NCBI GenBank assembly: GCA_021773095.1
Contig: JAJFKR010000019.1
Coordinates: 1 to 64,000 of the forward strand
Direction of reading: 5' to 3'
Source of the DNA: Woeseiaceae bacterium
GTDB taxonomy: Bacteria; Pseudomonadota; Gammaproteobacteria; Steroidobacterales; Woeseiaceae
Length of the DNA stretch: 64,000 bases
Position numbers and translations under genes: made by a program. Under the pieces are notes generated by a model, which did not search any database, was not told where the DNA came from, and was given only the letters and a program-made list of their open reading frames with translations. This document shows positions 1 through 64,000 of this stretch, piece after piece; the stretch's first letter is position 1; every line of letters starts with the position of its first letter.

Positions 1-101
1 AACGGGTAGTTCTCGGCCGCAATCTCATTCGCGGTCAGTGCATTAAACAGGGTCGATTTGCCAACGTTCGGCAGGCCGACGATGCCACAGGTAATTGCCA
101 T
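1..101 (-). CDS. ychF: YchF/Obg-like ATPase, N-terminal fragment
   Basis: Only the first 33 codons are inside the window; the gene continues past position 1. The start reads [17 protein letters not shown], a P-loop (GLPNVGKS) in the form typical of YchF, a ribosome-associated ATPase of the Obg group that also hydrolyses GTP poorly. The family is about 363 residues. The ATG overlaps the pth stop codon by one base (TAATG), so the two are translationally coupled, and pth-ychF is a common bacterial gene pair. The assignment rests on this motif plus context. Confidence 0.9.
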
Positions 102-682
102 TATTCGTCTCTTGTATGTAGTTCTTTTTGTGCCGCGTTCAGATCACCGTCGACCAGCAGCGGCAGCACATTGATCGCGTCGTCAATGTTGTCTTCAACA
201 GCGCGTTCAACATCCGCAGAACCGCGCTTCAGAACATGGCCCGTCACCTGGCTTTTTTCGCCAGGATGGCCAACGCCCAACCGCAAGCGAACAAACTCCG
301 CGCCGCAATGCCGGATGATGTCACGAAGACCGTTATGGCCGCCGTGCCCTCCACCCTGCTTCAAACGTGTCGTTCCCGGTGGCAAGTCAATCTCATCGTG
401 CGCCACCAACAACTCGGTGGCATTCATTCTGTAGTAGTCGAGCACGCCACGTATTGGGCCGCCACTGCGGTTCATATAGCTCTGCGGTTTGACGAGCCAG
501 ACATCCTCGCCGTTCAAGCTGACCTTGCAGCAATCCGCATCAAACTTTTTCTCATAGCGAAAACTGCCGCCATACTTCCGAGCGACCACATCCACAAACC
601 AGAATCCGGCGTTGTGCAATGTGCGTTCGTGCTTGTCCTCGGGATTCCCGAGGCCGGCGATTATTCGGATAGAGTTCGACAT
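101..682 (-). CDS. pth: peptidyl-tRNA hydrolase
   Basis: 193 residues, the usual length for bacterial Pth, which releases peptides from prematurely dropped peptidyl-tRNA in the cytoplasm. The family signature is clear: [18 protein letters not shown] near the N terminus (catalytic His in the HNAG segment), [10 protein letters not shown], then HDEIDLPPG and [12 protein letters not shown], which supply the other active-site residues. The ATG at 682 lies just downstream of the rplY terminator hairpin. The stop overlaps the ychF start by one base. Transcription probably comes from read-through of rplY or from a promoter not recognised here. Confidence 0.97.
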
Positions 683-700
683 AGCGTGGCAATCTTAAAC

Positions 701-727
701 AAAAAGACCGCCAATTGGCGGTCTTTT
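701..727 (-). terminator. intrinsic terminator after rplY
   Basis: A hairpin with an 11-12 bp stem: AAAAAGACCGCC, loop AATT, then GGCGGTCTTTT on the plus strand. Read on the minus strand it follows the rplY stop by about 20 bases and ends in a run of T. It would end or attenuate the prs-rplY transcript before pth. The arms are A/T-flanked on both sides, so it could work in either direction. Confidence 0.85.
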
Positions 728-746
728 CGCTTGTCTTTGTACGAGT

Positions 747-1439
747 TTACTCGTCGCTAGACTCGTCGCCCGAAGCCTCGGGTGCAGCTTCGTCTGCTGC
801 GGCTTCGCCCTCTTCGCCTGCTTCGCCCTCGACAACCTCTTCGTCCTCGATCGGTGCTGCCTTGATAATGTGGATCGAAACCATAGCGTGGTCGTTTTCA
901 GGACCCTGGACCAGCTGAGGAATCTCAACGCCCTCCGGCAACTTAATGTCCGAAATATGCAGCATTTCATCCAGCTCCAGCTCGGAAATATCCACTTCAA
1001 GATATTCCGGCAGATGCTTCGGCAGACAGGAAACCTCAACGTCGTTCAGCAGTCGAGAAACCGCTCCGCCGCCAGTCTTCACGCCAGGAGCAACTTCTTC
1101 GCCGGTAAAGTGCAACGGCACGTTCATCTTGATTTCCACGTCATCAACGATGCGCTGGAAATCCATATGCATGATGATGGGCTTCGCAGGGTGGCGCTGA
1201 AGATCCTTCAAGATCGCAGCCTGACTTTTGTCATTAACCTGGATGTTCAAGACGCTCGAATAGAACGACTCGTTCTCGAGCTGTTGAAGTACTTTGTTCT
1301 GGTCAAACGACAGTGCGCGCGGCGGACGCCCGGCACCGTAGATGATTGCTGGAACTTTTCCCTGGTGACGCAGGCGGCGGCTCGCACCTTTCCCCTGATC
1401 TTCCCGGAGTTCCGCAATCAGATCGAATTTGTCACTCAT
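747..1439 (-). CDS. rplY: 50S ribosomal protein L25 (general stress protein Ctc type)
   Basis: 230 residues. The N-terminal ~95 residues are the 5S rRNA-binding L25 domain (starts MSDKFDLIAELREDQGKGASRRLRHQGKVP..., with IYGAG...P following). The rest is the TL5/CTC C-terminal beta domain found in the long form of L25. The last ~40 residues are very acidic and Ala/Glu-rich (EDEEVVEGEAGEEGEAAADE), a typical tail. It lies between prs and pth, its usual place in gammaproteobacteria. The leader between its start and prs is 220 bases and holds a strong inverted repeat. A terminator follows the gene. Confidence 0.96.
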   Translation of the reverse strand: MSDKFDLIAELREDQGKGASRRLRHQGKVPAIIYGAGRPPRALSFDQNKVLQQLENESFYSSVLNIQVNDKSQAAILKDLQRHPAKPIIMHMDFQRIVDDVEIKMNVPLHFTGEEVAPGVKTGGGAVSRLLNDVEVSCLPKHLPEYLEVDISELELDEMLHISDIKLPEGVEIPQLVQGPENDHAMVSIHIIKAAPIEDEEVVEGEAGEEGEAAADEAAPEASGDESSDE

Positions 1440-1580
1440 GACTATTCTCCACTAATTACTTGATTTTGCTGAAAATTATTCAGACATTAAAAACACGTGA
1501 ATCGCGACCAACCCACGCAAGGGCGCGCATATTAACCGATGACGAAGCCGGACGCTACCCTGCTATGTTAGGCAGGTCGG

Positions 1581-1651
1581 CGGGCGAGATACTGTTTACA
1601 GGAAATAAAGCGCAGCGAAGCGAGCCATTCCAGTAAACAGTATCTCGCCCG
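1581..1651. repeat. 71-bp element with perfect 19-bp inverted arms, 3' of prs
   Basis: The arm at 1581-1599 (CGGGCGAGATACTGTTTAC) is the exact reverse complement of 1633-1651. After one mismatch the pairing continues with GGAA/TTCC. The loop contains GCGCAGCGAAGCG. It begins 8 bases after the prs stop codon on the minus strand and has no T-run, so it does not look like a plain intrinsic terminator. It could be a transcript-end stabilising stem or a remnant of a small mobile inverted-repeat element. Confidence 0.7.
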
Positions 1652-1659
1652 ATGGCCAG

Positions 1660-2613
1660 CTAATCCACGTACAGGGATGAAACGGACTCATCGTCCGAGA
1701 TTCGTCGCATGGTCTCCGCGAGCAACTCAGCCGTAGACAGCTGCCGGATCTTCGAGCAGGCCTTTGCCTCGTCATTGAGCGGGATTGTGTCGGTGACGAC
1801 GACTTCATCAAGGGCCGACTCGGTGATTCTGCTCACCGCCGGACCAGAAAGAACCGCGTGAGTAATGTAGGCCGCGACACTGATTGCACCCTCACTCTTG
1901 AGCGCACCAGCCGCATGGCACAAGGTGCCGGCCGTATCGACCATGTCATCGATCATGACGCAGTTCTTTCCCTGAACCTCACCAATGATGTTCATGACTT
2001 CCGAGTGGTTAGCCTTGTCGCGACGTTTGTCGATGATCACAAGATCAGCATCGCCGAGACGCTTCGCCAATGCCCGGGCGCGGACTACACCGCCCACATC
2101 CGGCGAAACAACGACCATGTCGTCGTATTTCTGTTTCCACACATCGCCCAGCAACAGTGGCGAGGCATAAACATTATCCACCGCAACATCGAAGAAACCC
2201 TGAATCTGGTCGGCATGCAGATCGACGGTCAGGACGCGGTCAACACCCGCTGTCGTGAACATCTTGGCAACCAGCTTGGCTGTAATCGGCACGCGCGACG
2301 AGCGCGGGCGTCGATCTTGCCTCGCGAAACCGAAATAAGGCACGACCGCCGTAATTCTTGCGGCCGATGCTCGCCTGGCCGCATCAACCATCACAAGCAA
2401 TTCCATCAGGTTTTCAGCGGCCGGTGGGCAAGTCGGCTGAATGATAAACGTCTCTCGACCACGAATGTTCTCGAGGATCTCAACGTTGATCTCGCCGTCT
2501 GAAAAACGGCCAACGTGGGCCCGTGCCAGCGGGATCCGCAGGCAACGAGCGATGTCCTGTGCCAATTGCGGGTGGGCGTTGCCGGTAAATACGGCGGTTG
2601 TTGCCAGATCCAC
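1660..2613 (-). CDS. prs: ribose-phosphate pyrophosphokinase (PRPP synthetase)
   Basis: 317 residues, normal for class I PRPP synthetase, which makes PRPP from ribose 5-phosphate and ATP for nucleotide, His and Trp synthesis. Visible motifs: [10 protein letters not shown], the ATP-binding [39 protein letters not shown] and the PRPP loop [11 protein letters not shown]. The start is GTG at 2613, supported by a strong ribosome binding site AGGAGG four bases upstream. It lies directly downstream of tRNA-Gln, a normal neighbour. ispE, often found just upstream, is missing. Confidence 0.97.
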
Positions 2614-2634
2614 GTTGCCTCCTTGGGCAAGAAA

Positions 2635-2709
2635 TGGCTGGGGCGGCAGGATTCGAACCTGCGGTACACGGGATCAAAACCCGATGCCTTACCACTTGGC
2701 TACGCCCCA
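2635..2709 (-). tRNA. tRNA-Gln (anticodon TTG)
   Basis: A 75-base cloverleaf on the minus strand with a 7-bp acceptor stem TGGGGCG/CGCCCCA, T arm GCAGG-TTCGAAT-CCTGC, anticodon loop TTTTGAT (anticodon TTG, reads CAA/CAG) and an encoded CCA end. It lies just 5' of prs, so it is probably co-transcribed with prs. The first base pair of the anticodon stem (positions 27-43) reads T and T, a mismatch. Confidence 0.97.
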
Positions 2710-2764
2710 ATCAGGATGGTGATGTAGTAATTCGGGCGTAGTGTGCTGTCACGCCCGGTCACTG

Positions 2765-3403
2765 TCACTCGAAGAACAACCAATTGTCGATAATCATACG
2801 TACGCGGGTATCCGGGTTGGTCGCCGTCAACGTGCGCGGCATTTGCTGCCCGGCACTCTCTCGGTACCGCGAAATCTTCACCGCCCAGTTGCTTTGCTGA
2901 AGACCAGCCAGGCGTCCCGCCTCGTCAACTTCTGTCGTGGCATCGCTCGACGGATCCGGAATTCCCAGCGCCCAGTACCTTAAAGAGACGACCGGAATCG
3001 TCCACCCATAGCGGTAGTAGAGCTCGGCTTCAGGGTTCACGAGTACCGTAGAGAGTCCATCTTTGTCCGTGAGGACTACTTTCCGACCGTTCCCTTCAAT
3101 GAGCACCGTGCCGATACCCAGCGGCCCACCGACCGTCGCGTAGAAGCTATTTCCGGTTTGCGTCCAGCGAAGTTTGCCATTGAAACCCTCATCGCCGGCC
3201 TTTACTGCGATGCGGCCCCTAAACTCCCAGTCGGAGACTGCACCCAGTATCTCCTGGCGAAGTTCCCAGGTCGTTATCTCCGGCAGATCGACGCTGGGTC
3301 GAGTGGTTGCGCAACCCGATAGTAAAGCCAGGCACAAGCCGAGCCCGGCCAGCCGCTTGAGCCAGCCTTCAGGGTGTTTCGGGGAAATGGCGTTCGCGAA
3401 CAT
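2765..3403 (-). CDS. lolB: outer-membrane lipoprotein LolB
   Basis: 212 residues. An N-terminal signal peptide ends in the lipobox LLSGC, so Cys30 would be lipidated. The mature part matches LolB, the outer-membrane acceptor that takes lipoproteins from LolA and inserts them: WEFRGRIAVKAGDEGFNGKLRW and later YRYGWTIPV...LRYWALGIPDP are LolB-like blocks. The start at 3403 overlaps the end of the upstream TPR gene by 35 bases, so the two are probably coupled. It is next to hemA and prs, as in other gammaproteobacteria, but ispE does not follow. Confidence 0.92.
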   Translation of the reverse strand: MFANAISPKHPEGWLKRLAGLGLCLALLSGCATTRPSVDLPEITTWELRQEILGAVSDWEFRGRIAVKAGDEGFNGKLRWTQTGNSFYATVGGPLGIGTVLIEGNGRKVVLTDKDGLSTVLVNPEAELYYRYGWTIPVVSLRYWALGIPDPSSDATTEVDEAGRLAGLQQSNWAVKISRYRESAGQQMPRTLTATNPDTRVRMIIDNWLFFE

Positions 3404-5063
3404 TCTTCAGCAACTCGCTGTCCGGGGTTTTCTTCTCGGCAGTTTCCAGCAATTCCAAAGCCTCCTCGCGCCGCTCGAGAACGGCCAGCACTTCGACAAT
3501 ATGGGAAGCAACCTCGTGATCGTTCAGGCGCTCATAAGCCCGCTGCAACTCGTGCAGTGCCTCTTCACGGCGTCCAAGCTTGTAGAGAACCCAGCCCAGG
3601 CTATCGATAATGGCGGGGCTCTTGGGATCAATTTTCAGCGCTTTGCGGATCAGCTTCTCGGCTTCCTGATACTGATCCGTGCGATCGGCCAATGTGTATC
3701 CCAGCGCATTCAATGCTGTGGCACTTTCCGGCCACCGCTTGATCGCCTGACGATACCCGGCGAGGGCCTCGTCGATCCGGCCGATTCTCAGCAACAACTC
3801 GGCACGGCCGAGAATCATATTTTCGTTGTCCGGACGGTACTTGATCGCTTTATCAAAAAGTGCGAGGCCCTCATCATACCGGTCGAGCGAGATCAGCAAC
3901 TGGGCCTTCAGCGCCACGACGTCAACCGCGTTACTGGGCGATGCGGCGGCAAAGTCATCGAGCAACTTGAACGCACCATCAACGTCGTCCAGCTTGTGTG
4001 CCAGCAACGCACTGGCACGACGCTGTGAGAACACCCTGTTCGACCCGAATCGGACCTCCTTGTACAAACGGACAGCACGCTCGTATTGCTCACGGTAATC
4101 CGCGATGCGAGCCAGGTAATAAAGTGCATCCATTCGATACTGACCGCTGGCCAGCAAGTCCTCGAAATCGTCCCATGCCGCGTCCAGGCGTTCGAGCCGG
4201 AAGTTAATTATGGCCATCAATCGCAGCGCATCCAGGCGTCCGCTTTGTTCCAGCAACACCTGATTGACCTGGCTGAGGGCATCGTCGTCCCGGCCCGAAA
4301 GCATGTACATGAGCGCGAGTTCCATGCGCGCATCCGGGTCCGGCTGCGGGCTATCGCCGATGAGGTGCGCCAGATACTCGATGGCCTTATCGTGCTCGCC
4401 CTCGTACATCAGCGCCCGCGCATACAGCAGCTTCGGTCGTAGATAGTCCGGATCCAGTTCCATGGACCGGGTCGCGCGTTCTTTTGCGTATTCCGCATCG
4501 CCGGCCTGCAACGCAAGCACCCCGACAGCGTAATGCGCCATCGCCGATTTCGGGTAAGGCTTCGCCAGACTCCGCATGAGCTTGTCGGCGCGCTCAGGCT
4601 GCCGCTCTTCAGACAGGTAGCCCAGCAACGACAGGAGCCGCTTGCTTGGGTCGTCCGGATCGGCCTTTATCAGACGCTCGAACTGGCGGCGCGAATTTCG
4701 CAGATCATCGAGGCGAAAGTACAATTGGCCGAGAAAGGCACGCGCCTCGTCACTATCCTCGTCGAGTTTAATCCAGCGCTTGGCAGATAACAGCGCCTCT
4801 TCATTGAAGCCATAAGTAAAACCCAAACGAGTCGCTTTTCGGGCGAGCTCGACGCTATCGCTCAGCTCAGCAGCCTTGCGGTATTCGACAGTGGCCTTGA
4901 GGTATTCATCACGCTGCAGCGCCATTTCGGCTTGCAGAATGTGCGCGCTAGCCGCCGATGAGGCGCTTTCATCGGCCAGTGCGGGCAGGTAACTCAGGAT
5001 AGTGATCAGGGTGAGTAGCGAAATCAGCGTATTTGCTGGCCGCCATCGGCAATTCTCAAGCAT
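3369..5063 (-). CDS. exported tetratricopeptide-repeat protein
   Basis: 564 residues. It starts with a signal peptide (hydrophobic LISLLTLITILSYLPALA, then ADESASS), after which nearly the whole chain is TPR helices. Repeats of the A-x-x-L-G-x2-Y/L form recur, for example LGQLYFRLDD, LNALGYTLADR and DSLGWVLYKLGRREEAL. A TPR protein between hemA and lolB is a recurring arrangement in gammaproteobacteria, which suggests an envelope role, perhaps in outer-membrane lipoprotein handling. No enzyme motif is visible and the exact function is unknown. It is divergent from hemA. Confidence 0.85.
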   Translation of the reverse strand: MLENCRWRPANTLISLLTLITILSYLPALADESASSAASAHILQAEMALQRDEYLKATVEYRKAAELSDSVELARKATRLGFTYGFNEEALLSAKRWIKLDEDSDEARAFLGQLYFRLDDLRNSRRQFERLIKADPDDPSKRLLSLLGYLSEERQPERADKLMRSLAKPYPKSAMAHYAVGVLALQAGDAEYAKERATRSMELDPDYLRPKLLYARALMYEGEHDKAIEYLAHLIGDSPQPDPDARMELALMYMLSGRDDDALSQVNQVLLEQSGRLDALRLMAIINFRLERLDAAWDDFEDLLASGQYRMDALYYLARIADYREQYERAVRLYKEVRFGSNRVFSQRRASALLAHKLDDVDGAFKLLDDFAAASPSNAVDVVALKAQLLISLDRYDEGLALFDKAIKYRPDNENMILGRAELLLRIGRIDEALAGYRQAIKRWPESATALNALGYTLADRTDQYQEAEKLIRKALKIDPKSPAIIDSLGWVLYKLGRREEALHELQRAYERLNDHEVASHIVEVLAVLERREEALELLETAEKKTPDSELLKNVRERHFPETP

Positions 5064-5171
5064 AAATATTTCGTCCGTTTATTACAGAGACAAGGAACTG
5101 GCGGTTCAGTTCGCTTATGATACGAACTCCGTAATCCTTCGGTGCTGTATCGGCACCGCCAAAAAGACGTT

Positions 5172-6434
5172 ATGCCGCTGCAAATACTCGGGTTGAACCA
5201 TAACACGGCACCTGTCGAAATTCGCGAGCAAGTCGTTTACTCGGGAGACGACATTGCGCGCGCGCTCGGCAGCCTGGCCGCCGTTGAGGGTGTTGAAGAG
5301 GCGGTCTTGCTCTCGACCTGCAACCGCACCGAGTTTTATGTCATTACGGAAGGCGATGGCCGTGGCCGCCTGCGAGAGTGGCTGCACGCTGACCGCAATC
5401 TTGATCAGTCATTCGGCGAGACCTTGTTCACTCTAGACGACGACGCGGCAATACGTCATATTTTTCGGGTCGCCTGTGGGCTGGACTCGATGGTCCTTGG
5501 CGAGCCACAGATTCTCGGTCAATTAAAGGATGCATTTCGCCAGGCCCAGAATGCCGGCACGCTGGGCCACCAGCTGGGCCGCCTGATGCAGCACACCTTC
5601 GCTGTTGCCAAGAAAATACGCACGGATACAGAAATTGGTGCCAGTCCGGTATCGGTCGCTTCAGCGGCGGTCAGCCTCGCGAATCAGTTTTTTGCCGGCT
5701 TCAGCAAACATACGGCCTTGCTGGTAGGTGCTGGCGTCACTGTTGAATTACTGGCGAAGCATCTTTCGAGTCGTGACATCGGCCGGCTGTTCGTCGCCAA
5801 TCGAAATATAGACCGGGCACGAAACCTCGCGGGGAATTTTGGCGGATTTGCGTTGCCGCTGTCCGAGATTGAGGGAACGTTGCCTGAGGCAGACATATTG
5901 ATTTGCTCGACGGCGAGTCCCGACCCGGTAATACGACTCGATCACATGAAGACAGCCATCAAGGCACGCAAACGCAAACCGATCTTCGCGGTCGATATCG
6001 CCGTGCCACGGGATATCGAAGCGGGCGTCGGAGACCTTCCGGATGTATACCTGTACACCATCGACGATCTCGACAAGGTCATTCAGCAGGGACAGGGCAA
6101 CCGCGAAGCGGCGGCCGTCGAAGCGGGCAAACTGCTGGACGATGAGATTCGCCGCTATCAAAATATCGAACGCTCCAAACGGGCCGTACCGGTTATCGCG
6201 GCACTTCGTGAGCAAAGCGAGTCGCTTCGCGACCAGATTAACGCAAAGGCACAAAAGCGCCTCGCTCGAGGCGAGTCCGCCACGGACGCTATCGAATTCG
6301 CCACGGCTGCCCTGATGAAGAAGATGCTGCACGGCCCCAGTGTTTCACTGAGAAAAGCCGGCGAGGATTCCAACGAGGAGCTGATTGATGCGGCCCGCAA
6401 ACTCTTTGACCTCGATACGGATAAACGAGAGTAA
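5172..6434 (+). CDS. hemA: glutamyl-tRNA reductase
   Basis: 420 residues, as expected for GluTR, which reduces Glu-tRNA to glutamate 1-semialdehyde, the first step of C5 haem synthesis. Motifs: LGLNHNTAPVEIRE at the start, the catalytic Cys in LLSTCNRTEFY, VLGEPQILGQLKDAF, and the NADPH domain with LLVGAG. The open frame reaches 5142 (GTG), but the family begins at MPLQILGLNHNTAP, so ATG 5172 is preferred; its ribosome binding site is weak. The stop is 3 bases before prfA, the classic hemA-prfA pair. Confidence 0.96.
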   Translation: MPLQILGLNHNTAPVEIREQVVYSGDDIARALGSLAAVEGVEEAVLLSTCNRTEFYVITEGDGRGRLREWLHADRNLDQSFGETLFTLDDDAAIRHIFRVACGLDSMVLGEPQILGQLKDAFRQAQNAGTLGHQLGRLMQHTFAVAKKIRTDTEIGASPVSVASAAVSLANQFFAGFSKHTALLVGAGVTVELLAKHLSSRDIGRLFVANRNIDRARNLAGNFGGFALPLSEIEGTLPEADILICSTASPDPVIRLDHMKTAIKARKRKPIFAVDIAVPRDIEAGVGDLPDVYLYTIDDLDKVIQQGQGNREAAAVEAGKLLDDEIRRYQNIERSKRAVPVIAALREQSESLRDQINAKAQKRLARGESATDAIEFATAALMKKMLHGPSVSLRKAGEDSNEELIDAARKLFDLDTDKRE

Positions 6435-6437
6435 ACG

Positions 6438-7526
6438 GTGAAAGAGTCCATTCGCTTCAAGCTGGAGTCCGTCAGCGATCGCTTTGAGGAAATCGCGGGA
6501 CTGCTCGCCGATGCCGATGTTATCGGCGATCAAAACCAGTTTCGGGATCTGTCGAAGGAATACGCACGCGTCGAACCCGTCGTCAACCTGTTCAGGGAGT
6601 ACGAAACTCTGGCCGGGGACATCGCAGCGGCCGAGGAGCTGGCCAATGACGCTGACAGTGAAGTTAGCGAAATGGGGCGTGAGGAGCTCCTGGGCCTGAC
6701 CGAGCGCCAGCAGGTACTGCTGCTGCAATTGCAGAAATCCCTGATCCCGCCCGACCCGCATGACGACGCGAATGTCTATCTTGAGATTCGTGCCGGAACC
6801 GGAGGCGATGAAGCCGCAATTTTTGCAGGCGATCTGTTTCGTATGTATTCGCGTTACGCTGAGACCGCAGGCTGGTCGCTGGAAATTATTTCCGCCCGCG
6901 AGGGCGATCACGGTGGTTACAAGGAAATCATCAGCCGTATCACCGGCAACAGTATCTTCGCAAAACTGAAATTCGAATCCGGCGCACATCGCGTACAGCG
7001 TGTTCCAGCGACCGAATCGCAAGGGCGAATCCATACCTCCGCATGCACCGTGGCGGTATTGCCAGAGCCCGATGAAGTGGAAGAAACTGAGATCAACCCT
7101 GCCGATTTGCGCGTCGACACATACCGCGCATCCGGCGCCGGCGGCCAGCATGTTAACAAGACAGACTCCGCAGTGCGCCTGACCCACATTCCAACCGGCA
7201 TCGTCGTTGAATGTCAGGATGAACGCTCGCAGCACAAGAATCGGGCCCGGGCGATGTCGTTGTTGCAGGCGCGCCTGCTCGACACACAAGTCGCCGAGCA
7301 GGAGGCTGAGCACGCCGCTACACGTAAACTCCTGGTCGGCTCCGGAGATCGCTCGGAGCGCATTCGGACTTATAATTATCCACAGGGCCGTGTTACCGAT
7401 CACCGCATCAATCTGACCCTCTACAAACTCGATGAAATTGTGGCCGGCGGACTTCAGCAGGTGATTGAACCGCTGATCAACGAATATCAGGCCGACCAAC
7501 TCGCAGCCCTGGGTGGTGGTAGCTAG
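6438..7526 (+). CDS. prfA: peptide chain release factor 1
   Basis: 362 residues, typical for RF1 (terminates at UAA and UAG). It has the stop-codon reading tripeptide PAT in [15 protein letters not shown] and the peptidyl-tRNA hydrolysis motif GGQ in [16 protein letters not shown], the Gln that PrmC methylates. The start is GTG 6438, three bases after hemA. prmC, normally next, lies 1.5 kb downstream beyond an opposite-strand gene. Confidence 0.98.
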
Positions 7527-7580
7527 AGCGCCGGCAGCGCATATTCCCGCTGTTCAACGTCGAGGTCGACAAAATCCGGC

Positions 7581-8942
7581 TCAAATCTGGCGACGCAGAT
7601 AATTCAACACATCCGACCGTGTGATAAGCCCCACAAACTCATCACCATCCATAATTGCCGCGTACGGCTGCACACGAAGCATCGCGACCAGGTTATTCAA
7701 ACTTGCCGTCCTGTCCAGCTTAATGAACGCAGATTCCATCGCATCCTTAACGGGCGCCTTCATCAGGTCAGGCTTGCCATAAACAAACTGAATAATCGCA
7801 TCTTCCGTGACGACGCCGACCAGCTCGCCCTCATTCATAACAGGCAACTGTGAGAACCCGGCATTACGCAGGCGATTGTGTGCCGTTGTCAGGATATCGG
7901 TTGGCCCGACCGTAATCGTTGCTCGCTCGCCGTGTGGACGGCCGACGAGGTCGCGCAAATCACCGAACTTTTCGCGCTCGATGAATCCCTGGTCCTCCAT
8001 CCAGAAATCGTTAAACAGTTTGGACAGATACTTGTTGCCCGTATCCGCGGCAAGCGTAACGACAGTTTTCGCCTCCGTCTGCTCGTGACAATACTTGAGC
8101 GCCGCCGCCATACACGTGCCGGATGATGAGCCGGCCAGCACCCCCTCCATTTTCAGGAGCTCACGGGCTGCGGCAAACGATTCCGCGTCGCTGATAGCGT
8201 AGGCCCGGGTGACCTGGTCGAAGTTGGCAATATCCGGAATAAACTCCTCGCCAATACCTTCGACGAGCCAGCCAGTACCGACACCCATTTCACCTTTATT
8301 GATCCAGTTTGTCAGAACAGAGCCCACCGGGTCGGCGAGTATCATATCGACGTTTGGCGCGTTCTCGGCGAGGTACTTGCCAATACCACTGACCGTTCCA
8401 CTGGAACCGACACCAAGTACAATCGCATCGAGCTTGCCATCCATCTGCTTGACAATCTCAGGTGCCGTTGTCATTTCATGAGCGAGCGGATTGTCGGGAT
8501 TGCCAAACTGATTAATGAAATAGGCACCCTTCTCGTCGGCAATTTTTCTGCCGAGGTCCTGGTAGTACTCAGGATGCCCGCGACCGACATCCGAACGCGT
8601 CAACACGACTTCCGCTCCCATCGCGCGCAGGTTGAAGATCTTCTCCTGACTCATTTTGTCAGGCAGCACGAGGATCAGGTTATAGCCCTTTTGTGCAGCA
8701 ACCAGTGCGAGGCCGATTCCCGTGTTACCGGCCGTGGATTCGACCAGCGTATCGCCTGGCTTGATATCACCACGTTTCTCGGCCTGCTCAATCATCGAGA
8801 TACCGATTCGATCCTTGATAGAGCCGCCGGGATTCATAAGTTCGAGTTTGAGAAACAGCCGGCAGGGGCCAGTATCGATATGGGTGACTTCTAACATCGG
8901 CGTTTCACCGACCATATCGAGTATGTTGGAATACACGTTCAT
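7581..8942 (-). CDS. cystathionine beta-synthase with C-terminal CBS domain pair
   Basis: 453 residues from ATG 8942 (MNVYSNILDMVGETPM). A fold-type II PLP enzyme: PLP-lysine in GGSIKDRIGISMIEQ, the substrate loop ESTAGNTGIGLALVA and the phosphate loop VGSSGTVSGIGKYL. From about residue 330 there are two CBS domains (ITVGPTDILTTAHNRL... and IKLDRTASLNNLVAML...). This layout matches bacterial cystathionine beta-synthase (serine plus homocysteine) rather than plain CysK. The frame stays open to 8999, but the family starts at MNVYSN. It sits between prfA and prmC on the opposite strand. A homocysteine-using role fits the metH/metF genes in the window. Confidence 0.88.
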   Translation of the reverse strand: MNVYSNILDMVGETPMLEVTHIDTGPCRLFLKLELMNPGGSIKDRIGISMIEQAEKRGDIKPGDTLVESTAGNTGIGLALVAAQKGYNLILVLPDKMSQEKIFNLRAMGAEVVLTRSDVGRGHPEYYQDLGRKIADEKGAYFINQFGNPDNPLAHEMTTAPEIVKQMDGKLDAIVLGVGSSGTVSGIGKYLAENAPNVDMILADPVGSVLTNWINKGEMGVGTGWLVEGIGEEFIPDIANFDQVTRAYAISDAESFAAARELLKMEGVLAGSSSGTCMAAALKYCHEQTEAKTVVTLAADTGNKYLSKLFNDFWMEDQGFIEREKFGDLRDLVGRPHGERATITVGPTDILTTAHNRLRNAGFSQLPVMNEGELVGVVTEDAIIQFVYGKPDLMKAPVKDAMESAFIKLDRTASLNNLVAMLRVQPYAAIMDGDEFVGLITRSDVLNYLRRQI

Positions 8943-8998
8943 AAGCACATCAGTTACATTGGTAATTTTCGGCGAGTTTACACTAGAGGAAGCCTTCA

Positions 8999-9835
8999 TT
9001 GAGACTGGATGCGGTCATTACGGATGCCGTTGAGCGGCTTGCGCCTGACAGTGACTCGGCACGCCTCGATGCCGAGATTTTGCTGTGTCAGACAATCAAC
9101 ATGCCGCGCAGCTATCTATTTGCCCATCCTGAAGATGTGCTCGACGCCCTGACCCGAGACCGTTTTGAGCGGCTATTGAAACGAAGACTTGACGGTGAGC
9201 CCATGTCGTATATCACGGGCACACGCGAATTCTGGTCGCGCGAACTACTCGTGAGTCCGGCTACGCTGGTGCCACGACCCGAAACTGAGCTCCTTGTCGA
9301 ACTCGCGCTCGCTGAGATTCCCCGCGAGGCCGAATGGCAGATTCTCGATCTGGGCACCGGTAGCGGCGCCATTGCGGTATCTATTGCGGCGGAGCGCCTG
9401 ATGTGCACCATCACGGCGACCGATGCCAGCGCAGATGCGCTGGCCGTCGCGGCTGAGAATGTTCGGCAGGCCGATCTTGCGAATGTAATTTGTCTCAAGG
9501 GTTATTGGACTGCACCCGTGACTGGGCGACTCTTCAATCTCATCGTTGCCAATCCACCGTACGTCAGAAGTGATGATGCGGCACTTCAGGACCTGCGCTA
9601 TGAGCCTCTGGCGGCTCTCGCCTCGGGTGAGGACGGCCTCAACGACATACGGATTTTGGCGACCAACTGCACGGCCCTACTCGCCGAGGATGGCTGGCTA
9701 ATGCTGGAGCATGGAGCGGACCAGCAGATCGCTGTCGCAGACATCCTCGAAGCAGCCAACTGGGTCGATATCGCGTGCCATAATGACCTTGCAGGGAAAC
9801 CCCGCGTGACAGTGGCTCGCCGGAATGGTAAATAA
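8999..9835 (+). CDS. prmC: protein-(glutamine-N5) methyltransferase, release factor specific
   Basis: 278 residues, normal for PrmC/HemK, which methylates the GGQ glutamine of RF1 and RF2. The SAM site ILDLGTGSGAIAVSIA and the substrate motif NPPY (VANPPYVRSDD) are both present, with the PrmC linker TGTREFWSRELLVSPATLVPRPETE in pieces before them. The start is TTG 8999, preceded by AGAGGA. It lies head to head with the cystathionine beta-synthase gene, so it must have its own promoter rather than sharing the hemA-prfA transcript. Confidence 0.95.
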   Translation: MRLDAVITDAVERLAPDSDSARLDAEILLCQTINMPRSYLFAHPEDVLDALTRDRFERLLKRRLDGEPMSYITGTREFWSRELLVSPATLVPRPETELLVELALAEIPREAEWQILDLGTGSGAIAVSIAAERLMCTITATDASADALAVAAENVRQADLANVICLKGYWTAPVTGRLFNLIVANPPYVRSDDAALQDLRYEPLAALASGEDGLNDIRILATNCTALLAEDGWLMLEHGADQQIAVADILEAANWVDIACHNDLAGKPRVTVARRNGK

Positions 9836-9874
9836 GCGCACACACTTCTACTTTGAGAGACAACACGAAACATC

Positions 9875-10360
9875 ATGATTACCATCAAAACCAACCACGG
9901 CGACATTAGCGTCGAACTGTTCGACGAAAAAGCACCGATTTCCTGCGAGAATTTCCGCCAATACGTTACTGACGGGCACTTCGATGGAACCATTTTTCAC
10001 CGCGTCATTCCGAATTTCATGATTCAAGGTGGCGGCATGGACGAGAACATGGATTCCAAACCAACACGAGACCCAATCAAGAATGAGGCCGACAACGGCG
10101 AACTGAACGAGCGCGGTACGCTTGCAATGGCACGAACCGGTGTCGTTGACAGCGCAACGTCGCAGTTCTTCATTAACCTCAATAGCAACGACTTTCTTAA
10201 CCACGGTGGTCGTGATTTTGGCTATGCCGTATTTGGCAAGGTCAGTGATGGCATGGATGTGGTCGATGCGATTGCGGGCGTAGCGACCGGCAATAAGGGT
10301 GGCCACGGAGATGTGCCGCTCGACACCGTGACGATTATCGAAGTCACGATAGCCGGGTAA
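9875..10360 (+). CDS. ppiB: cyclophilin-type peptidyl-prolyl isomerase
   Basis: 161 residues without a signal peptide, so a cytoplasmic PpiB-type cyclophilin that speeds cis-trans isomerisation of X-Pro bonds. Core motifs are clear: [13 protein letters not shown] (catalytic Arg), the ATSQFFINL block and [15 protein letters not shown]. It lies 40 bases after prmC and 7 before moeB, so the three are probably one transcript. A cyclophilin between prmC and moeB is not the usual order. Confidence 0.95.
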
Positions 10361-10367
10361 ACTCAAC

Positions 10368-11096
10368 ATGATGCGCCGCGATGCCCGTCACCTCGCTCTC
10401 GAGCAGGTCGGTATTGATGGCCAGGAACGCATTGCTGCCGGCACGGTGTTGCTTATCGGTGCCGGCGGTATCGGTTGTGCGTCTGCAGCCTATCTCGCAT
10501 CCAGTGGCGTGGGTCATCTGATGATCGCGGATTTTGACACAGTCGATGAAACCAATCTTGGACGTCAGGTACTGTACACACCCCAGGACGTCAACCAGCG
10601 CAAGGCAGAAATCGCGGCAAATCGGCTGCGCGCACTCAATCCGGACATTAATATCACGGCTATCACAAAACGGCTGGGTGATGCGGCACTTGCGTCTGCG
10701 GTTGAATTAGCGGATGTGGTCCTCGACGGATGCGACAACTTCGCGACGCGATTTCAGGTCAACGATTCCTGTGTCGCGGCGGGGAAACGCCTGATCTCCG
10801 GATCTGCGATTCGTATGGAAGGACAACTGGCGGTTTTCGGGCCCAATTACGACAACAGACCCTGCTACCGTTGTCTGTACGCCGAAGCCGATGAGTCCAT
10901 GGATAGCTGCGCGGGTAACGGTGTGCTGTCTCCGGTGCCCGGTGTCATCGGGACGATGATGGCGGTGGAGGCACTCAAATATTTTTCAGGCGTCGAATCC
11001 GATATCTCCATGCTGCACTTATACGATGCTGCTGCTACGGAATTTCATACGCTCAGAATTCAAAAACGCGAGGATTGCCCGGCGTGTGCCCGATGA
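10368..11096 (+). CDS. moeB: MoeB/ThiF-type adenylyltransferase
   Basis: 242 residues. An E1-like fold: ATP loop LLIGAGGIGCASAAYLASSG, DFDTVDETNLGRQVLY, the acceptor region GCDNFATRFQVNDSC, and zinc ligands CYRC and CPAC near the C terminus. It would adenylate the C-terminal Gly-Gly of MoaD or ThiS in molybdopterin or thiazole synthesis. The length and lack of a rhodanese domain fit MoeB/ThiF rather than MoeZ. Proximity to prmC supports moeB, as seen in other gammaproteobacteria; ThiF cannot be ruled out because neither moaD nor thiS is nearby. Confidence 0.85.
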   Translation: MMRRDARHLALEQVGIDGQERIAAGTVLLIGAGGIGCASAAYLASSGVGHLMIADFDTVDETNLGRQVLYTPQDVNQRKAEIAANRLRALNPDINITAITKRLGDAALASAVELADVVLDGCDNFATRFQVNDSCVAAGKRLISGSAIRMEGQLAVFGPNYDNRPCYRCLYAEADESMDSCAGNGVLSPVPGVIGTMMAVEALKYFSGVESDISMLHLYDAAATEFHTLRIQKREDCPACAR

Positions 11097-11118
11097 GCGG
11101 TTTCCGCTCTCTACCCCG

Positions 11119-11155
11119 CCGCTGATCGTCACGCATTACCTGTGACGACCAGCGG
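11119..11155. terminator. hairpin between convergent moeB and 11173 gene
   Basis: A 14-bp stem: 11119-11132 pairs with 11142-11155 (CCGCTGATCGTCAC against GTGACGACCAGCGG, one G-T type mismatch) across a 9-base loop. It lies 22 bases after the moeB stop and 18 before the end of the opposite-strand gene. No T-run follows on either side, so termination is likely but not certain. Confidence 0.5.
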
Positions 11156-11172
11156 GTTCGTAAACAACACTC

Positions 11173-11514
11173 TTAAATACTCTTCTCTCTGAAGCTGAAT
11201 TTTATCGTTTCTGACCGGCCCGAAACCGCACACACTGTCATGTACTCACGGATCGCTGCGTCATCTTCGATATCAAAAACTGTCGTTTTGATCGACAATT
11301 TGTGCCCGGTCACGCGGCGTTTTTTTGACTCGATGTCATGGCGAACGCGTCCTGCGCCTTCGTAGTTCGCCCGCTCACCGATTTGACTCACGCACAAGCT
11401 GATAGTGCTCTCCGGAGCAATCTCCGTAGTACCGGGCAATGCCGATGCACTTCCCGAAAACAACAGGCCAGCAACGGCCAATGATGTTGCAACTGCATAT
11501 TTACTGATTTTCAT
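11173..11514 (-). CDS. small exported protein of unknown function
   Basis: 113 residues with a clear signal peptide (MKISKYAVATSLAVAGLLFSG, cleavage near ASA-LPG), leaving a mature protein of about 88 residues. It contains two cysteines (SLCVSQ and TVCAVS), which could form a disulfide in the periplasm, and a basic patch ESKKRRVTGHK. I do not recognise the family. The ribosome binding site AGGAGA is well placed. A palindrome identical in its arms to one in the tetR promoter lies upstream, so this gene is probably controlled by that regulator. Confidence 0.75.
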   Translation of the reverse strand: MKISKYAVATSLAVAGLLFSGSASALPGTTEIAPESTISLCVSQIGERANYEGAGRVRHDIESKKRRVTGHKLSIKTTVFDIEDDAAIREYMTVCAVSGRSETIKFSFREKSI

Positions 11515-11537
11515 GGTCTTTCTCCTGGTGGTTAAAT

Positions 11538-11565
11538 AACAGAATGCTCATTCTGTTTTAGTCAA
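11538..11565 (-). promoter_or_regulatory. promoter with TetR-type operator for the 11173 gene
   Basis: The palindrome CAGAAT-GCTC-ATTCTG (11540-11555), extending to AACAGAAT...ATTCTGTT, lies just after a -35-like TTGACT (11560-11565, minus strand). A weak -10 (TGTTAT) overlaps its other end. The same arms occur in the tetR promoter at 12166-12181. The placement over the promoter fits repression. Confidence 0.65.
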
Positions 11566-11577
11566 AAAAAATGTTTG

Positions 11578-12159
11578 TTACTGCATGGCAGCCAATGTGT
11601 TATCCACAATGCCGTCCAGTGTTTCGCGTTTGAATCCGGTTCGTCCGAGTACCGCCAGGCCAAACATCGTACTGGTCAAGAGCTCTCCGGCATCATTGAC
11701 GTCAACATCGTCACGAATCTCACCGCGTGCCTTGGCCGACTCCAGTCCTACAGAGAACGCCTTGCCCATTCGCTTCATGAATTTTTGCAAAACGTCTCTC
11801 AAATCATTGTCCTGTGGTGCGAGCTCCATGGCCGTGTGAATGAACAAGCAACCTTTGGTCTCCTCCTCACAGCACATATCGTCTACGCGTTCCGCGAATA
11901 TGGTGCGGATGTGATCCAGAGAAGCATCCGGCTCCAATAAGCGCAGGAAGGAGTTCTTGCCCATGCCATCTGCGTATCGATCCAGCGCTTGTTCAAACAG
12001 CTCCCGCTTGTTGCCGAAGGTGCCATACAGCCCGTAGCGGCTAACGCCGGTCGCCTGGACTATATCTTCCATCGAGGTTTCCGAGTAACCCTTGCACGAA
12101 AACAGGTTGACTGCTTTTGTCAGTGCTGCCGTCGGATCAAATGTGCGTGTTCTAACCAT
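11578..12159 (-). CDS. TetR/AcrR-family transcriptional regulator
   Basis: 193 residues from ATG 12159 (MVRTRTFDPTAALTKAVNLF). The N-terminal ~50 residues are the TetR helix-turn-helix: GYSETSMEDIVQATGVSRYGLYGTFGNKRELF, here split at GVSRYGLYGTF for the recognition helix. The C-terminal ligand domain contains a Cys pair (DDMCCEEETKGC) and resembles the YxaF/C-terminal type. Upstream starts (ATG 12177, TTG 12195) lie inside the apparent promoter and operator, so they are unlikely. It shares an operator palindrome with the downstream secreted-protein gene, which suggests autoregulation and control of that gene. The inducer is unknown. Confidence 0.88.
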   Translation of the reverse strand: MVRTRTFDPTAALTKAVNLFSCKGYSETSMEDIVQATGVSRYGLYGTFGNKRELFEQALDRYADGMGKNSFLRLLEPDASLDHIRTIFAERVDDMCCEEETKGCLFIHTAMELAPQDNDLRDVLQKFMKRMGKAFSVGLESAKARGEIRDDVDVNDAGELLTSTMFGLAVLGRTGFKRETLDGIVDNTLAAMQ

Positions 12160-12165
12160 GCGAAC

Positions 12166-12195
12166 CAGAATAGTCATTCTGTTTTGAGTTGTCAA
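12166..12195 (-). promoter_or_regulatory. tetR promoter and operator
   Basis: On the minus strand: -35 TTGACA (12190-12195), a 17-base spacer, -10 TATTCT (12167-12172). The palindrome CAGAAT-GACT-ATTCTG (plus-strand positions 12166-12181) covers the -10 and part of the spacer. Bound repressor would block RNA polymerase. With this -10, transcription would start within a base or two of the ATG at 12159. Confidence 0.7.
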
Positions 12196-12216
12196 CCCTC
12201 AATTTGAAGCGATTCG

Positions 12217-13479
12217 CTAGTCGAGTCGCAACTTCAGGATAATGGGGCCCGACAGGCCCTCTGGCAATCTGCCATCGCGATCGAAGCGGTTCCAGTGGCT
12301 GTTCGCCACAAAGAAAAACTCGTCACCACGAATAACGCCGAGTGTCGGTTCATCAAACTGCTCGAGATTCGCTGCCAGTAATCTGCTGCGACTGATCGCG
12401 AGTCCGTTGTCACTCAATTGCAACGCAGCAATGCGGTTGGGACGAATGCCGTTTTGAACGACAAGCAACTCATGGCCATAGCGATACAGACCGTCGATCC
12501 CGTAATCGGTAACGTTGTCAGCAACACGAAGCCTTAGCAAAGATCCATCCTGCACTGATACGCGGTACAACCCGCCAATGTAATCCGCGACATACAGATA
12601 GCCGCCGCTCTCGTCGAGTACCAATCCTTGCGGCGACCCCAGTTTGCCGCGCTCCACGAGAGTCTCGAACTCGTTTGAGTCGATGTGGTAGCGATAAATG
12701 GCTCCGGTCAGACTGTCCGTCGCATAAATCGTATTGTCGTCGGCGATGACCAAATCACCGAGAACCTGCTTCTGCTCGTACTGCGGCAAAACTGCCGCCC
12801 TGGTGATTACGCCGCTGGACGTATCCAGCCGGAAGATACCCGTCTGACCCGCATCATCCTCTACATCAGCAAGCTCGGGAACCGCAGCACTTGCAAACCA
12901 AAGGCTGCCGTCAACATGAAACCGCATACCGAATACGCTCCAGCTATCGCCGCGTTTAACAAGGACGCTCGGATTCTCGGAAAGCCTGACCAACTGGCCC
13001 GTGTGAATACTACCGATATATAACTCGCCGGCTTCATCGATAGCGATTCCCTCCGGCACAAATTTCGATTCCGGGTAATTTGCGACGACGTCCGCCACAC
13101 CAGCTGGCTGGACCAGGGACCCCACTTTCGCCACGTAGTCACTCCAGCCATCGAGCTCTCTTAATGCCGCGAAGTCATCAAGCTCAGACGCACCGAAGTC
13201 GACGCCCTTTTCAAGCAGCAGATCGAGCGTCTGCAATGATCCACGGTGATCGCTGTTTAATGTCTGGGAGAGTGCAAGGTTAAACAATGCAGCGGGATAT
13301 CCGGGCCTCGCGGCCACCGCCCTTCTTGCGGCCAGCAACATCGCCGGATAATTCTCATTTTGATACTCAGCAATGAGTTCCTCGCGAGCCTCGCGATAGT
13401 CATCCGCATGCGCCGATGACAAAATGAGAATTGCGCTCGCGAGGATTACACCAACTAATTTATGCCGCGCTCGCTTCAT
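12217..13479 (-). CDS. exported beta-propeller protein (SMP-30/NHL-like) with N-terminal helical repeat
   Basis: About 420 residues. A signal peptide ([18 protein letters not shown]) is followed by a short TPR-like stretch ([27 protein letters not shown]), then from about residue 120 repeated blades of the form G-x-A-I/L-D-E-x-G-x-L-Y-I/V ([35 protein letters not shown]). This is a six-bladed propeller like SMP-30/gluconolactonase or NHL proteins; the substrate is unknown. The start may be ATG 13479 or 13488; either overlaps the 3' end of metH, so it is translationally coupled to the methionine genes, though no functional link is evident. Confidence 0.75.
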
Positions 13480-16400
13480 CGGGATCATATCCAAGGTTCG
13501 GTGCCAGCCACTTCTCCGCTTCGACCATGCTTATTCCCTTTCGTTCGGCATAGGATTCGACCTGATCACGATCGACTTTGCCGACTGCGAAGTACTTCGC
13601 ATCCGGGTGCGCGAAATAGAATCCACTAACCGCGGCCGTCGGGTACATGGCGAACGAATCGGTGAGTTGTAATCCGATACTGGCCTCAACGTCGAGCAGC
13701 TCCCACAACGTGCCTTTCTCGGTGTGGTCCGGGCACGCAGGATATCCGGGTGCCGGTCGTATACCTCGATATTTCTCAGCAATCAGATCATTGTTGCTCA
13801 GCGACTCGTCAGGCTCATAGGCCCAAAACTCTTTTCGAACTCGGCTGTGCATGAACTCAGCGAGCGCTTCAGCAAGACGATCTGCCAGCGCTTTCAAGAC
13901 AATTGCGCTGTAATCGTCATGGTCCTTCTCGAATCGTTCGACGTGCTCATCGATGCCGATGCCGGCCGTGACGGCGAATCCGCCGATGTGGTCGGACAAA
14001 CCCGTTTCCGTCGGCGCAACGAAATCGCCCAGACATCCCTGCGACTGCCCTTCTGCCTTGGAGCGCTGTTGGCGCAAATGACAAAGACGGTGAGTAACAT
14101 CCTTTCGTTCATCATTCGCAAAAACCAGGATGTCGTCGTGATCCTCCGAATTGGCCGGGTAAAAGCCAATGACGGCGCGTGCGCTCAGCCACTTGTCCTC
14201 TATGATTTGATCGAGCATTGCTGTCGCATCGTTAAATAATGACGTAGCAGCTTCGCCGACGGTTGCATCGTCCAGAATTTGCGGGAACTTACCGTGAAAC
14301 TCCCAGGCGTTAAAGAAAGGCATCCAATCGATGTAATCACGGAGGTCGTTGAGATCAATATCATTGAACACGCGAGTGCCGGTGAATTCGGGCCGTGGCG
14401 CGTCATAATCATTCCAGTCGCATTGGTGCTTGCGCGCCCTCGCTTCGTTCAACGATAGCTGCGGCGACAAACGCTTCTTGTTTGCGTGTTGGTCACGACG
14501 ACGGGCATTGTCTTTACGGGTTTTTTGCACGATCGCATCTCGCGTACTCGGTTCGATCAGCGCCTGCGCAACACCGACCGACCGCGATGCGTCTTTAACG
14601 TAGATAACCGGGCCCTCGTATTTCGGTTCGATCTTGACCGCCGTATGTGCTGGTGATGTCGTTGCACCACCGATAAGTAGTGGCAGCTCGTAGTCCAGTC
14701 GCTGCATTTCACCGGCGACGTGCACCATCTCATCCAGCGACGGAGTAATGAGTCCGGAGAGGCCAATGATGTTAGCGTTCTCGCGCTTTGCGGCCTCGAG
14801 AATTTTGTCACACGACACCATCACACCGAGGTCGATCACTTCGAAGTTGTTGCACTGCAGGACGACGCCGACGATGTTTTTGCCAATGTCGTGTACATCA
14901 CCCTTGACGGTTGCCATGACTATTTTGCCGTTTGAGCTTATCTCACCGCCTTTTTCCTCTTCGATAAATGGCACAAGATGACCCACAGCCTTTTTCATGA
15001 CGCGCGCAGATTTCACGACTTGCGGCAAAAACATCTTGCCGTCGCCGAATAAATCGCCGACGACATTCATACCGGACATCAGTGGTCCTTCGATCACATC
15101 AAGTGGTCTGTCCGTCGCCAGGCGTGCTTCTTCGGTATCGTCAACAACGAATTCATCGATACCATTGACCAGCGCATGCTCCAGTCTCTCGTCGACCGCC
15201 AGTTCACGCCATGTCAGGTCCGCAATCTTCGCAGCGGCGCCACTCTTCTGACCTGCGTATTTTTCGGCAACCGCCAGCAGTTTCTCGGTACCGTCGATAT
15301 CTCGATTGAGCACGACGTCCTCAACGGCATTTCTCAGGTCATCCGGCAAGTCGGCGTATATAGCCAGTTGACCCGCATTGACGATACCCATATCCATGCC
15401 CGCGCGAATCGCGTGGTAGAGGAATACAGAATGAATCGCCTCACGAACGACGTTGTTACCGCGAAACGAGAACGACACATTACTGACGCCGCCGCTGACC
15501 AGCGCATGCGGCAGTACCTTCTTGATTTCTCGAGTTGCTTCGATGAAGTCCAGTCCGTAATTCGCATGCTCCTCGATGCCCGTGGCGATCGCAAAAATAT
15601 TCGGATCGAAAATAATATCCGCGGGATCAACGCCGACCTGTTCGGTCAGGATCGCGTAAGAGCGTTTGCAAATGTCGATCTTGCGATCGATCGTGTCGGC
15701 CTGACCGGATTCGTCGAATGCCATGACGATAACGGCGGCTCCGTAGTCACTCACCAGTTGCGCCTGCGCGACGAACGACTCCTCGCCTTCTTTCAGGCTA
15801 ATGGAATTGACCACCGCCTTGCCTTGCACACACTTGAGACCCGCCTCAATAACCGACCACTTGGACGAGTCGATCATGATCGGGAGTCTCGCAATATCCG
15901 GCTCGGAGGCGATCAGGTTCAGGAAAGTGACCATTGCCCTTTCGGAGTCGAGCATGCCCTCGTCCATGTTGACGTCGATAATCTGCGCGCCGTTCTCTAC
16001 CTGCTGGCGTGCGACAGCAACAGCCGCCGTATAATCATCGGCTTCGATCAGACGACGAAAAACCGCAGAGCCCGTGACATTGCAACGCTCACCGACATTG
16101 GCGAACAAATCGCCGGGACCGATGTTGAATGGTTCGAGCCCTGACAGGCGACATCGGACCGCTATTTCGGGAACAACGCGGGGTGCTACATCGTCAATGA
16201 CGTCCTTCAGGGCGCGAATATGAGCGGGACGCGTTCCACAACATCCGCCGACCAGGTTAACAAGTCCACTCGCCGCGAATTCGCCGACAACCTCGGCCAT
16301 CTCGGCCGGTGTTTCATCGTACTCGCCGAATTCGTTCGGCAGACCTGCGTTCGGGTGGATGCCTACGCGTGTACCTGCAATTCTCGACAGCTCTGCGACA

Positions 16401-17173
16401 TACTGGCGCAAGTCTTTCGCGCCCAGTGCGCAGTTAAGACCGATCATGAATGGATTGACGTGACGCACTGAATTCCAGAATGCTTCTGTGGTTTGTCCGG
16501 ACAGAGTGCGGCCTGACGCATCAGTGATCGTTCCGGAAATCATGACTGGTAATTCGATACCCGTTGCGCGGAAGCTGCGCTTCAGCCCAACGATCGCAGC
16601 TTTTGCATTCAGCGTATCGAAGATCGTTTCGACCATCAGGAAATCGACACCACCCTCAATAAGTGCGACGGCCGCGACCTCATAAGTGTCTGCCAGCTTG
16701 TCGAAGCTGATATTGCGAAAACCCGGGTCGTTAACGTCGGGGGATATTGAGGCGGTGCGATTCGTCGGACCCAATATGCCCGCCACGTAACGTGGGCTAC
16801 CGACTTTGACCGCGTATTTGTCAGCACAGTCGCGAGCCAGTCTTGCAGCAGCAATGTTGAGCTCTGCGACCAATTCTTCCATGCCGTAATCGGCCATGGA
16901 CGGCGCGTTCGAGTTAAATGTGTTCGTCTCGATGATGTCGGCGCCAACATCAAGGAAATGATTATGGATGCCACGAATTACGCTGGGCCGTGTAATCGAC
17001 AGGAGATCGTTATTGCCTCCAAGATCACGTTTCCAGTCCGCAAATCGTTCGCCACGAAAGTCGTCTTCGGTCAATCCACAAGCCTGGATCATCGTTCCCA
17101 TGGCACCATCGAGTAACAAAATGCGCTCGTCGAGTGCGCGCATCATGCTGTCAATTCTGTCGTTACGTTCCAT
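13460..17173 (-). CDS. metH: cobalamin-dependent methionine synthase
   Basis: 1237 residues, full length. It transfers the methyl of 5-methyl-THF to homocysteine via cobalamin. Domains in order: homocysteine-binding barrel ([12 protein letters not shown], zinc ligands including [12 protein letters not shown], ~10-330), pterin barrel (~355-620, [13 protein letters not shown]), cap and B12 domain with the cobalamin-His loop [12 protein letters not shown], and the C-terminal SAM reactivation domain ([27 protein letters not shown]). The frame opens at 17221 but ATG 17173, ten bases after the metF stop, fits the family start. No cobalamin riboswitch is apparent upstream; control probably comes from the ArsR-type gene ahead of metF. 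Confidence 0.97.
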
Positions 17174-17183
17174 CGCTACAATC

Positions 17184-18068
<885 letters not shown>

Positions 18069-18926
18069 TCAGGCTGCAACAGCGAGCAGCCAATCGGGAT
18101 TTTTTGCCGGAATGGCTCTCGGCGGAGCCAAGCGGAGATCCGCGGCAGCGGCCCATATTGCGAACAGCGACCGCAAGTCAGAAATATCGGAGTCGGCGAC
18201 CGACGCCAACAGCCATACGCGACCGTCATCGCTGAGCAAGCGCCTCGCTTCCTGCAGAGCAGTAGCGGGATCCTTCGCACTCCCCAATACGTCGTCGAGG
18301 ATAATGGTGTCGAACTCGTTGTCGTCGAACGGCAGCGAGTCCATGTCGCCTTGCCGGAGTGTCGTGTTCGCGGTTCCCGCCAGTAGTAATTCCGCGCGCG
18401 CCAGACGCCGGGCATCAGAGTCGATGTCAACGCCGACGGCCCGGTGAGCCCGTGATGCCAGTAATTTCAGTATTCGTCCCTGGCCACAGCCTATGTCGAG
18501 CAGATCACCCAACGGCCGCGTGACCGTCAATTCGACCAGTGCCTTGTGTAACAGCCGGTCGCTTCCCGAAACCGGGGCCGCGACAACGTCTCTGTCGGCA
18601 CGAATCTCACGCAATTTCCGGATGTCTTTTTGAAACTGTGGCTCGGCATCGGGTAGCAATGCGAGCAAACGGCGGCGCGTCGTCTGGTCTTCGCCTGCGC
18701 TTCGCACGCGGTAGTAAACGAAGTGCCCGTCCTTGAAGCGCTCCAGCAATCCGGCAGCACACAATTGTTTCACGTGTTGAGAGATACGCGGCTGACTCTG
18801 CCCCATTACTTTGGTCAGCTCAGACACACTGCACTCGGCCACGCCACACAATGCCACCAACCGGGTTCGGAACGGGTCGGCGAGCGCTTTGAATTGTAGC
18901 AGCAGCTTGTGGGTCAATGAGTTCAT
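18069..18926 (-). CDS. ArsR-family regulator fused to a SAM-dependent methyltransferase domain (SahR-like)
   Basis: 285 residues. Residues 1-85 form an ArsR winged helix: LADPFRTRLVALC, SVSELTKVMGQSQPRISQHV, and wing FKDGHFVYYRVR. Residues ~125-270 form a class I methyltransferase (LLDIGCGQGRILKLLASR, VGVDIDSDARRLA, FDTIILDDVLG). It heads the metF-metH operon. Established work names SahR, an ArsR-type regulator in Proteobacteria that senses S-adenosylhomocysteine and controls methionine-cycle genes; the fusion and the context match, but identity is inferred. The cysteines of a metal site are not evident. The methyltransferase domain may serve as the SAH sensor rather than as an enzyme. Confidence 0.82.
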   Translation of the reverse strand: MNSLTHKLLLQFKALADPFRTRLVALCGVAECSVSELTKVMGQSQPRISQHVKQLCAAGLLERFKDGHFVYYRVRSAGEDQTTRRRLLALLPDAEPQFQKDIRKLREIRADRDVVAAPVSGSDRLLHKALVELTVTRPLGDLLDIGCGQGRILKLLASRAHRAVGVDIDSDARRLARAELLLAGTANTTLRQGDMDSLPFDDNEFDTIILDDVLGSAKDPATALQEARRLLSDDGRVWLLASVADSDISDLRSLFAIWAAAADLRLAPPRAIPAKNPDWLLAVAA

Positions 18927-18952
18927 ATAAAAATATAAGTATTTATTTATAT
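18925..18952 (-). promoter_or_regulatory. AT-rich inverted repeat at the ArsR-methyltransferase start
   Basis: A 28-base stretch made almost only of A and T, with 7-bp arms ATATAAA (18925-18931) and TTTATAT (18946-18952), touches the ATG of the regulator gene. ArsR-type regulators often bind such AT-rich dyads, so it is a candidate autoregulatory site. There is no ribosome binding site between it and the ATG. Confidence 0.3.
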
Positions 18953-19046
18953 TGCTAATCGAATAGTATACAGAAATCGTTGTTGGAACCCAATGGTTTG
19001 CGTATACCGGTTAGACTCACGACAGTCGCTAAAAGGAGAGTTTTGC

Positions 19047-19436
19047 GTGAACACGAATACAATTGAGATCAATGCCTTATCGCCAACCCCGGAACAGATG
19101 CAGGCGTTTCTTTCGCTTCCGGACAGCCCGGTTGTGATGGTCAACCTGCTTAAGTTCAAGCCCGGCGGCGGTGCCGAGGAATATGCCAAGTACGCCATCG
19201 GTGTAGGGCCGCTGCTGCAGAAGGTGGGAGCGAAGATCGTGTTTTCGGGCCAGGCAGCTGCGTGCCTGATTGGTAACGGTGATTGGGACTCGATCGCTCT
19301 CGTCGAATATCCGAATCCAGCAGCACTGCTGAAGATGGTGGAGTCAGAGGGATATAAGGCAATCCACCACCATCGGGAAGCCGGGCTCAAGGGCCAGGTA
19401 AATTATGCGGTATTGCCGTCGGCTGATGGGCTCTAG
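19047..19436 (+). CDS. DUF1330-like small protein
   Basis: 129 residues from GTG 19047, chosen because AAGGAGAG lies seven bases upstream; the frame is open from 18993. The central part VVMVNLLKFKPGGGAEEYAKYA and the end FSGQAA...WDSIALVEYPNPAALLKMVES resemble the DUF1330/dimeric alpha-beta barrel fold, in which small cytoplasmic proteins bind or modify small molecules. The function is unknown. It is divergent from the ArsR-methyltransferase gene and is followed 75 bases later by a small membrane protein. Confidence 0.75.
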   Translation: MNTNTIEINALSPTPEQMQAFLSLPDSPVVMVNLLKFKPGGGAEEYAKYAIGVGPLLQKVGAKIVFSGQAAACLIGNGDWDSIALVEYPNPAALLKMVESEGYKAIHHHREAGLKGQVNYAVLPSADGL

Positions 19437-19510
19437 CCACCGAGCGGTTTTCGCACGGTCGCGGTGTTACCCTCGATTCTTGCGAACGATTAACCAGCGA
19501 GGTTCGCTGT

Positions 19511-19810
19511 GTGAGCGGTAATGATTATGACCCCGTTGGCCGTTTCACGATTGCGTGCCGATACACCTGCAGCGTTCTGGTTGCCGCACCAGTCGCCTAC
19601 GTGAATCTCGTGACAGATGGCGATGCCTATCACTTTCTCGCATTGGTACTTCTCAGCCCGATCGCCGGAATTATGCTAATCGGAAACTCGCTGTTTTGTC
19701 TCGTTCGCTATCGGAAGATTGAATCCTATTGGGTTGGCATCGCCTTCATACTGGTAGGGCTGGCTGGAGGACCGATTTTCTGGCACTACCTTCCAGAATT
19801 CAGAATGTAA
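19511..19810 (+). CDS. small membrane protein of unknown function
   Basis: 99 residues from GTG 19511, with GAGG eight bases upstream. Three hydrophobic segments are visible (IACRYTCSVLVAAPVAYVNL, FLALVLLSPIAGIMLIGNSL and WVGIAFILVGLAGGPIFW), so it is an integral inner-membrane protein. I do not recognise a family. It ends 25 bases before the convergent gatB. Confidence 0.6.
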   Translation: MSGNDYDPVGRFTIACRYTCSVLVAAPVAYVNLVTDGDAYHFLALVLLSPIAGIMLIGNSLFCLVRYRKIESYWVGIAFILVGLAGGPIFWHYLPEFRM

Positions 19811-19835
19811 GCCCGACCGAGTCAGCAACCAAGCT

Positions 19836-21293
19836 CTAGCTGCTGAGCTTGTCTTTGAGTATCTGGTTGACCTGCCCGGGGTTCGCCTGACCTTTAGTCT
19901 CTTGCATGACCTTGCCGACGAAGAACCCGATCAGCTTATCTTTGCCTGCCTTGTATTCAGCGACCTGCTCCGGGTTGTCCGCAATTACTGTGTCGACAAC
20001 GGCCTCTATCGCCGAGCTATCAGTGATTTGCTTCAGACCTTTCGCTGCAATGATCTCGTCAGCAGGGCCTTCACCGTCCCACATCGCCTCGAATACCTGC
20101 TTGGCGATTTTTCCGGATATCGTGTTGTCGTGTATGCGACTGACGAGCCCCGCCAGATCAGCGGCCGAAATGTTGCTCTCACCGATATCCTTGCCTTCAC
20201 GATTCAAGGCGCCCGCGAGGTCACCAATAACCCAGTTCGCAGCGATTTGTGCTGTCGCGCCCGTCGCCTCGACGACGGCCTCATAGTAGTCGGCCAATGC
20301 TCGGCTCGCCGTCAAAATTTCGGCGTCGTCAATTTTCAGGCCATACTCATCGACGAATCGTGATTGCTTGGCGACTGGCAGTTCCGGCATCGATTCCCGT
20401 ACTGCTTCAATGTACTCGTCACTAATTTCAACGGGCAACAAATCCGGATCCGGAAAATAGCGATAATCGTTGGCTTCCTCTTTTGAACGCATGGACCGCG
20501 TTTCGTCTTTGTCCGAATCGTAAAGCCGCGTTTCCTGTACAACCGTGCCACCGTCTTCAATCCGATCAATCTGCCGCTCAACTTCGAGGTTGATCGCTTT
20601 CTCGATGAAACGAAACGAGTTCAGGTTCTTGAGTTCAGCACGCGTGCCAAGCTCCTCCTGACCCATGGGTCTGACTGACACGTTCGCATCGCAGCGGAAC
20701 GAACCTTCCTGCATGTTGCCATCGGATATTCCGAGGTAACGCACAATTGTGTGAATCTTTTTCAGGTACGCGACCGCTTCTTTCGCCGATCTCAAGTCCG
20801 GTTCCGAAACGATTTCGAGCAAAGGCGTGCCGGCGCGATTCAGATCAATTCCCGATGAGGTATCAAGACCTTCATGAATCGACTTGCCTGCGTCCTCCTC
20901 GAGATGCGCGCGTGTGATGCCGATACGTTTTTCATTGCCGTCGGCATCGGTGATAAACATTTCACCGTGCTCAACAATCGGCAGCTCAAGCTGACTGATC
21001 TGGTAGCCCTTCGGCAAGTCCGGATAGAAGTAGTTCTTGCGCGCAAACACCGAACGACGCGCCACAGTGGCATTAACGGCCAACCCGAACAACGCCGCCA
21101 TCCGAACGACTTCCTTGTTCAATACCGGCAAAACACCCGGGTAACCGAGGTCAACGAGATTCGCCTGTGTATTGGGTTCGGCGCCGTAAGCCGTTGATGA
21201 TGCCGAGAATATTTTGCTCGTGGTCGCGAGCTGCGCGTGAATTTCGAGACCGATGACTACTTCCCAACCTGAATTTGACCCGGCCGCACTCAT
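19836..21293 (-). CDS. gatB: Asp-tRNA(Asn)/Glu-tRNA(Gln) amidotransferase subunit B
   Basis: 485 residues from ATG 21293, which overlaps the gatA stop (ATGA). GatB binds and activates the misacylated tRNA. Motifs: [42 protein letters not shown], and [16 protein letters not shown]; the C-terminal YqeY-like tail domain follows about residue 330. The longer frame (to 21323) adds ten residues inside gatA and is less likely. It forms the gatC-gatA-gatB operon, divergent from mreB, as in Pseudomonas. Confidence 0.97.
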
Positions 21294-22749
21294 TTGAAAG
21301 CCTCCGGGCAGGCCTTGTGCCATTCAGTCTGCTGCTGATATTGATGAGCGCAACGCAACAGCGTCTCTTCGTTGAAATGCGCTCCGACGAGATGCAGCCC
21401 AACCGGCAAATCATCAACGAGTCCACACGGCACGGACATGGCCGGCAACCCGGCGAGGTTTGCGCCAATTGTGTAAATGTCATTCAGATACATCTGAATT
21501 GGATCATCAACCTTGTCGCCCAGCTTGAATGCCGGTGACGGGGTGGTCGGACCTGCAATGAGATCGACATCGGCAAACGCTTTTCTGAAGTCATCCGCGA
21601 TCAGCTGCCGGACCTGCTGCGCCTTCAAATAGTAGGCATCGTAATAGCCGGCCGATAACACGTAGGTGCCGGTCATGATGCGACGCTTCACTTCATCGCC
21701 GAACCCTTCACCGCGACTGCGACAATACAAGTCGAGCAGGTCTTCAGCGTCATCCGCCCGATAACCAAAACGCACGCCATCAAAACGCGACAGGTTTGAG
21801 GAACACTCCGCCGGAGCAACAACGTAGTAGGTCGGCACTGACATATCGAGATTGGGCAAATCAACTTCAACCGTTGTTGCACCAAGAGACTCAAGCACAG
21901 CAATCGCTTCTTTGACTCTTGCTCCGGTCTGCTCTTCCAGACCCGCATCAAAATGCTGGCGAACGATGCCGACACGTAATCCTTTAATCGAATCCCCGAT
22001 GCTTGCAAGGTAGTCGGGAACCGGTTGATCAATGGACGTGGAGTCGCGTTCGTCAAATCCCGCCATGACACCGAGCAGACGTGCGGCATCCTCAGACGAG
22101 CGCGTGATGACACCGGCCTGATCGAGGCTCGACGCGAAAGCGATCATGCCGTAACGTGAAACACGGCCATAGGTCGGCTTGACCCCGACGGTACCGGTCA
22201 GTGCGGCTGGCTGACGAATCGAGCCGCCCGTGTCCGTGCCGGTCGCTGCCGGAGCAAAACGTGCCGCTACTGACGCAGACGATCCGCCCGACGAGCCGCC
22301 GGGTGAACATTCAGGATTCCAGGGGTTTTTGACCGGTCCGAAGTAGCTGGTTTCATTGGACGAACCCATTGCGAACTCGTCCATGTTGGACTTCCCCAGT
22401 ACTACAGCACCCGCATCGGCCAGTTTTTGCACCACAGTGGCATCGTAAGGTGAAACGAAATTTTCGAGCATCTTCGAACCGCAAGTCGTTTTGATGCCCC
22501 GTGTGCAAAAGATGTCCTTGTGAATTATGGGCAGGCCATTCAAGGCGCCGCCTATGCCGGCCACTCGTGCCGCATCGGCCCGGGAGGCGGTGGCGAGTGC
22601 TGCAGATGCCGTCACAGTAACAAAGGCATTGAGCTTGTCATCGTGTGCAGCGATGCGATCCAGCAACACCTGGGTCAGTTCGACCGACGTGAACTCACCT
22701 TTCTTGAGACCGGACGCGAGCTCAGTCAATGTTTGCGAGTGCAGAGCCG

Positions 22750-22753
<4 letters not shown>
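21290..22753 (-). CDS. gatA: Asp-tRNA(Asn)/Glu-tRNA(Gln) amidotransferase subunit A
   Basis: 487 residues. An amidase-signature enzyme that releases ammonia from glutamine for GatB. The catalytic Lys-Ser-cisSer set is visible: Lys in IHKDIFCT, the Gly/Ser-rich stretch [12 protein letters not shown] and [14 protein letters not shown]. Start and stop both overlap neighbours as ATGA, so gatC, gatA and gatB are tightly coupled. The complex makes Asn-tRNA and/or Gln-tRNA; which one depends on the synthetases elsewhere in the genome. Confidence 0.97.
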
Positions 22754-24214
<1,461 letters not shown>

Positions 24215-24229
24215 TGACAACGGATTTCA

Positions 24230-25099
24230 ATGGTCGCTTCGCGCGGAAGTAGCAGTAACTCAGGCCGTATTCCGGCGCTGGGTCTTCGAGTCCTCGGCCT
24301 AATTTTCATCAGCATTTTGCTGATGTATTTCGACAACCGAGACAATCACCTCAATACGGTACGCAAGAGCGTTGGTGCCGCGGTTTATCCACTGCGCGTC
24401 ATCGTGGACGCGCCCGTGCGTTTTTGGGGCTGGTTGGGCGAAACGACGGCGTCGCGCAACGACTTCCAACTGGAACTGGCGCGACTTAGAGCTGAGCGAC
24501 TCCTGACCAATGCCCGACTGCAAAAATTCAATGCGCTTGAAGCCGAGAATGTACGCCTGCGTGCGTTGCTTGATGCTCGCACGCAAGTGCGTGACAAAGC
24601 ACGAGTTGCGGAAATCATGTCCGTCGATGCCAACCCCTATAACCACGGCCTTGTCATAGACGTCGGCACACAGGATGGCGTCTTTGATGGCCAGGCACTG
24701 GTCGATGTCGATGGCGTCGTCGGCCAGGTGATCGAAGCAGGTCTTATGACCTCACAAGCAATGCTGATCAGTGATACGGACCACGCCCTGCCCGTTGAAA
24801 TCAATCGAAACGGCCTGCGAACCATTGTTGTTGGCAGCGGTAAAATCGATCAGCTCGAGTTACCGTTTGTGGTTAACAACGCGGACATTCGTGTCGGCGA
24901 CCTGCTGATTACATCGGGTCTTGGTGGCGCGTTTCCAGCCGGTTATCCCGTTGCGGTCGTTGCGACGATTACACGTATTCCACAAGAGCCCTATGCGCAT
25001 GTGACTGCGACGCCAGCGGCATCGCTCGGTCAGGTTCGCGAGGTCATGCTCATCTTTTCCACGGGCGCACACGAATCGGATATCACGGCCGATGATTAG
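24230..25099 (+). CDS. mreC: rod shape-determining protein MreC
   Basis: 289 residues. One N-terminal membrane helix (LGLIFISILLMYFD), a coiled coil about residues 75-110 (LELARLRAERLLTNARLQKFNALEAEN, here shown in part) and the beta-domain with NHGLVIDVGTQDGVFDGQAL. It is a periplasmic scaffold that links MreB to PBP2 and RodA. It follows mreB by 15 bases and overlaps mreD by 8. Confidence 0.97.
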   Translation: MVASRGSSSNSGRIPALGLRVLGLIFISILLMYFDNRDNHLNTVRKSVGAAVYPLRVIVDAPVRFWGWLGETTASRNDFQLELARLRAERLLTNARLQKFNALEAENVRLRALLDARTQVRDKARVAEIMSVDANPYNHGLVIDVGTQDGVFDGQALVDVDGVVGQVIEAGLMTSQAMLISDTDHALPVEINRNGLRTIVVGSGKIDQLELPFVVNNADIRVGDLLITSGLGGAFPAGYPVAVVATITRIPQEPYAHVTATPAASLGQVREVMLIFSTGAHESDITADD

Positions 25100-25580
25100 A
25101 GACCGTGCCTCGCGCCGCATGCCCGTCATCGCATCGTTCATCTTCGGCTTGATGCTGACCATCATGCCGCTACCCGATGCCGCTGCGGTATTTCGTCCGG
25201 ATTGGCTGGCGCTGCTGGTCATATTTTGGACCATGCAGCTACCACGTACCTGGAGCGTTGGCGCCGCATGGATCGTTGGTATTGTGCTCGACGTTTCACA
25301 AGGCACGCTGATCGGCCAGCATGCGCTTGCGCTTTGCTGTGTCGCATTCGTTACGGTCCGATTGCACTTGTTGATGCGGGTATTTCCCGTGCCACAACTA
25401 ACGGCAACTGTATTCCCCATCCTCGCTATATATCAATTTCTGCTGTTCTGGATTAATGGTGTCGCCGGTGTCGGCGCGCCATCGGTCGTGTATTGGGGTC
25501 CTGTGGTTTCGGGCACGCTGATGTGGCCGGTCGTAATGATCGCCCTCTCCGGCCTGCGCTACCGGACCCGCTCCGGATGA
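25092..25580 (+). CDS. mreD: rod shape-determining protein MreD
   Basis: 162 residues with about five membrane segments (SFIFGLMLTIMPLPDAAA, LALLVIFWTMQL, AAWIVGIVLDVSQGTLIGQH and two more), the usual MreD plan. It is an inner-membrane elongasome subunit. It overlaps mreC by 8 bases and the mrdA start by ATGA. Confidence 0.93.
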   Translation: MIRDRASRRMPVIASFIFGLMLTIMPLPDAAAVFRPDWLALLVIFWTMQLPRTWSVGAAWIVGIVLDVSQGTLIGQHALALCCVAFVTVRLHLLMRVFPVPQLTATVFPILAIYQFLLFWINGVAGVGAPSVVYWGPVVSGTLMWPVVMIALSGLRYRTRSG

Positions 25581-27475
25581 GCCTGCTTTCGCCAATCAAA
25601 GACCACCATTCGGAACGGCGACTTTTTATTGGCAGAGCCATCCTCGCATCGGTCGTATCGTTTTTCCTACTCGGGACAGTGATCGCGCGTCTCGTTCAAT
25701 TGCAGGTATTCGATCACGAATTATTCGCGGAGAAATCACAGGGCAATCGTGTGCGCATTGAGGCCGTACCACCGATCAGGGGCTTGATTTTTGATCGCAA
25801 AGGACGGGTGATTGCCGAAAATCTGCCGGCTTACCAACTCGAATTGATTCCCGAACAGGTCGACGACATCAATGACACGTTGATTCGGCTCGCAGCCATC
25901 AACCTGATCGAGCGCGATGACATACCGCGCTTCGCGGCGCTCAGTCAAAGCGGTCAGCGGTTCAAACCGGTCACATTGAAGTTCCGCCTGACTGATGAAG
26001 AGATCGCGAATTTCGCGATTCAAAGGCCACGCTTCCCGGGTGTCGACTTTCGACCCAGGCTCGTGCGCCATTACCCAAACGGCGAATTGTTCGCTCATGC
26101 GGTTGGCTACGTTGGCGCACTCGATACCGGTGACATGCAAAGACTCGACTCCGCTCGATATGCAGGCACGTCGCACACCGGCAAGACCGGCATCGAAAGC
26201 AGCTTTGAAAATGATCTGCACGGTGATGTCGGTTTTCGGCACCTGATTACTAACGCGCGCGGTCGGCAGGTACCCGCCAACTCAAGTGAATTACTCGACT
26301 CGTTGCCGATGGACGAAACACCCGGCCCGGGCGCAAATATTTACCTGAGTCTCGATCTCAACTTGCAGAAAATCGCCTACAACGCTCTTGAGGGCCGACG
26401 TGGCGCGGTGGTCGCACTGGATCCGACGACCGGTGAGATTCTGGCACTCGTTAGTGCACCAGCATTTGACCCGAACCTGTTCGCTGTCGGCATGAGCACC
26501 GGGCAATACCGGGATCTGCAGGACAATCTGGATCGCCCGCTTTTTAATCGTGCCGTGCGCGGCACCTATCCGCCCGGCTCAACCATTAAGCCAATGCTGG
26601 CACTGGCGGCGCTCGAGAGCAACGCGACCAACCTGACGCGAAAGAGCGTCTGCATAGGTTATTTCCAACTGCAAGGTGACGATCACCGCTATCGTGACTG
26701 GAAACCCGAAGGACACGGGCCTGTCGACCTGCACGACGCTATCGCACAGTCCTGTGATGTTTATTTCTATGAAATGAGCGGCGTTCTTGGCATCGACAAC
26801 ATGCACAAGTACCTGACGCAATTTGGCCTTGGCAGTGCGACCGGTGTCGACGTCCTCGGTGAACGCCCGGGTCTTGTCCCTTCACGAGAGTGGAAGAGGA
26901 ATAATTTTCGCGATCGCGACGACAAGCGCTGGTATCACGGCGAGACGGTAATCGCCTCCATCGGGCAGGGATTCATGCTGGCGACGCCACTGCAACTGGC
27001 CTCTGCGGTAAGCACGCTGGCGATGCGTGGTTCCCGCTTTCAACCGCACCTCGTCGCGGCCGTAGAGGACCCGTTGAGTGGAGAACGCGACCTCGTCGGA
27101 CCCAGGCGCTTGGCCGATGTCGAAATCGACAACGAGTTCTATTGGGACAACGTACTCGAGGCGATGCATGACGTAATGCAGGGTCCGAGCGGCACGGCTC
27201 GCGCCGTCGGCTTCGGCGCGCCGTATGAGATGGCGGGCAAGAGCGGTACGGCTCAGGTGGTCTCGATAGCGCAGGATGAAGAATACGACGAAGAGGAAAT
27301 CGCCGAACGACTGCGCGATCACGCCCTGTTCATCGCCTTCGCACCGTTTGATGACCCACGTATCGCGGTCGCCGTCATCGTCGAAAATGGCAGCAGCGGC
27401 AGTAGCGTCGCTGCGCCGATTGCAAAAGCCATTATGGATGAGTACCTGGGATACGGTGATGCTGCGACTCAGTGA
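25577..27475 (+). CDS. mrdA: penicillin-binding protein 2 (elongation transpeptidase)
   Basis: 632 residues from ATG 25577, which overlaps the mreD stop as ATGA. One N-terminal membrane anchor (AILASVVSFFLLGTVIARL), the pedestal domain (RGLIFDRKGRVIAENLPAY), then the transpeptidase with SxxK (PPGSTIKPMLAL), SxN-equivalent SCD (AIAQSCDVYFYE) and KSG (AGKSGTAQVVS). It cross-links lateral-wall peptidoglycan with RodA. The acidic run EDEEYDEEEIAE near residue 590 is a small lineage-specific insert. Confidence 0.97.
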   Translation: MSLLSPIKDHHSERRLFIGRAILASVVSFFLLGTVIARLVQLQVFDHELFAEKSQGNRVRIEAVPPIRGLIFDRKGRVIAENLPAYQLELIPEQVDDINDTLIRLAAINLIERDDIPRFAALSQSGQRFKPVTLKFRLTDEEIANFAIQRPRFPGVDFRPRLVRHYPNGELFAHAVGYVGALDTGDMQRLDSARYAGTSHTGKTGIESSFENDLHGDVGFRHLITNARGRQVPANSSELLDSLPMDETPGPGANIYLSLDLNLQKIAYNALEGRRGAVVALDPTTGEILALVSAPAFDPNLFAVGMSTGQYRDLQDNLDRPLFNRAVRGTYPPGSTIKPMLALAALESNATNLTRKSVCIGYFQLQGDDHRYRDWKPEGHGPVDLHDAIAQSCDVYFYEMSGVLGIDNMHKYLTQFGLGSATGVDVLGERPGLVPSREWKRNNFRDRDDKRWYHGETVIASIGQGFMLATPLQLASAVSTLAMRGSRFQPHLVAAVEDPLSGERDLVGPRRLADVEIDNEFYWDNVLEAMHDVMQGPSGTARAVGFGAPYEMAGKSGTAQVVSIAQDEEYDEEEIAERLRDHALFIAFAPFDDPRIAVAVIVENGSSGSSVAAPIAKAIMDEYLGYGDAATQ

Positions 27476-28601
27476 AACGCAACGCATGCTGACGCACAAA
27501 GCAGCGCCGCTAAGGACTTTTTCCGGGCTCATACACGGACTGAATATCGACGGTCCGCTGCTCGGTGGCCTCCTCCTGATCTGCATATTCGGCTTGTTCG
27601 TCCTCTATAGCGCCGCCGGCGAGAACGCCAGCCTGCTCATCAACCAGGCCGTCCGACTCGGTGTAGCATTGATTGCGATGTTGATTGTCGCGCAATTGCC
27701 ACCGGACTTTCTGCGCCGCTGGACGCCCTGGGGATACGTTGCCGGACTGCTGTTGCTGGTGCTGGTCCTGACCCGGGGCGATGTCGGACAGGGCGCACAA
27801 CGCTGGCTCGATTTTGGTATTCGCTTTCAACCATCGGAGGCAATGAAACTCGCCGTCCCAATGATGACTGCGTGGTTTCTGCACGACCGGCAGATTCCTC
27901 CCAGAATTGGTCATCTCGCGATTATCGCCGTACTCATAGCGGTACCGACCATCATGATAGCGAGGCAGCCGGATCTCGGGACGTCGCTGTTGATAGCTGC
28001 GTCCGGCATCATCGTTATCATTCTCGCGGGCATGTCACTCCGACTCATGTTCGGTCTTGGTGTGCTTGCCATACCCGGCGCACTCGTCCTGTGGAATTTC
28101 ATGCAGGATTATCAGAAACAGCGCGTGCTGACTTTGCTCAATCCGGACAGCGACCCACTCGGCGCCGGCTACAACATCATTCAGTCCAAGATTGCTATTG
28201 GATCCGGCGGGTTGTTTGGCAAGGGCTGGACGAACGGTTCCCAGGCACACCTTGAATTCTTGCCGGAGCGACACACCGATTTTATTTTCGCCGTACTCGG
28301 AGAGGAATTCGGCCTGTTCGGCGTACTGAGTTTGCTCGGCTTATACATGTTTGTTATCGGCCGTGGCCTCTATATCGCGGTGCAGGCACACGACACGTAC
28401 TCACGATTACTGGCAGGCTCGATCAGCCTGACCTTTCTCGTGTACGTATTCGTCAATACAGCAATGGTGACCGGCCTTGTTCCGGTTGTCGGAGTGCCTT
28501 TACCACTGGTTAGCTTCGGCGGCACGTCCATGGTGACGCTGATGGCGGGATTCGGTATTCTGATGTCGGTCCACTCACACAGAAAACTCCTGCCCCACTA
28601 A
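27459..28601 (+). CDS. mrdB: RodA peptidoglycan glycosyltransferase (SEDS family)
   Basis: About 380 residues with roughly ten membrane helices. SEDS blocks: QPSEAMKLAVPMM, ARQPDLGTSLLIAASG, DPLGAGYNIIQSKIAIGSGG, FLPERHTDFIFAVLGEEFG and PLPLVSFGGTSM. It polymerises lipid II with PBP2. The start is uncertain: ATG 27459 overlaps mrdA by 17 bases with GGGA upstream, while ATG 27486 follows the mrdA stop. It completes the mreBCD-mrdAB set. Confidence 0.95.
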   Translation: MLRLSETQRMLTHKAAPLRTFSGLIHGLNIDGPLLGGLLLICIFGLFVLYSAAGENASLLINQAVRLGVALIAMLIVAQLPPDFLRRWTPWGYVAGLLLLVLVLTRGDVGQGAQRWLDFGIRFQPSEAMKLAVPMMTAWFLHDRQIPPRIGHLAIIAVLIAVPTIMIARQPDLGTSLLIAASGIIVIILAGMSLRLMFGLGVLAIPGALVLWNFMQDYQKQRVLTLLNPDSDPLGAGYNIIQSKIAIGSGGLFGKGWTNGSQAHLEFLPERHTDFIFAVLGEEFGLFGVLSLLGLYMFVIGRGLYIAVQAHDTYSRLLAGSISLTFLVYVFVNTAMVTGLVPVVGVPLPLVSFGGTSMVTLMAGFGILMSVHSHRKLLPH

Positions 28602-28611
28602 TGAAGTCCTG

Positions 28612-29625
28612 ATGACACATAACCGATTGCTTGCCGGCGTTTTATCGCTGCTGATTTTCACTGCCTCCGCCTCGGCTTCCGACGCGGTCTACGTTGATCT
28701 GGAACAGGAAAATGTCGCCAATTTTATTAATGAAATGGTCAGGTCGCACAAATTCGACCGCGATGCCCTGTCGGCTGTGCTTGCCAGGGCTGAGATAAAA
28801 GCCGCCATCATCGAGAAAATATCTACGCCGGCCGAACGCTCTTTGACCTGGGGCGAGTACCGCAAAATATTTATTACCAAGGAACGCATCAACGCTGGCA
28901 CAATGTTTTGGCGTGACAACAAACCGATGCTTGAGCGCATTGCTCTTGAATCAGGCGTTCCCGTCGAAATACTGGTTGGCATCATCGGCGTGGAGACTTA
29001 CTACGGCCGTATAACCGGCAAAGACCGGGTTATCGACGCACTGGCAACGCTGGCTTTCGAGTACCCGCCTCGATCAACCTTCTTTCGCAAAGAGCTTATG
29101 CAATTCCTGATTCTCGCGCGCGAAGAAGAACTGGATCCTGCCGTTCCGATGGGATCCTATGCTGGCGCGATGGGACGACCACAGTTCATGCCATCCAGCT
29201 TTCGGTCTTATGCAGTTGACTCGACGGGCGATGGTAAACGAGACATTTGGAATAACTGGGCCGACGTTGCCGGCAGCATCGCCAATTATTTTCTCGCACA
29301 CCGCTGGCGTATCGGCGAAGAGGTCGTTGCGCAGGCGACATTGGGCAGTTCGTGGCAGGGTCCTGTTCCAAAACCCGCAAACACGCTTAAGGCAACGGAC
29401 TCGGTTCAGTCATTGACCAGAAAGGGCGTTTTGTTCATGACGGACCTCACTGCCGAAAGGGATGGCCAGCTACTGACATACGAAGGTGATGATGGCATCG
29501 AACACTGGGTGGGTTTTCACAATTTTTTCGTGATTACGAAATACAATCGCAGCGTGATGTATGCATTGGCCGTGCATCAACTCGGGCAACAGATTTCGTC
29601 GAAAGTTAATACTGATGCCTCTTGA
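28612..29625 (+). CDS. mltB: membrane-bound lytic murein transglycosylase B
   Basis: 337 residues with a signal peptide (LLAGVLSLLIFTASASA). The catalytic Glu lies in VGIIGVETYYGRITG, followed by FFRKELMQFLILAREE, GSYAGAMGRPQFMPSSFRSY and VDSTGDGKRDIWNNWADVAGS, all MltB-type. It cleaves glycan strands to 1,6-anhydro products. No lipobox is present, so it may be soluble or membrane-held in another way. Its stop overlaps the rlpA start by 11 bases. Confidence 0.95.
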   Translation: MTHNRLLAGVLSLLIFTASASASDAVYVDLEQENVANFINEMVRSHKFDRDALSAVLARAEIKAAIIEKISTPAERSLTWGEYRKIFITKERINAGTMFWRDNKPMLERIALESGVPVEILVGIIGVETYYGRITGKDRVIDALATLAFEYPPRSTFFRKELMQFLILAREEELDPAVPMGSYAGAMGRPQFMPSSFRSYAVDSTGDGKRDIWNNWADVAGSIANYFLAHRWRIGEEVVAQATLGSSWQGPVPKPANTLKATDSVQSLTRKGVLFMTDLTAERDGQLLTYEGDDGIEHWVGFHNFFVITKYNRSVMYALAVHQLGQQISSKVNTDAS

Positions 29626-30412
29626 TATCGTGCGGCTGATCGTATTCGCAATATCGATCGTTCTCGCGGGTTGTGGCGGTCACACGACCCGGGATGACGG
29701 TCCGGGCAGCGGCCGCATACCCGATTTGCCGGGCGACGCCGTGCCAAGACCCGAACCACGCAGTAAGTACGGCAACGGGCCGCAGTACGAGGTGCTCGAT
29801 AAGTGGTACACCGTCATGCAAAGCAGCGCCGGCTACCAGGAGCGAGGTGTGGCGTCATGGTACGGCAAGAAGTTTCACGGTCGGCTAACCTCCAATCGCG
29901 AAGCGTACGACATGTACGCAATGACGGCGGCGCACAAGACTTTACCGCTACCCACCTACGTTCGTGTCAGAAACCTGAGTAATAACAAGACAATCGTTGT
30001 ACGCGTGAATGATCGTGGACCGTTTGCACACAATCGCATCATCGATCTGTCGTATGCGGCGGCGTTGAAACTCGACATGATCCGGGATGGCACGAGCCTG
30101 GTTGAGGTCACGGCGATTAGTTTCGACAAACCAGCGGGTGATCGACCAACGCTGACTTCCACTCCATCGTCTTCCTCCAGACGCATTTTTGTCCAGGTCG
30201 GTGCATTCGGCGATCGAGCGAATGCCGTTCGGCGGCTGCAATTCCTGTTGAGGTCCGGCATCGACAAAGCGTTCGTCTTTGAGGACCAGTCAACCGGCAG
30301 CTCCATGTTCCGTGTCCGCATTGGCCCGGTCGCTGATGCAATCCAGTACGACGTGTTGATCGAGGAACTCGAAGGCCTCGGCATCGCTGATCCTTACCTT
30401 ATTACCGAATAG
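29615..30412 (+). CDS. rlpA: septal ring lytic transglycosylase RlpA family lipoprotein
   Basis: 265 residues from ATG 29615. The lipobox VLAGC gives a lipid-modified Cys20. A double-psi beta barrel (RGVASWYGKKFHGRLTS, LPLPTYVRVRNL, VVRVNDRGPF with catalytic Asp) lies about residues 75-165, and a SPOR domain that binds denuded glycan (IFVQVGAFGDRANAVRRL) at the C terminus. It cuts naked glycan strands, usually at the septum. The open frame is longer, but the signal peptide sets the start. Confidence 0.95.
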   Translation: MPLDIVRLIVFAISIVLAGCGGHTTRDDGPGSGRIPDLPGDAVPRPEPRSKYGNGPQYEVLDKWYTVMQSSAGYQERGVASWYGKKFHGRLTSNREAYDMYAMTAAHKTLPLPTYVRVRNLSNNKTIVVRVNDRGPFAHNRIIDLSYAAALKLDMIRDGTSLVEVTAISFDKPAGDRPTLTSTPSSSSRRIFVQVGAFGDRANAVRRLQFLLRSGIDKAFVFEDQSTGSSMFRVRIGPVADAIQYDVLIEELEGLGIADPYLITE

Positions 30413-30460
30413 CAACGTACAATACGCGCCGATTCGGACTTTTTGACAAGCAGAGGCAGT

Positions 30461-31603
30461 ATGTCCAAACGATTAAGCAACGCGTTCGCTATCCTTTTTT
30501 TATTAGTATTTTCAATGTCTTATGCTGCAGCCATGCCAACTCCCGCCGCTCCCATCATCGGCGCCAAGAGTTTCCTGGTCATCGACAGCGAGACGGGATA
30601 TGAAATCGCATCATTAAATCCGGACGCCGCGCTGGCTCCAGCGAGCCTCACCAAAATCATGACGACCTATGTGGTCTTTTACGCCCTGCAACAGGGCCAG
30701 ATCACGCTCGACGAAGAAGTAACCGTCAGCGAAAGAGCATGGCGTACGGAAGGCTCACGCATGTTCATCGAAGTGGGCACGCGCGTGACGGTTAAGGATT
30801 TGTTGCTCGGCATGATCGTGCAATCGGGTAACGATGCGAGCGTCGCTCTCGCGGAACATATCGCGGGCAGTGAAGGTGTATTCGCCGAAATGATGAATCA
30901 GCACGCAGCGGCGATTGGCATGCGTTCGAGCCATTTTCAAAATGCGACCGGGCTGCCCGCAGAAAACCATACGACAACCGCCCGCGACCTGGCAACGCTG
31001 GCCCGCACAATCATCGAAAAGTACCCCGAATACTACCAATGGCACGCTGTAAAAGAGTTCACCTACAACGACATCAGGCAAAACAATCGCAACTCGTTGC
31101 TGTGGCGTGACGACTCGGTCGACGGCCTCAAGACAGGCCACACAGAAGACGCAGGATACTGCCTGGTCGCCTCAGCGGCGCGGGACGGCATGCGTCTCAT
31201 CTCAGTCGTTCTCGGCACATCCAGCACCAGGGCCCGAGCGGACGGCAGCCAGGCACTCATTAACTATGGCTTTCGTTTTTTTGAGACACGTTTATTGTTC
31301 AAAGCAGGCGAAGAAATTTCCAATGCGCGAATCTGGAAATCTGCGAACGCGTATTCTCGCCTGGGTGTTCTGGAGGACTTGTACATCACCGTGCGTCGCG
31401 GCTCCTACGACAAGCTGGAATCCAAACTGGATATTCCAGCCATTGTGCTGGCACCGATAGCCGCCGGGCAGCCGGTAGCCGAACTCAGCATTAGCCTCGA
31501 AGGCGAACAACTTGTCACAGCGCCGTTGCGCGCATTGGACGACAATCCGGACGGTTCGTTTTGGCAACGTACGAAAGACAGTGTAAACCTCTGGTTCGAG
31601 TGA
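30461..31603 (+). CDS. dacA: D-alanyl-D-alanine carboxypeptidase (PBP5/6 type)
   Basis: 380 residues from ATG 30461 (AGAGG upstream). A signal peptide, then SxxK (PASLTKIMTTYV), SxN (VQSGNDASVALAEH) and KTG (DGLKTGHTEDAGYC). The C-terminal ~90 residues are the PBP5 beta domain, and the last stretch ending in NLWFE could be the amphipathic membrane helix. It trims pentapeptides in the periplasm. It is followed by ybeD and lipB, the standard order. Confidence 0.96.
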   Translation: MSKRLSNAFAILFLLVFSMSYAAAMPTPAAPIIGAKSFLVIDSETGYEIASLNPDAALAPASLTKIMTTYVVFYALQQGQITLDEEVTVSERAWRTEGSRMFIEVGTRVTVKDLLLGMIVQSGNDASVALAEHIAGSEGVFAEMMNQHAAAIGMRSSHFQNATGLPAENHTTTARDLATLARTIIEKYPEYYQWHAVKEFTYNDIRQNNRNSLLWRDDSVDGLKTGHTEDAGYCLVASAARDGMRLISVVLGTSSTRARADGSQALINYGFRFFETRLLFKAGEEISNARIWKSANAYSRLGVLEDLYITVRRGSYDKLESKLDIPAIVLAPIAAGQPVAELSISLEGEQLVTAPLRALDDNPDGSFWQRTKDSVNLWFE

Positions 31604-31604
31604 C

Positions 31605-31868
31605 ATGAGCGAAGAGTCTGTCATTGAATTTCCCTGTGATTTTCCGATCAAGATGATGGGCCGCGATACACCTGGATTTAGAACGATAGCCCGATCGATT
31701 ATCGAAAACCACGTCGGTCCTGTCGAAGACGAGGCAGTAAAATTCAATTCAAGCGGCAGAGGAAACTTCGTCTCGGTGACGGTGACGGTGACCGCAACGA
31801 GCCAGCAGCAGCTCGATGACATCTACCGTGACGTCTCCGGACACGACGACGTACTGATGGCGCTGTGA
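31605..31868 (+). CDS. ybeD: YbeD-like DUF493 protein
   Basis: 87 residues, matching the UPF0250/DUF493 family: [19 protein letters not shown] at the start and [23 protein letters not shown] small cytoplasmic alpha-beta protein related in fold to ACT domains, of unknown role, almost always between dacA and lipB. ATG is two bases after the dacA stop, and the lipB GTG overlaps its stop (GTGA). Confidence 0.93.
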
Positions 31869-32482
31869 AGACGTTATTTCGTGGCCGGCAGGACTACATT
31901 CCGCTGTGGCACGAAATGCAGGACTTTACCGATTCACGCGACGAAAATACGCCCGATGAAATCTGGTTTGTGGAACACCCACCGGTTTTTACGATGGGCC
32001 TCAACGCCAGCGAAGAACATTTACTCGCGCCGGGCGACATTCCAGTCGTGCAGATCGATCGCGGTGGTCAGGTCACATTTCACGGGCCCGGCCAGCTAAT
32101 GATCTATCCGTTGATCGACCTTAGACGCTCAAATATTGGTGTACGTAACCTGGTCACAGCACTCGAACAAAGCGTTGTCGACCTCGTTGCCGAGTATGAG
32201 GTCGCCGCGGTCGCACGTGCCGACGCACCCGGCGTCTACGTTGCCGGCGACAAGCTCGCAAGCGTTGGGCTTCGAATTCGACGCGGATCAAGCTTTCATG
32301 GCATGGCGCTAAATGTGGATATCGACCTCGAGCCTTTCTCACGCATCAATCCCTGCGGCTACGCCGAGCTACAGATGACGGATCTCAAACGCCTTGGGAT
32401 CGATCTGGCGCTTGCAGTATCCGCAGAGAAACTACTGCCTCATTTCCTGCGGCACCTGCGCGTCATTCGGACAGGGCTTTGA
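31865..32482 (+). CDS. lipB: octanoyl-[ACP]:protein octanoyltransferase
   Basis: 205 residues, normal for LipB, which moves octanoate from ACP to lipoyl domains (for example the GcvH encoded at 55.1 kb). Motifs: [14 protein letters not shown], the Lys in [21 protein letters not shown] and the acyl-accepting Cys in [14 protein letters not shown]. The start is GTG 31865. lipA does not follow. Its last 20 bases overlap the end of murU on the other strand. Confidence 0.96.
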
Positions 32483-33113
32483 GACGTTCTGGCGTGCCAA
32501 CGTCCGCCCACTCACCCTCGTAAACAGATCCCTGCAAACGACCGGCTTCAGCGGCCTGTCGCATCATCGGCACGATCGAGAACCGACCCGGTTTGCAGTC
32601 ATCGAAAAATTCCGGCCGGTACATTGCTACGCCCGCAAAGGTCAGTGTCGGTGTTTCGCCGTTGCGTACCAGCCCGCCGTCAAGATCGAAGTCGCCGGTG
32701 GCACGATAATCCGGTGTCGGCACGAGCACCAGGTGTCCCAGCGCATTATCTCGAAGCGTGATATTCGGGACCGGCATTTGCGAGAAAATATCGGCATTTA
32801 AGACCAGGAACGGTTCGTTTCCCAGAAATGGCAGCGCTTTGTGGATTCCGCCACCGGTTTCAAGGACGTTGTCCCCTTCATCGCTATAGATGACGTTCAA
32901 ACCAAACTCTGAGCCCGATCCAACGCGCTCCACAATCTGCTCACCCAGCCAGCCAAGGTTGATCACGACATTCTTGATGCCGGCTTTGCTGATATGTTCG
33001 AGATGCCGTTCCAACAAACTCTGACCGCGAACTTCGACCAGCGACTTGGGTTGGGTGTCAGTTAACGGCCGTAAACGCTCGCCGCGCCCGGCCGCGAGTA
33101 TCATAGCGATCAT
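32463..33113 (-). CDS. murU: N-acetylmuramate-1-phosphate uridylyltransferase
   Basis: 216 residues from ATG 33113 (ATGA overlap with amgK). Nucleotidyltransferase signature [20 protein letters not shown], then FLVLNADIF with the metal-binding Asp and [13 protein letters not shown] at the end. With AmgK it turns recycled MurNAc into UDP-MurNAc, bypassing the fosfomycin-sensitive MurA step, as established in Pseudomonas. The amgK-murU pair divergent from lptD is the Pseudomonas arrangement. Confidence 0.92.
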
Positions 33114-34132
33114 GCCGCCCCTCCCCATGCCGGCAATACCCGTTCTTCGATCAAACGTACGAGAAAACCCAGTTCTTCGTAGCGCGGACCCACCTCTACG
33201 ATGTATTCAAGGGTACGTGGGACATCACCAAGATAGCCCGGCTTGCCGTCACGGTGATTCAGTCGACAAAAAATGCCAGCCGCTTTTAGTTGCCGCTGCA
33301 CACCCATCAATTCAAAATAGCGCATGAACCGCTGTTCATCGATCTGAGCTCGGGTGTTATCGCCGAGCTTTCGGTAATAGCCAAGTGCCCATTGTCGCAC
33401 CCTGTCGGCTGGCCAGCGGACATAGCAGTCTTTCAGCAGGCTGACGAGGTCGTAGGTGAATGGTCCTTCAACCGCATCCTGGAAATCCAGAATGCCGGGA
33501 TTCGCATCGTCCCGGACCATCAGGTTGCGTGAGTGATAATCGCGATGCACGAAAACCTGCGGTTGGTGCAGCGCATTATCCACCAGCACCTTGCAACACG
33601 CTCGCCAGCTGCTCTCATCGTCGCCACTGAAATTCAATTGCAGGCGTGTGCCACACAGCCAGTCACGAAACAGTGACACCTCGAAACTCAAAAGCTTCTC
33701 GTCGTACGCTGGCAACGTGTTTTGATAAGCCTCACCGCTGCGTTGAATCACCAACAATGCGTCGATGGCGTCAGCGTACAGCGAATCAGCCTGATCTGGC
33801 TGTTGCACAAGCCTGCCAAGATACTGCTCGTTTCCGAGGTCCGACAACAACAGGAAACCATTCTCGATGTCCGCCTCGATTATTCGTGGCACGTTGAGCT
33901 GCATGGCCTCCAGGTAGCCCGCTATTCGCACAAATGGCAGGCAACTCTCTTTTGCCGGCGGCGCATCCATAACAATGAAACTTTCTGACCCATTTCGCAA
34001 TCGAAAGTAGCGCCGGAAGCTTGCATCGATCGATGCAGGCACGGGTTCACAACCGGCGACAACGTCTATGTCACTGATCCAGTCCTTAAGAGCAGCCAGA
34101 CGAAGGTCGGCGACAGCAGCATTTTGACTAAT
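33110..34132 (-). CDS. amgK: anomeric MurNAc/GlcNAc kinase
   Basis: 340 residues if started at ATT 34132. Aminoglycoside-phosphotransferase fold: nucleotide-binding N lobe (SFRRYFRL), VFVHRDYHSRNLMV (catalytic HxD...N), and GILDFQDAVEGPFTYDLVSLLKDC (metal DFQD). It phosphorylates MurNAc and GlcNAc at C1 for MurU. The first ordinary start, GTG 34042, would remove 30 residues that read like the family N terminus (RLAALKDWI then VPASIDASFRRYF). No ATG, GTG or TTG exists upstream before the in-frame TAG, while ATT 34132 has GGAG seven bases ahead. Confidence 0.88.
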   Translation of the reverse strand: MSQNAAVADLRLAALKDWISDIDVVAGCEPVPASIDASFRRYFRLRNGSESFIVMDAPPAKESCLPFVRIAGYLEAMQLNVPRIIEADIENGFLLLSDLGNEQYLGRLVQQPDQADSLYADAIDALLVIQRSGEAYQNTLPAYDEKLLSFEVSLFRDWLCGTRLQLNFSGDDESSWRACCKVLVDNALHQPQVFVHRDYHSRNLMVRDDANPGILDFQDAVEGPFTYDLVSLLKDCYVRWPADRVRQWALGYYRKLGDNTRAQIDEQRFMRYFELMGVQRQLKAAGIFCRLNHRDGKPGYLGDVPRTLEYIVEVGPRYEELGFLVRLIEERVLPAWGGAA

Positions 34133-34143
34133 CGGGTTTCTCC
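34130..34143 (-). promoter_or_regulatory. amgK: ribosome binding site and probable AUU start of amgK
   Basis: Minus strand: GGAG at 34143-34140, seven bases, then ATT at 34132-34130, in frame with amgK. No ATG, GTG or TTG lies between the upstream in-frame TAG and GTG 34042. The spacing is ideal for initiation. Confidence 0.55.
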
Positions 34144-34249
34144 GTAACGCGTTGAAGCACCTAGAAAACTATGCGAAGGTAACAAATAAGAATGCCTGAT
34201 AACATCCCGTTCCTAATGGCTTTGGCCGAAACCTGACCCGAACAGCAAC

Positions 34250-36451
34250 TTGTCCTCGAAACCACTCATTTCAGCGTGCCTGCTGCTGGCTGCTTTGAAC
34301 GCGAACGCAGCGGAGCCGCTATCGTGCCAAACATCACTCGCCAAGCCACTTTCGGCCGATCTTTTCGTGCCGATAAAGCCACTAATGGACCCAAATACCC
34401 TGCAGCTCGAGGTTGGTAGTTTCGAAGCGAAGTTTGGTGCCCGGCCAACCGCCATCATGTCAGGTGGGGTATTACTGAGGCGTGATGACAAGTTAGCCGG
34501 CGCTGACAGTGCGCGATATGACCCTCACCAGAAAGCCCTGCATCTTGAGGGCGGTGTGCGCTACGAAGATCCTGGTACCCAAATCATGAGCGACTCCGCC
34601 GAGTTCAGTTATGTTACCGGCCGTATTCGCTTCGAAGGTGCGGAGTTTTCGCTCGGCAGCAGCAACTCCCGCGGAGCTGCTGATGCGATCGACATAAACC
34701 AGAGCGGCTTGTTAACACTTGACGGCGTGCAATACACGACCTGCCCGCCTGGCTCCGAAGACTGGTTGATGCAAGCCAGGTCGATCAAACTCGACACGAA
34801 CAAAGGGGTCGGCACCGCCAGGGGCATGAATTTGAAATTCAAGGGTGTGCCGATCCTTTACGCACCTTACCTGTCGTTCCCCATCGGCGACGCACGCAAG
34901 TCCGGCATGTTGACTCCCGAGATCGGCAGCTCAGGGCGCAGCGGCAACGAAATAAGCGTTCCCTGGTACTGGAATATTGCCCCCAATTACGACGCGACGT
35001 TTACACCCCGGTTGTTGACCAGTCGCGGTCTGCAAATCGCAACCGAGTTTCGCTACCTGACCGAACGTAACGAAGGCACTGTCATTGCGGACTACCTTCC
35101 ATCTGACGACATCATCAACGCGGCGCGTCATCAATTCCAATTTGACCACCGCACCCTGTTTGGCAACGGCTGGCGCAATCAGATCCGGATACGAGAGGTT
35201 TCGGACAGTCAGTATTATGAAGACCTCGGCGGTAGCCTCAGTATCTCGAGTATCACGCACCTGAATCAAAGCGTGAGCTTTGACTATTATTCGCCCAACT
35301 TTTCTTTGCTCGGTCAAATACAGACCCACCAGACTATCGACGATGCGATTCCCGAAGACATGGAACCGTACCGCCGTGTGCCGCAGCTGCTCCTCAATGG
35401 CCGCTGGAAGGCTCCGTTTGGTCTGCGCTTCGGTATTGACGGTGAAATCGTTAACTTTGATCGCGACGTTGGTGTCACCGGCTGGCGCCTGAACGCGGCG
35501 CCAAGAATCGATCTTCCGGTGTCACGTCCGGGCTGGTTCATAACGCCGGCTTTGCAGTTCGACTACACTCGCTACGACCTCAAAGACACATTGCCGGGAG
35601 ACGAAGACGATCCGACACGGTCGGTGCCGATCACAAGTCTTGACACCGGATTGATTCTAGAGCGCAGTATGAGTAATTCTGATCGCATCCAGACGATCGA
35701 ACCGCGACTGTTGTACGTGCATATCCCGCAGCGCGATCAGGACGGCTTGCCCGTCTTCGATACGATCAACCCCGATATCAACCTCGTACAATTGTTTCGA
35801 ACAAACCGATACCTTGGCATCGACCGTATCGGTGACACCGATCATGTGAGTATCGGCATCACATCGCGCATTCTGGATATTTCGACGGGCCGCGAACTTT
35901 TTTCGGCGACCATTGGGCAGACCCGTTATTTGAGTGATCGCACAGTGACGCTGCCCGACACTCCGCTCACCACAACGGAATCCTCAGACTACATCGCGCA
36001 GTTGCGATTCTCGCTGTACAAGAACGTCAACTTCGACTTCGGGCACCAATGGGGTTCGGGTACGGACAACACGACCAAATCTGAAGCGCGGCTGCAATAT
36101 CGACCGGCCAATAACAAGGTCTTGAATCTGGCCTATCGATTCCGTCGTGACTCACTGGAGCAAGGTGATTTGTCATGGTCCTGGCCGTTAGCCAGTCGCT
36201 GGAATTTTGTCGGTCGTTATAATTTCTCATTCCGTGATCAGGAAGTGCTCGAACAATTTTTCGGCCTTGAGTACGAGAGCTGCTGCTGGGGTCTGCGCCT
36301 GGTTTCGCGGCGTCATATTTCGACTCGTGACGGAACTCGCGATTCAGCATTCGGTCTGCAATTAGTACTGAAAGGAATGACGAGCGTTGGCACAGCTGCT
36401 GACAAACTCCTCGAACGTGGTATTCTTGGCTATTCTGCAGATCTCCGGTAG
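34250..36451 (+). CDS. lptD: LPS-assembly outer-membrane protein LptD
   Basis: 733 residues. A signal peptide (ISACLLLAALNANA-AE) begins at TTG 34250; no better in-frame start exists before the TAA at 34214, and the ribosome binding site is not evident. An OstA-like periplasmic domain (about 45-200, GVLLRRDDKLAGADSARYD, SDSAEFSYVTG) is followed by a 26-strand barrel. The disulfide cysteines are conserved: C26, one in YTTCPPG and the pair in YESCCWGLR. With LptE it inserts LPS into the outer leaflet. Confidence 0.95.
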   Translation: MSSKPLISACLLLAALNANAAEPLSCQTSLAKPLSADLFVPIKPLMDPNTLQLEVGSFEAKFGARPTAIMSGGVLLRRDDKLAGADSARYDPHQKALHLEGGVRYEDPGTQIMSDSAEFSYVTGRIRFEGAEFSLGSSNSRGAADAIDINQSGLLTLDGVQYTTCPPGSEDWLMQARSIKLDTNKGVGTARGMNLKFKGVPILYAPYLSFPIGDARKSGMLTPEIGSSGRSGNEISVPWYWNIAPNYDATFTPRLLTSRGLQIATEFRYLTERNEGTVIADYLPSDDIINAARHQFQFDHRTLFGNGWRNQIRIREVSDSQYYEDLGGSLSISSITHLNQSVSFDYYSPNFSLLGQIQTHQTIDDAIPEDMEPYRRVPQLLLNGRWKAPFGLRFGIDGEIVNFDRDVGVTGWRLNAAPRIDLPVSRPGWFITPALQFDYTRYDLKDTLPGDEDDPTRSVPITSLDTGLILERSMSNSDRIQTIEPRLLYVHIPQRDQDGLPVFDTINPDINLVQLFRTNRYLGIDRIGDTDHVSIGITSRILDISTGRELFSATIGQTRYLSDRTVTLPDTPLTTTESSDYIAQLRFSLYKNVNFDFGHQWGSGTDNTTKSEARLQYRPANNKVLNLAYRFRRDSLEQGDLSWSWPLASRWNFVGRYNFSFRDQEVLEQFFGLEYESCCWGLRLVSRRHISTRDGTRDSAFGLQLVLKGMTSVGTAADKLLERGILGYSADLR

Positions 36452-36457
36452 TAAATT

Positions 36458-37780
36458 GTGTTAAAAATCAAAACCTTATGCGCATGCATCGCATTGGTCG
36501 CCGCGCCCGTAGTGGTCGCTGATGACGTTTCCGAGACAGACGAACCTGCCGGGAAGGGTGAGTTTCTCGACGGTATTGCCGCCGTCGTTAACGAAGGCGT
36601 CGTTCTCACCAGTCAGTTCGAGCGACAGATGGATGTCATCCGAAAACGTGCGGCCGACCAGGAAATGCAATTGCCGCCGGAGGATGTTCTTAAGGGGCAG
36701 ATTCTCGAACGGCTGATCCTTACCGAGATTCAGATGCAGCGCGCCGGCCGGATTGGACTCACCAGTCAGATTTCTGATCAGTACATCAATGCGTCGATAC
36801 AAAGAATCGCGGATCAGAACGGGATTCGTTTTGAAGACATGCCTGCGTTGTTGGCCAAGGACGGAATCGAATATGCCGAATTTCGCGCAGGCTTGCGTGA
36901 AGAACTGACGCTCAACGAACTGAAGAACATCGAGGTCGTGCGCAATATCCGCGTCTCCGAGCGCGAGATCGAACAGTGCATCGTCGATCTTGAAAATAAT
37001 GTCGTCGTAAATTCCGACTGGGAGCTTTCGCATATTCTGTTGACCATTCCGGAATCCGCAGATGCCAGCGTCGTCACGGCTATTCAGCAGAGTGCCGATG
37101 AAATTTATGCGCGCCTGATGGACAACGCGGATTTTCGCGAGCTGGCTGCACGCTACTCAAAAGGACGAACAGCGCTAGAGGGCGGGTCTTTGGGTTTGCT
37201 TCAGGGACAACAGGTCCCCTCTATTTTCACAGAAGTGTTGAAGGACATGAAGGCCGGCGACATAACCGAACCCTTTCGAACCTCCAACAGTATTCATATC
37301 GTCAAAGTCGACGACCTGCACAGTGCCGTGGAACGCAGCGAAATTGATCAGGCCAAGATTCGTCATATTTTGGTTTCGCCGAATGAAATCATTGACGATG
37401 CGACCGCGAAGCAACGCCTCGAAGATGCGCTCGGAAAAATAAAAGATGGCGAAGATTTCGCCGAACACGCGAAATTACTTTCCGACGATCCGGGCTCTGC
37501 CAATCTCGGCGGCGATTTGGGTTGGGCAGAAACTGAAAGCTTTGCGCCGGAGTTCAGGGCGACGGCCGATACGGCTGAAGTTGGCGTCATTAGCGAACCG
37601 TTTAGAACTCAGTTTGGCTGGCATATCCTCGAGGTCCTGGAACGGCGGGTTTACGACAACACCGAAGAACTCAAGGAGCGTAATTGCGTCGGCCGCATTC
37701 GCCTCAGCAAACAGGAAGAAGAGACATTGCTGTGGCTGCAGCGCATGAGGGATGAGGCCTTCGTCGACGCTCGCATCTAG
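36458..37780 (+). CDS. surA: periplasmic chaperone SurA
   Basis: 440 residues from GTG 36458, six bases after lptD. A signal peptide (LCACIALVAAPVVVA-DD), the N-terminal chaperone domain, then two parvulin domains (around ELSHILLTIPESADA and IRHILVSPNEIIDDA, each with SKGRTALEGGSLG- or SDDPGSANLGGDLGW-type ends) and a short C-terminal helix. It escorts outer-membrane proteins such as LptD to the BAM complex, and the operon order is standard. Confidence 0.96.
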   Translation: MLKIKTLCACIALVAAPVVVADDVSETDEPAGKGEFLDGIAAVVNEGVVLTSQFERQMDVIRKRAADQEMQLPPEDVLKGQILERLILTEIQMQRAGRIGLTSQISDQYINASIQRIADQNGIRFEDMPALLAKDGIEYAEFRAGLREELTLNELKNIEVVRNIRVSEREIEQCIVDLENNVVVNSDWELSHILLTIPESADASVVTAIQQSADEIYARLMDNADFRELAARYSKGRTALEGGSLGLLQGQQVPSIFTEVLKDMKAGDITEPFRTSNSIHIVKVDDLHSAVERSEIDQAKIRHILVSPNEIIDDATAKQRLEDALGKIKDGEDFAEHAKLLSDDPGSANLGGDLGWAETESFAPEFRATADTAEVGVISEPFRTQFGWHILEVLERRVYDNTEELKERNCVGRIRLSKQEEETLLWLQRMRDEAFVDARI

Positions 37781-37782
37781 AT

Positions 37783-38685
37783 GTGGCGCTCAACAAGCCT
37801 CTCGTAGTCACCGCCGGAGAGCCAGCCGGCATTGGTCCTGAGCTGTGTTCCAAGCTTGTGAATACGGAGTTCGCTGCCGACATCGTCGTTGTTGGCGATG
37901 CAGCGCTGATTGATGATCGTCTGCAAATCATCGACACACCGTTTCCTGTGCCCGTTGTATCCGGGCAGCCCGATCCTGCAAATGCACGGACCTTACTGGA
38001 CGGACTGACGCTCGCCGCTACGGGCTGTGTTGAAGGTCGCTTTTCCGGGCTCGTAACCGCACCTCTTGCGAAAAGTGTCGTGGCTGATTCCGGTATTCCG
38101 TTCACCGGGCACACGGAGTTTCTGGCCGATCTCCTAAACGTGGACTTACCGGTAATGTTGCTCGTTGCAGGAGAACTGCGAGTCGCACTGGCCAGTACCC
38201 ACCTGGCTCTGCGCGAGGTACCTGACTTCATTACCCGGGAACGGCTGATTCGGGTTTTGCAGATTTTGCACGAGGATCTGCAGGTAAAATTCGGTATCGA
38301 GTCACCTGAAATCGTGGTGTGCGGACTCAACCCGCACGCGGGCGAAAACGGCCACCTGGGATCTGAAGACGATGCCATCATCGCACCGGTTATCGAAGAG
38401 TTGTCGCAGGAAGGGATGAATTTGCGCGGCCCGTTGCCCGCGGACACAGCTTTTACTCCGGCCGCCGGAAGAAAGGATGCCGTACTTGCGATGTACCACG
38501 ATCAGGGACTACCCGTAGTCAAATATGCAGGCTTCGGACACGCTGTGAACGTCACTCTCGGGTTGCCCATCATTCGAACCTCGGTTGATCATGGCACGGC
38601 ATTCGATATCGCCGGAACGGGCAAGGCCGATGAAGGAAGTCTTATCGCTGCGATCAAACTCGCAAGAGTCATGGCGTCAAACTAA
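37783..38685 (+). CDS. pdxA: 4-hydroxythreonine-4-phosphate dehydrogenase
   Basis: 300 residues from GTG 37783, two bases after surA; slightly shorter than E. coli PdxA. It makes the aminoketone used by PdxJ in pyridoxal phosphate synthesis. Motifs: VVTAGEPAGIGPEL (GDP usual, GEP here), the metal His in TGHTEFLADLL, CGLNPHAGENGHLG, MYHDQGLPVVKY and RTSVDHGTAFDIAG. Its stop overlaps the ksgA start by one base (TAATG). Confidence 0.96.
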   Translation: MALNKPLVVTAGEPAGIGPELCSKLVNTEFAADIVVVGDAALIDDRLQIIDTPFPVPVVSGQPDPANARTLLDGLTLAATGCVEGRFSGLVTAPLAKSVVADSGIPFTGHTEFLADLLNVDLPVMLLVAGELRVALASTHLALREVPDFITRERLIRVLQILHEDLQVKFGIESPEIVVCGLNPHAGENGHLGSEDDAIIAPVIEELSQEGMNLRGPLPADTAFTPAAGRKDAVLAMYHDQGLPVVKYAGFGHAVNVTLGLPIIRTSVDHGTAFDIAGTGKADEGSLIAAIKLARVMASN

Positions 38686-39467
38686 TGCCCGGTCACAAAG
38701 CACGCAAGCGTTTTGGCCAGCATTTCCTGATCGATACCGGTGTCATCGACGCGATACTGCGTGCCATCCACGCAAGCAAAGATGATGTTGTCGTCGAGAT
38801 CGGTCCTGGTCAGGGAGCGATAACACAAGCTCTCGCTGCTGATGCGGGGCAATTGCACGCCGTCGAACTGGACCGTGATCTCGTCGGCCGTTTACGGCGA
38901 CAGTACGCAGGCCACCAGACGGTCACCATCCATGAAGCGGATGCATTGTCCTTTGATTTTTCAACTCTGGGTGAGCGGCTGCGCATCGTCGGAAATCTTC
39001 CCTACAACATTTCCACACCGCTGTTATTTCACCTACTCAACTATCGCGACCGTATACTCGATATGCATTTCATGCTGCAAAAAGAAGTTGTCGACCGGAT
39101 GGCAGCAGGCCCTGGCAGCAAAGCCTATGGCCGACTCGGCATCATGCTCGGCTGCCATCTGAATATCGAGTCTCTGTTCGACGTCGACAAATCTGCATTT
39201 GACCCACCACCCGAGGTTACATCTGCCGTTGTTCGGCTGGACCCGCTTCCTCCGGGGGCTTTCGACATCAGGGATGAAGCACTGCTGTCAAAGCTTGTGA
39301 CCAATGCATTCATGAAACGCCGCAAGACGATCCGCAATTCACTAAAGGATCACGTCGAAATCGCCGACCTGGAATTGGTGGGCATCGATCCTGGCTTGCG
39401 CCCAGAGCAAATCAGTATCGCAAAATACGTCGAACTCAGTAACCATATGGCGAGTTCCTTACGTTAG
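38685..39467 (+). CDS. rsmA: 16S rRNA dimethyladenosine transferase
   Basis: 260 residues. KsgA/RsmA dimethylates the two adjacent adenosines in the 3' hairpin of 16S rRNA. Motifs: RKRFGQHFLIDTGVID, SAM loop VVEIGPGQGAITQAL, VELDRDLVGRL, and the catalytic NLPYNISTPLLFHLL. The C-terminal helical domain has the usual AFMKRRKTIRNSL. Fourth gene of lptD-surA-pdxA-ksgA-apaG-apaH. Confidence 0.97.
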   Translation: MPGHKARKRFGQHFLIDTGVIDAILRAIHASKDDVVVEIGPGQGAITQALAADAGQLHAVELDRDLVGRLRRQYAGHQTVTIHEADALSFDFSTLGERLRIVGNLPYNISTPLLFHLLNYRDRILDMHFMLQKEVVDRMAAGPGSKAYGRLGIMLGCHLNIESLFDVDKSAFDPPPEVTSAVVRLDPLPPGAFDIRDEALLSKLVTNAFMKRRKTIRNSLKDHVEIADLELVGIDPGLRPEQISIAKYVELSNHMASSLR

Positions 39468-39476
39468 AATGTCGTG

Positions 39477-39857
39477 ATGAAAGAGATTCAGTGCAATATT
39501 CGAATTCAGGTGGGGACCAGCTATATTGACGATCAGTCAGAGCCGGACTCGGATCGCTACGTATTCGCATATACGATAACCATATCGAACAGCGGTGACG
39601 TCGCAGCACAGTTGATCAGTCGCCACTGGATCATTACCGATGCGAACGGCAAAGTGCAGGAAGTTAACGGCGACGGCGTCGTCGGCGAACAGCCCTATCT
39701 AAAACCCGGAGAGGAATTTCGCTACTCCAGTGGTGCCGTTCTTGAAACACCGGTCGGCGCCATGCAGGGCCTTTATCGAATGGAGACTGACGACGGCGCC
39801 AGCTTTGATGCGCTGATCGCACCTTTCACTCTCGCAGTCCCCGGACTGCTGCACTAG
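39477..39857 (+). CDS. apaG: ApaG protein
   Basis: 126 residues, the FN3-like ApaG fold: IRIQVGTSYIDDQSEPDSDR, YTITISNSGDVAAQLISRHW, ITDANGKVQEV and the loop GVVGEQPYLKPGEEFRYSSG with GXGXXG-like Gly pattern. Biochemical role poorly defined. ATG 39477 is preferred over GTG 39474. It lies between ksgA and apaH as usual. Confidence 0.95.
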   Translation: MKEIQCNIRIQVGTSYIDDQSEPDSDRYVFAYTITISNSGDVAAQLISRHWIITDANGKVQEVNGDGVVGEQPYLKPGEEFRYSSGAVLETPVGAMQGLYRMETDDGASFDALIAPFTLAVPGLLH

Positions 39858-39868
39858 GCGAGCCTGCC

Positions 39869-40684
39869 GTGGCCGTTTACGCGATCGGCGACATACAAGG
39901 TTGCTACGACCCGTTCCGCCGGCTTCTGGATGCGATTGACTTTGACCCGTCGGACGACACACTCTGGCTGTGTGGGGACCTCGTTAATCGGGGCCCGAAG
40001 TCGTTAAAAACATTGCGCTTTGTCAAAAGTCTCGGCGATTCTTCGATTACGGTGTTGGGCAATCATGATTTGCATTTGCTGGCGCTTTCGGCCGATGCCG
40101 TGCACTTTGGCAAGCGCTTCGGCTCTCTCGAAAAGCTCATCAATGCGCCCGATGCTGACGAGCTTTGCGATTGGTTGCGACATCGGCCACTGGCACATTA
40201 CGACGACTCGCTGGACACTTTGTTGGTACATGCTGGTACGCACCCGGAATGGAGCGTGAAGAAAACCCTCGCTCGCGCCGCTGAAGTTGAGCAAGAGCTG
40301 CGACACGGTGATCACGAAACGCTGCTTGGAAAAATGTACGGTAATACGCCGAATAGCTGGTCGGGGAAGCTGAGTGGCTACAAACGTTTGCGGTTTATCA
40401 TAAATTGCCTCACGCGCATGCGGATGATCACGGTAGGCAACAAGCTTAATTTCACCCACAACGGTTCACCATGGCGGGCGCGGAAGAATCTGCTGCCGTG
40501 GTACATGGCGGAGAAACCGGCGACGGCTGAAACACGCGTCGTATTTGGTCACTGGTCACAGCTGGGGCTTGTCGTGTTACCGAATCTCGTCAGTCTCGAC
40601 ACGGGTTGCGTCTGGGGCCGACAACTGACGGCGGTGCGTCTGGACAAGCGTATTCCGCGCGTTATTCAGGTGGAGGGGGAGTAG
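39869..40684 (+). CDS. apaH: symmetrical diadenosine tetraphosphatase
   Basis: 271 residues from GTG 39869. A calcineurin-type phosphoesterase: YAIGDIQGCYDPF, LWLCGDLVNRGPKS, VLGNHDLHLLAL, LLVHAGTHPEW, and VVFGHWSQLGL with SLDTGCVWGRQLTAVRL. It splits Ap4A to two ADP and can remove NpN caps. It ends the lptD-to-apaH operon. Confidence 0.97.
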   Translation: MAVYAIGDIQGCYDPFRRLLDAIDFDPSDDTLWLCGDLVNRGPKSLKTLRFVKSLGDSSITVLGNHDLHLLALSADAVHFGKRFGSLEKLINAPDADELCDWLRHRPLAHYDDSLDTLLVHAGTHPEWSVKKTLARAAEVEQELRHGDHETLLGKMYGNTPNSWSGKLSGYKRLRFIINCLTRMRMITVGNKLNFTHNGSPWRARKNLLPWYMAEKPATAETRVVFGHWSQLGLVVLPNLVSLDTGCVWGRQLTAVRLDKRIPRVIQVEGE

Positions 40685-40699
40685 GAAAATGCGACTTAA

Positions 40700-40743
40700 C
40701 TCATTGATTTATAATGGCTTATTGACTTTTTTTCGTATATAAT
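40700..40743 (+). promoter_or_regulatory. AT-rich promoter-like region upstream of the HNH pseudogene
   Basis: This short AT-rich gap holds two TATAAT boxes (40710-40715 and 40738-40743). The second has TTGACT only ten bases upstream (40722-40727), too close for a normal promoter; neither has a good -35 at 16-18 bases. A ribosome binding site AAGGAAG follows before ATG 40775. Confidence 0.3.
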
Positions 40744-40774
40744 TACAGGTCTCATTCCCCCACAAGGAAGTGCC

Positions 40775-41821
40775 ATGAAACCTGCCAATAACCTCCTTCC
40801 AATCGATGATCTCGACCGGGCCATCGTCAATCTGTCAGCTCGCATTAACGCCGCCACTTACGAATTGCTCGTACTCATTCGCGAGTTCGACGAGCGCGCC
40901 GGCTGGCTGAAGTGGGGCCTTGGTAATTGCGCCGAGTGGCTGCACTATCGCTGCGATTTCTCCATGAACGCTTCACGCGAGAAAGTCCGGGTGGCGGGCA
41001 CTCGCAATGAAACGGAACTCGTGTCATTTGCGTTGACGACAACGACGGCTCGAGTTGAAGAACGTTGCCGGGAGCTGCGTTGTGGAACTGTGGATTCACT
41101 CGATGACGCTCAGCGGGCTTTTGCCAATCGATCACTCCGAGTGAATCGAGATGCCGAGCGTGGAACGATGACGATCACCATTGAGCTTCCAACGGAGACT
41201 GGTGAGCTGGTAGCAAAGGCCATCGACAAGGCACGCGATGATTCCACACCGAAAGCGGAGTTTGTCGATGAGTCCTGGTCAGCCCGGCAGGCCGACGCGC
41301 TGGTATCGATGGCTTGTAGGAGCGCGCCTTGCGCGCGATTCCGCCCATGACCTCTGCCAGTAACGAGATCTCGAGCAGCCTAACGGCTGCCGCTACGCTT
41401 CGCGCGCTGGGCGCGCTCCTACAAACCTCCCCATTTAAAGCGTCAAACGACTCTGTTGTGACGGTCGAACGGCTGCTCATTTCCCGGCTGCCACCACGTA
41501 CGCTTTGTCGATGCCCATCATATACAGCACTGGTCGGCCGGTGGTGAGACAAGCCTCGATAACCTGATGTTGCTGTGTTCGCAGCACCATAAACTCATTC
41601 ACGAGGGCGGTTTTAGCATCGAGCGTGACTACCAGGATAAATGGTTCTTCAAACGCCCGGACGGACGGGCCGTTCCGGCTTGCGGTTACAGCACAAAAGA
41701 TACTATCGATGATGACGATGAGAACCTTTCCGATCTGATCAACAATCCCCCCGCTGGGGGATTATTGACCGGGATGAAAACTTTCGTTTCGGAACCGTCG
41801 CCACCGGTTTATTGGCATTAA
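40775..41821 (+). pseudogene. DUF222 / HNH endonuclease (13E12-like), interrupted
   Basis: The N-terminal part (40775-41313) encodes a DUF222 domain with LGNCAEWLHYRCDFSMNASREKV and ITIELPTETGELVAKAIDKA. At 41314 a REPIN starts and the frame runs to TGA at 41350. After it, VKRLCCDG (41442-41465) survives in another frame, and from 41462 the HNH half is again in the first frame: NGCSFPGC, VDAHHIQHWSAGGETSLDN, LLCSQHHKLIHEGG. The usual 30-40 residues between RLCCD and CSFPGC are missing. At least two lesions (insertion, frame-shifting deletion) make it non-functional as one protein. It could still express a DUF222 fragment. Confidence 0.85.
41314..41424. repeat. REPIN (two inverted GTAG-headed REP hairpins)
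   Basis: Terminal arms TTGTAGGAGCGCGCC (41314-41328) and its exact reverse complement (41410-41424), 15 bp. Each end holds its own GC-rich hairpin, GCGCGC-CTT-GCGCGC on the left and GCGCGC-TGG-GCGCGC on the right, preceded by the GTAG tetranucleotide typical of REPs moved by RAYT (tyrosine transposase-like) enzymes. It sits inside the DUF222/HNH gene. No RAYT gene is in this window. Confidence 0.88.
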
Positions 41822-42101
41822 CACAACCTCGCCAAGCCACTTTTCCTGAAGTTTTGTACGTCCGCTTGGCTGCGGTTTCAGATTATCCTCGGGAGACAAT
41901 GACGATAAATACAGTTGCAGTAGGAGCAGCAATCTGTAACGACTATTCCGCGGTAACGGCGCTGAGGGGCAGCAATACCGCCGAAAGCAATCGCAGAAGT
42001 GCTAGTATCTTGCCAGCAGCGGCAGGCTGCAGATGACCCAAGGCAGACATTAGCCATCTACTTGATCCGATCCTGATTTGGACCACGAAAGGGCACGATT
42101 T
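41822..42101. other. intergenic stretch without recognisable gene
   Basis: About 280 bases between the HNH remnant and the next gene. I see no protein similarity, RNA fold or repeat. A single GTAGGAGC (41920-41927) lacks the palindrome expected of a REP. Confidence 0.5.
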
Positions 42102-42569
42102 GTGACAAGACCACTGAAAGAGTACGCGTTAGCTGCCGAAATTATCGGGGCAATTGCCGTTGTAATTTCACTTATCTATGTGGGTGTCAGCGTCAACCAG
42201 AATACGAATGCAGTAATGGTTTCGAACCATCAAGCATTAGTTGCTTTGGATCAGGCTACGACCGATTGGTTCAAAGATCCTGATTTCGCTGCGACTCACA
42301 TAGTTGCTATGGATGACGTCACCAAATTGTCAGCCGTGCAACAGGCTCAGTTCACCTCGTACCTTGCCGACAAGTTCAATGCTTGGGAATTTGCATTTCT
42401 CACCCATGAAAGCGGAATGATGGAAGACAATATTTGGCAAGGTTGGGACGGTCACTACCGGACGCTGCTGCAACAGTCAGGAGGCCGATGGTTTTGGGGT
42501 GAGGGGCGAGAGGGTTTCTCACCTGCTTTCATAACCTATTTGGATTCGATATTGCCTGCTGCGGAATAG
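42102..42569 (+). CDS. single-helix membrane protein of unknown function
   Basis: About 155 residues. One N-terminal membrane helix (YALAAEIIGAIAVVISLIYV) followed by GVSVNQNTNAVMVSN and a soluble domain rich in Trp and Phe (DWFKDPDFA, FNAWEFAFL, WQGWDGHYR). Small proteins with this helix-plus-QNT start are common in marine gammaproteobacteria, but I know of no function. GTG 42102 (GGG nine bases upstream) is preferred; TTG 42078 is also open. It stands alone next to the broken HNH gene, so it may be accessory. Confidence 0.65.
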   Translation: MTRPLKEYALAAEIIGAIAVVISLIYVGVSVNQNTNAVMVSNHQALVALDQATTDWFKDPDFAATHIVAMDDVTKLSAVQQAQFTSYLADKFNAWEFAFLTHESGMMEDNIWQGWDGHYRTLLQQSGGRWFWGEGREGFSPAFITYLDSILPAAE

Positions 42570-42637
42570 TCCTTTGGCCGAACTACGTCCTTCACCGATG
42601 CTGATACCGACCGGCCGCTAACGAAAAATGCTGTCAC

Positions 42638-43120
42638 TCAAACCCGCTCATAGGTCCTGAACTCAAACGCGAATTCATTCGCCCCACCCGCAGCAAATCC
42701 CTCTCTGTCGACCAACTCCCAACTGTCTGCATCGATAACAGGAAAAAAAGCATCACCGTCAATCTCCGTTTGCACACGAGTAACGTGCAAGCGCCCCGCT
42801 TTCGGCAGGAATAAATCGTAGATCTGACCTCCACCAATGATCATGATCTCTTCCGCATCACCGGCAACAGCCAGAGCAGCGGCGGGAGAATCAACAACAT
42901 CACAACCCTTTGCCGTGAAGCCTCGCTGCCGCGAAATGACGATGTTTTGCCGCCCCGGTAAAGGACGACCAATGGACTCCCATGTCAGACGCCCCATTAC
43001 GATGGGTTTGCCCATCGTCAGTTGCTTAAAGCGCTTAAGGTCATCCGATATTTTCCACGGCAGTTCGCCCTGTACGCCGATTACGTTGTTCGCCGAGGCC
43101 GCGACGATAATACTGATCAT
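42638..43120 (-). CDS. folA: dihydrofolate reductase
   Basis: 160 residues. Regenerates tetrahydrofolate from the dihydrofolate that ThyA produces. Motifs: IIVAASANNVIGVQGELPWK, the Asp in SDDLKRFKQLTMGKPIVMGR, IGRPLPGRQNIVISR and EIMIIGGGQIYDLFLP. It follows thyA by 11 bases in the lgt-thyA-folA operon. Confidence 0.97.
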   Translation of the reverse strand: MISIIVAASANNVIGVQGELPWKISDDLKRFKQLTMGKPIVMGRLTWESIGRPLPGRQNIVISRQRGFTAKGCDVVDSPAAALAVAGDAEEIMIIGGGQIYDLFLPKAGRLHVTRVQTEIDGDAFFPVIDADSWELVDREGFAAGGANEFAFEFRTYERV

Positions 43121-43131
43121 GACGATTCCAG

Positions 43132-43926
43132 CTAGACCGCGACAGCGGCTTTGATGTGCGGGTGCGATTCATAGTTGAGGATCTCAAAATCCTCATATTG
43201 GTAATCGAAAATACTCTCGGGCCGTCGTTTGATGGCCAACCGCGGTAACGCCAGCGGTTCACGGCCCAGTTGCTCGTCAGCCTGCTCCAGATGATTGGAA
43301 TACAGGTGGCAGTCACCACCCGTCCAGACGAAATCGCCCACTGCGAGATCCGCCTGCTGTGCCAGCATATGCGTTAGCAAAGCGTAGGACGCGATATTGA
43401 ATGGCACACCGAGAAAAATGTCACAGCTGCGCTGGTACAACTGGCAGGACAGCTTGCCACCGGCAACGTAAAACTGAAACAGGCAATGACAGGGAGGCAA
43501 GGCCATATTCTCGATCTCGGCGACGTTCCAGGCGCTGAGCATGATGCGCCTCGAGTCCGGCGTCTCGCGAAGTTGCTGCACGATCTGCGAGACCTGGTCA
43601 ACAGAGCGGCCGTCGGGTGTTGGCCAGTTTCGCCATTGCACGCCGTACACCGGTCCGAGGTCACCGTTTTCGTCCGCCCAGTCATCCCAGATCGATACGC
43701 CATTCTCTTTGAGGTAACGGATATTACTGTCGCCTGTAAGAAACCAGAGAAGCTCGTGAATGATTGATCGCAGGTGCAGTTTCTTGGTGGTTACGAGCGG
43801 GAACCCCTCGCTCAGATCAAAACGCATCTGGTGACCAAACACGCTAACCGTACCGGTACCCGTACGATCACCTTTGACCGTGCCGTTATCGCGCACGTGG
43901 CGCATGAGATCGAGGTACTGCTGCAT
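43132..43926 (-). CDS. thyA: thymidylate synthase
   Basis: 264 residues, the E. coli-like length. It makes dTMP from dUMP with methylene-THF. Motifs: [40 protein letters not shown], the catalytic Cys in [33 protein letters not shown] and the C-terminal IKAAVAV. It starts one base after the lgt stop. Confidence 0.98.
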
Positions 43927-43927
43927 T

Positions 43928-44707
43928 TCAGGCCTTTACGTCCGCCCGATACGCCATCACCACCAGTATCAGGCCGGCCAGAATCATCGGCGCACTCAGG
44001 ATTTGCCCCATCGTGACCCACCCGAGCGCAAGGTAGTCGAGATGCGCGTCCGGCACCCGGTAGAACTCGACCATGAAGCGGAAGATGCCGTAGAACATCA
44101 GGAACATGCCCGAAACGGCGAGATAGGGGCGCGGCTTCGCCGAATAAATCCACAGGATCGCAAACAGCACGAAGCCCTCAAGTATCGCCTCGTAGAGCTG
44201 CGATGCGTGCACCGAGACGCCGTTTACGATAAACGACCATGCAACATCCGTCGGTTTCCCCCAGAGCTCGCCATTAATGAAATTTCCGATACGACCGAAA
44301 CCCAGCCCCAGTGGAACAATGGGCGCGACAAAATCCGTCATGCGCCAGATTGAGTGGCCGAGTTTGCGCCCGTACAACCACATCGCCGTCATAACGCCGG
44401 CCAATCCACCGTGAAACGACATGCCGCCCTGCGTGATCTTGAAGAGGTACAGCGGGTCGCTGACGAGCTGATCCCAGCCGTAGACAATCGCGTAACCGAT
44501 CCGTCCGCCGAGAATCACGCCCAACATGCCGTAGAACAGCAGGTCATCGACCTGTTCGGAGTTGACGGGGGAATCACTGCGATTGCAACGACGTTTTGCT
44601 AGCCACCAGGCCAGCAGGAAGGCGACAACGTACATCAGCCCGTACCAGCGTACTTTGACAGGTCCGAGCGCAAAAATGATCGGATCGATCTCTGGAAATG
44701 TCAGCAT
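43928..44707 (-). CDS. lgt: phosphatidylglycerol-prolipoprotein diacylglyceryl transferase
   Basis: 259 residues with seven membrane helices. The Lgt signature [18 protein letters not shown] is clear, with [13 protein letters not shown] and [11 protein letters not shown] (catalytic His/Arg region) before it. It modifies the lipobox Cys of lipoproteins such as the LolB and RlpA encoded here. It is first of lgt-thyA-folA and divergent from the YyaL-type gene. Confidence 0.97.
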
Positions 44708-44795
44708 GAAACCCTGCTAGTCGTCGACGGAAGACGAGTATCATAGTCAGTTTCCAGGGCGCGTCATAGTGGCCGCTGCAAAAGGAAGCTCAATA

Positions 44796-46852
<2,057 letters not shown>

Positions 46853-46856
<4 letters not shown>

Positions 46857-47380
46857 TCCCAGGTTCCATCGCTTTTCGGTGGAGACACAAACATCGTCCG
46901 CATCTTCTCGGCATACTCAGTTTGAACGGCGGTCAGGTCGCCCTCGACTGAAGCAATCTCATAGATCATCTGCAGCATTGAGTCGCTTTGCTCTCGCGAA
47001 AAACTGCCCTTGTTTCTCTCGGCCAGCTTGTCCAACTGTGCGCCAACCAGTTGCGGTGCCGCCAGCAGATGAGCCGCTGACCCGAGAAGATCGGAGGCTT
47101 CCCTGTTATCAAGAGAGAACTTCTCCGAGAACAGCTTCAGCAAGGCCTTTTTTTGCTCAGACGTCAGATCGCCTTCAAGCCTGGCAACTCCAACAATAAG
47201 TAATGCCGCAATGTGCAACGGTTCTTCGACCGAATAAATAGGGTCACCGTGGTATTGCTGTGACCAGGCTCTGCGCCTTCGCCAATGCCATGGATTAAGC
47301 CAGCCGATATCTATTCCGGCCCGATCCAGCAAATACAAAGTCGTGGCAATGGTCGTTAACAACCCCAATAAAATGTGCAC
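46853..47380 (-). CDS. membrane-anchored TerB-like protein
   Basis: 175 residues from GTG 47380, preceded by a strong GGGAGGT. A membrane helix at the N terminus ([19 protein letters not shown]) leads to a soluble helical domain, residues ~60-165: [57 protein letters not shown]. Two acidic helix-turn motifs ([10 protein letters not shown] and [10 protein letters not shown]) match the metal-binding sites of TerB domains. Similar to TerB in tellurite/stress systems, but no other ter gene is nearby. The open frame reaches 47548; that extension overlaps the gene upstream. Confidence 0.78.
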
Positions 47381-47397
47381 AGATGACCTCCCTAGTC

Positions 47398-47814
47398 CTA
47401 TGGCATTGATTGACTTCGTCGCTGTAACGCAGCTCCCAGTTGCGGAGAAACATAAAACTCCAACGGTCCCTTCAATCGAATTTGAAAATTGTGGCGACTC
47501 TCTTGTTCTTCTTTGAAGCGAATGCAGTCCCACGGAATCAATGTGCATTCGGGTGCTTTTTTCGGATCCGGTCCGCTGTACACCATCCAGAAGCCATCAT
47601 CATCCAGCGCTGCATCAATATAAGCAAACTCGTACAGCCCAAGCGATATTTTCTCGCCAGGAAAAGCAACAGACGATGGGCGCCGATTGGTTTCATAGCG
47701 CTTTGCGAGTTCACGCCAGTCACCCACGTATTTGGCAGGTTCAAACGAGAATGCGGCGACCGCAACGATTCCGAGAATCAAAATGACGCCTAGAGGTGAT
47801 GCCAGGAAGTCCAT
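47398..47814 (-). CDS. small membrane protein of unknown function
   Basis: 138 residues. One N-terminal membrane helix (LGVILILGIVAVAAFSF), then a cytoplasmic or periplasmic domain with W-rich stretches (YVGDWRELAKRYE, DDGFWMVYSGPDPKKAPE). No family recognised. It is placed 17 bases ahead of the TerB-like start and 24 bases after the M23 peptidase, so it is likely co-transcribed with both. Confidence 0.7.
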   Translation of the reverse strand: MDFLASPLGVILILGIVAVAAFSFEPAKYVGDWRELAKRYETNRRPSSVAFPGEKISLGLYEFAYIDAALDDDGFWMVYSGPDPKKAPECTLIPWDCIRFKEEQESRHNFQIRLKGPLEFYVSPQLGAALQRRSQSMP

Positions 47815-47838
47815 ACTATAAATAAGCCACGTGGATCT

Positions 47839-48819
47839 TTACGGATAAGCCGTTAGCGCATCGCCGGTCGCGGGAACAACGCTGGTCGAATTCGGACCTT
47901 TGAAAATAACCGGCAGCGACTGCACGGTCAAACCTGAATTCTTTTGCACCGAAAAATGTAAATGCGGTCCGCTGGTAAAACCGGTATTACCGGAATCGGC
48001 AATGTATTGTCCGGCACGCACGCGGTCTCCGGGTTTCACGCGTATCGAATTCCAGTTCAGATGCGCGTACAACGAAAACGTGCCATCGTCGTGCAGGATT
48101 CGAATGATATTCGCGGTCTCCCCATCCCGGGACAAGTCCAGTCCCCCACGAAAATTATCCGAGGCAACATCAAACACGATGCCGCCCCGCGCTGCGAGGA
48201 TGTCCGTACCTACCGGCATTGCAACGTCAACCGCATACACGCTGTCGAGTGTCTGATGGGTTGCCGCCTCCGGGTAAGCTTGTGTGATCGGAAAATTACG
48301 TCCTGCCGAGAACGGCGCCTGGTAGCCAGCACCAGCCTGATGCACGGCCGTCGGATCGCCGGGCATGTATTCGAATTGATACTCAACAAGCGGCGCATCG
48401 ACTTCCTGCAGGACCTCAAGATTCAACAGCAACTGGTCACTGCGCGGGTCGATAACCCAGCGTAAAGCCTGGTCTGGATGCGGATATGACACGCCGGTTA
48501 TCTCGACGAACTTCAGCCGAACTTCAACGGGCGCATGAAATTCATTGTGTGCGACGAACTCGATAGTCGTTCCAAGAACTTCATGTGTCACTGAAAACTC
48601 GGGTTCTATGAAACTGGTTTCCAGCTCAAGCACCTCGATTTTCTTCTCGTCCGTGGGCTTTCGATCCGTGTAGGTCCACTCGCCGTTCTCACCGCGGAAT
48701 TTGTACATCGTCTCCGCGGACGTGTAGTTGACGCTCAGCAGTGCCAGTACCGAGATCGACAAGATTAATCGGATTGCTACTGTTGCGTTACGACCCAAGG
48801 TCAGTGCGCCTCCAGCCAT
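47839..48819 (-). CDS. exported M23-family metallopeptidase with DUF4124-like domain
   Basis: 326 residues. A signal peptide (IRLILSISVLALLSVNYTSA), a DUF4124-like segment (MYKFRGENGEWTYTDRKP), a middle beta domain, and a C-terminal LytM/M23 domain: zinc residues in HQTLDSVYAVDVAMPVG and SGPHLHFSVQ, plus SLYAHLNWNSIRV. Zn peptidase acting on peptidoglycan cross-links or as an amidase activator. The start ATG 48819 overlaps the upstream protease by 32 bases; TTG 48798 is an alternative. Confidence 0.88.
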   Translation of the reverse strand: MAGGALTLGRNATVAIRLILSISVLALLSVNYTSAETMYKFRGENGEWTYTDRKPTDEKKIEVLELETSFIEPEFSVTHEVLGTTIEFVAHNEFHAPVEVRLKFVEITGVSYPHPDQALRWVIDPRSDQLLLNLEVLQEVDAPLVEYQFEYMPGDPTAVHQAGAGYQAPFSAGRNFPITQAYPEAATHQTLDSVYAVDVAMPVGTDILAARGGIVFDVASDNFRGGLDLSRDGETANIIRILHDDGTFSLYAHLNWNSIRVKPGDRVRAGQYIADSGNTGFTSGPHLHFSVQKNSGLTVQSLPVIFKGPNSTSVVPATGDALTAYP

Positions 48820-51586
48820 TGTCCTTACGATGAATTTCGTAGGCCGGCCAGTACTGTGTATCGAGTTTAAGCGTGATGACCTCTATGGTGCCGTTCCAGG
48901 TGACGGTTTTTAGACGCACCGATTCCTGGTGTTCGATGTCTTTCACGACATCGACGAATGCCTGCAAGTTTGGGGTCGGTGTTTCGTTCACCTCCACAAC
49001 GCGCCGTCCCGCCCAGAGGCCATAGCGCGTAGACGGTGAGCCGTAGTTAAAATAAGCGACATAAACGCCGTTGGTTGCAACACCACGTTGCGCCGCCATC
49101 GCGCGATGCGGGTCTTGCAACAATGCTCCTGCCCACGACATGGCCCGATCGATACCGCGCCCCGATAACGCCGCCGTCTTCATGGTGAGTTCCTGCACCG
49201 CATCATTACGCCAGACAGTGACCACAACTTCCGGCTTTTGCACAGCATTTTCGAGTGCTCGGTACGAAGTCACGACCTCACCATCGATCGCGAGAACCAT
49301 GTCGCCATTCCTGAGCAACCGGGCCGCATCAGTATCAGCGACCAGACGTGTGACGCTCAACGCTCTCCGTCGTACAGGATTATTCTCCTCCAGGCGCGCT
49401 ATCCATTCTTCGTCAACGCCCATCTTGCGAGCCGCAAACAGCGGCGCATAAACGAATTCTGCCTCGAGCGAATAAAATGGCCGGCCTTCCCTGACGGTAT
49501 CGAGGAATTGCGAAATCACTTCACTGCCAACACCACGATTGAACTGTGCGCCGTCACTGCCTGACTGCAGTACGAAACTTGACCAACTGGCTAATACACG
49601 ACCCTTTTTGTCAACCAGTACACCGTCATAATCCGTTGGCGCGGTTACCAGATCGATGCCTTCAATATTCGAATCGCGAAAGCGCAATGTTCTCGATAGT
49701 GGCAACAACAATGGATCGACTGACGAAACGGTACTGTGCTGATGCACGAGCTGATGATCGCCTTTGATGCCAACAACCCAAACATCGTCGCCAGGTTTCA
49801 ACGGTTTCGTATTGAATTCCGCGCTCCTGACTGGCGTATCGCCGATACTCCTCGGATCGTAAGATACGATGGCGAAATTGTGCAGCGGATGCAGTTGTTC
49901 GATTTTTCCCTCGACCTCAAGAGAACCAGCGAATGTGATTTTTACATCGCCAATTGCGATCGGCACGGTATTTCGATCAACAACCACATAGCCGCGCTCT
50001 TTATCAACGATGAGTCCCGTGCCGTAATAATTTCTTTCCGAAACACCGGATAATGTGTAGGGCAGATCGAACGTTACAACAACCAGTGATGGTGAGATTT
50101 TCTTAAGGCGCGGATCGTCATAGGATTTCAGCCGTGTGTTGCCAACCTCTATCGCCGGTGGCGGAGGGCCGTCGGCCAGTGCCCGACATGGCCATGATCC
50201 GGTACTGTCATCTCGAACGCATCGCCGCGCCGGAAACCAGACGCGGTCCATATCCAGCAATCGCACGACTGAATTTTGAGGATTCTCCATATTGACGTAG
50301 CGAACCTGAGCCCGCTCGCCGTCCGCGAGCTGGTTCAGCGCCGCTTCAAAATCATCCAGATCGTCAATCACTGCGCCATCCATCTCAACGATCACCGCGC
50401 CTCGGGGAATTGCAGATTTCGAAAACAGGTATCCCGGATTGGCAACGTACACACCGGTCGCCTGTCGGTTGTAATGTCTCGCTTGCTGATAGGACAGCTT
50501 GTTTACGATGCCATCACCGAATTCGATGTATTCATCCGGTGTAATTGAGTGCAAATCATCAACGCTGACTTTGCTGACGACAGTGCGACCGCCACGCTCG
50601 ACTTCTATTTCGATTTCCTGGCCCACGTGACCATCCAGTACGGCTTCCAGCGGAATAAATTCCGTGATCATTACGCCGTTGACTCGAATCAGAATATCGC
50701 CCGGTGCCAGCTTGCCCGTGGCGAATGACTTCGGGATGACCTGTTCAACGACCAGCATGCTCGTTTGACTGGAGTCTTTCGAACGCGCCAAACGTTCAGA
50801 CTCGGACGTTAGTCCCAATCGCTTCAACTCATCGAAGGGTTTGCTTTGAAAAGTGGTTTGCAGCGTGCCACGCAGCACCGGGTCCCCTTCCCGAATTTTC
50901 TGAAGTGCGCGATCGATACGATTCAGCGGCAGAAAGAAACTACTGGCCGCCGAGCTGTTCGCGCCCGCATTCAGTGCGACGACTTCGCCATCTATGTTGA
51001 CCACGGGCGAACCCGATGACCCACCCGAAGTACCCGACGCCGCCTGGTAGTAAAAGGTATTAAAGTCGTTGTACTTACCACGCCCGTAACTCGGTGCTTT
51101 GCGATCCAGCCTCGCGATCGTTCCTGCGAGAATGGAAAGTTGCTCGCCGGCATCGTTGCCGATCACCCTGATCTCTTTGCCGATCCCGGCACCGCCCGGA
51201 ACCAACGGCAGCTCTGCCGGTTCGATGTACTGCAGTTCCGCCGGGTCATAACGAAAAAAACCAAAATCATGAACGGGATCACGATAAACCGGTGTCAACC
51301 GAACCTCTTCATTATTCTGGAAGATCGCCTCGGCAATGACCGGGCCCGGTGTTACAACGTGACGATTGGTGAGGATAATTCCGCGCTCCGCATCGACGAC
51401 AAATCCGGTCGCTTGCGAAGAGGAGTTCCATTCCGTATCGAATGCTCGCGTGCTATCCACGCGTATCGACACCACGCCTGAGGAAATACGCTCAAGCGTT
51501 TCCGTCCACTCGGTGTCTTCGGCAGCTATCGCTGCCATGCTTGCGAGCAGCAAAACAGCTGCTGCCAGTATCCTGACCTTTGTCAT
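48788..51586 (-). CDS. two-module HtrA-like serine protease with degenerate second half
   Basis: 932 residues with a signal peptide (ILAAAVLLLASMAAIA). First module: trypsin fold with His76 (TNRHVV), Asp107 (PVHDFGF) and Ser191 (GGSSGSPV), then PDZ domains around 265-360 and 380-450. Second module from about 515: the same fold, but the triad is replaced, His by Asn (VVDRNTVP), Asp by Asn (PLHNFAI) and the Ser loop by PTDYDGVLV; PDZ-like domains follow at ~770-910. Known fungal NMA111-type proteases have this architecture with a degenerate second half. In the periplasm it likely degrades or senses misfolded proteins. Confidence 0.88.
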   Translation of the reverse strand: MTKVRILAAAVLLLASMAAIAAEDTEWTETLERISSGVVSIRVDSTRAFDTEWNSSSQATGFVVDAERGIILTNRHVVTPGPVIAEAIFQNNEEVRLTPVYRDPVHDFGFFRYDPAELQYIEPAELPLVPGGAGIGKEIRVIGNDAGEQLSILAGTIARLDRKAPSYGRGKYNDFNTFYYQAASGTSGGSSGSPVVNIDGEVVALNAGANSSAASSFFLPLNRIDRALQKIREGDPVLRGTLQTTFQSKPFDELKRLGLTSESERLARSKDSSQTSMLVVEQVIPKSFATGKLAPGDILIRVNGVMITEFIPLEAVLDGHVGQEIEIEVERGGRTVVSKVSVDDLHSITPDEYIEFGDGIVNKLSYQQARHYNRQATGVYVANPGYLFSKSAIPRGAVIVEMDGAVIDDLDDFEAALNQLADGERAQVRYVNMENPQNSVVRLLDMDRVWFPARRCVRDDSTGSWPCRALADGPPPPAIEVGNTRLKSYDDPRLKKISPSLVVVTFDLPYTLSGVSERNYYGTGLIVDKERGYVVVDRNTVPIAIGDVKITFAGSLEVEGKIEQLHPLHNFAIVSYDPRSIGDTPVRSAEFNTKPLKPGDDVWVVGIKGDHQLVHQHSTVSSVDPLLLPLSRTLRFRDSNIEGIDLVTAPTDYDGVLVDKKGRVLASWSSFVLQSGSDGAQFNRGVGSEVISQFLDTVREGRPFYSLEAEFVYAPLFAARKMGVDEEWIARLEENNPVRRRALSVTRLVADTDAARLLRNGDMVLAIDGEVVTSYRALENAVQKPEVVVTVWRNDAVQELTMKTAALSGRGIDRAMSWAGALLQDPHRAMAAQRGVATNGVYVAYFNYGSPSTRYGLWAGRRVVEVNETPTPNLQAFVDVVKDIEHQESVRLKTVTWNGTIEVITLKLDTQYWPAYEIHRKDNGWRRTDLGS

Positions 51587-51698
51587 AGTCTTCCTGAATG
51601 ATTCCGGGCTGACCGCCCACCCATACTACTCTCGACTGTCTCGGCACTCAGCGGTTCCCTATTTCAACAAAATCAGGAAGTAAGTGCGAACACGCGGA

Positions 51699-53180
51699 TC
51701 ACGTTTCTTCGGGTCTGTAGGCTAAATCCAGTTGCCGGGCCGCTTTGACATCGTCCAGGCGCCTCACTGGCAGGGTATAGGGCGCATCCTTGAATTCGGT
51801 GCCCTGTTTGGCGGCTGTCACGATTTCGATCATAGCCGTGACGAAATTATCCAGCGTTTCCTTGCTTTCGGTCTCAGTCGGCTCGATAAGCAGACATTCC
51901 GGTACCAGCAACGGGAAATAGGTAGTCGGTGCGTGATAATTCTTGTCGAGCAATGCCTTGGCGATATCCATGGCCGTCAGATTGACTGACTTCGCCTCAC
52001 GCCTTAGGGTCACGATGAATTCGTGACTTGCACGTCGCGTTGGGAAGGCCAGCTCGAACCCGGCGTCACGCAGTCGCGCTGCAAGATAGTTGGCGTTCAG
52101 CGTCGCGTACTCGGAGACACGTTCCATGCCGTCTCGGCCGAGCATGCGCATGTACACATACGCCCTTAACAAGACCCCGGAGTTACCCATGAATCCGGAC
52201 AAGCGGCCGATACTTTGCGGCAGATCTGCTTCGGATAGCCAGTTGTACACCGTCTCGCCACCAACCTCCTTACTCCCGACGACCGGTATCGGCATAAACG
52301 GCAATAATCGATCATTCACGCCAACCGCGCCCGAGCCGGGCCCACCTCCACCGTGCGGCGTCGAAAAAGTCTTGTGAAGATTCATATGGATGACATCAAA
52401 GTCCATGTCACCGGGTCTCACTTTGCCGAGAATCGCATTGAGATTTGCGCCGTCGTAGTACAGCAATCCGCCCGCTTCGTGGACGAGATCGGCAACCTCT
52501 TCGATACGGCGTTCGAATACGCCCAGCGTCGACGGATTGGTCAGCATGATGCCGGCCGTCTGCGGCCCAACGGCGGCTTTCAGGGCGTCGAAGTCGATAT
52601 CACCTTCAGGTCCCGTCGGTACTTCCCTGACGGCGCAACCGCACATAGTCGCCGTCGCCGGGTTCGTGCCGTGGGCGGCATCCGGGCAGATGATTTCTGT
52701 ACGCCCGTGATCTCCGCGCGCTTCGTGATAAGCCTTGATCATGGCGACGCCGGCAAATTCACCTTGCGCGCCGGCCATCGGTGTCAATGAAACACCTTTC
52801 ATGCCCGTGACATCTTTGAGCATTTCCTGCAATTCGAACATGCAGCTGAGAAAGCCCTGTCCGTGGCTGGAAGGAGCCAGTGGATGGCGGCCGGCAAACT
52901 CAGGCAACAGTGCCAGGGCGTTACATGCGCGTGGGTTGTACTTCATCGTGCATGAGCCGAGCGGGTAAAACTGCGTGTCGATCGAGAAGTTCATTTGCGA
53001 CAGGCGCGTAAAGTGGCGCACGGTTTGCAGCTCTGATGCTTCCGGCAGACGCGGTTTATCGTCTCGCAACATCGACTCCGGAATCGCTGATACTGCTGCA
53101 TCGGCAGGCGCTTGAGCGAAGGCGCGCCGCCCGGAGCGGGATTTGTCAAAAATCAGATTGCTGTTTGTCGGATCACTCAT
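51699..53180 (-). CDS. gcvPB: glycine dehydrogenase (decarboxylating) subunit 2
   Basis: 493 residues from ATG 53180, overlapping the peroxiredoxin stop by 8 bases. The P-protein half carrying PLP: the Lys in [20 protein letters not shown]. Also [14 protein letters not shown] and [11 protein letters not shown]. With GcvPA it decarboxylates glycine onto the lipoyl arm of GcvH. Split P-protein is the form found in many bacteria. Last gene of the operon. Confidence 0.97.
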
Positions 53181-53688
53181 CGATCTCAATTCCAAGTGCG
53201 CGGATGGCTGCGCGATAATCGGGCTCTATGGAGATGTCCTCAATTTGCTCGGCGTACACGACGGTATTGTTTTCATCCAGCACGACCACCGCGCGAGCAA
53301 ACATACCGGCAAGCGGACCATCAACGATCTGTACACCATAATTTTCGCCAAACCCGGCATGGCGAATCGCAGACAGTCCAATAACGTTCTGCAGTCCATG
53401 CTCTTCCTGAAACCGCTTGTGCGCAAACGGCAAGTCGTAGGAAACCATCAGCATGGCGATGTCCTCGATCTCTTCAGCCAGTTGGTCGAACTTGATGACA
53501 GACTTCGCGCACACGGGTCTGTCGATGCTGGCGAAAATATTCAGCACCTTTCGCATCCCCATCCAGTTCGCAAACGATACGTTTTGCAAGTCTGTGTTGA
53601 CCAGCGAAACATCGGGAGCGTAACTACCTACCACCGGCAGTTCACCGTGCGTGCGATAGCTCGCATTCTTGTATTGAATTTTGGCCAT
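53173..53688 (-). CDS. Tpx-like thiol peroxidase lacking the resolving cysteine
   Basis: 171 residues, the length of thiol peroxidase Tpx. The peroxidatic Cys60 lies in [15 protein letters not shown]. The usual resolving Cys (about position 95, in DLPFAxxRFC in E. coli) is replaced: [15 protein letters not shown]. The protein has only one cysteine. It probably reduces peroxides with an external thiol. It sits between gcvPA (11 bases away) and gcvPB (overlapping), an unusual place. Confidence 0.88.
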
Positions 53689-53699
53689 TGGCTTCCCTG

Positions 53700-55058
53700 T
53701 TACGCGCTGTCACCGGACATGACAACAGCAAATGCTGCGACGTATGCTTCTATATCGGCCGCCGTTTTGGTTTCTGTCGCACAAACGAGCAACGCATCCG
53801 TGCCGACGACAGACGTGATATCGAGGCCACCAAGAATGTCCCGATCAGCCAGTGCTGCCAGTATCGGTGCAACCGACCGGTCCAGCTTCAGCGCCACCTC
53901 GTGGAAGAACGGTCCGTCATAGAGCCGGTCAACTCCCTCAATCCCGCAAAGCCCATCGATCAGCAACGTCGTATTGGCCTGTGAGGTATGAGCAACACTC
54001 TTGAGTCCTTCGTATCCCAGCAAAGACATATAAATCGTCGCGGCGGTCACCATCAGACCCTGATTCGTACAAATGTTCGACGTCGCTTTCGAGCGTCGGA
54101 TGTGCTGCTCGCGCGCCTGCAACGTCAAAGCGAAACCAGGATTTCCATCGAGATCGGTCGTGCGTCCGACGATGCGTCCCGGCATTTGACGAACGTGTTT
54201 TTGCTTGCACGTCATGAATCCGAAATACGGCCCACCCGACGACATCGGCACGCCCAGCGGCTGACCTTCTCCTATTGCGATATCAGCACCCTCTTCGCCC
54301 CACTGCCCGGGGGGCTTGAGAAGCGCCAGCGAGGTCGGGTTCACGATGCTGATCAGCAGCGCACCCTCTGCGCGTGCCCAATCGGTCAGCCGATCCACAT
54401 CCTCAAGCGTACCCACGAATGATGGCTGTTGCACGACGACGGCGACGGGTTCCTTGTCTTCCGGCAGTTGAGAGAAATCAATGTTTCCAGTGCTTGCATC
54501 CTGCGGTAATCGCTCGAACGCAAGTCCCTGCGCACCAGCGATAGCCGCCGCAACCTGTTCGTAAACCGGGTTCACACCCGGCGCCAGCAGGATTCGACCT
54601 GTCTTGACACGGCGATTCGCGCGCACGGCCATGAGCGATGCTTCGGCCAGCGCGGACGCGCCGTCATACAAGGAGGCATTGCTAACGTCGAGTCCAGTCA
54701 GCTCTGTGATCATCGTCTGGTACTCGTAGATCACCTGCAGCGTGCCCTGACTCGCCTCCGCCTGGTAGGGGGTGTACGCACTATAGAACTCACCGCGTGT
54801 TGCGATATCCCAGACGGCCGTCGGTATATGATGCTCGTACGCGCCCGCACCGATGAAACACATGGGCGAGCCATCCATTTTTGCGCGTTGCCGCATAAGC
54901 CTCGCGATTTCCATCTCGTTCATCGCCTCCGGCACATGTGCCAGCTGCTCGATCATCAGCTCTCTGGGTATCTCGTCAAACAGGTCGGCTATGGAATCGG
55001 CGCCGATCGTCTCGAGCATTTCACGCGTGTCTTTCTCTGTGTGAGGTATGAATGGCAT
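53700..55058 (-). CDS. gcvPA: glycine dehydrogenase (decarboxylating) subunit 1
   Basis: 452 residues. The non-catalytic half of the split P-protein. Motifs: [51 protein letters not shown] and EVALKLDR near the C terminus. It follows gcvH by 21 bases. A tpx-like gene separates it from gcvPB. Confidence 0.97.
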
Positions 55059-55079
55059 TGCGTATCTCTTCGAAAAGAC

Positions 55080-55475
55080 TCAGTCGTCCAGCTCGTCAAT
55101 AAACTGCTGATAGTCGTCCGGCGACATGAGTGCACCTTCATCCATGCCGTCGGATGGCTGCATGCGAACGATCCAGCCATCGCCGTAGGGATCCGAGTTG
55201 ATTTTTTCCGGGTCGTCGGACAGTCCTTCATTGACGGCGGTGATATTGCCACCGATCGGCGCGTACACATCGGAAGCGGCCTTGACGGACTCAACAACCG
55301 CCATATCTCCGCCTTCGTCAACGTCCTGCGCGACTTCGGGCAGCTCGACGTAAACCAGGTCGCCAAGGGCACCTTGCGCATGGTCGGTAATGCCAATGGT
55401 CACTGAGCCATCGTCCTCGCGTCGCAGCCACTCGTGGTCCTTCGTGTACAAAAGATCTCCAGGTAAATCACTCAT
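55080..55475 (-). CDS. gcvH: glycine cleavage system H protein
   Basis: 131 residues from ATG 55475 (MSDLPGDLLYTKDHEW). Carries the lipoyl group on Lys in ESVKAASDVYAPI and shuttles the aminomethyl between GcvP, GcvT and Lpd. The frame is open to 55514 but that part overlaps gcvT. Lipoylation would need the LipB encoded at 31.9 kb. Confidence 0.97.
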   Translation of the reverse strand: MSDLPGDLLYTKDHEWLRREDDGSVTIGITDHAQGALGDLVYVELPEVAQDVDEGGDMAVVESVKAASDVYAPIGGNITAVNEGLSDDPEKINSDPYGDGWIVRMQPSDGMDEGALMSPDDYQQFIDELDD

Positions 55476-55488
55476 TGTGTCTATTCCT

Positions 55489-56580
55489 TCAAGTGTCGAT
55501 TTGTATTTTTCCATTGCGAACGAACGGCGTTTTGACGATGCGTACGTTCAACAACCTGCCTCTGACTTCAACCTGAGCCCGGTCATAGTCGCCTGCCGGC
55601 ACTCGGGCCAGTGCGATCGATCTGCCGATGGTTGGCGAAAAACCACCACTCGTGATTTCGCCCTCGCCGACGCCTTCGACAACAACCTTTTGATGGTTTC
55701 TCAGCACACCGCGCTCTTCCAGCAACAGTCCGACAAAACGCTGCTTCGACGGATTATCGCGCAATGCCTGCAAAGCCGCACGGCCGATAAAATCGCGATC
55801 CCCAGGCTCCCATGCGACGGTCCAGTCAAGCCCGGCTTCGAGTGGCGACACCGATTCATCCATATCGGTGCCGTAGAGATTCATCGCCGCTTCCAGGCGC
55901 AGCGTATCCCTGGCCCCGAGACCGCAAGGCACAACGCCCGCCGCCAGCAGACGATCCCACACGCCAGGCGCTTGTGCCGCAGGCAGGCATATCTCCCAAC
56001 CGTCTTCGCCGGTATAGCCGGTCCGCGCAATGAACCAGTCACCGCCCAGCATGCCGAAAAATGGCTTCATCGCCATCGCGGCATCGCGGTAATCGGGAGC
56101 AACGCAGGGTGCGGCGAGCTCTCTCGCATTCGGTCCCTGTACCGCGATCATCGCCAGCTCAGCACGCTCATTGACCGCAATATCGAACGCACCGGCCTGC
56201 TCCCGGATCCATGCAAGATCCTTGATGCGAGTAGCAGCATTGACGACCAGACGATAGTCTGTATCGGACAGGTAATAGATGATGAGATCATCAATTACGC
56301 CACCTCTTGGGTTCAGCATGGCCGTGTAGAGCGCCTTGCCGTATTCGGAAAGCCTGGCGACGTCGTTCGCGACCAGGTATTGCAAGAACTCGCGGACACG
56401 TTTGCCGGCGAGATCAACAATCGTCATGTGCGAAACATCGAACACGCCGGCATTCCCGCGCACCGCGTGATGCTCTTCTTTTTGCGAGCCGTAATGCAGC
56501 GGCATATCCCAGCCGCCGAAATCGACGATGCGGGCATCGGCGTCAACGTGTTTGTCGTAAAGCGGTGTTTTGGATCCCAT
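55489..56580 (-). CDS. gcvT: glycine cleavage system T protein (aminomethyltransferase)
   Basis: 363 residues. Moves the methylene group from GcvH to THF with release of ammonia. Motifs: [56 protein letters not shown] and IGRAALQAL. First gene of the operon; a tandem glycine riboswitch lies 60-245 bases upstream. GAGAG before ATG serves as ribosome binding site. Confidence 0.97.
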
Positions 56581-56607
56581 TGGCTCTCATCTCTCAAATT
56601 CATCGAA

Positions 56608-56644
56608 CAAAACTAAAGCGCAGCAGACGCTTGCGGTCTGCCGC
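56608..56644 (-). terminator. riboswitch expression-platform terminator
   Basis: Minus strand: a 9-bp stem (56636-56644 with 56620-56628, one G-U) around loop CGCAAGC, then a T-rich tail TTTAGTTTTG. It shares bases with the 3' end of aptamer 2, so aptamer folding and this hairpin compete, as expected for a glycine ON switch. Confidence 0.6.
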
Positions 56645-56825
56645 CCCTCTGTCCTTTGATACCTGAGAGATCAATGATTCTTGCGAATCACATACCCCTT
56701 CGGTGGGCCGACTCGGCCGCTCTCCAGAGCTAATCAGCGTACTCAGTCCTTTTGCCTGAGCGTTTCCGGGCGTGTTGCGCCTTCGGCGCCTCGATCGAAC
56801 GAGGTCTCTTCTGAGCACGCTATGG
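56641..56825 (-). ncRNA. tandem glycine riboswitch
   Basis: Two glycine aptamer cores in series on the minus strand ahead of gcvT. Aptamer 1 (about 56729-56825) contains GCTCAGGCAAAAGGACTGAG; aptamer 2 (about 56641-56728) contains GGAGAGC at its start and CTCAGGTATCAAAGGACAGAG. These are the hallmark core sequences of the class. Glycine binding to both would raise gcv expression when glycine is plentiful. A likely terminator follows. Confidence 0.93.
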
Positions 56826-56838
56826 ATTAGTGCGCGCA

Positions 56839-56867
56839 ATCATAGCCAAGCGGGTGCCCGGTTGCCA
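56839..56867 (-). promoter_or_regulatory. gcv operon promoter
   Basis: Minus strand: -35 TGGCAA (56862-56867), 17-base spacer, -10 TATGAT (56839-56844). Transcription would start near 56832, just ahead of aptamer 1. Confidence 0.5.
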
Positions 56868-56919
56868 GCGATCAATCGGCAAGTAACAATGCCGGGCAAT
56901 TGAATCAGGGACTTCCGCT

Positions 56920-58695
56920 ATGAAAACCTCAGGAATATTGCTGGCTGTGCTGCTTTGGTCGGTCTCCAGCGCGTCCTATGCAGACGCAAGCAGCGCTTTC
57001 GCGACTTTGCTGGACGAGCACTGGGAGTGGCGGATGGCGAGCTCTCCGGTCATGGCATCGGCCCTGGGTGACCGCCGCTATAACGATCAGTGGCCCGACT
57101 CCAGCCTGAATGCGGTCGAACAACGCCATACCGATACGCGCGACTTTTTGCGGCGTGTATATGCAATAGACCGCAGTGCACTTGCGGCCGACGAACAGCT
57201 GAACTACGAGCTGTTTCGGCGCCAATTGCAGGACGATGTCGACGCACACCCGTTCAACGGCCACCTGATGCCGTTGTCGCATCGAGGCGGGATTCAGAGC
57301 CTCAATAACGTGACTAATCAGCTGCGTCTCAGCACGCTAGAGGACTTCGAAGACTGGCTGGCTCGTCTTGGCCAGGTGGACGATCTCATCGACGACACGA
57401 TCTCGATCGCTGAGAGAGGCCGCAAAACGGGCTATATGCCACCAAAAACGCTGATGCAGCGTGTGCCCGATCAACTTAAGCTGCAGGTCGTCGAGTACGC
57501 CACTGACAGCCCGTTTTTTGAAGTATTCGAGAGCCTGCCCGATTCCATCTCCGCCAGCGACCGTGAACGGCTGCGGTCCGCTGCCAGCGAGATTATCGAA
57601 GACGAGTTGCTGCCGGCATATCGGAAGCTCGACAAGTACTTCAATACGCGCTACCTGCCTGCAGCACGCGACAGTGTCGGGTTAGCCGCTCTGCCGAATG
57701 GCAGCGCCTGGTATGAGCATCTAACGCGTTCATTCACGACGACACGAATGACTCCCGATGACATTCATCGCCTCGGTCTTGACGAAGTAAGACGAATACG
57801 TGACGAGATGCAGGAGGTTATCGACCAACTCGGCTTCGAGGGTGGTTTTCAGGACTTTCTGGTCTTTCTCCGCACCGACCCGCAATTCTATTTCGACAAT
57901 CCGGAGGATTTGCACCAGGCCTACCTCGCCACCTGCAAACGCATAGATCCGGAGCTTGTCAATCTTTTTGGAATTCTGCCGCGCATGCCTTACGGGGTGA
58001 AAGCAATCCCTGACTCTATCGCACCGGATACAACGACCGCGTATTACTCGCGGCCCGCCGCCGATGGCAGTCGCGCGGGCATCTACTGGGTGAATCTATA
58101 TCGCCCGGAAGTGCGGCCCAAATACGAAATCGAAGTACTGAGTGTGCACGAGGCCATGCCCGGCCATCACTTGCAGATTGCGCTGCAACAGGAGCTTGGC
58201 AACATGCCGAACTTCCGCCGCTTTTTGGGTTTCACGGCTTTTGTCGAGGGCTGGGGACTATACAGTGAACGTCTCGGCTACGACCTCGGGCTCTACAAAG
58301 ATCCCTACTCCCGATTCGGACAACTCACCTACGATATGTGGCGAGCTGTACGGCTCGTTGTCGACACCGGCATGCACTACAAAGGCTGGACGCGGCAGCA
58401 GGCGATCGACTTCTTCAAAGACAATGCGGCGAAAGCCGAACACGATATCGTCAATGAGATCGATCGCTACATTGGCTACCCGGGACAGGCGCTCGCGTAC
58501 AAGATTGGCCAACTGAAGATGCTGACGCTGCGAGAAAGAGCCGAGCGACAGTTGGGAGAAGACTTCGATATTCGCGCCTTCCACGACGAGTTGCTGGGAG
58601 CCGGCGCCCTGCCACTCGACCTGCTGGAACAACGCATGGACGCCTGGCTAACAACTGTAGGAGCCCGCCCGGTGGACGACCCTCATCGGCCGTGA
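56920..58695 (+). CDS. DUF885 zinc peptidase-like exported protein
   Basis: 591 residues with a signal peptide (GILLAVLLWSVSSASYA). DUF885 family, an M1/M3-like zinc-protease fold, with HEAMPGHHLQ (zinc HExxGHH type) about residue 410 and GWGLYSERLGYDLGLYKDPY. Probably a periplasmic peptidase of unknown substrate. The last 13 codons or so (GARPVDDPHRP) read into a REP element, so the natural C terminus has been altered. Confidence 0.9.
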   Translation: MKTSGILLAVLLWSVSSASYADASSAFATLLDEHWEWRMASSPVMASALGDRRYNDQWPDSSLNAVEQRHTDTRDFLRRVYAIDRSALAADEQLNYELFRRQLQDDVDAHPFNGHLMPLSHRGGIQSLNNVTNQLRLSTLEDFEDWLARLGQVDDLIDDTISIAERGRKTGYMPPKTLMQRVPDQLKLQVVEYATDSPFFEVFESLPDSISASDRERLRSAASEIIEDELLPAYRKLDKYFNTRYLPAARDSVGLAALPNGSAWYEHLTRSFTTTRMTPDDIHRLGLDEVRRIRDEMQEVIDQLGFEGGFQDFLVFLRTDPQFYFDNPEDLHQAYLATCKRIDPELVNLFGILPRMPYGVKAIPDSIAPDTTTAYYSRPAADGSRAGIYWVNLYRPEVRPKYEIEVLSVHEAMPGHHLQIALQQELGNMPNFRRFLGFTAFVEGWGLYSERLGYDLGLYKDPYSRFGQLTYDMWRAVRLVVDTGMHYKGWTRQQAIDFFKDNAAKAEHDIVNEIDRYIGYPGQALAYKIGQLKMLTLRERAERQLGEDFDIRAFHDELLGAGALPLDLLEQRMDAWLTTVGARPVDDPHRP

Positions 58696-58738
58696 GACGG
58701 CCTCGTACGAGCCCGCCCCGCGGGCGAGCCGGCGGAAT
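58660..58738. repeat. REP element pair at the 3' end of the DUF885 gene
   Basis: Two direct copies: TGTAGGAGCCCGCCC (from about 58660) and CGTACGAGCCCGCCC (from about 58708), separated by the hairpin GGCCGT-GAG-ACGGCC; the second continues CCGCGGGCGAGCC. GTAG head and palindrome match the REPIN at 41.3 kb. Confidence 0.75.
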
Positions 58739-58742
58739 AAGT

Positions 58743-59168
58743 TCAGTCTAGCAAATCGTAGTCATTGCGCTCTTTCGGATCATCCGAAAAATACTGCACA
58801 AACTCCCAGTCATTGCCGTCTGCATCGTTGAAATAAACCCGTTTACGGTGCGGGTGGCTATTAGGATACGTCGAGTCCTTGAACCCTGCCGCCGCCAGTC
58901 TCTCGCGTAACGCATCAACGTCGTCCACCTCGTAACCCAGATGATTAACGCCCGGCTTGCCAGTGTACGGAACCCAGGCTTCAGCAGGCTCGTTGGTGGA
59001 TTCGGTCAACGCGAGGTAGGTATCGTCTGTACCGATATGCATCCAGCGGCGGCCTCGATTCAGGCCCTCCCGACGAATACCAAATTCCGGAAACGCGGCT
59101 TGCAGAAAGCGCGCCGAGTCATCTACGCTGCGAACGATCAGGTTCGCGTGTTCCATTCGAATTGTCAT
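58743..59168 (-). CDS. VOC/glyoxalase-family protein
   Basis: 141 residues. A vicinal-oxygen-chelate fold with two beta-alpha-beta units: MEHANLIVRSVDDSARFLQAA and VNHLGYEVDDVDALRERLAA; metal-type residues His8 and Glu in EFVQYF. The ligand is unknown; such proteins include glyoxalases, dioxygenases and antibiotic-binding proteins. Divergent from the XRE-cupin regulator, which may control it. Confidence 0.85.
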   Translation of the reverse strand: MTIRMEHANLIVRSVDDSARFLQAAFPEFGIRREGLNRGRRWMHIGTDDTYLALTESTNEPAEAWVPYTGKPGVNHLGYEVDDVDALRERLAAAGFKDSTYPNSHPHRKRVYFNDADGNDWEFVQYFSDDPKERNDYDLLD

Positions 59169-59225
59169 GATGTTCTCCTGTTGATGCCCTGCAGTCTGGC
59201 CCCAGCCCGACGCTTTAACAACTAT

Positions 59226-59263
59226 ATTGCTATTTAACCAGCGGATTGCTATTTTGCCAGCAT
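59226..59263. promoter_or_regulatory. tandem 19-bp direct repeat, candidate XRE operator
   Basis: ATTGCTATTT at 59226-59235 and again at 59245-59254, each followed two bases later by CCAGC. The 19-bp units match at 15 positions. They lie in the VOC/XRE divergent gap and end at the XRE-cupin ATG (59262). Confidence 0.5.
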
Positions 59264-59810
59264 GACGGATATCAATAGAAATCTGGCCGACAATATTCGT
59301 CGGCTACGCGAAGCACGCAATATGTCGCAGCAGCGGATCGCAACAATCTCGGGAATCCCCCGCCCGACCTGGGCCAGCCTAGAAACCGGCACGGCCAATC
59401 CGACGCTCGCAGTTCTCAACAAGGCCGCCAGCGCGTTGAACGTCTCCATCGAAGAACTGGTCGGTGCGCCTCGCAGTGAGTTTGAGCTTATTCCCGCTGA
59501 AAAAGTGCGTGAACGCAAGCGGCAGGACGCCAAAATCCGGCCGCTGGTCGCGGAAGCATTGCCCGGTCTCGAAATATCACGGACCGAGTTAGCGCCCGGT
59601 GGCCGCATGGTCGGCGTACCGCATACGACGGGAACGCGCGAATACCTGACCTGTGAACGTGGCAAAGTCGAATTGATTGCCGGCGGCGAACATCACTTGT
59701 TGAACGAAGGGGACATGCTCGTTTTTCGTGGTGATCAGCGACATTCGTATTTGAATCCCGACAAGCGGAGAACATCGATTTCAATTTCAATTGTCTGCTT
59801 TGCGAATTAA
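59262..59810 (+). CDS. XRE-family regulator with cupin domain
   Basis: 182 residues. HTH of the Cro/C1 type at 8-62 (LREARNMSQQRIATISGIPRPTWASLETG) followed by a cupin at ~105-180 (REYLTCERGKVELIAGGEHHLLNEGDMLVF split, with HSYLNPD). Regulators of this class respond to small molecules such as amino acids, polyamines or intermediates. It may regulate itself and the divergent VOC gene through the direct repeats at its start. Confidence 0.9.
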   Translation: MTDINRNLADNIRRLREARNMSQQRIATISGIPRPTWASLETGTANPTLAVLNKAASALNVSIEELVGAPRSEFELIPAEKVRERKRQDAKIRPLVAEALPGLEISRTELAPGGRMVGVPHTTGTREYLTCERGKVELIAGGEHHLLNEGDMLVFRGDQRHSYLNPDKRRTSISISIVCFAN

Positions 59811-59821
59811 GGCACCAATCT

Positions 59822-60778
59822 TCACGCGCCTGCGGGAAACTCTCGTCTTGCGGTAGCAGCCCGCTCCGCAGGCGTTGCCGCCTCGTCATAAATTTCCTCG
59901 ATGCGCGCGATCCGGTTTGCGAGACCCGTGCAGTTTGCGATTTGAATGTTCAATCCGGGTCGGGCGTTCATCTCAAGGATCAAAGGCCCGAGATCGGCAT
60001 CGATGACCATATCCACACCCAGATAGCCGAGGCCAGTGACCTCGCAACCCCGCGCCGATGATTCCAGGATAAAGTCCCACTGCGGTATTTGCAGGCCTGC
60101 AACCAGTGCCCCGGTATCGGGGTGCTCCTCAACCAGTACGTCATCCAGGACGCCGTGCAAAGTAATACCGCTGGCGAGATCCACGCCCGCACCAACAGCG
60201 CCCTGATGCAGATTGGCTTTGCCGTCGGACGCACGAGTCGGCAAGCGCACCATTGCCATTGCGGGATAGCCGCGATACACCACCACGCGGATATCCGGCA
60301 CGCCCTGGTAACTAACCTCCGCGAAGGTCGGGTCAAAATGCACACAATATTCAATCAGCGCCTTGTCGCGAGTACCGCTCAAACTGTACTGACCACCAAC
60401 GATGTTGGAAATGTGATGCTGTAGCTCACCTTCCGAGATCAGCAGACCATTGCTGAGCCTAAAGCTGTCGCGCTTGCGCTCGCTGCGCCCGGTCACGACA
60501 AGGATGCCGTCGCCACCGCTGCCCTGTGCCGGCTTGATAACGAAACTGTTTTTGTCGCCGACTATTTCTGCAAAACCTCTGACTTCCGCCTGATGAACAA
60601 TCACGCCGTACAGATCCGGCACCGGCATACCTGCCGCAAGCGCGAGTTCCTTCGTCAGGACTTTGTCGTCAACTCTTGGATACAAACTGCGCGGATTGAA
60701 ACGCATAATGAAATTGGTATTACGCTCGTTCAGGCCAAGTACGCCGGTTTCGCGAAGTTTTTTGGCGGCGGAGAACAT
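59822..60778 (-). CDS. RimK-like ATP-grasp (alpha-L-glutamate ligase homologue)
   Basis: 318 residues from ATG 60778 (one-base overlap with the 7TM stop). ATP-grasp blocks: FVIKPAQGSGGDGILVV, EYCVHFDP, VPDIRVVVYRGYPAMAMVRL and LGYLGVDMVIDADLGPLILEMNARPGL with the metal Glu and Asn. It belongs to the RimK/glutamate-ligase branch that adds amino acids to peptides or proteins. Always found with the 7TM inactive-transglutaminase protein; substrate unknown. Confidence 0.9.
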   Translation of the reverse strand: MFSAAKKLRETGVLGLNERNTNFIMRFNPRSLYPRVDDKVLTKELALAAGMPVPDLYGVIVHQAEVRGFAEIVGDKNSFVIKPAQGSGGDGILVVTGRSERKRDSFRLSNGLLISEGELQHHISNIVGGQYSLSGTRDKALIEYCVHFDPTFAEVSYQGVPDIRVVVYRGYPAMAMVRLPTRASDGKANLHQGAVGAGVDLASGITLHGVLDDVLVEEHPDTGALVAGLQIPQWDFILESSARGCEVTGLGYLGVDMVIDADLGPLILEMNARPGLNIQIANCTGLANRIARIEEIYDEAATPAERAATARREFPAGA

Positions 60779-62298
60779 CAATCCCGCGTCAACTCTTTAA
60801 AGCGTCTGATCTCGGTCAGACGATAACCCGTGTAGCGGCCGACGAGCATCACGAAACCGAGAATCACGAGAAGCAATTCGGGGAACGTAAAGATCAAATG
60901 CTCGAGCCACGGCATCACCATGAAGGTGTAGGCGGCGACCGCGACGGCCAAACTCCCAAGCCCGGCGCGAATAGCGTCTGCAGGTCCACGCTCTTCCCAC
61001 ACGACGGACATGCGCTCAATCGTCATAGCGATGATGACCATCGGGAATAAAGCAACGGATAAGCCCATTTCCATGCCAAGCCGGTGCGAGGTCATGCTGA
61101 TAAACAACATCAACATGACAACCACGATCAGGACTGCGCTTAATCTTGGCACTAATAACAATCGAAATTTATCGAGCAGGAACCGGATCGTGAGGCCGAG
61201 CGTTACGAGCAGCGTGAAAAGGATCAGACCCCAGAAGAGTTTGGTTTCGCGAAAGGCGAGCGCAATCAACACCGGCATGAAGGTACCGAACGCATCGATA
61301 CCGATGATGTTGCGCATGATAACCATGATGAGCGCGCCGATGGGAATCATCAGCAATACGCTGTACACGGCTTGAGTCTGAATCGGCAGACTGTACAAAG
61401 AAAAATCAACCGCGCTGGTACCCTGCAGTGCCGCTTGTGTTTCAGCGATCGCTACCGCTTCGAGGTGATTGACCTGGATCGCAAAATCGACCTGAACATT
61501 GCTGCCACCTTCGACATTGACCAACGGCTCATTGCCCCGCCACCAAACCAGAAATCGATCGGGAAGACTTTCCTCTCCGGTAGCTGGATTGAAGTAAAGC
61601 CAGCGGTCCCCATCGTGGACCTCGAGCCAGGACACGAGCTCTGCGCTGCGTTGTCGACCTGACAGCGGAAAGCCATGCACCATCCGTGAGGGTATGCGCG
61701 CCGACGCCAACAATGTAGTAATGACATCCACGAACTCGGCGCTTGTAGACACGCCCGCCGATATCAGTTCGACGTTCGAATCAGGCGACGGATCATTCAT
61801 GCGACGCAAGAGTTCTGTCGTAAACGACGCCGTGTCGGCCGAGTGGTCGCGAACGTCGTCAACAAGAACGTCAACCGCAGTCTTCATCGGCTCGATAATC
61901 GTCGGTGTCGGTGGGAATGGCGGCGTCGTGTCAGACTCATTGACACGGTCGTCTTCGTAAACAGAAATACGATAGTAAAGCGTTTGTTCGCCGTCAGCGC
62001 GACGAATTGCCCACTGTGCTTCACGGCCACCACTGCCGAAATTTGTACTAAAGCCGTAACCCCGTGATACAGAGTTTTCGTTGAGCGTGCGGAAACCAGG
62101 TGTCAGCCACGGCACATTGAGCTGCACCTTGATCGATCCCGGACCGCTTTGAAAATTGACGGCGGATTCAATCGTCCACACCGGCGCCTCCTGGTCTTCC
62201 GTTACCGGAAAACCCAGCACCTGCCATTTATAGAAAAAGACTGACAGCCCTATAACCGTTAGCAACGCAGCCAACAGGTACACGTAACGCTGGTTCAT
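60778..62298 (-). CDS. inactive-transglutaminase domain protein with seven-helix membrane domain
   Basis: 506 residues. One N-terminal helix (YLLAALLTVIGLSVFFYKW), a periplasmic region with a transglutaminase-like fold at ~170-275 in which the catalytic triad is lost (Cys region AGVSTSAEF, His region LVSWLEVHDG, Asp region LYFNPATG), then seven membrane helices from about 310 (VYSVLLMIPIGALIMVIM, LILFTLLVTLGLTIRFLL, ...). A known pair with the ATP-grasp gene; role not established. Confidence 0.9.
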   Translation of the reverse strand: MNQRYVYLLAALLTVIGLSVFFYKWQVLGFPVTEDQEAPVWTIESAVNFQSGPGSIKVQLNVPWLTPGFRTLNENSVSRGYGFSTNFGSGGREAQWAIRRADGEQTLYYRISVYEDDRVNESDTTPPFPPTPTIIEPMKTAVDVLVDDVRDHSADTASFTTELLRRMNDPSPDSNVELISAGVSTSAEFVDVITTLLASARIPSRMVHGFPLSGRQRSAELVSWLEVHDGDRWLYFNPATGEESLPDRFLVWWRGNEPLVNVEGGSNVQVDFAIQVNHLEAVAIAETQAALQGTSAVDFSLYSLPIQTQAVYSVLLMIPIGALIMVIMRNIIGIDAFGTFMPVLIALAFRETKLFWGLILFTLLVTLGLTIRFLLDKFRLLLVPRLSAVLIVVVMLMLFISMTSHRLGMEMGLSVALFPMVIIAMTIERMSVVWEERGPADAIRAGLGSLAVAVAAYTFMVMPWLEHLIFTFPELLLVILGFVMLVGRYTGYRLTEIRRFKELTRD

Positions 62299-62327
62299 CT
62301 TCCCCCCTTACTTGCTTGTGTGGCGTG

Positions 62328-63482
62328 TTATTTGACGCCGAGCGCAACCTTAACGGCGCGTTCTCTGACCGGTCCGCTGCGATTGAAGAGCCGCATGCCC
62401 GCCAGTCTTATTTCTCCCAGAACCGTGGAGTCTGTCGTAAACAGACGATTGAGGCCAGTCATGAAGTGCAACATTGTCGAATTCGCGCCTTTGCGTGCCC
62501 GCTCATATCGCCTCAACACCGGGCGGTCGCCGGGATGCGACCCGTCATCGATTGCTGCACTGATAACGCGTGCAAGCTCGGCGGAATCCTGCAAGCCGAG
62601 ATTCGCCCCCTGTCCGGCCAGAGGGTGAATCGCGTGTGCAGCATCGCCAACGAGTGCGACGCCGGCCCGCACATAATCTTCAGCATGCTGCGCGCGCAAT
62701 GGAAACGCGCCCCTGGGCCCAGCCACCGTCAACTCCCCAAGAACGCCGTCTGAGGCAGCAGTTAGCATACAGCCAAGGTCCTCGTCCGTTGCATCCATTG
62801 CCTGTTGTGCCCTGTCAGGCGTCGTTGACCAGACAACGGAGATACGCCCATCTGCGAGCGGCAACATGCCCAGCGGGCCGTCTCGCAAAAATCGCTGTCG
62901 TGCGGTCGCTGCGTGGTCAAACTCCGTAGTCAGATGTGTAACGACTGCTGTTTGCTTATACGGCCATTTATTGGTTTTTATTCCTACCAGCTCACGTACG
63001 AATGAACGCGCACCATCCGCACCAATAACAAGATCAGCCTTCGGTAACGACTCGATTTTGGTTTCGAACTGCAGCGATACATCGCACTCGGCGATAATTT
63101 TCAGCAAGGCGTCCTGGATGAGCACATTTTCGACAATATGGCCTAACTGGGGAACAGCAAACTCAGCCGCATCGAAGCGCAGCGTTGCACCACCTTCCGG
63201 AGCATCGCCTTCATCCCAGACGCACATCGACTCATACGCTGACACACGCGCCTGCCGGATGATCGTCCAGGCACCGACAGAGTCCAGTAGCTCGGCGGAC
63301 CCGTTGGCTATAGCAGACACGCGCAGTGAAACATCGTCATCCGGTGAAAAACATGGCCGCTTCGCCGCATCAATAACCGTGATATCCAAAGCGCCGGCGT
63401 GACGACCCTTGGCCAGTAAAGCGGCGAGCGTTAGCCCGGTCATGCCAGCGCCGACAATGACGATGCTGAACTGACGTTTCAT
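62328..63482 (-). CDS. ubiI: UbiI/UbiF-type ubiquinone-synthesis monooxygenase
   Basis: 384 residues. FAD flavoprotein: IVIVGAGMTGLTLAALL, VIGADGARSFVREL and ALVGDAAHAIHPLAGQGANLG. The GDAAH motif matches UbiI/UbiF-type hydroxylases that modify the ubiquinone ring; UbiH-type has GN. It overlaps the upstream ubiH stop as ATGA. Which ring position it hydroxylates cannot be told from sequence alone. Confidence 0.85.
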   Translation of the reverse strand: MKRQFSIVIVGAGMTGLTLAALLAKGRHAGALDITVIDAAKRPCFSPDDDVSLRVSAIANGSAELLDSVGAWTIIRQARVSAYESMCVWDEGDAPEGGATLRFDAAEFAVPQLGHIVENVLIQDALLKIIAECDVSLQFETKIESLPKADLVIGADGARSFVRELVGIKTNKWPYKQTAVVTHLTTEFDHAATARQRFLRDGPLGMLPLADGRISVVWSTTPDRAQQAMDATDEDLGCMLTAASDGVLGELTVAGPRGAFPLRAQHAEDYVRAGVALVGDAAHAIHPLAGQGANLGLQDSAELARVISAAIDDGSHPGDRPVLRRYERARKGANSTMLHFMTGLNRLFTTDSTVLGEIRLAGMRLFNRSGPVRERAVKVALGVK

Positions 63483-64000
63483 CGAAGCGGCACACCGCGA
63501 GACAGGCGCGGCAGTTCACCGGCCAGACCCATCGTATGCCTGGCGAACATCGGGCGCACACCCGGAATCAGATCGAAACCGATCATCCCGACGTCGCGCA
63601 GTGTGCGCAGGCCGGGGCGGGAGCTACCGAACAAACGCACGAGATTATCCGTGAAATGGACGAGTTTTTTTTGATCTGGCCGTCGCCACTCGGCATAACG
63701 CTTCAGCAGTTGCAGAGCACCGGGGTCAGAGCCCTTTGCGGTTACATCAGCTATGCAATCGCAAAGTGTCGCTACGTCTCGCATTCCCAGATTAAACCCC
63801 TGCGCGGAAACCGGATGCAGTCCATGTGCGGAATTACCGACCAACACACTGCGTGTCGCCGTGAGTCGAACAGCCTTGCTCAGAATCAGAGGATACGACG
63901 CTCTCGCGCCCACACGTGAAAATTTCCCGAGACGATAACCAAACTCTTCCTGAATTTCGGTCAGAAATTCATCATCGTCGAGCGCCATGACGCGTTCGGC
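63479..64000 (-). CDS. ubiH: UbiH-type monooxygenase, C-terminal part
   Basis: The gene enters the window from beyond 64000, and about 173 C-terminal codons are visible. The motif VLVGNSAHGLHPVSAQGFNLGMRD has the GN form typical of UbiH (2-polyprenyl-6-methoxyphenol hydroxylase) rather than the GD of UbiI. A C-terminal helix set closes the protein. ubiH-ubiI order is common. Confidence 0.85.
   Translation of the reverse strand, partial: AERVMALDDDEFLTEIQEEFGYRLGKFSRVGARASYPLILSKAVRLTATRSVLVGNSAHGLHPVSAQGFNLGMRDVATLCDCIADVTAKGSDPGALQLLKRYAEWRRPDQKKLVHFTDNLVRLFGSSRPGLRTLRDVGMIGFDLIPGVRPMFARHTMGLAGELPRLSRGVPLR

Follow-up and report, generated by a model that had tools for sequence, protein, structure and literature searches.

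A conserved rloB-rloC pair without the RloA protease in Woeseiaceae and relatives

The domains that make up RloB and RloC are reportedly described in a 2009 survey of amidoligases by Iyer et al. A genetic study in Pseudomonas aeruginosa named and analysed the rloABC operon in 2025 (PA14_41690, PA14_41710 and PA14_41730; Lormand et al., PMC12239564). The three RloA proteases of P. aeruginosa are secreted retropepsins, and RloA in vitro cleaves 8E and 10E, not 6E or shorter, and so requires at least eight glutamates; an rloA1-3 triple mutant fails at low osmolarity and is restored to growth by deleting rloB, rloC or both, and single rloB or rloC mutants have milder shape and ampicillin phenotypes (PMC12239564). 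When flagellar mutants were put through a suppressor screen on exopolysaccharide, transposon insertions arose in PA1766-PA1768 (PMC7314104). Shewanella vesiculosa makes more vesicles when a protein annotated as an inactive transglutaminase with seven fused transmembrane helices is disrupted (PMC12096838). The main text of the 2025 study shows no substrate or product of any RloC, and a text search of it finds no mention of RloA-less genomes, relative to which the absence of RloA across the clade described below appears to be new. Here, we describe a conserved RloA-less variant of the known Rlo envelope-stress system from a Woeseiaceae bacterium, found in a window of 64,000 nucleotides (the whole stretch analysed; contig JAJFKR010000019.1, assembly GCA_021773095.1).

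The pair occupies 59822-62298 of the window on the minus strand, as placed by a first-pass annotation made from the sequence alone, and consists of rloB (60778-62298, 506 aa, with PF14400 and PF14402) and rloC (59822-60778, 318 aa from the ATG at 60778, TIGR02291). The overlap of the two genes given in that annotation amounts to one shared base between the rloB stop and the rloC ATG (TGATG); this ATG is the likely start of rloC, a TTG at 60781 being possible but less likely. On the same strand, 29 bases upstream of rloB, lies an ubiI-like gene for a hydroxylase of the UbiH/UbiF/VisC/COQ6 family (62328-63482, minus; TIGR01988, 366 bits), which is kept beside rloB in the RloA-less clade, and beyond it a second UbiH-family gene (63479-64000, minus) that is truncated by the window end and resembles the ubiH of relatives. 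Downstream of rloC come a convergent HTH-cupin gene, a glyoxalase-like gene, a gene for a DUF885 peptidase (56920-58695, plus) that has a HEAMPGHH motif and a start resembling a signal peptide, and a gcvT-gcvH-gcvP block led by gcvT (55489-56580, minus; named by its sequence and its place in the gene order). Among relatives that carry a name, the window RloB is closest, at 75-86% identity, to those of Woeseiaceae and unclassified gammaproteobacterial MAGs. Comparison of rloBC with near relatives gives pN of 0.09-0.15 and pS of 0.69-0.78, and omega is 0.04-0.07 for RloB and RloC in the closer pairs of RloA-less relatives; because pN is far below pS and omega is low, rloB-rloC is no chance pair of open reading frames, and both proteins are shown to be under strong purifying selection where present.

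PF14400 (163 bits) and PF14402 (337 bits; cut-offs 25) together cover the whole of RloB, which comprises an N-terminal transmembrane helix, a periplasmic pseudo-transglutaminase at about residues 31-280 and a multi-helix membrane domain at 281-506. In its AlphaFold2 model (pLDDT 85), residues 38-280 match the transglutaminase-like structure 3isr (Z 14.6, 217 residues, 3.7 Å), and the sole match to the PDB by sequence is a weak one to TgpA 6g49 (E 0.0065). The same genome encodes a TgpA-like transglutaminase that looks active (L204; motifs GFC, HAW and DPT), and alignment with it puts Ser186, Val222 and Asn237 of RloB where that protein has its Cys, His and Asp, in agreement with the first-pass statement that all three catalytic residues are lost; the His position (Val222) was read by hand from the W-x-E motif, the automatic alignment being off by a few residues. 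Across 57 RloB relatives, no conserved catalytic residue is found in the Cys and His columns, and in the third column Asp is retained in many. The transglutaminase domain of RloB is predicted from these residues to be catalytically dead. The NCBIfam RloB model NF052267 matches at full length with 511 bits, below its exception-level cut-off of 900, so the window RloB is a relative of the named RloB that falls outside the narrow exception model. Conservation, measured as mean top-residue frequency, is 0.73 in the membrane part versus 0.60 in the periplasmic part, and the motifs at residues 427-438 and 487-500 (ERMSxxWEERG and GRYTGYRxxExxRF) hardly vary across RloB and exceed the pseudo-transglutaminase in conservation. 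Comparison of the transmembrane domain with the RND transporter fold gives Z of at most 7.7 over about 100 residues, in the background range of helical bundles. Distant second 7TM_transglut matches were seen in longer proteins of two genomes (G109:C22:8236-8844 and G070:C1:2710796-2711386; open frames of 633 and 695 aa), which are possibly a separate paralogous family, and class-level matches at 110-190 bits may be related.

RloC scores 438 bits against TIGR02291 (cut-off 314) and 289 bits against ATPgrasp_ST; its score against the RimK family TIGR00768 is 47 bits, below the cut-off of 143. The structure model (pLDDT 89.5) matches ArgX, RimK, LysX and cyanophycin synthetase at Z 16-18, with ArgX 3vpb on top (Z 17.8, 218 residues, 14% identity) and RimK 5zct at Z 17.1. 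Residues of the ATP-grasp site (Lys39, Lys82, Asp256, Glu269 and the Asn271 region) align with RimK and are invariant in 25 relatives; their presumed roles are carried over from knowledge of RimK. By fold and family RloC is thus a putative glutamate ligase, and the Pfam and TIGR02291 scores and the structural matches uphold the first reading of the locus as a RimK-like ATP-grasp ligase paired with an inactive-transglutaminase membrane protein. No diagnostic residues separate RloA-less from RloA-bearing RloB or RloC at the thresholds used. A cyanophycin-synthetase-like protein with an ATP-grasp and a Mur-ligase-like part is encoded elsewhere in the window's genome (L206; G000:C34, about 22675-23394); a 166-residue piece of it scores 222 bits against TIGR02068, and it is the only PF08443 match listed outside rloC in this genome.

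A sample of 147 genomes from the window's order contains full RloB in 57, and secreted RloA is absent from 36 of these, single-contig genomes included. The 36 have either no match to PF05618 (the RloA/RimB family) or RimB-type members without a signal peptide only, mostly near a RimK-like gene. In 18 of the 57, rloA adjoins rloB; secreted RloA is encoded elsewhere in the genome, unlinked to rloB, in two (G127 and G115) and on a separate contig in another (G044), where the separation is consistent with an assembly break because rloB lies at a contig end. Outside the order, PF05618 is present in all 60 sampled gammaproteobacterial genomes with full RloB and lies within 3 kb of rloB in 59. The difference in RloA absence inside versus outside the order has a Fisher p of about 1e-15, a figure that is a description and not a test, since related genomes are not independent. 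The first-pass observation that a partner of the RimB/DUF785 type is often present elsewhere and missing here is therefore borne out, and the search for the protease gene elsewhere in the genome, which that annotation had proposed, was run: neither PF05618 nor an RloA-specific profile matched anything in the genome that holds the window (89% complete) or in three genomes of the same genus (G035, G056 and G113, 99-100% complete). The profile detects secreted RloA at 1e-28 or better and RimB at 1e-23 or better; in complete RloA-less genomes, searched up to E 1, it gave nothing or matches at E 0.19 or worse. Likewise, four Steroidobacter-type genomes, which measure 7-8.5 Mb and include three isolates, lack PF05618. 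A second RloA-less rloBC lineage occurs in Lysobacterales (Chiayiivirga and relatives; loci L184, L197, L199, L202 and L171), outside the ubi-gcv block, and the other PF05618 members readable in RloA-less genomes of this type are RimB-like.

The RloA-less clade shares the block pepP-ubiH-ubiI-rloB-rloC-gcvT, in which no third gene is conserved at the rloBC locus. Two genomes that fall within or beside the clade (G002 and G054) carry rloA in the same place, as ubiI-rloA-rloB-rloC-gcvT, and because they keep the gene at this site, the simplest reading of the gene order is that rloA was probably lost in place in the window's clade. On two trees, the rloA label changes 4 and 6 times versus shuffle means of about 17 and 41, counts from which the direction of change (loss or gain) is not given by the trees alone; the first tree predates recognition of G115 as RloA-bearing, and Ectothiorhodospiraceae loci L165 and L169, in whose genomes unlinked PF05618 members stand unassigned between RloA and RimB, were left out. 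The DUF885 gene is kept between rloC and gcvT in many Woeseiaceae. In another genome of the same genus (G141; L044:4768-9734), the rlo and rim sets adjoin: directly after rloB-rloC come rimB, a gene resembling those for desuccinylase/aspartoacylase and one of RimK type; the latter two genes were named from reading of their sequences. A further genome of the genus (G105) has the gene block with DUF885 beside gcvT and without rloBC, and the pair is therefore dispensable at least there.

The explanation that we favour, and hold to be slightly on the probable side, is that this is an Rlo pair in a clade that has lost RloA and in which RloBC serves a useful purpose without trimming. In the cytoplasm, RloC would most likely extend an acceptor or a growing chain by glutamate or a different amino acid, as its fold, family and active site suggest, and RloB would hold the product or pass it to the periplasm. 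In bacteria with RloA, the secreted retropepsin would then cut chains of at least eight glutamates, as it does in vitro in P. aeruginosa, where genetics show that cells without RloA are harmed at low osmolarity by what RloB and RloC put out. In the window's clade, rloA would have been lost between ubiI and rloB, as synteny suggests, with rloBC retained, and trimming may be unneeded if, for example, chains stay short, output is low or the product is used as is; shorter chains are without sequence support so far, because residues do not differ between RloA-less and RloA-bearing lineages. The life of G105 without rloBC counts against this explanation, as does RloA loss that is not simply tied to salt water: RloA-less loci also occur in Steroidobacter isolates and a Lake Baikal MAG, and salinity was rejected as a general cause of the loss for the same reason. 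More tentatively, and with doubts that outweigh our confidence, we propose that RloBC may be a self-sufficient envelope-modification module with a useful glutamyl product, that RloA may be an add-on editor of chain length, and that the product is kept untrimmed or self-limited in the Woeseiaceae-Steroidobacteraceae clade and in Lysobacterales.

The harm done in Pseudomonas by loss of all RloA while RloBC is active leads one to expect a substitute, and an unrelated protease or amidase of the periplasm could have taken the place of RloA and left the cycle of making, moving and trimming intact, which we consider unlikely. PF13650 retropepsins occur in 18 of 36 RloA-less and 3 of 17 RloA-bearing genomes searched, and many Woeseiaceae have the secreted-looking DUF885 peptidase, which bears a motif of the HExxH type, near rloBC; however, two complete RloA-less genomes (G048 and G070) have no PF13650, G070 and several other RloA-less genomes have no DUF885, DUF885 adjoins gcvT in G105 where rloBC is missing, and the RloA-less locus holds no conserved third gene. 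Patchy occurrence thus led us to reject PF13650 retropepsins as the general RloA substitute, and the DUF885 protein of the window was set aside for its absence from several RloA-less genomes and its presence in G105. It is very improbable that RloA only seems to be absent because genomes are incomplete or because the models miss a divergent RloA: the window's genome is 89% complete and G127, G115 and G044 have secreted RloA unlinked or on a separate contig, but the absence recurs in genomes that are 99-100% complete, in single-contig genomes and in the 7-8.5 Mb Steroidobacter genomes, and the RloA profile, while scoring the more distant RimB at 1e-23, finds nothing or E 0.19 or worse up to E 1.

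RloC of the clade might instead attach just one amino acid to a carrier protein or an envelope precursor, in a manner like that of ArgX or LysX with LysW, with RloB handling the precursor and RloA never having been needed, a reading that we regard as distinctly unlikely. ArgX is the top structural match and a single addition would not be an RloA substrate, because RloA requires at least eight glutamates, yet RimK and LysX lie within about one Z unit, and the scores of ArgX and RimK are tied; moreover, RloC has no diagnostic change between RloA-less and RloA-bearing lineages, and two genomes placed inside the clade or next to it, G002 and G054, carry rloA in this very block. The favoured explanation of a useful RloBC role without trimming shares with the first-pass annotation the proposal that the ligase makes a product which the membrane protein moves; this agrees with the published genetics, binding or export by RloB being what we infer. 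That annotation also saw here a candidate for an undescribed pathway, which is out of date because of the 2025 rloABC study in P. aeruginosa (PMC12239564) and the Shewanella vesicle result (PMC12096838). A known role in relatives, which it had named as the finding that would overturn its reading, is partly shown by the P. aeruginosa genetics.

The value of the locus is chiefly that of a tractable natural experiment, the family itself being already known. The product of RloBC would be hard to see in Pseudomonas because RloA would destroy or edit it, and bacteria that lack RloA and keep RloBC under strong selection should hold it untrimmed. The RloA-less clade is thus a natural test of what RloBC does alone, with G105, of the same genus and with the gene block minus rloBC, as the natural contrast, and it sets a limit to the published view that RloBC harms the cell unless RloA restrains it.

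Compared with TgpA-type transglutaminases, RloB has a similar membrane-tethered transglutaminase-like domain with a weak sequence match to 6g49, but differs from them in lacking the catalytic Cys, His and Asp and in having a transmembrane domain of a different Pfam family. RloC has the fold of RimK, the ribosomal protein S6 glutamate ligase of the RimBK system, and its aligned ATP-grasp residues, but unlike RimK it falls below the TIGR00768 cut-off and is paired with a membrane protein, in a genome without the protease RimB (PF05618). To the glutamate/aminoadipate ligases ArgX and LysX it is linked by the top structural match, to ArgX, at an identity of only 14%. The closest system is rloABC of P. 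aeruginosa, from which the locus differs in lacking rloA both next to the pair and in the rest of the genome, in the position of the pair between ubiI and gcvT, and in an RloB score of 511 bits on the NCBIfam model with its exception cut-off of 900. The two systems share an inactive-transglutaminase transmembrane RloB and an ATP-grasp RloC encoded by adjacent genes in the same order, and the window RloB shares about 43-44% identity with its counterparts in Pseudomonas species.
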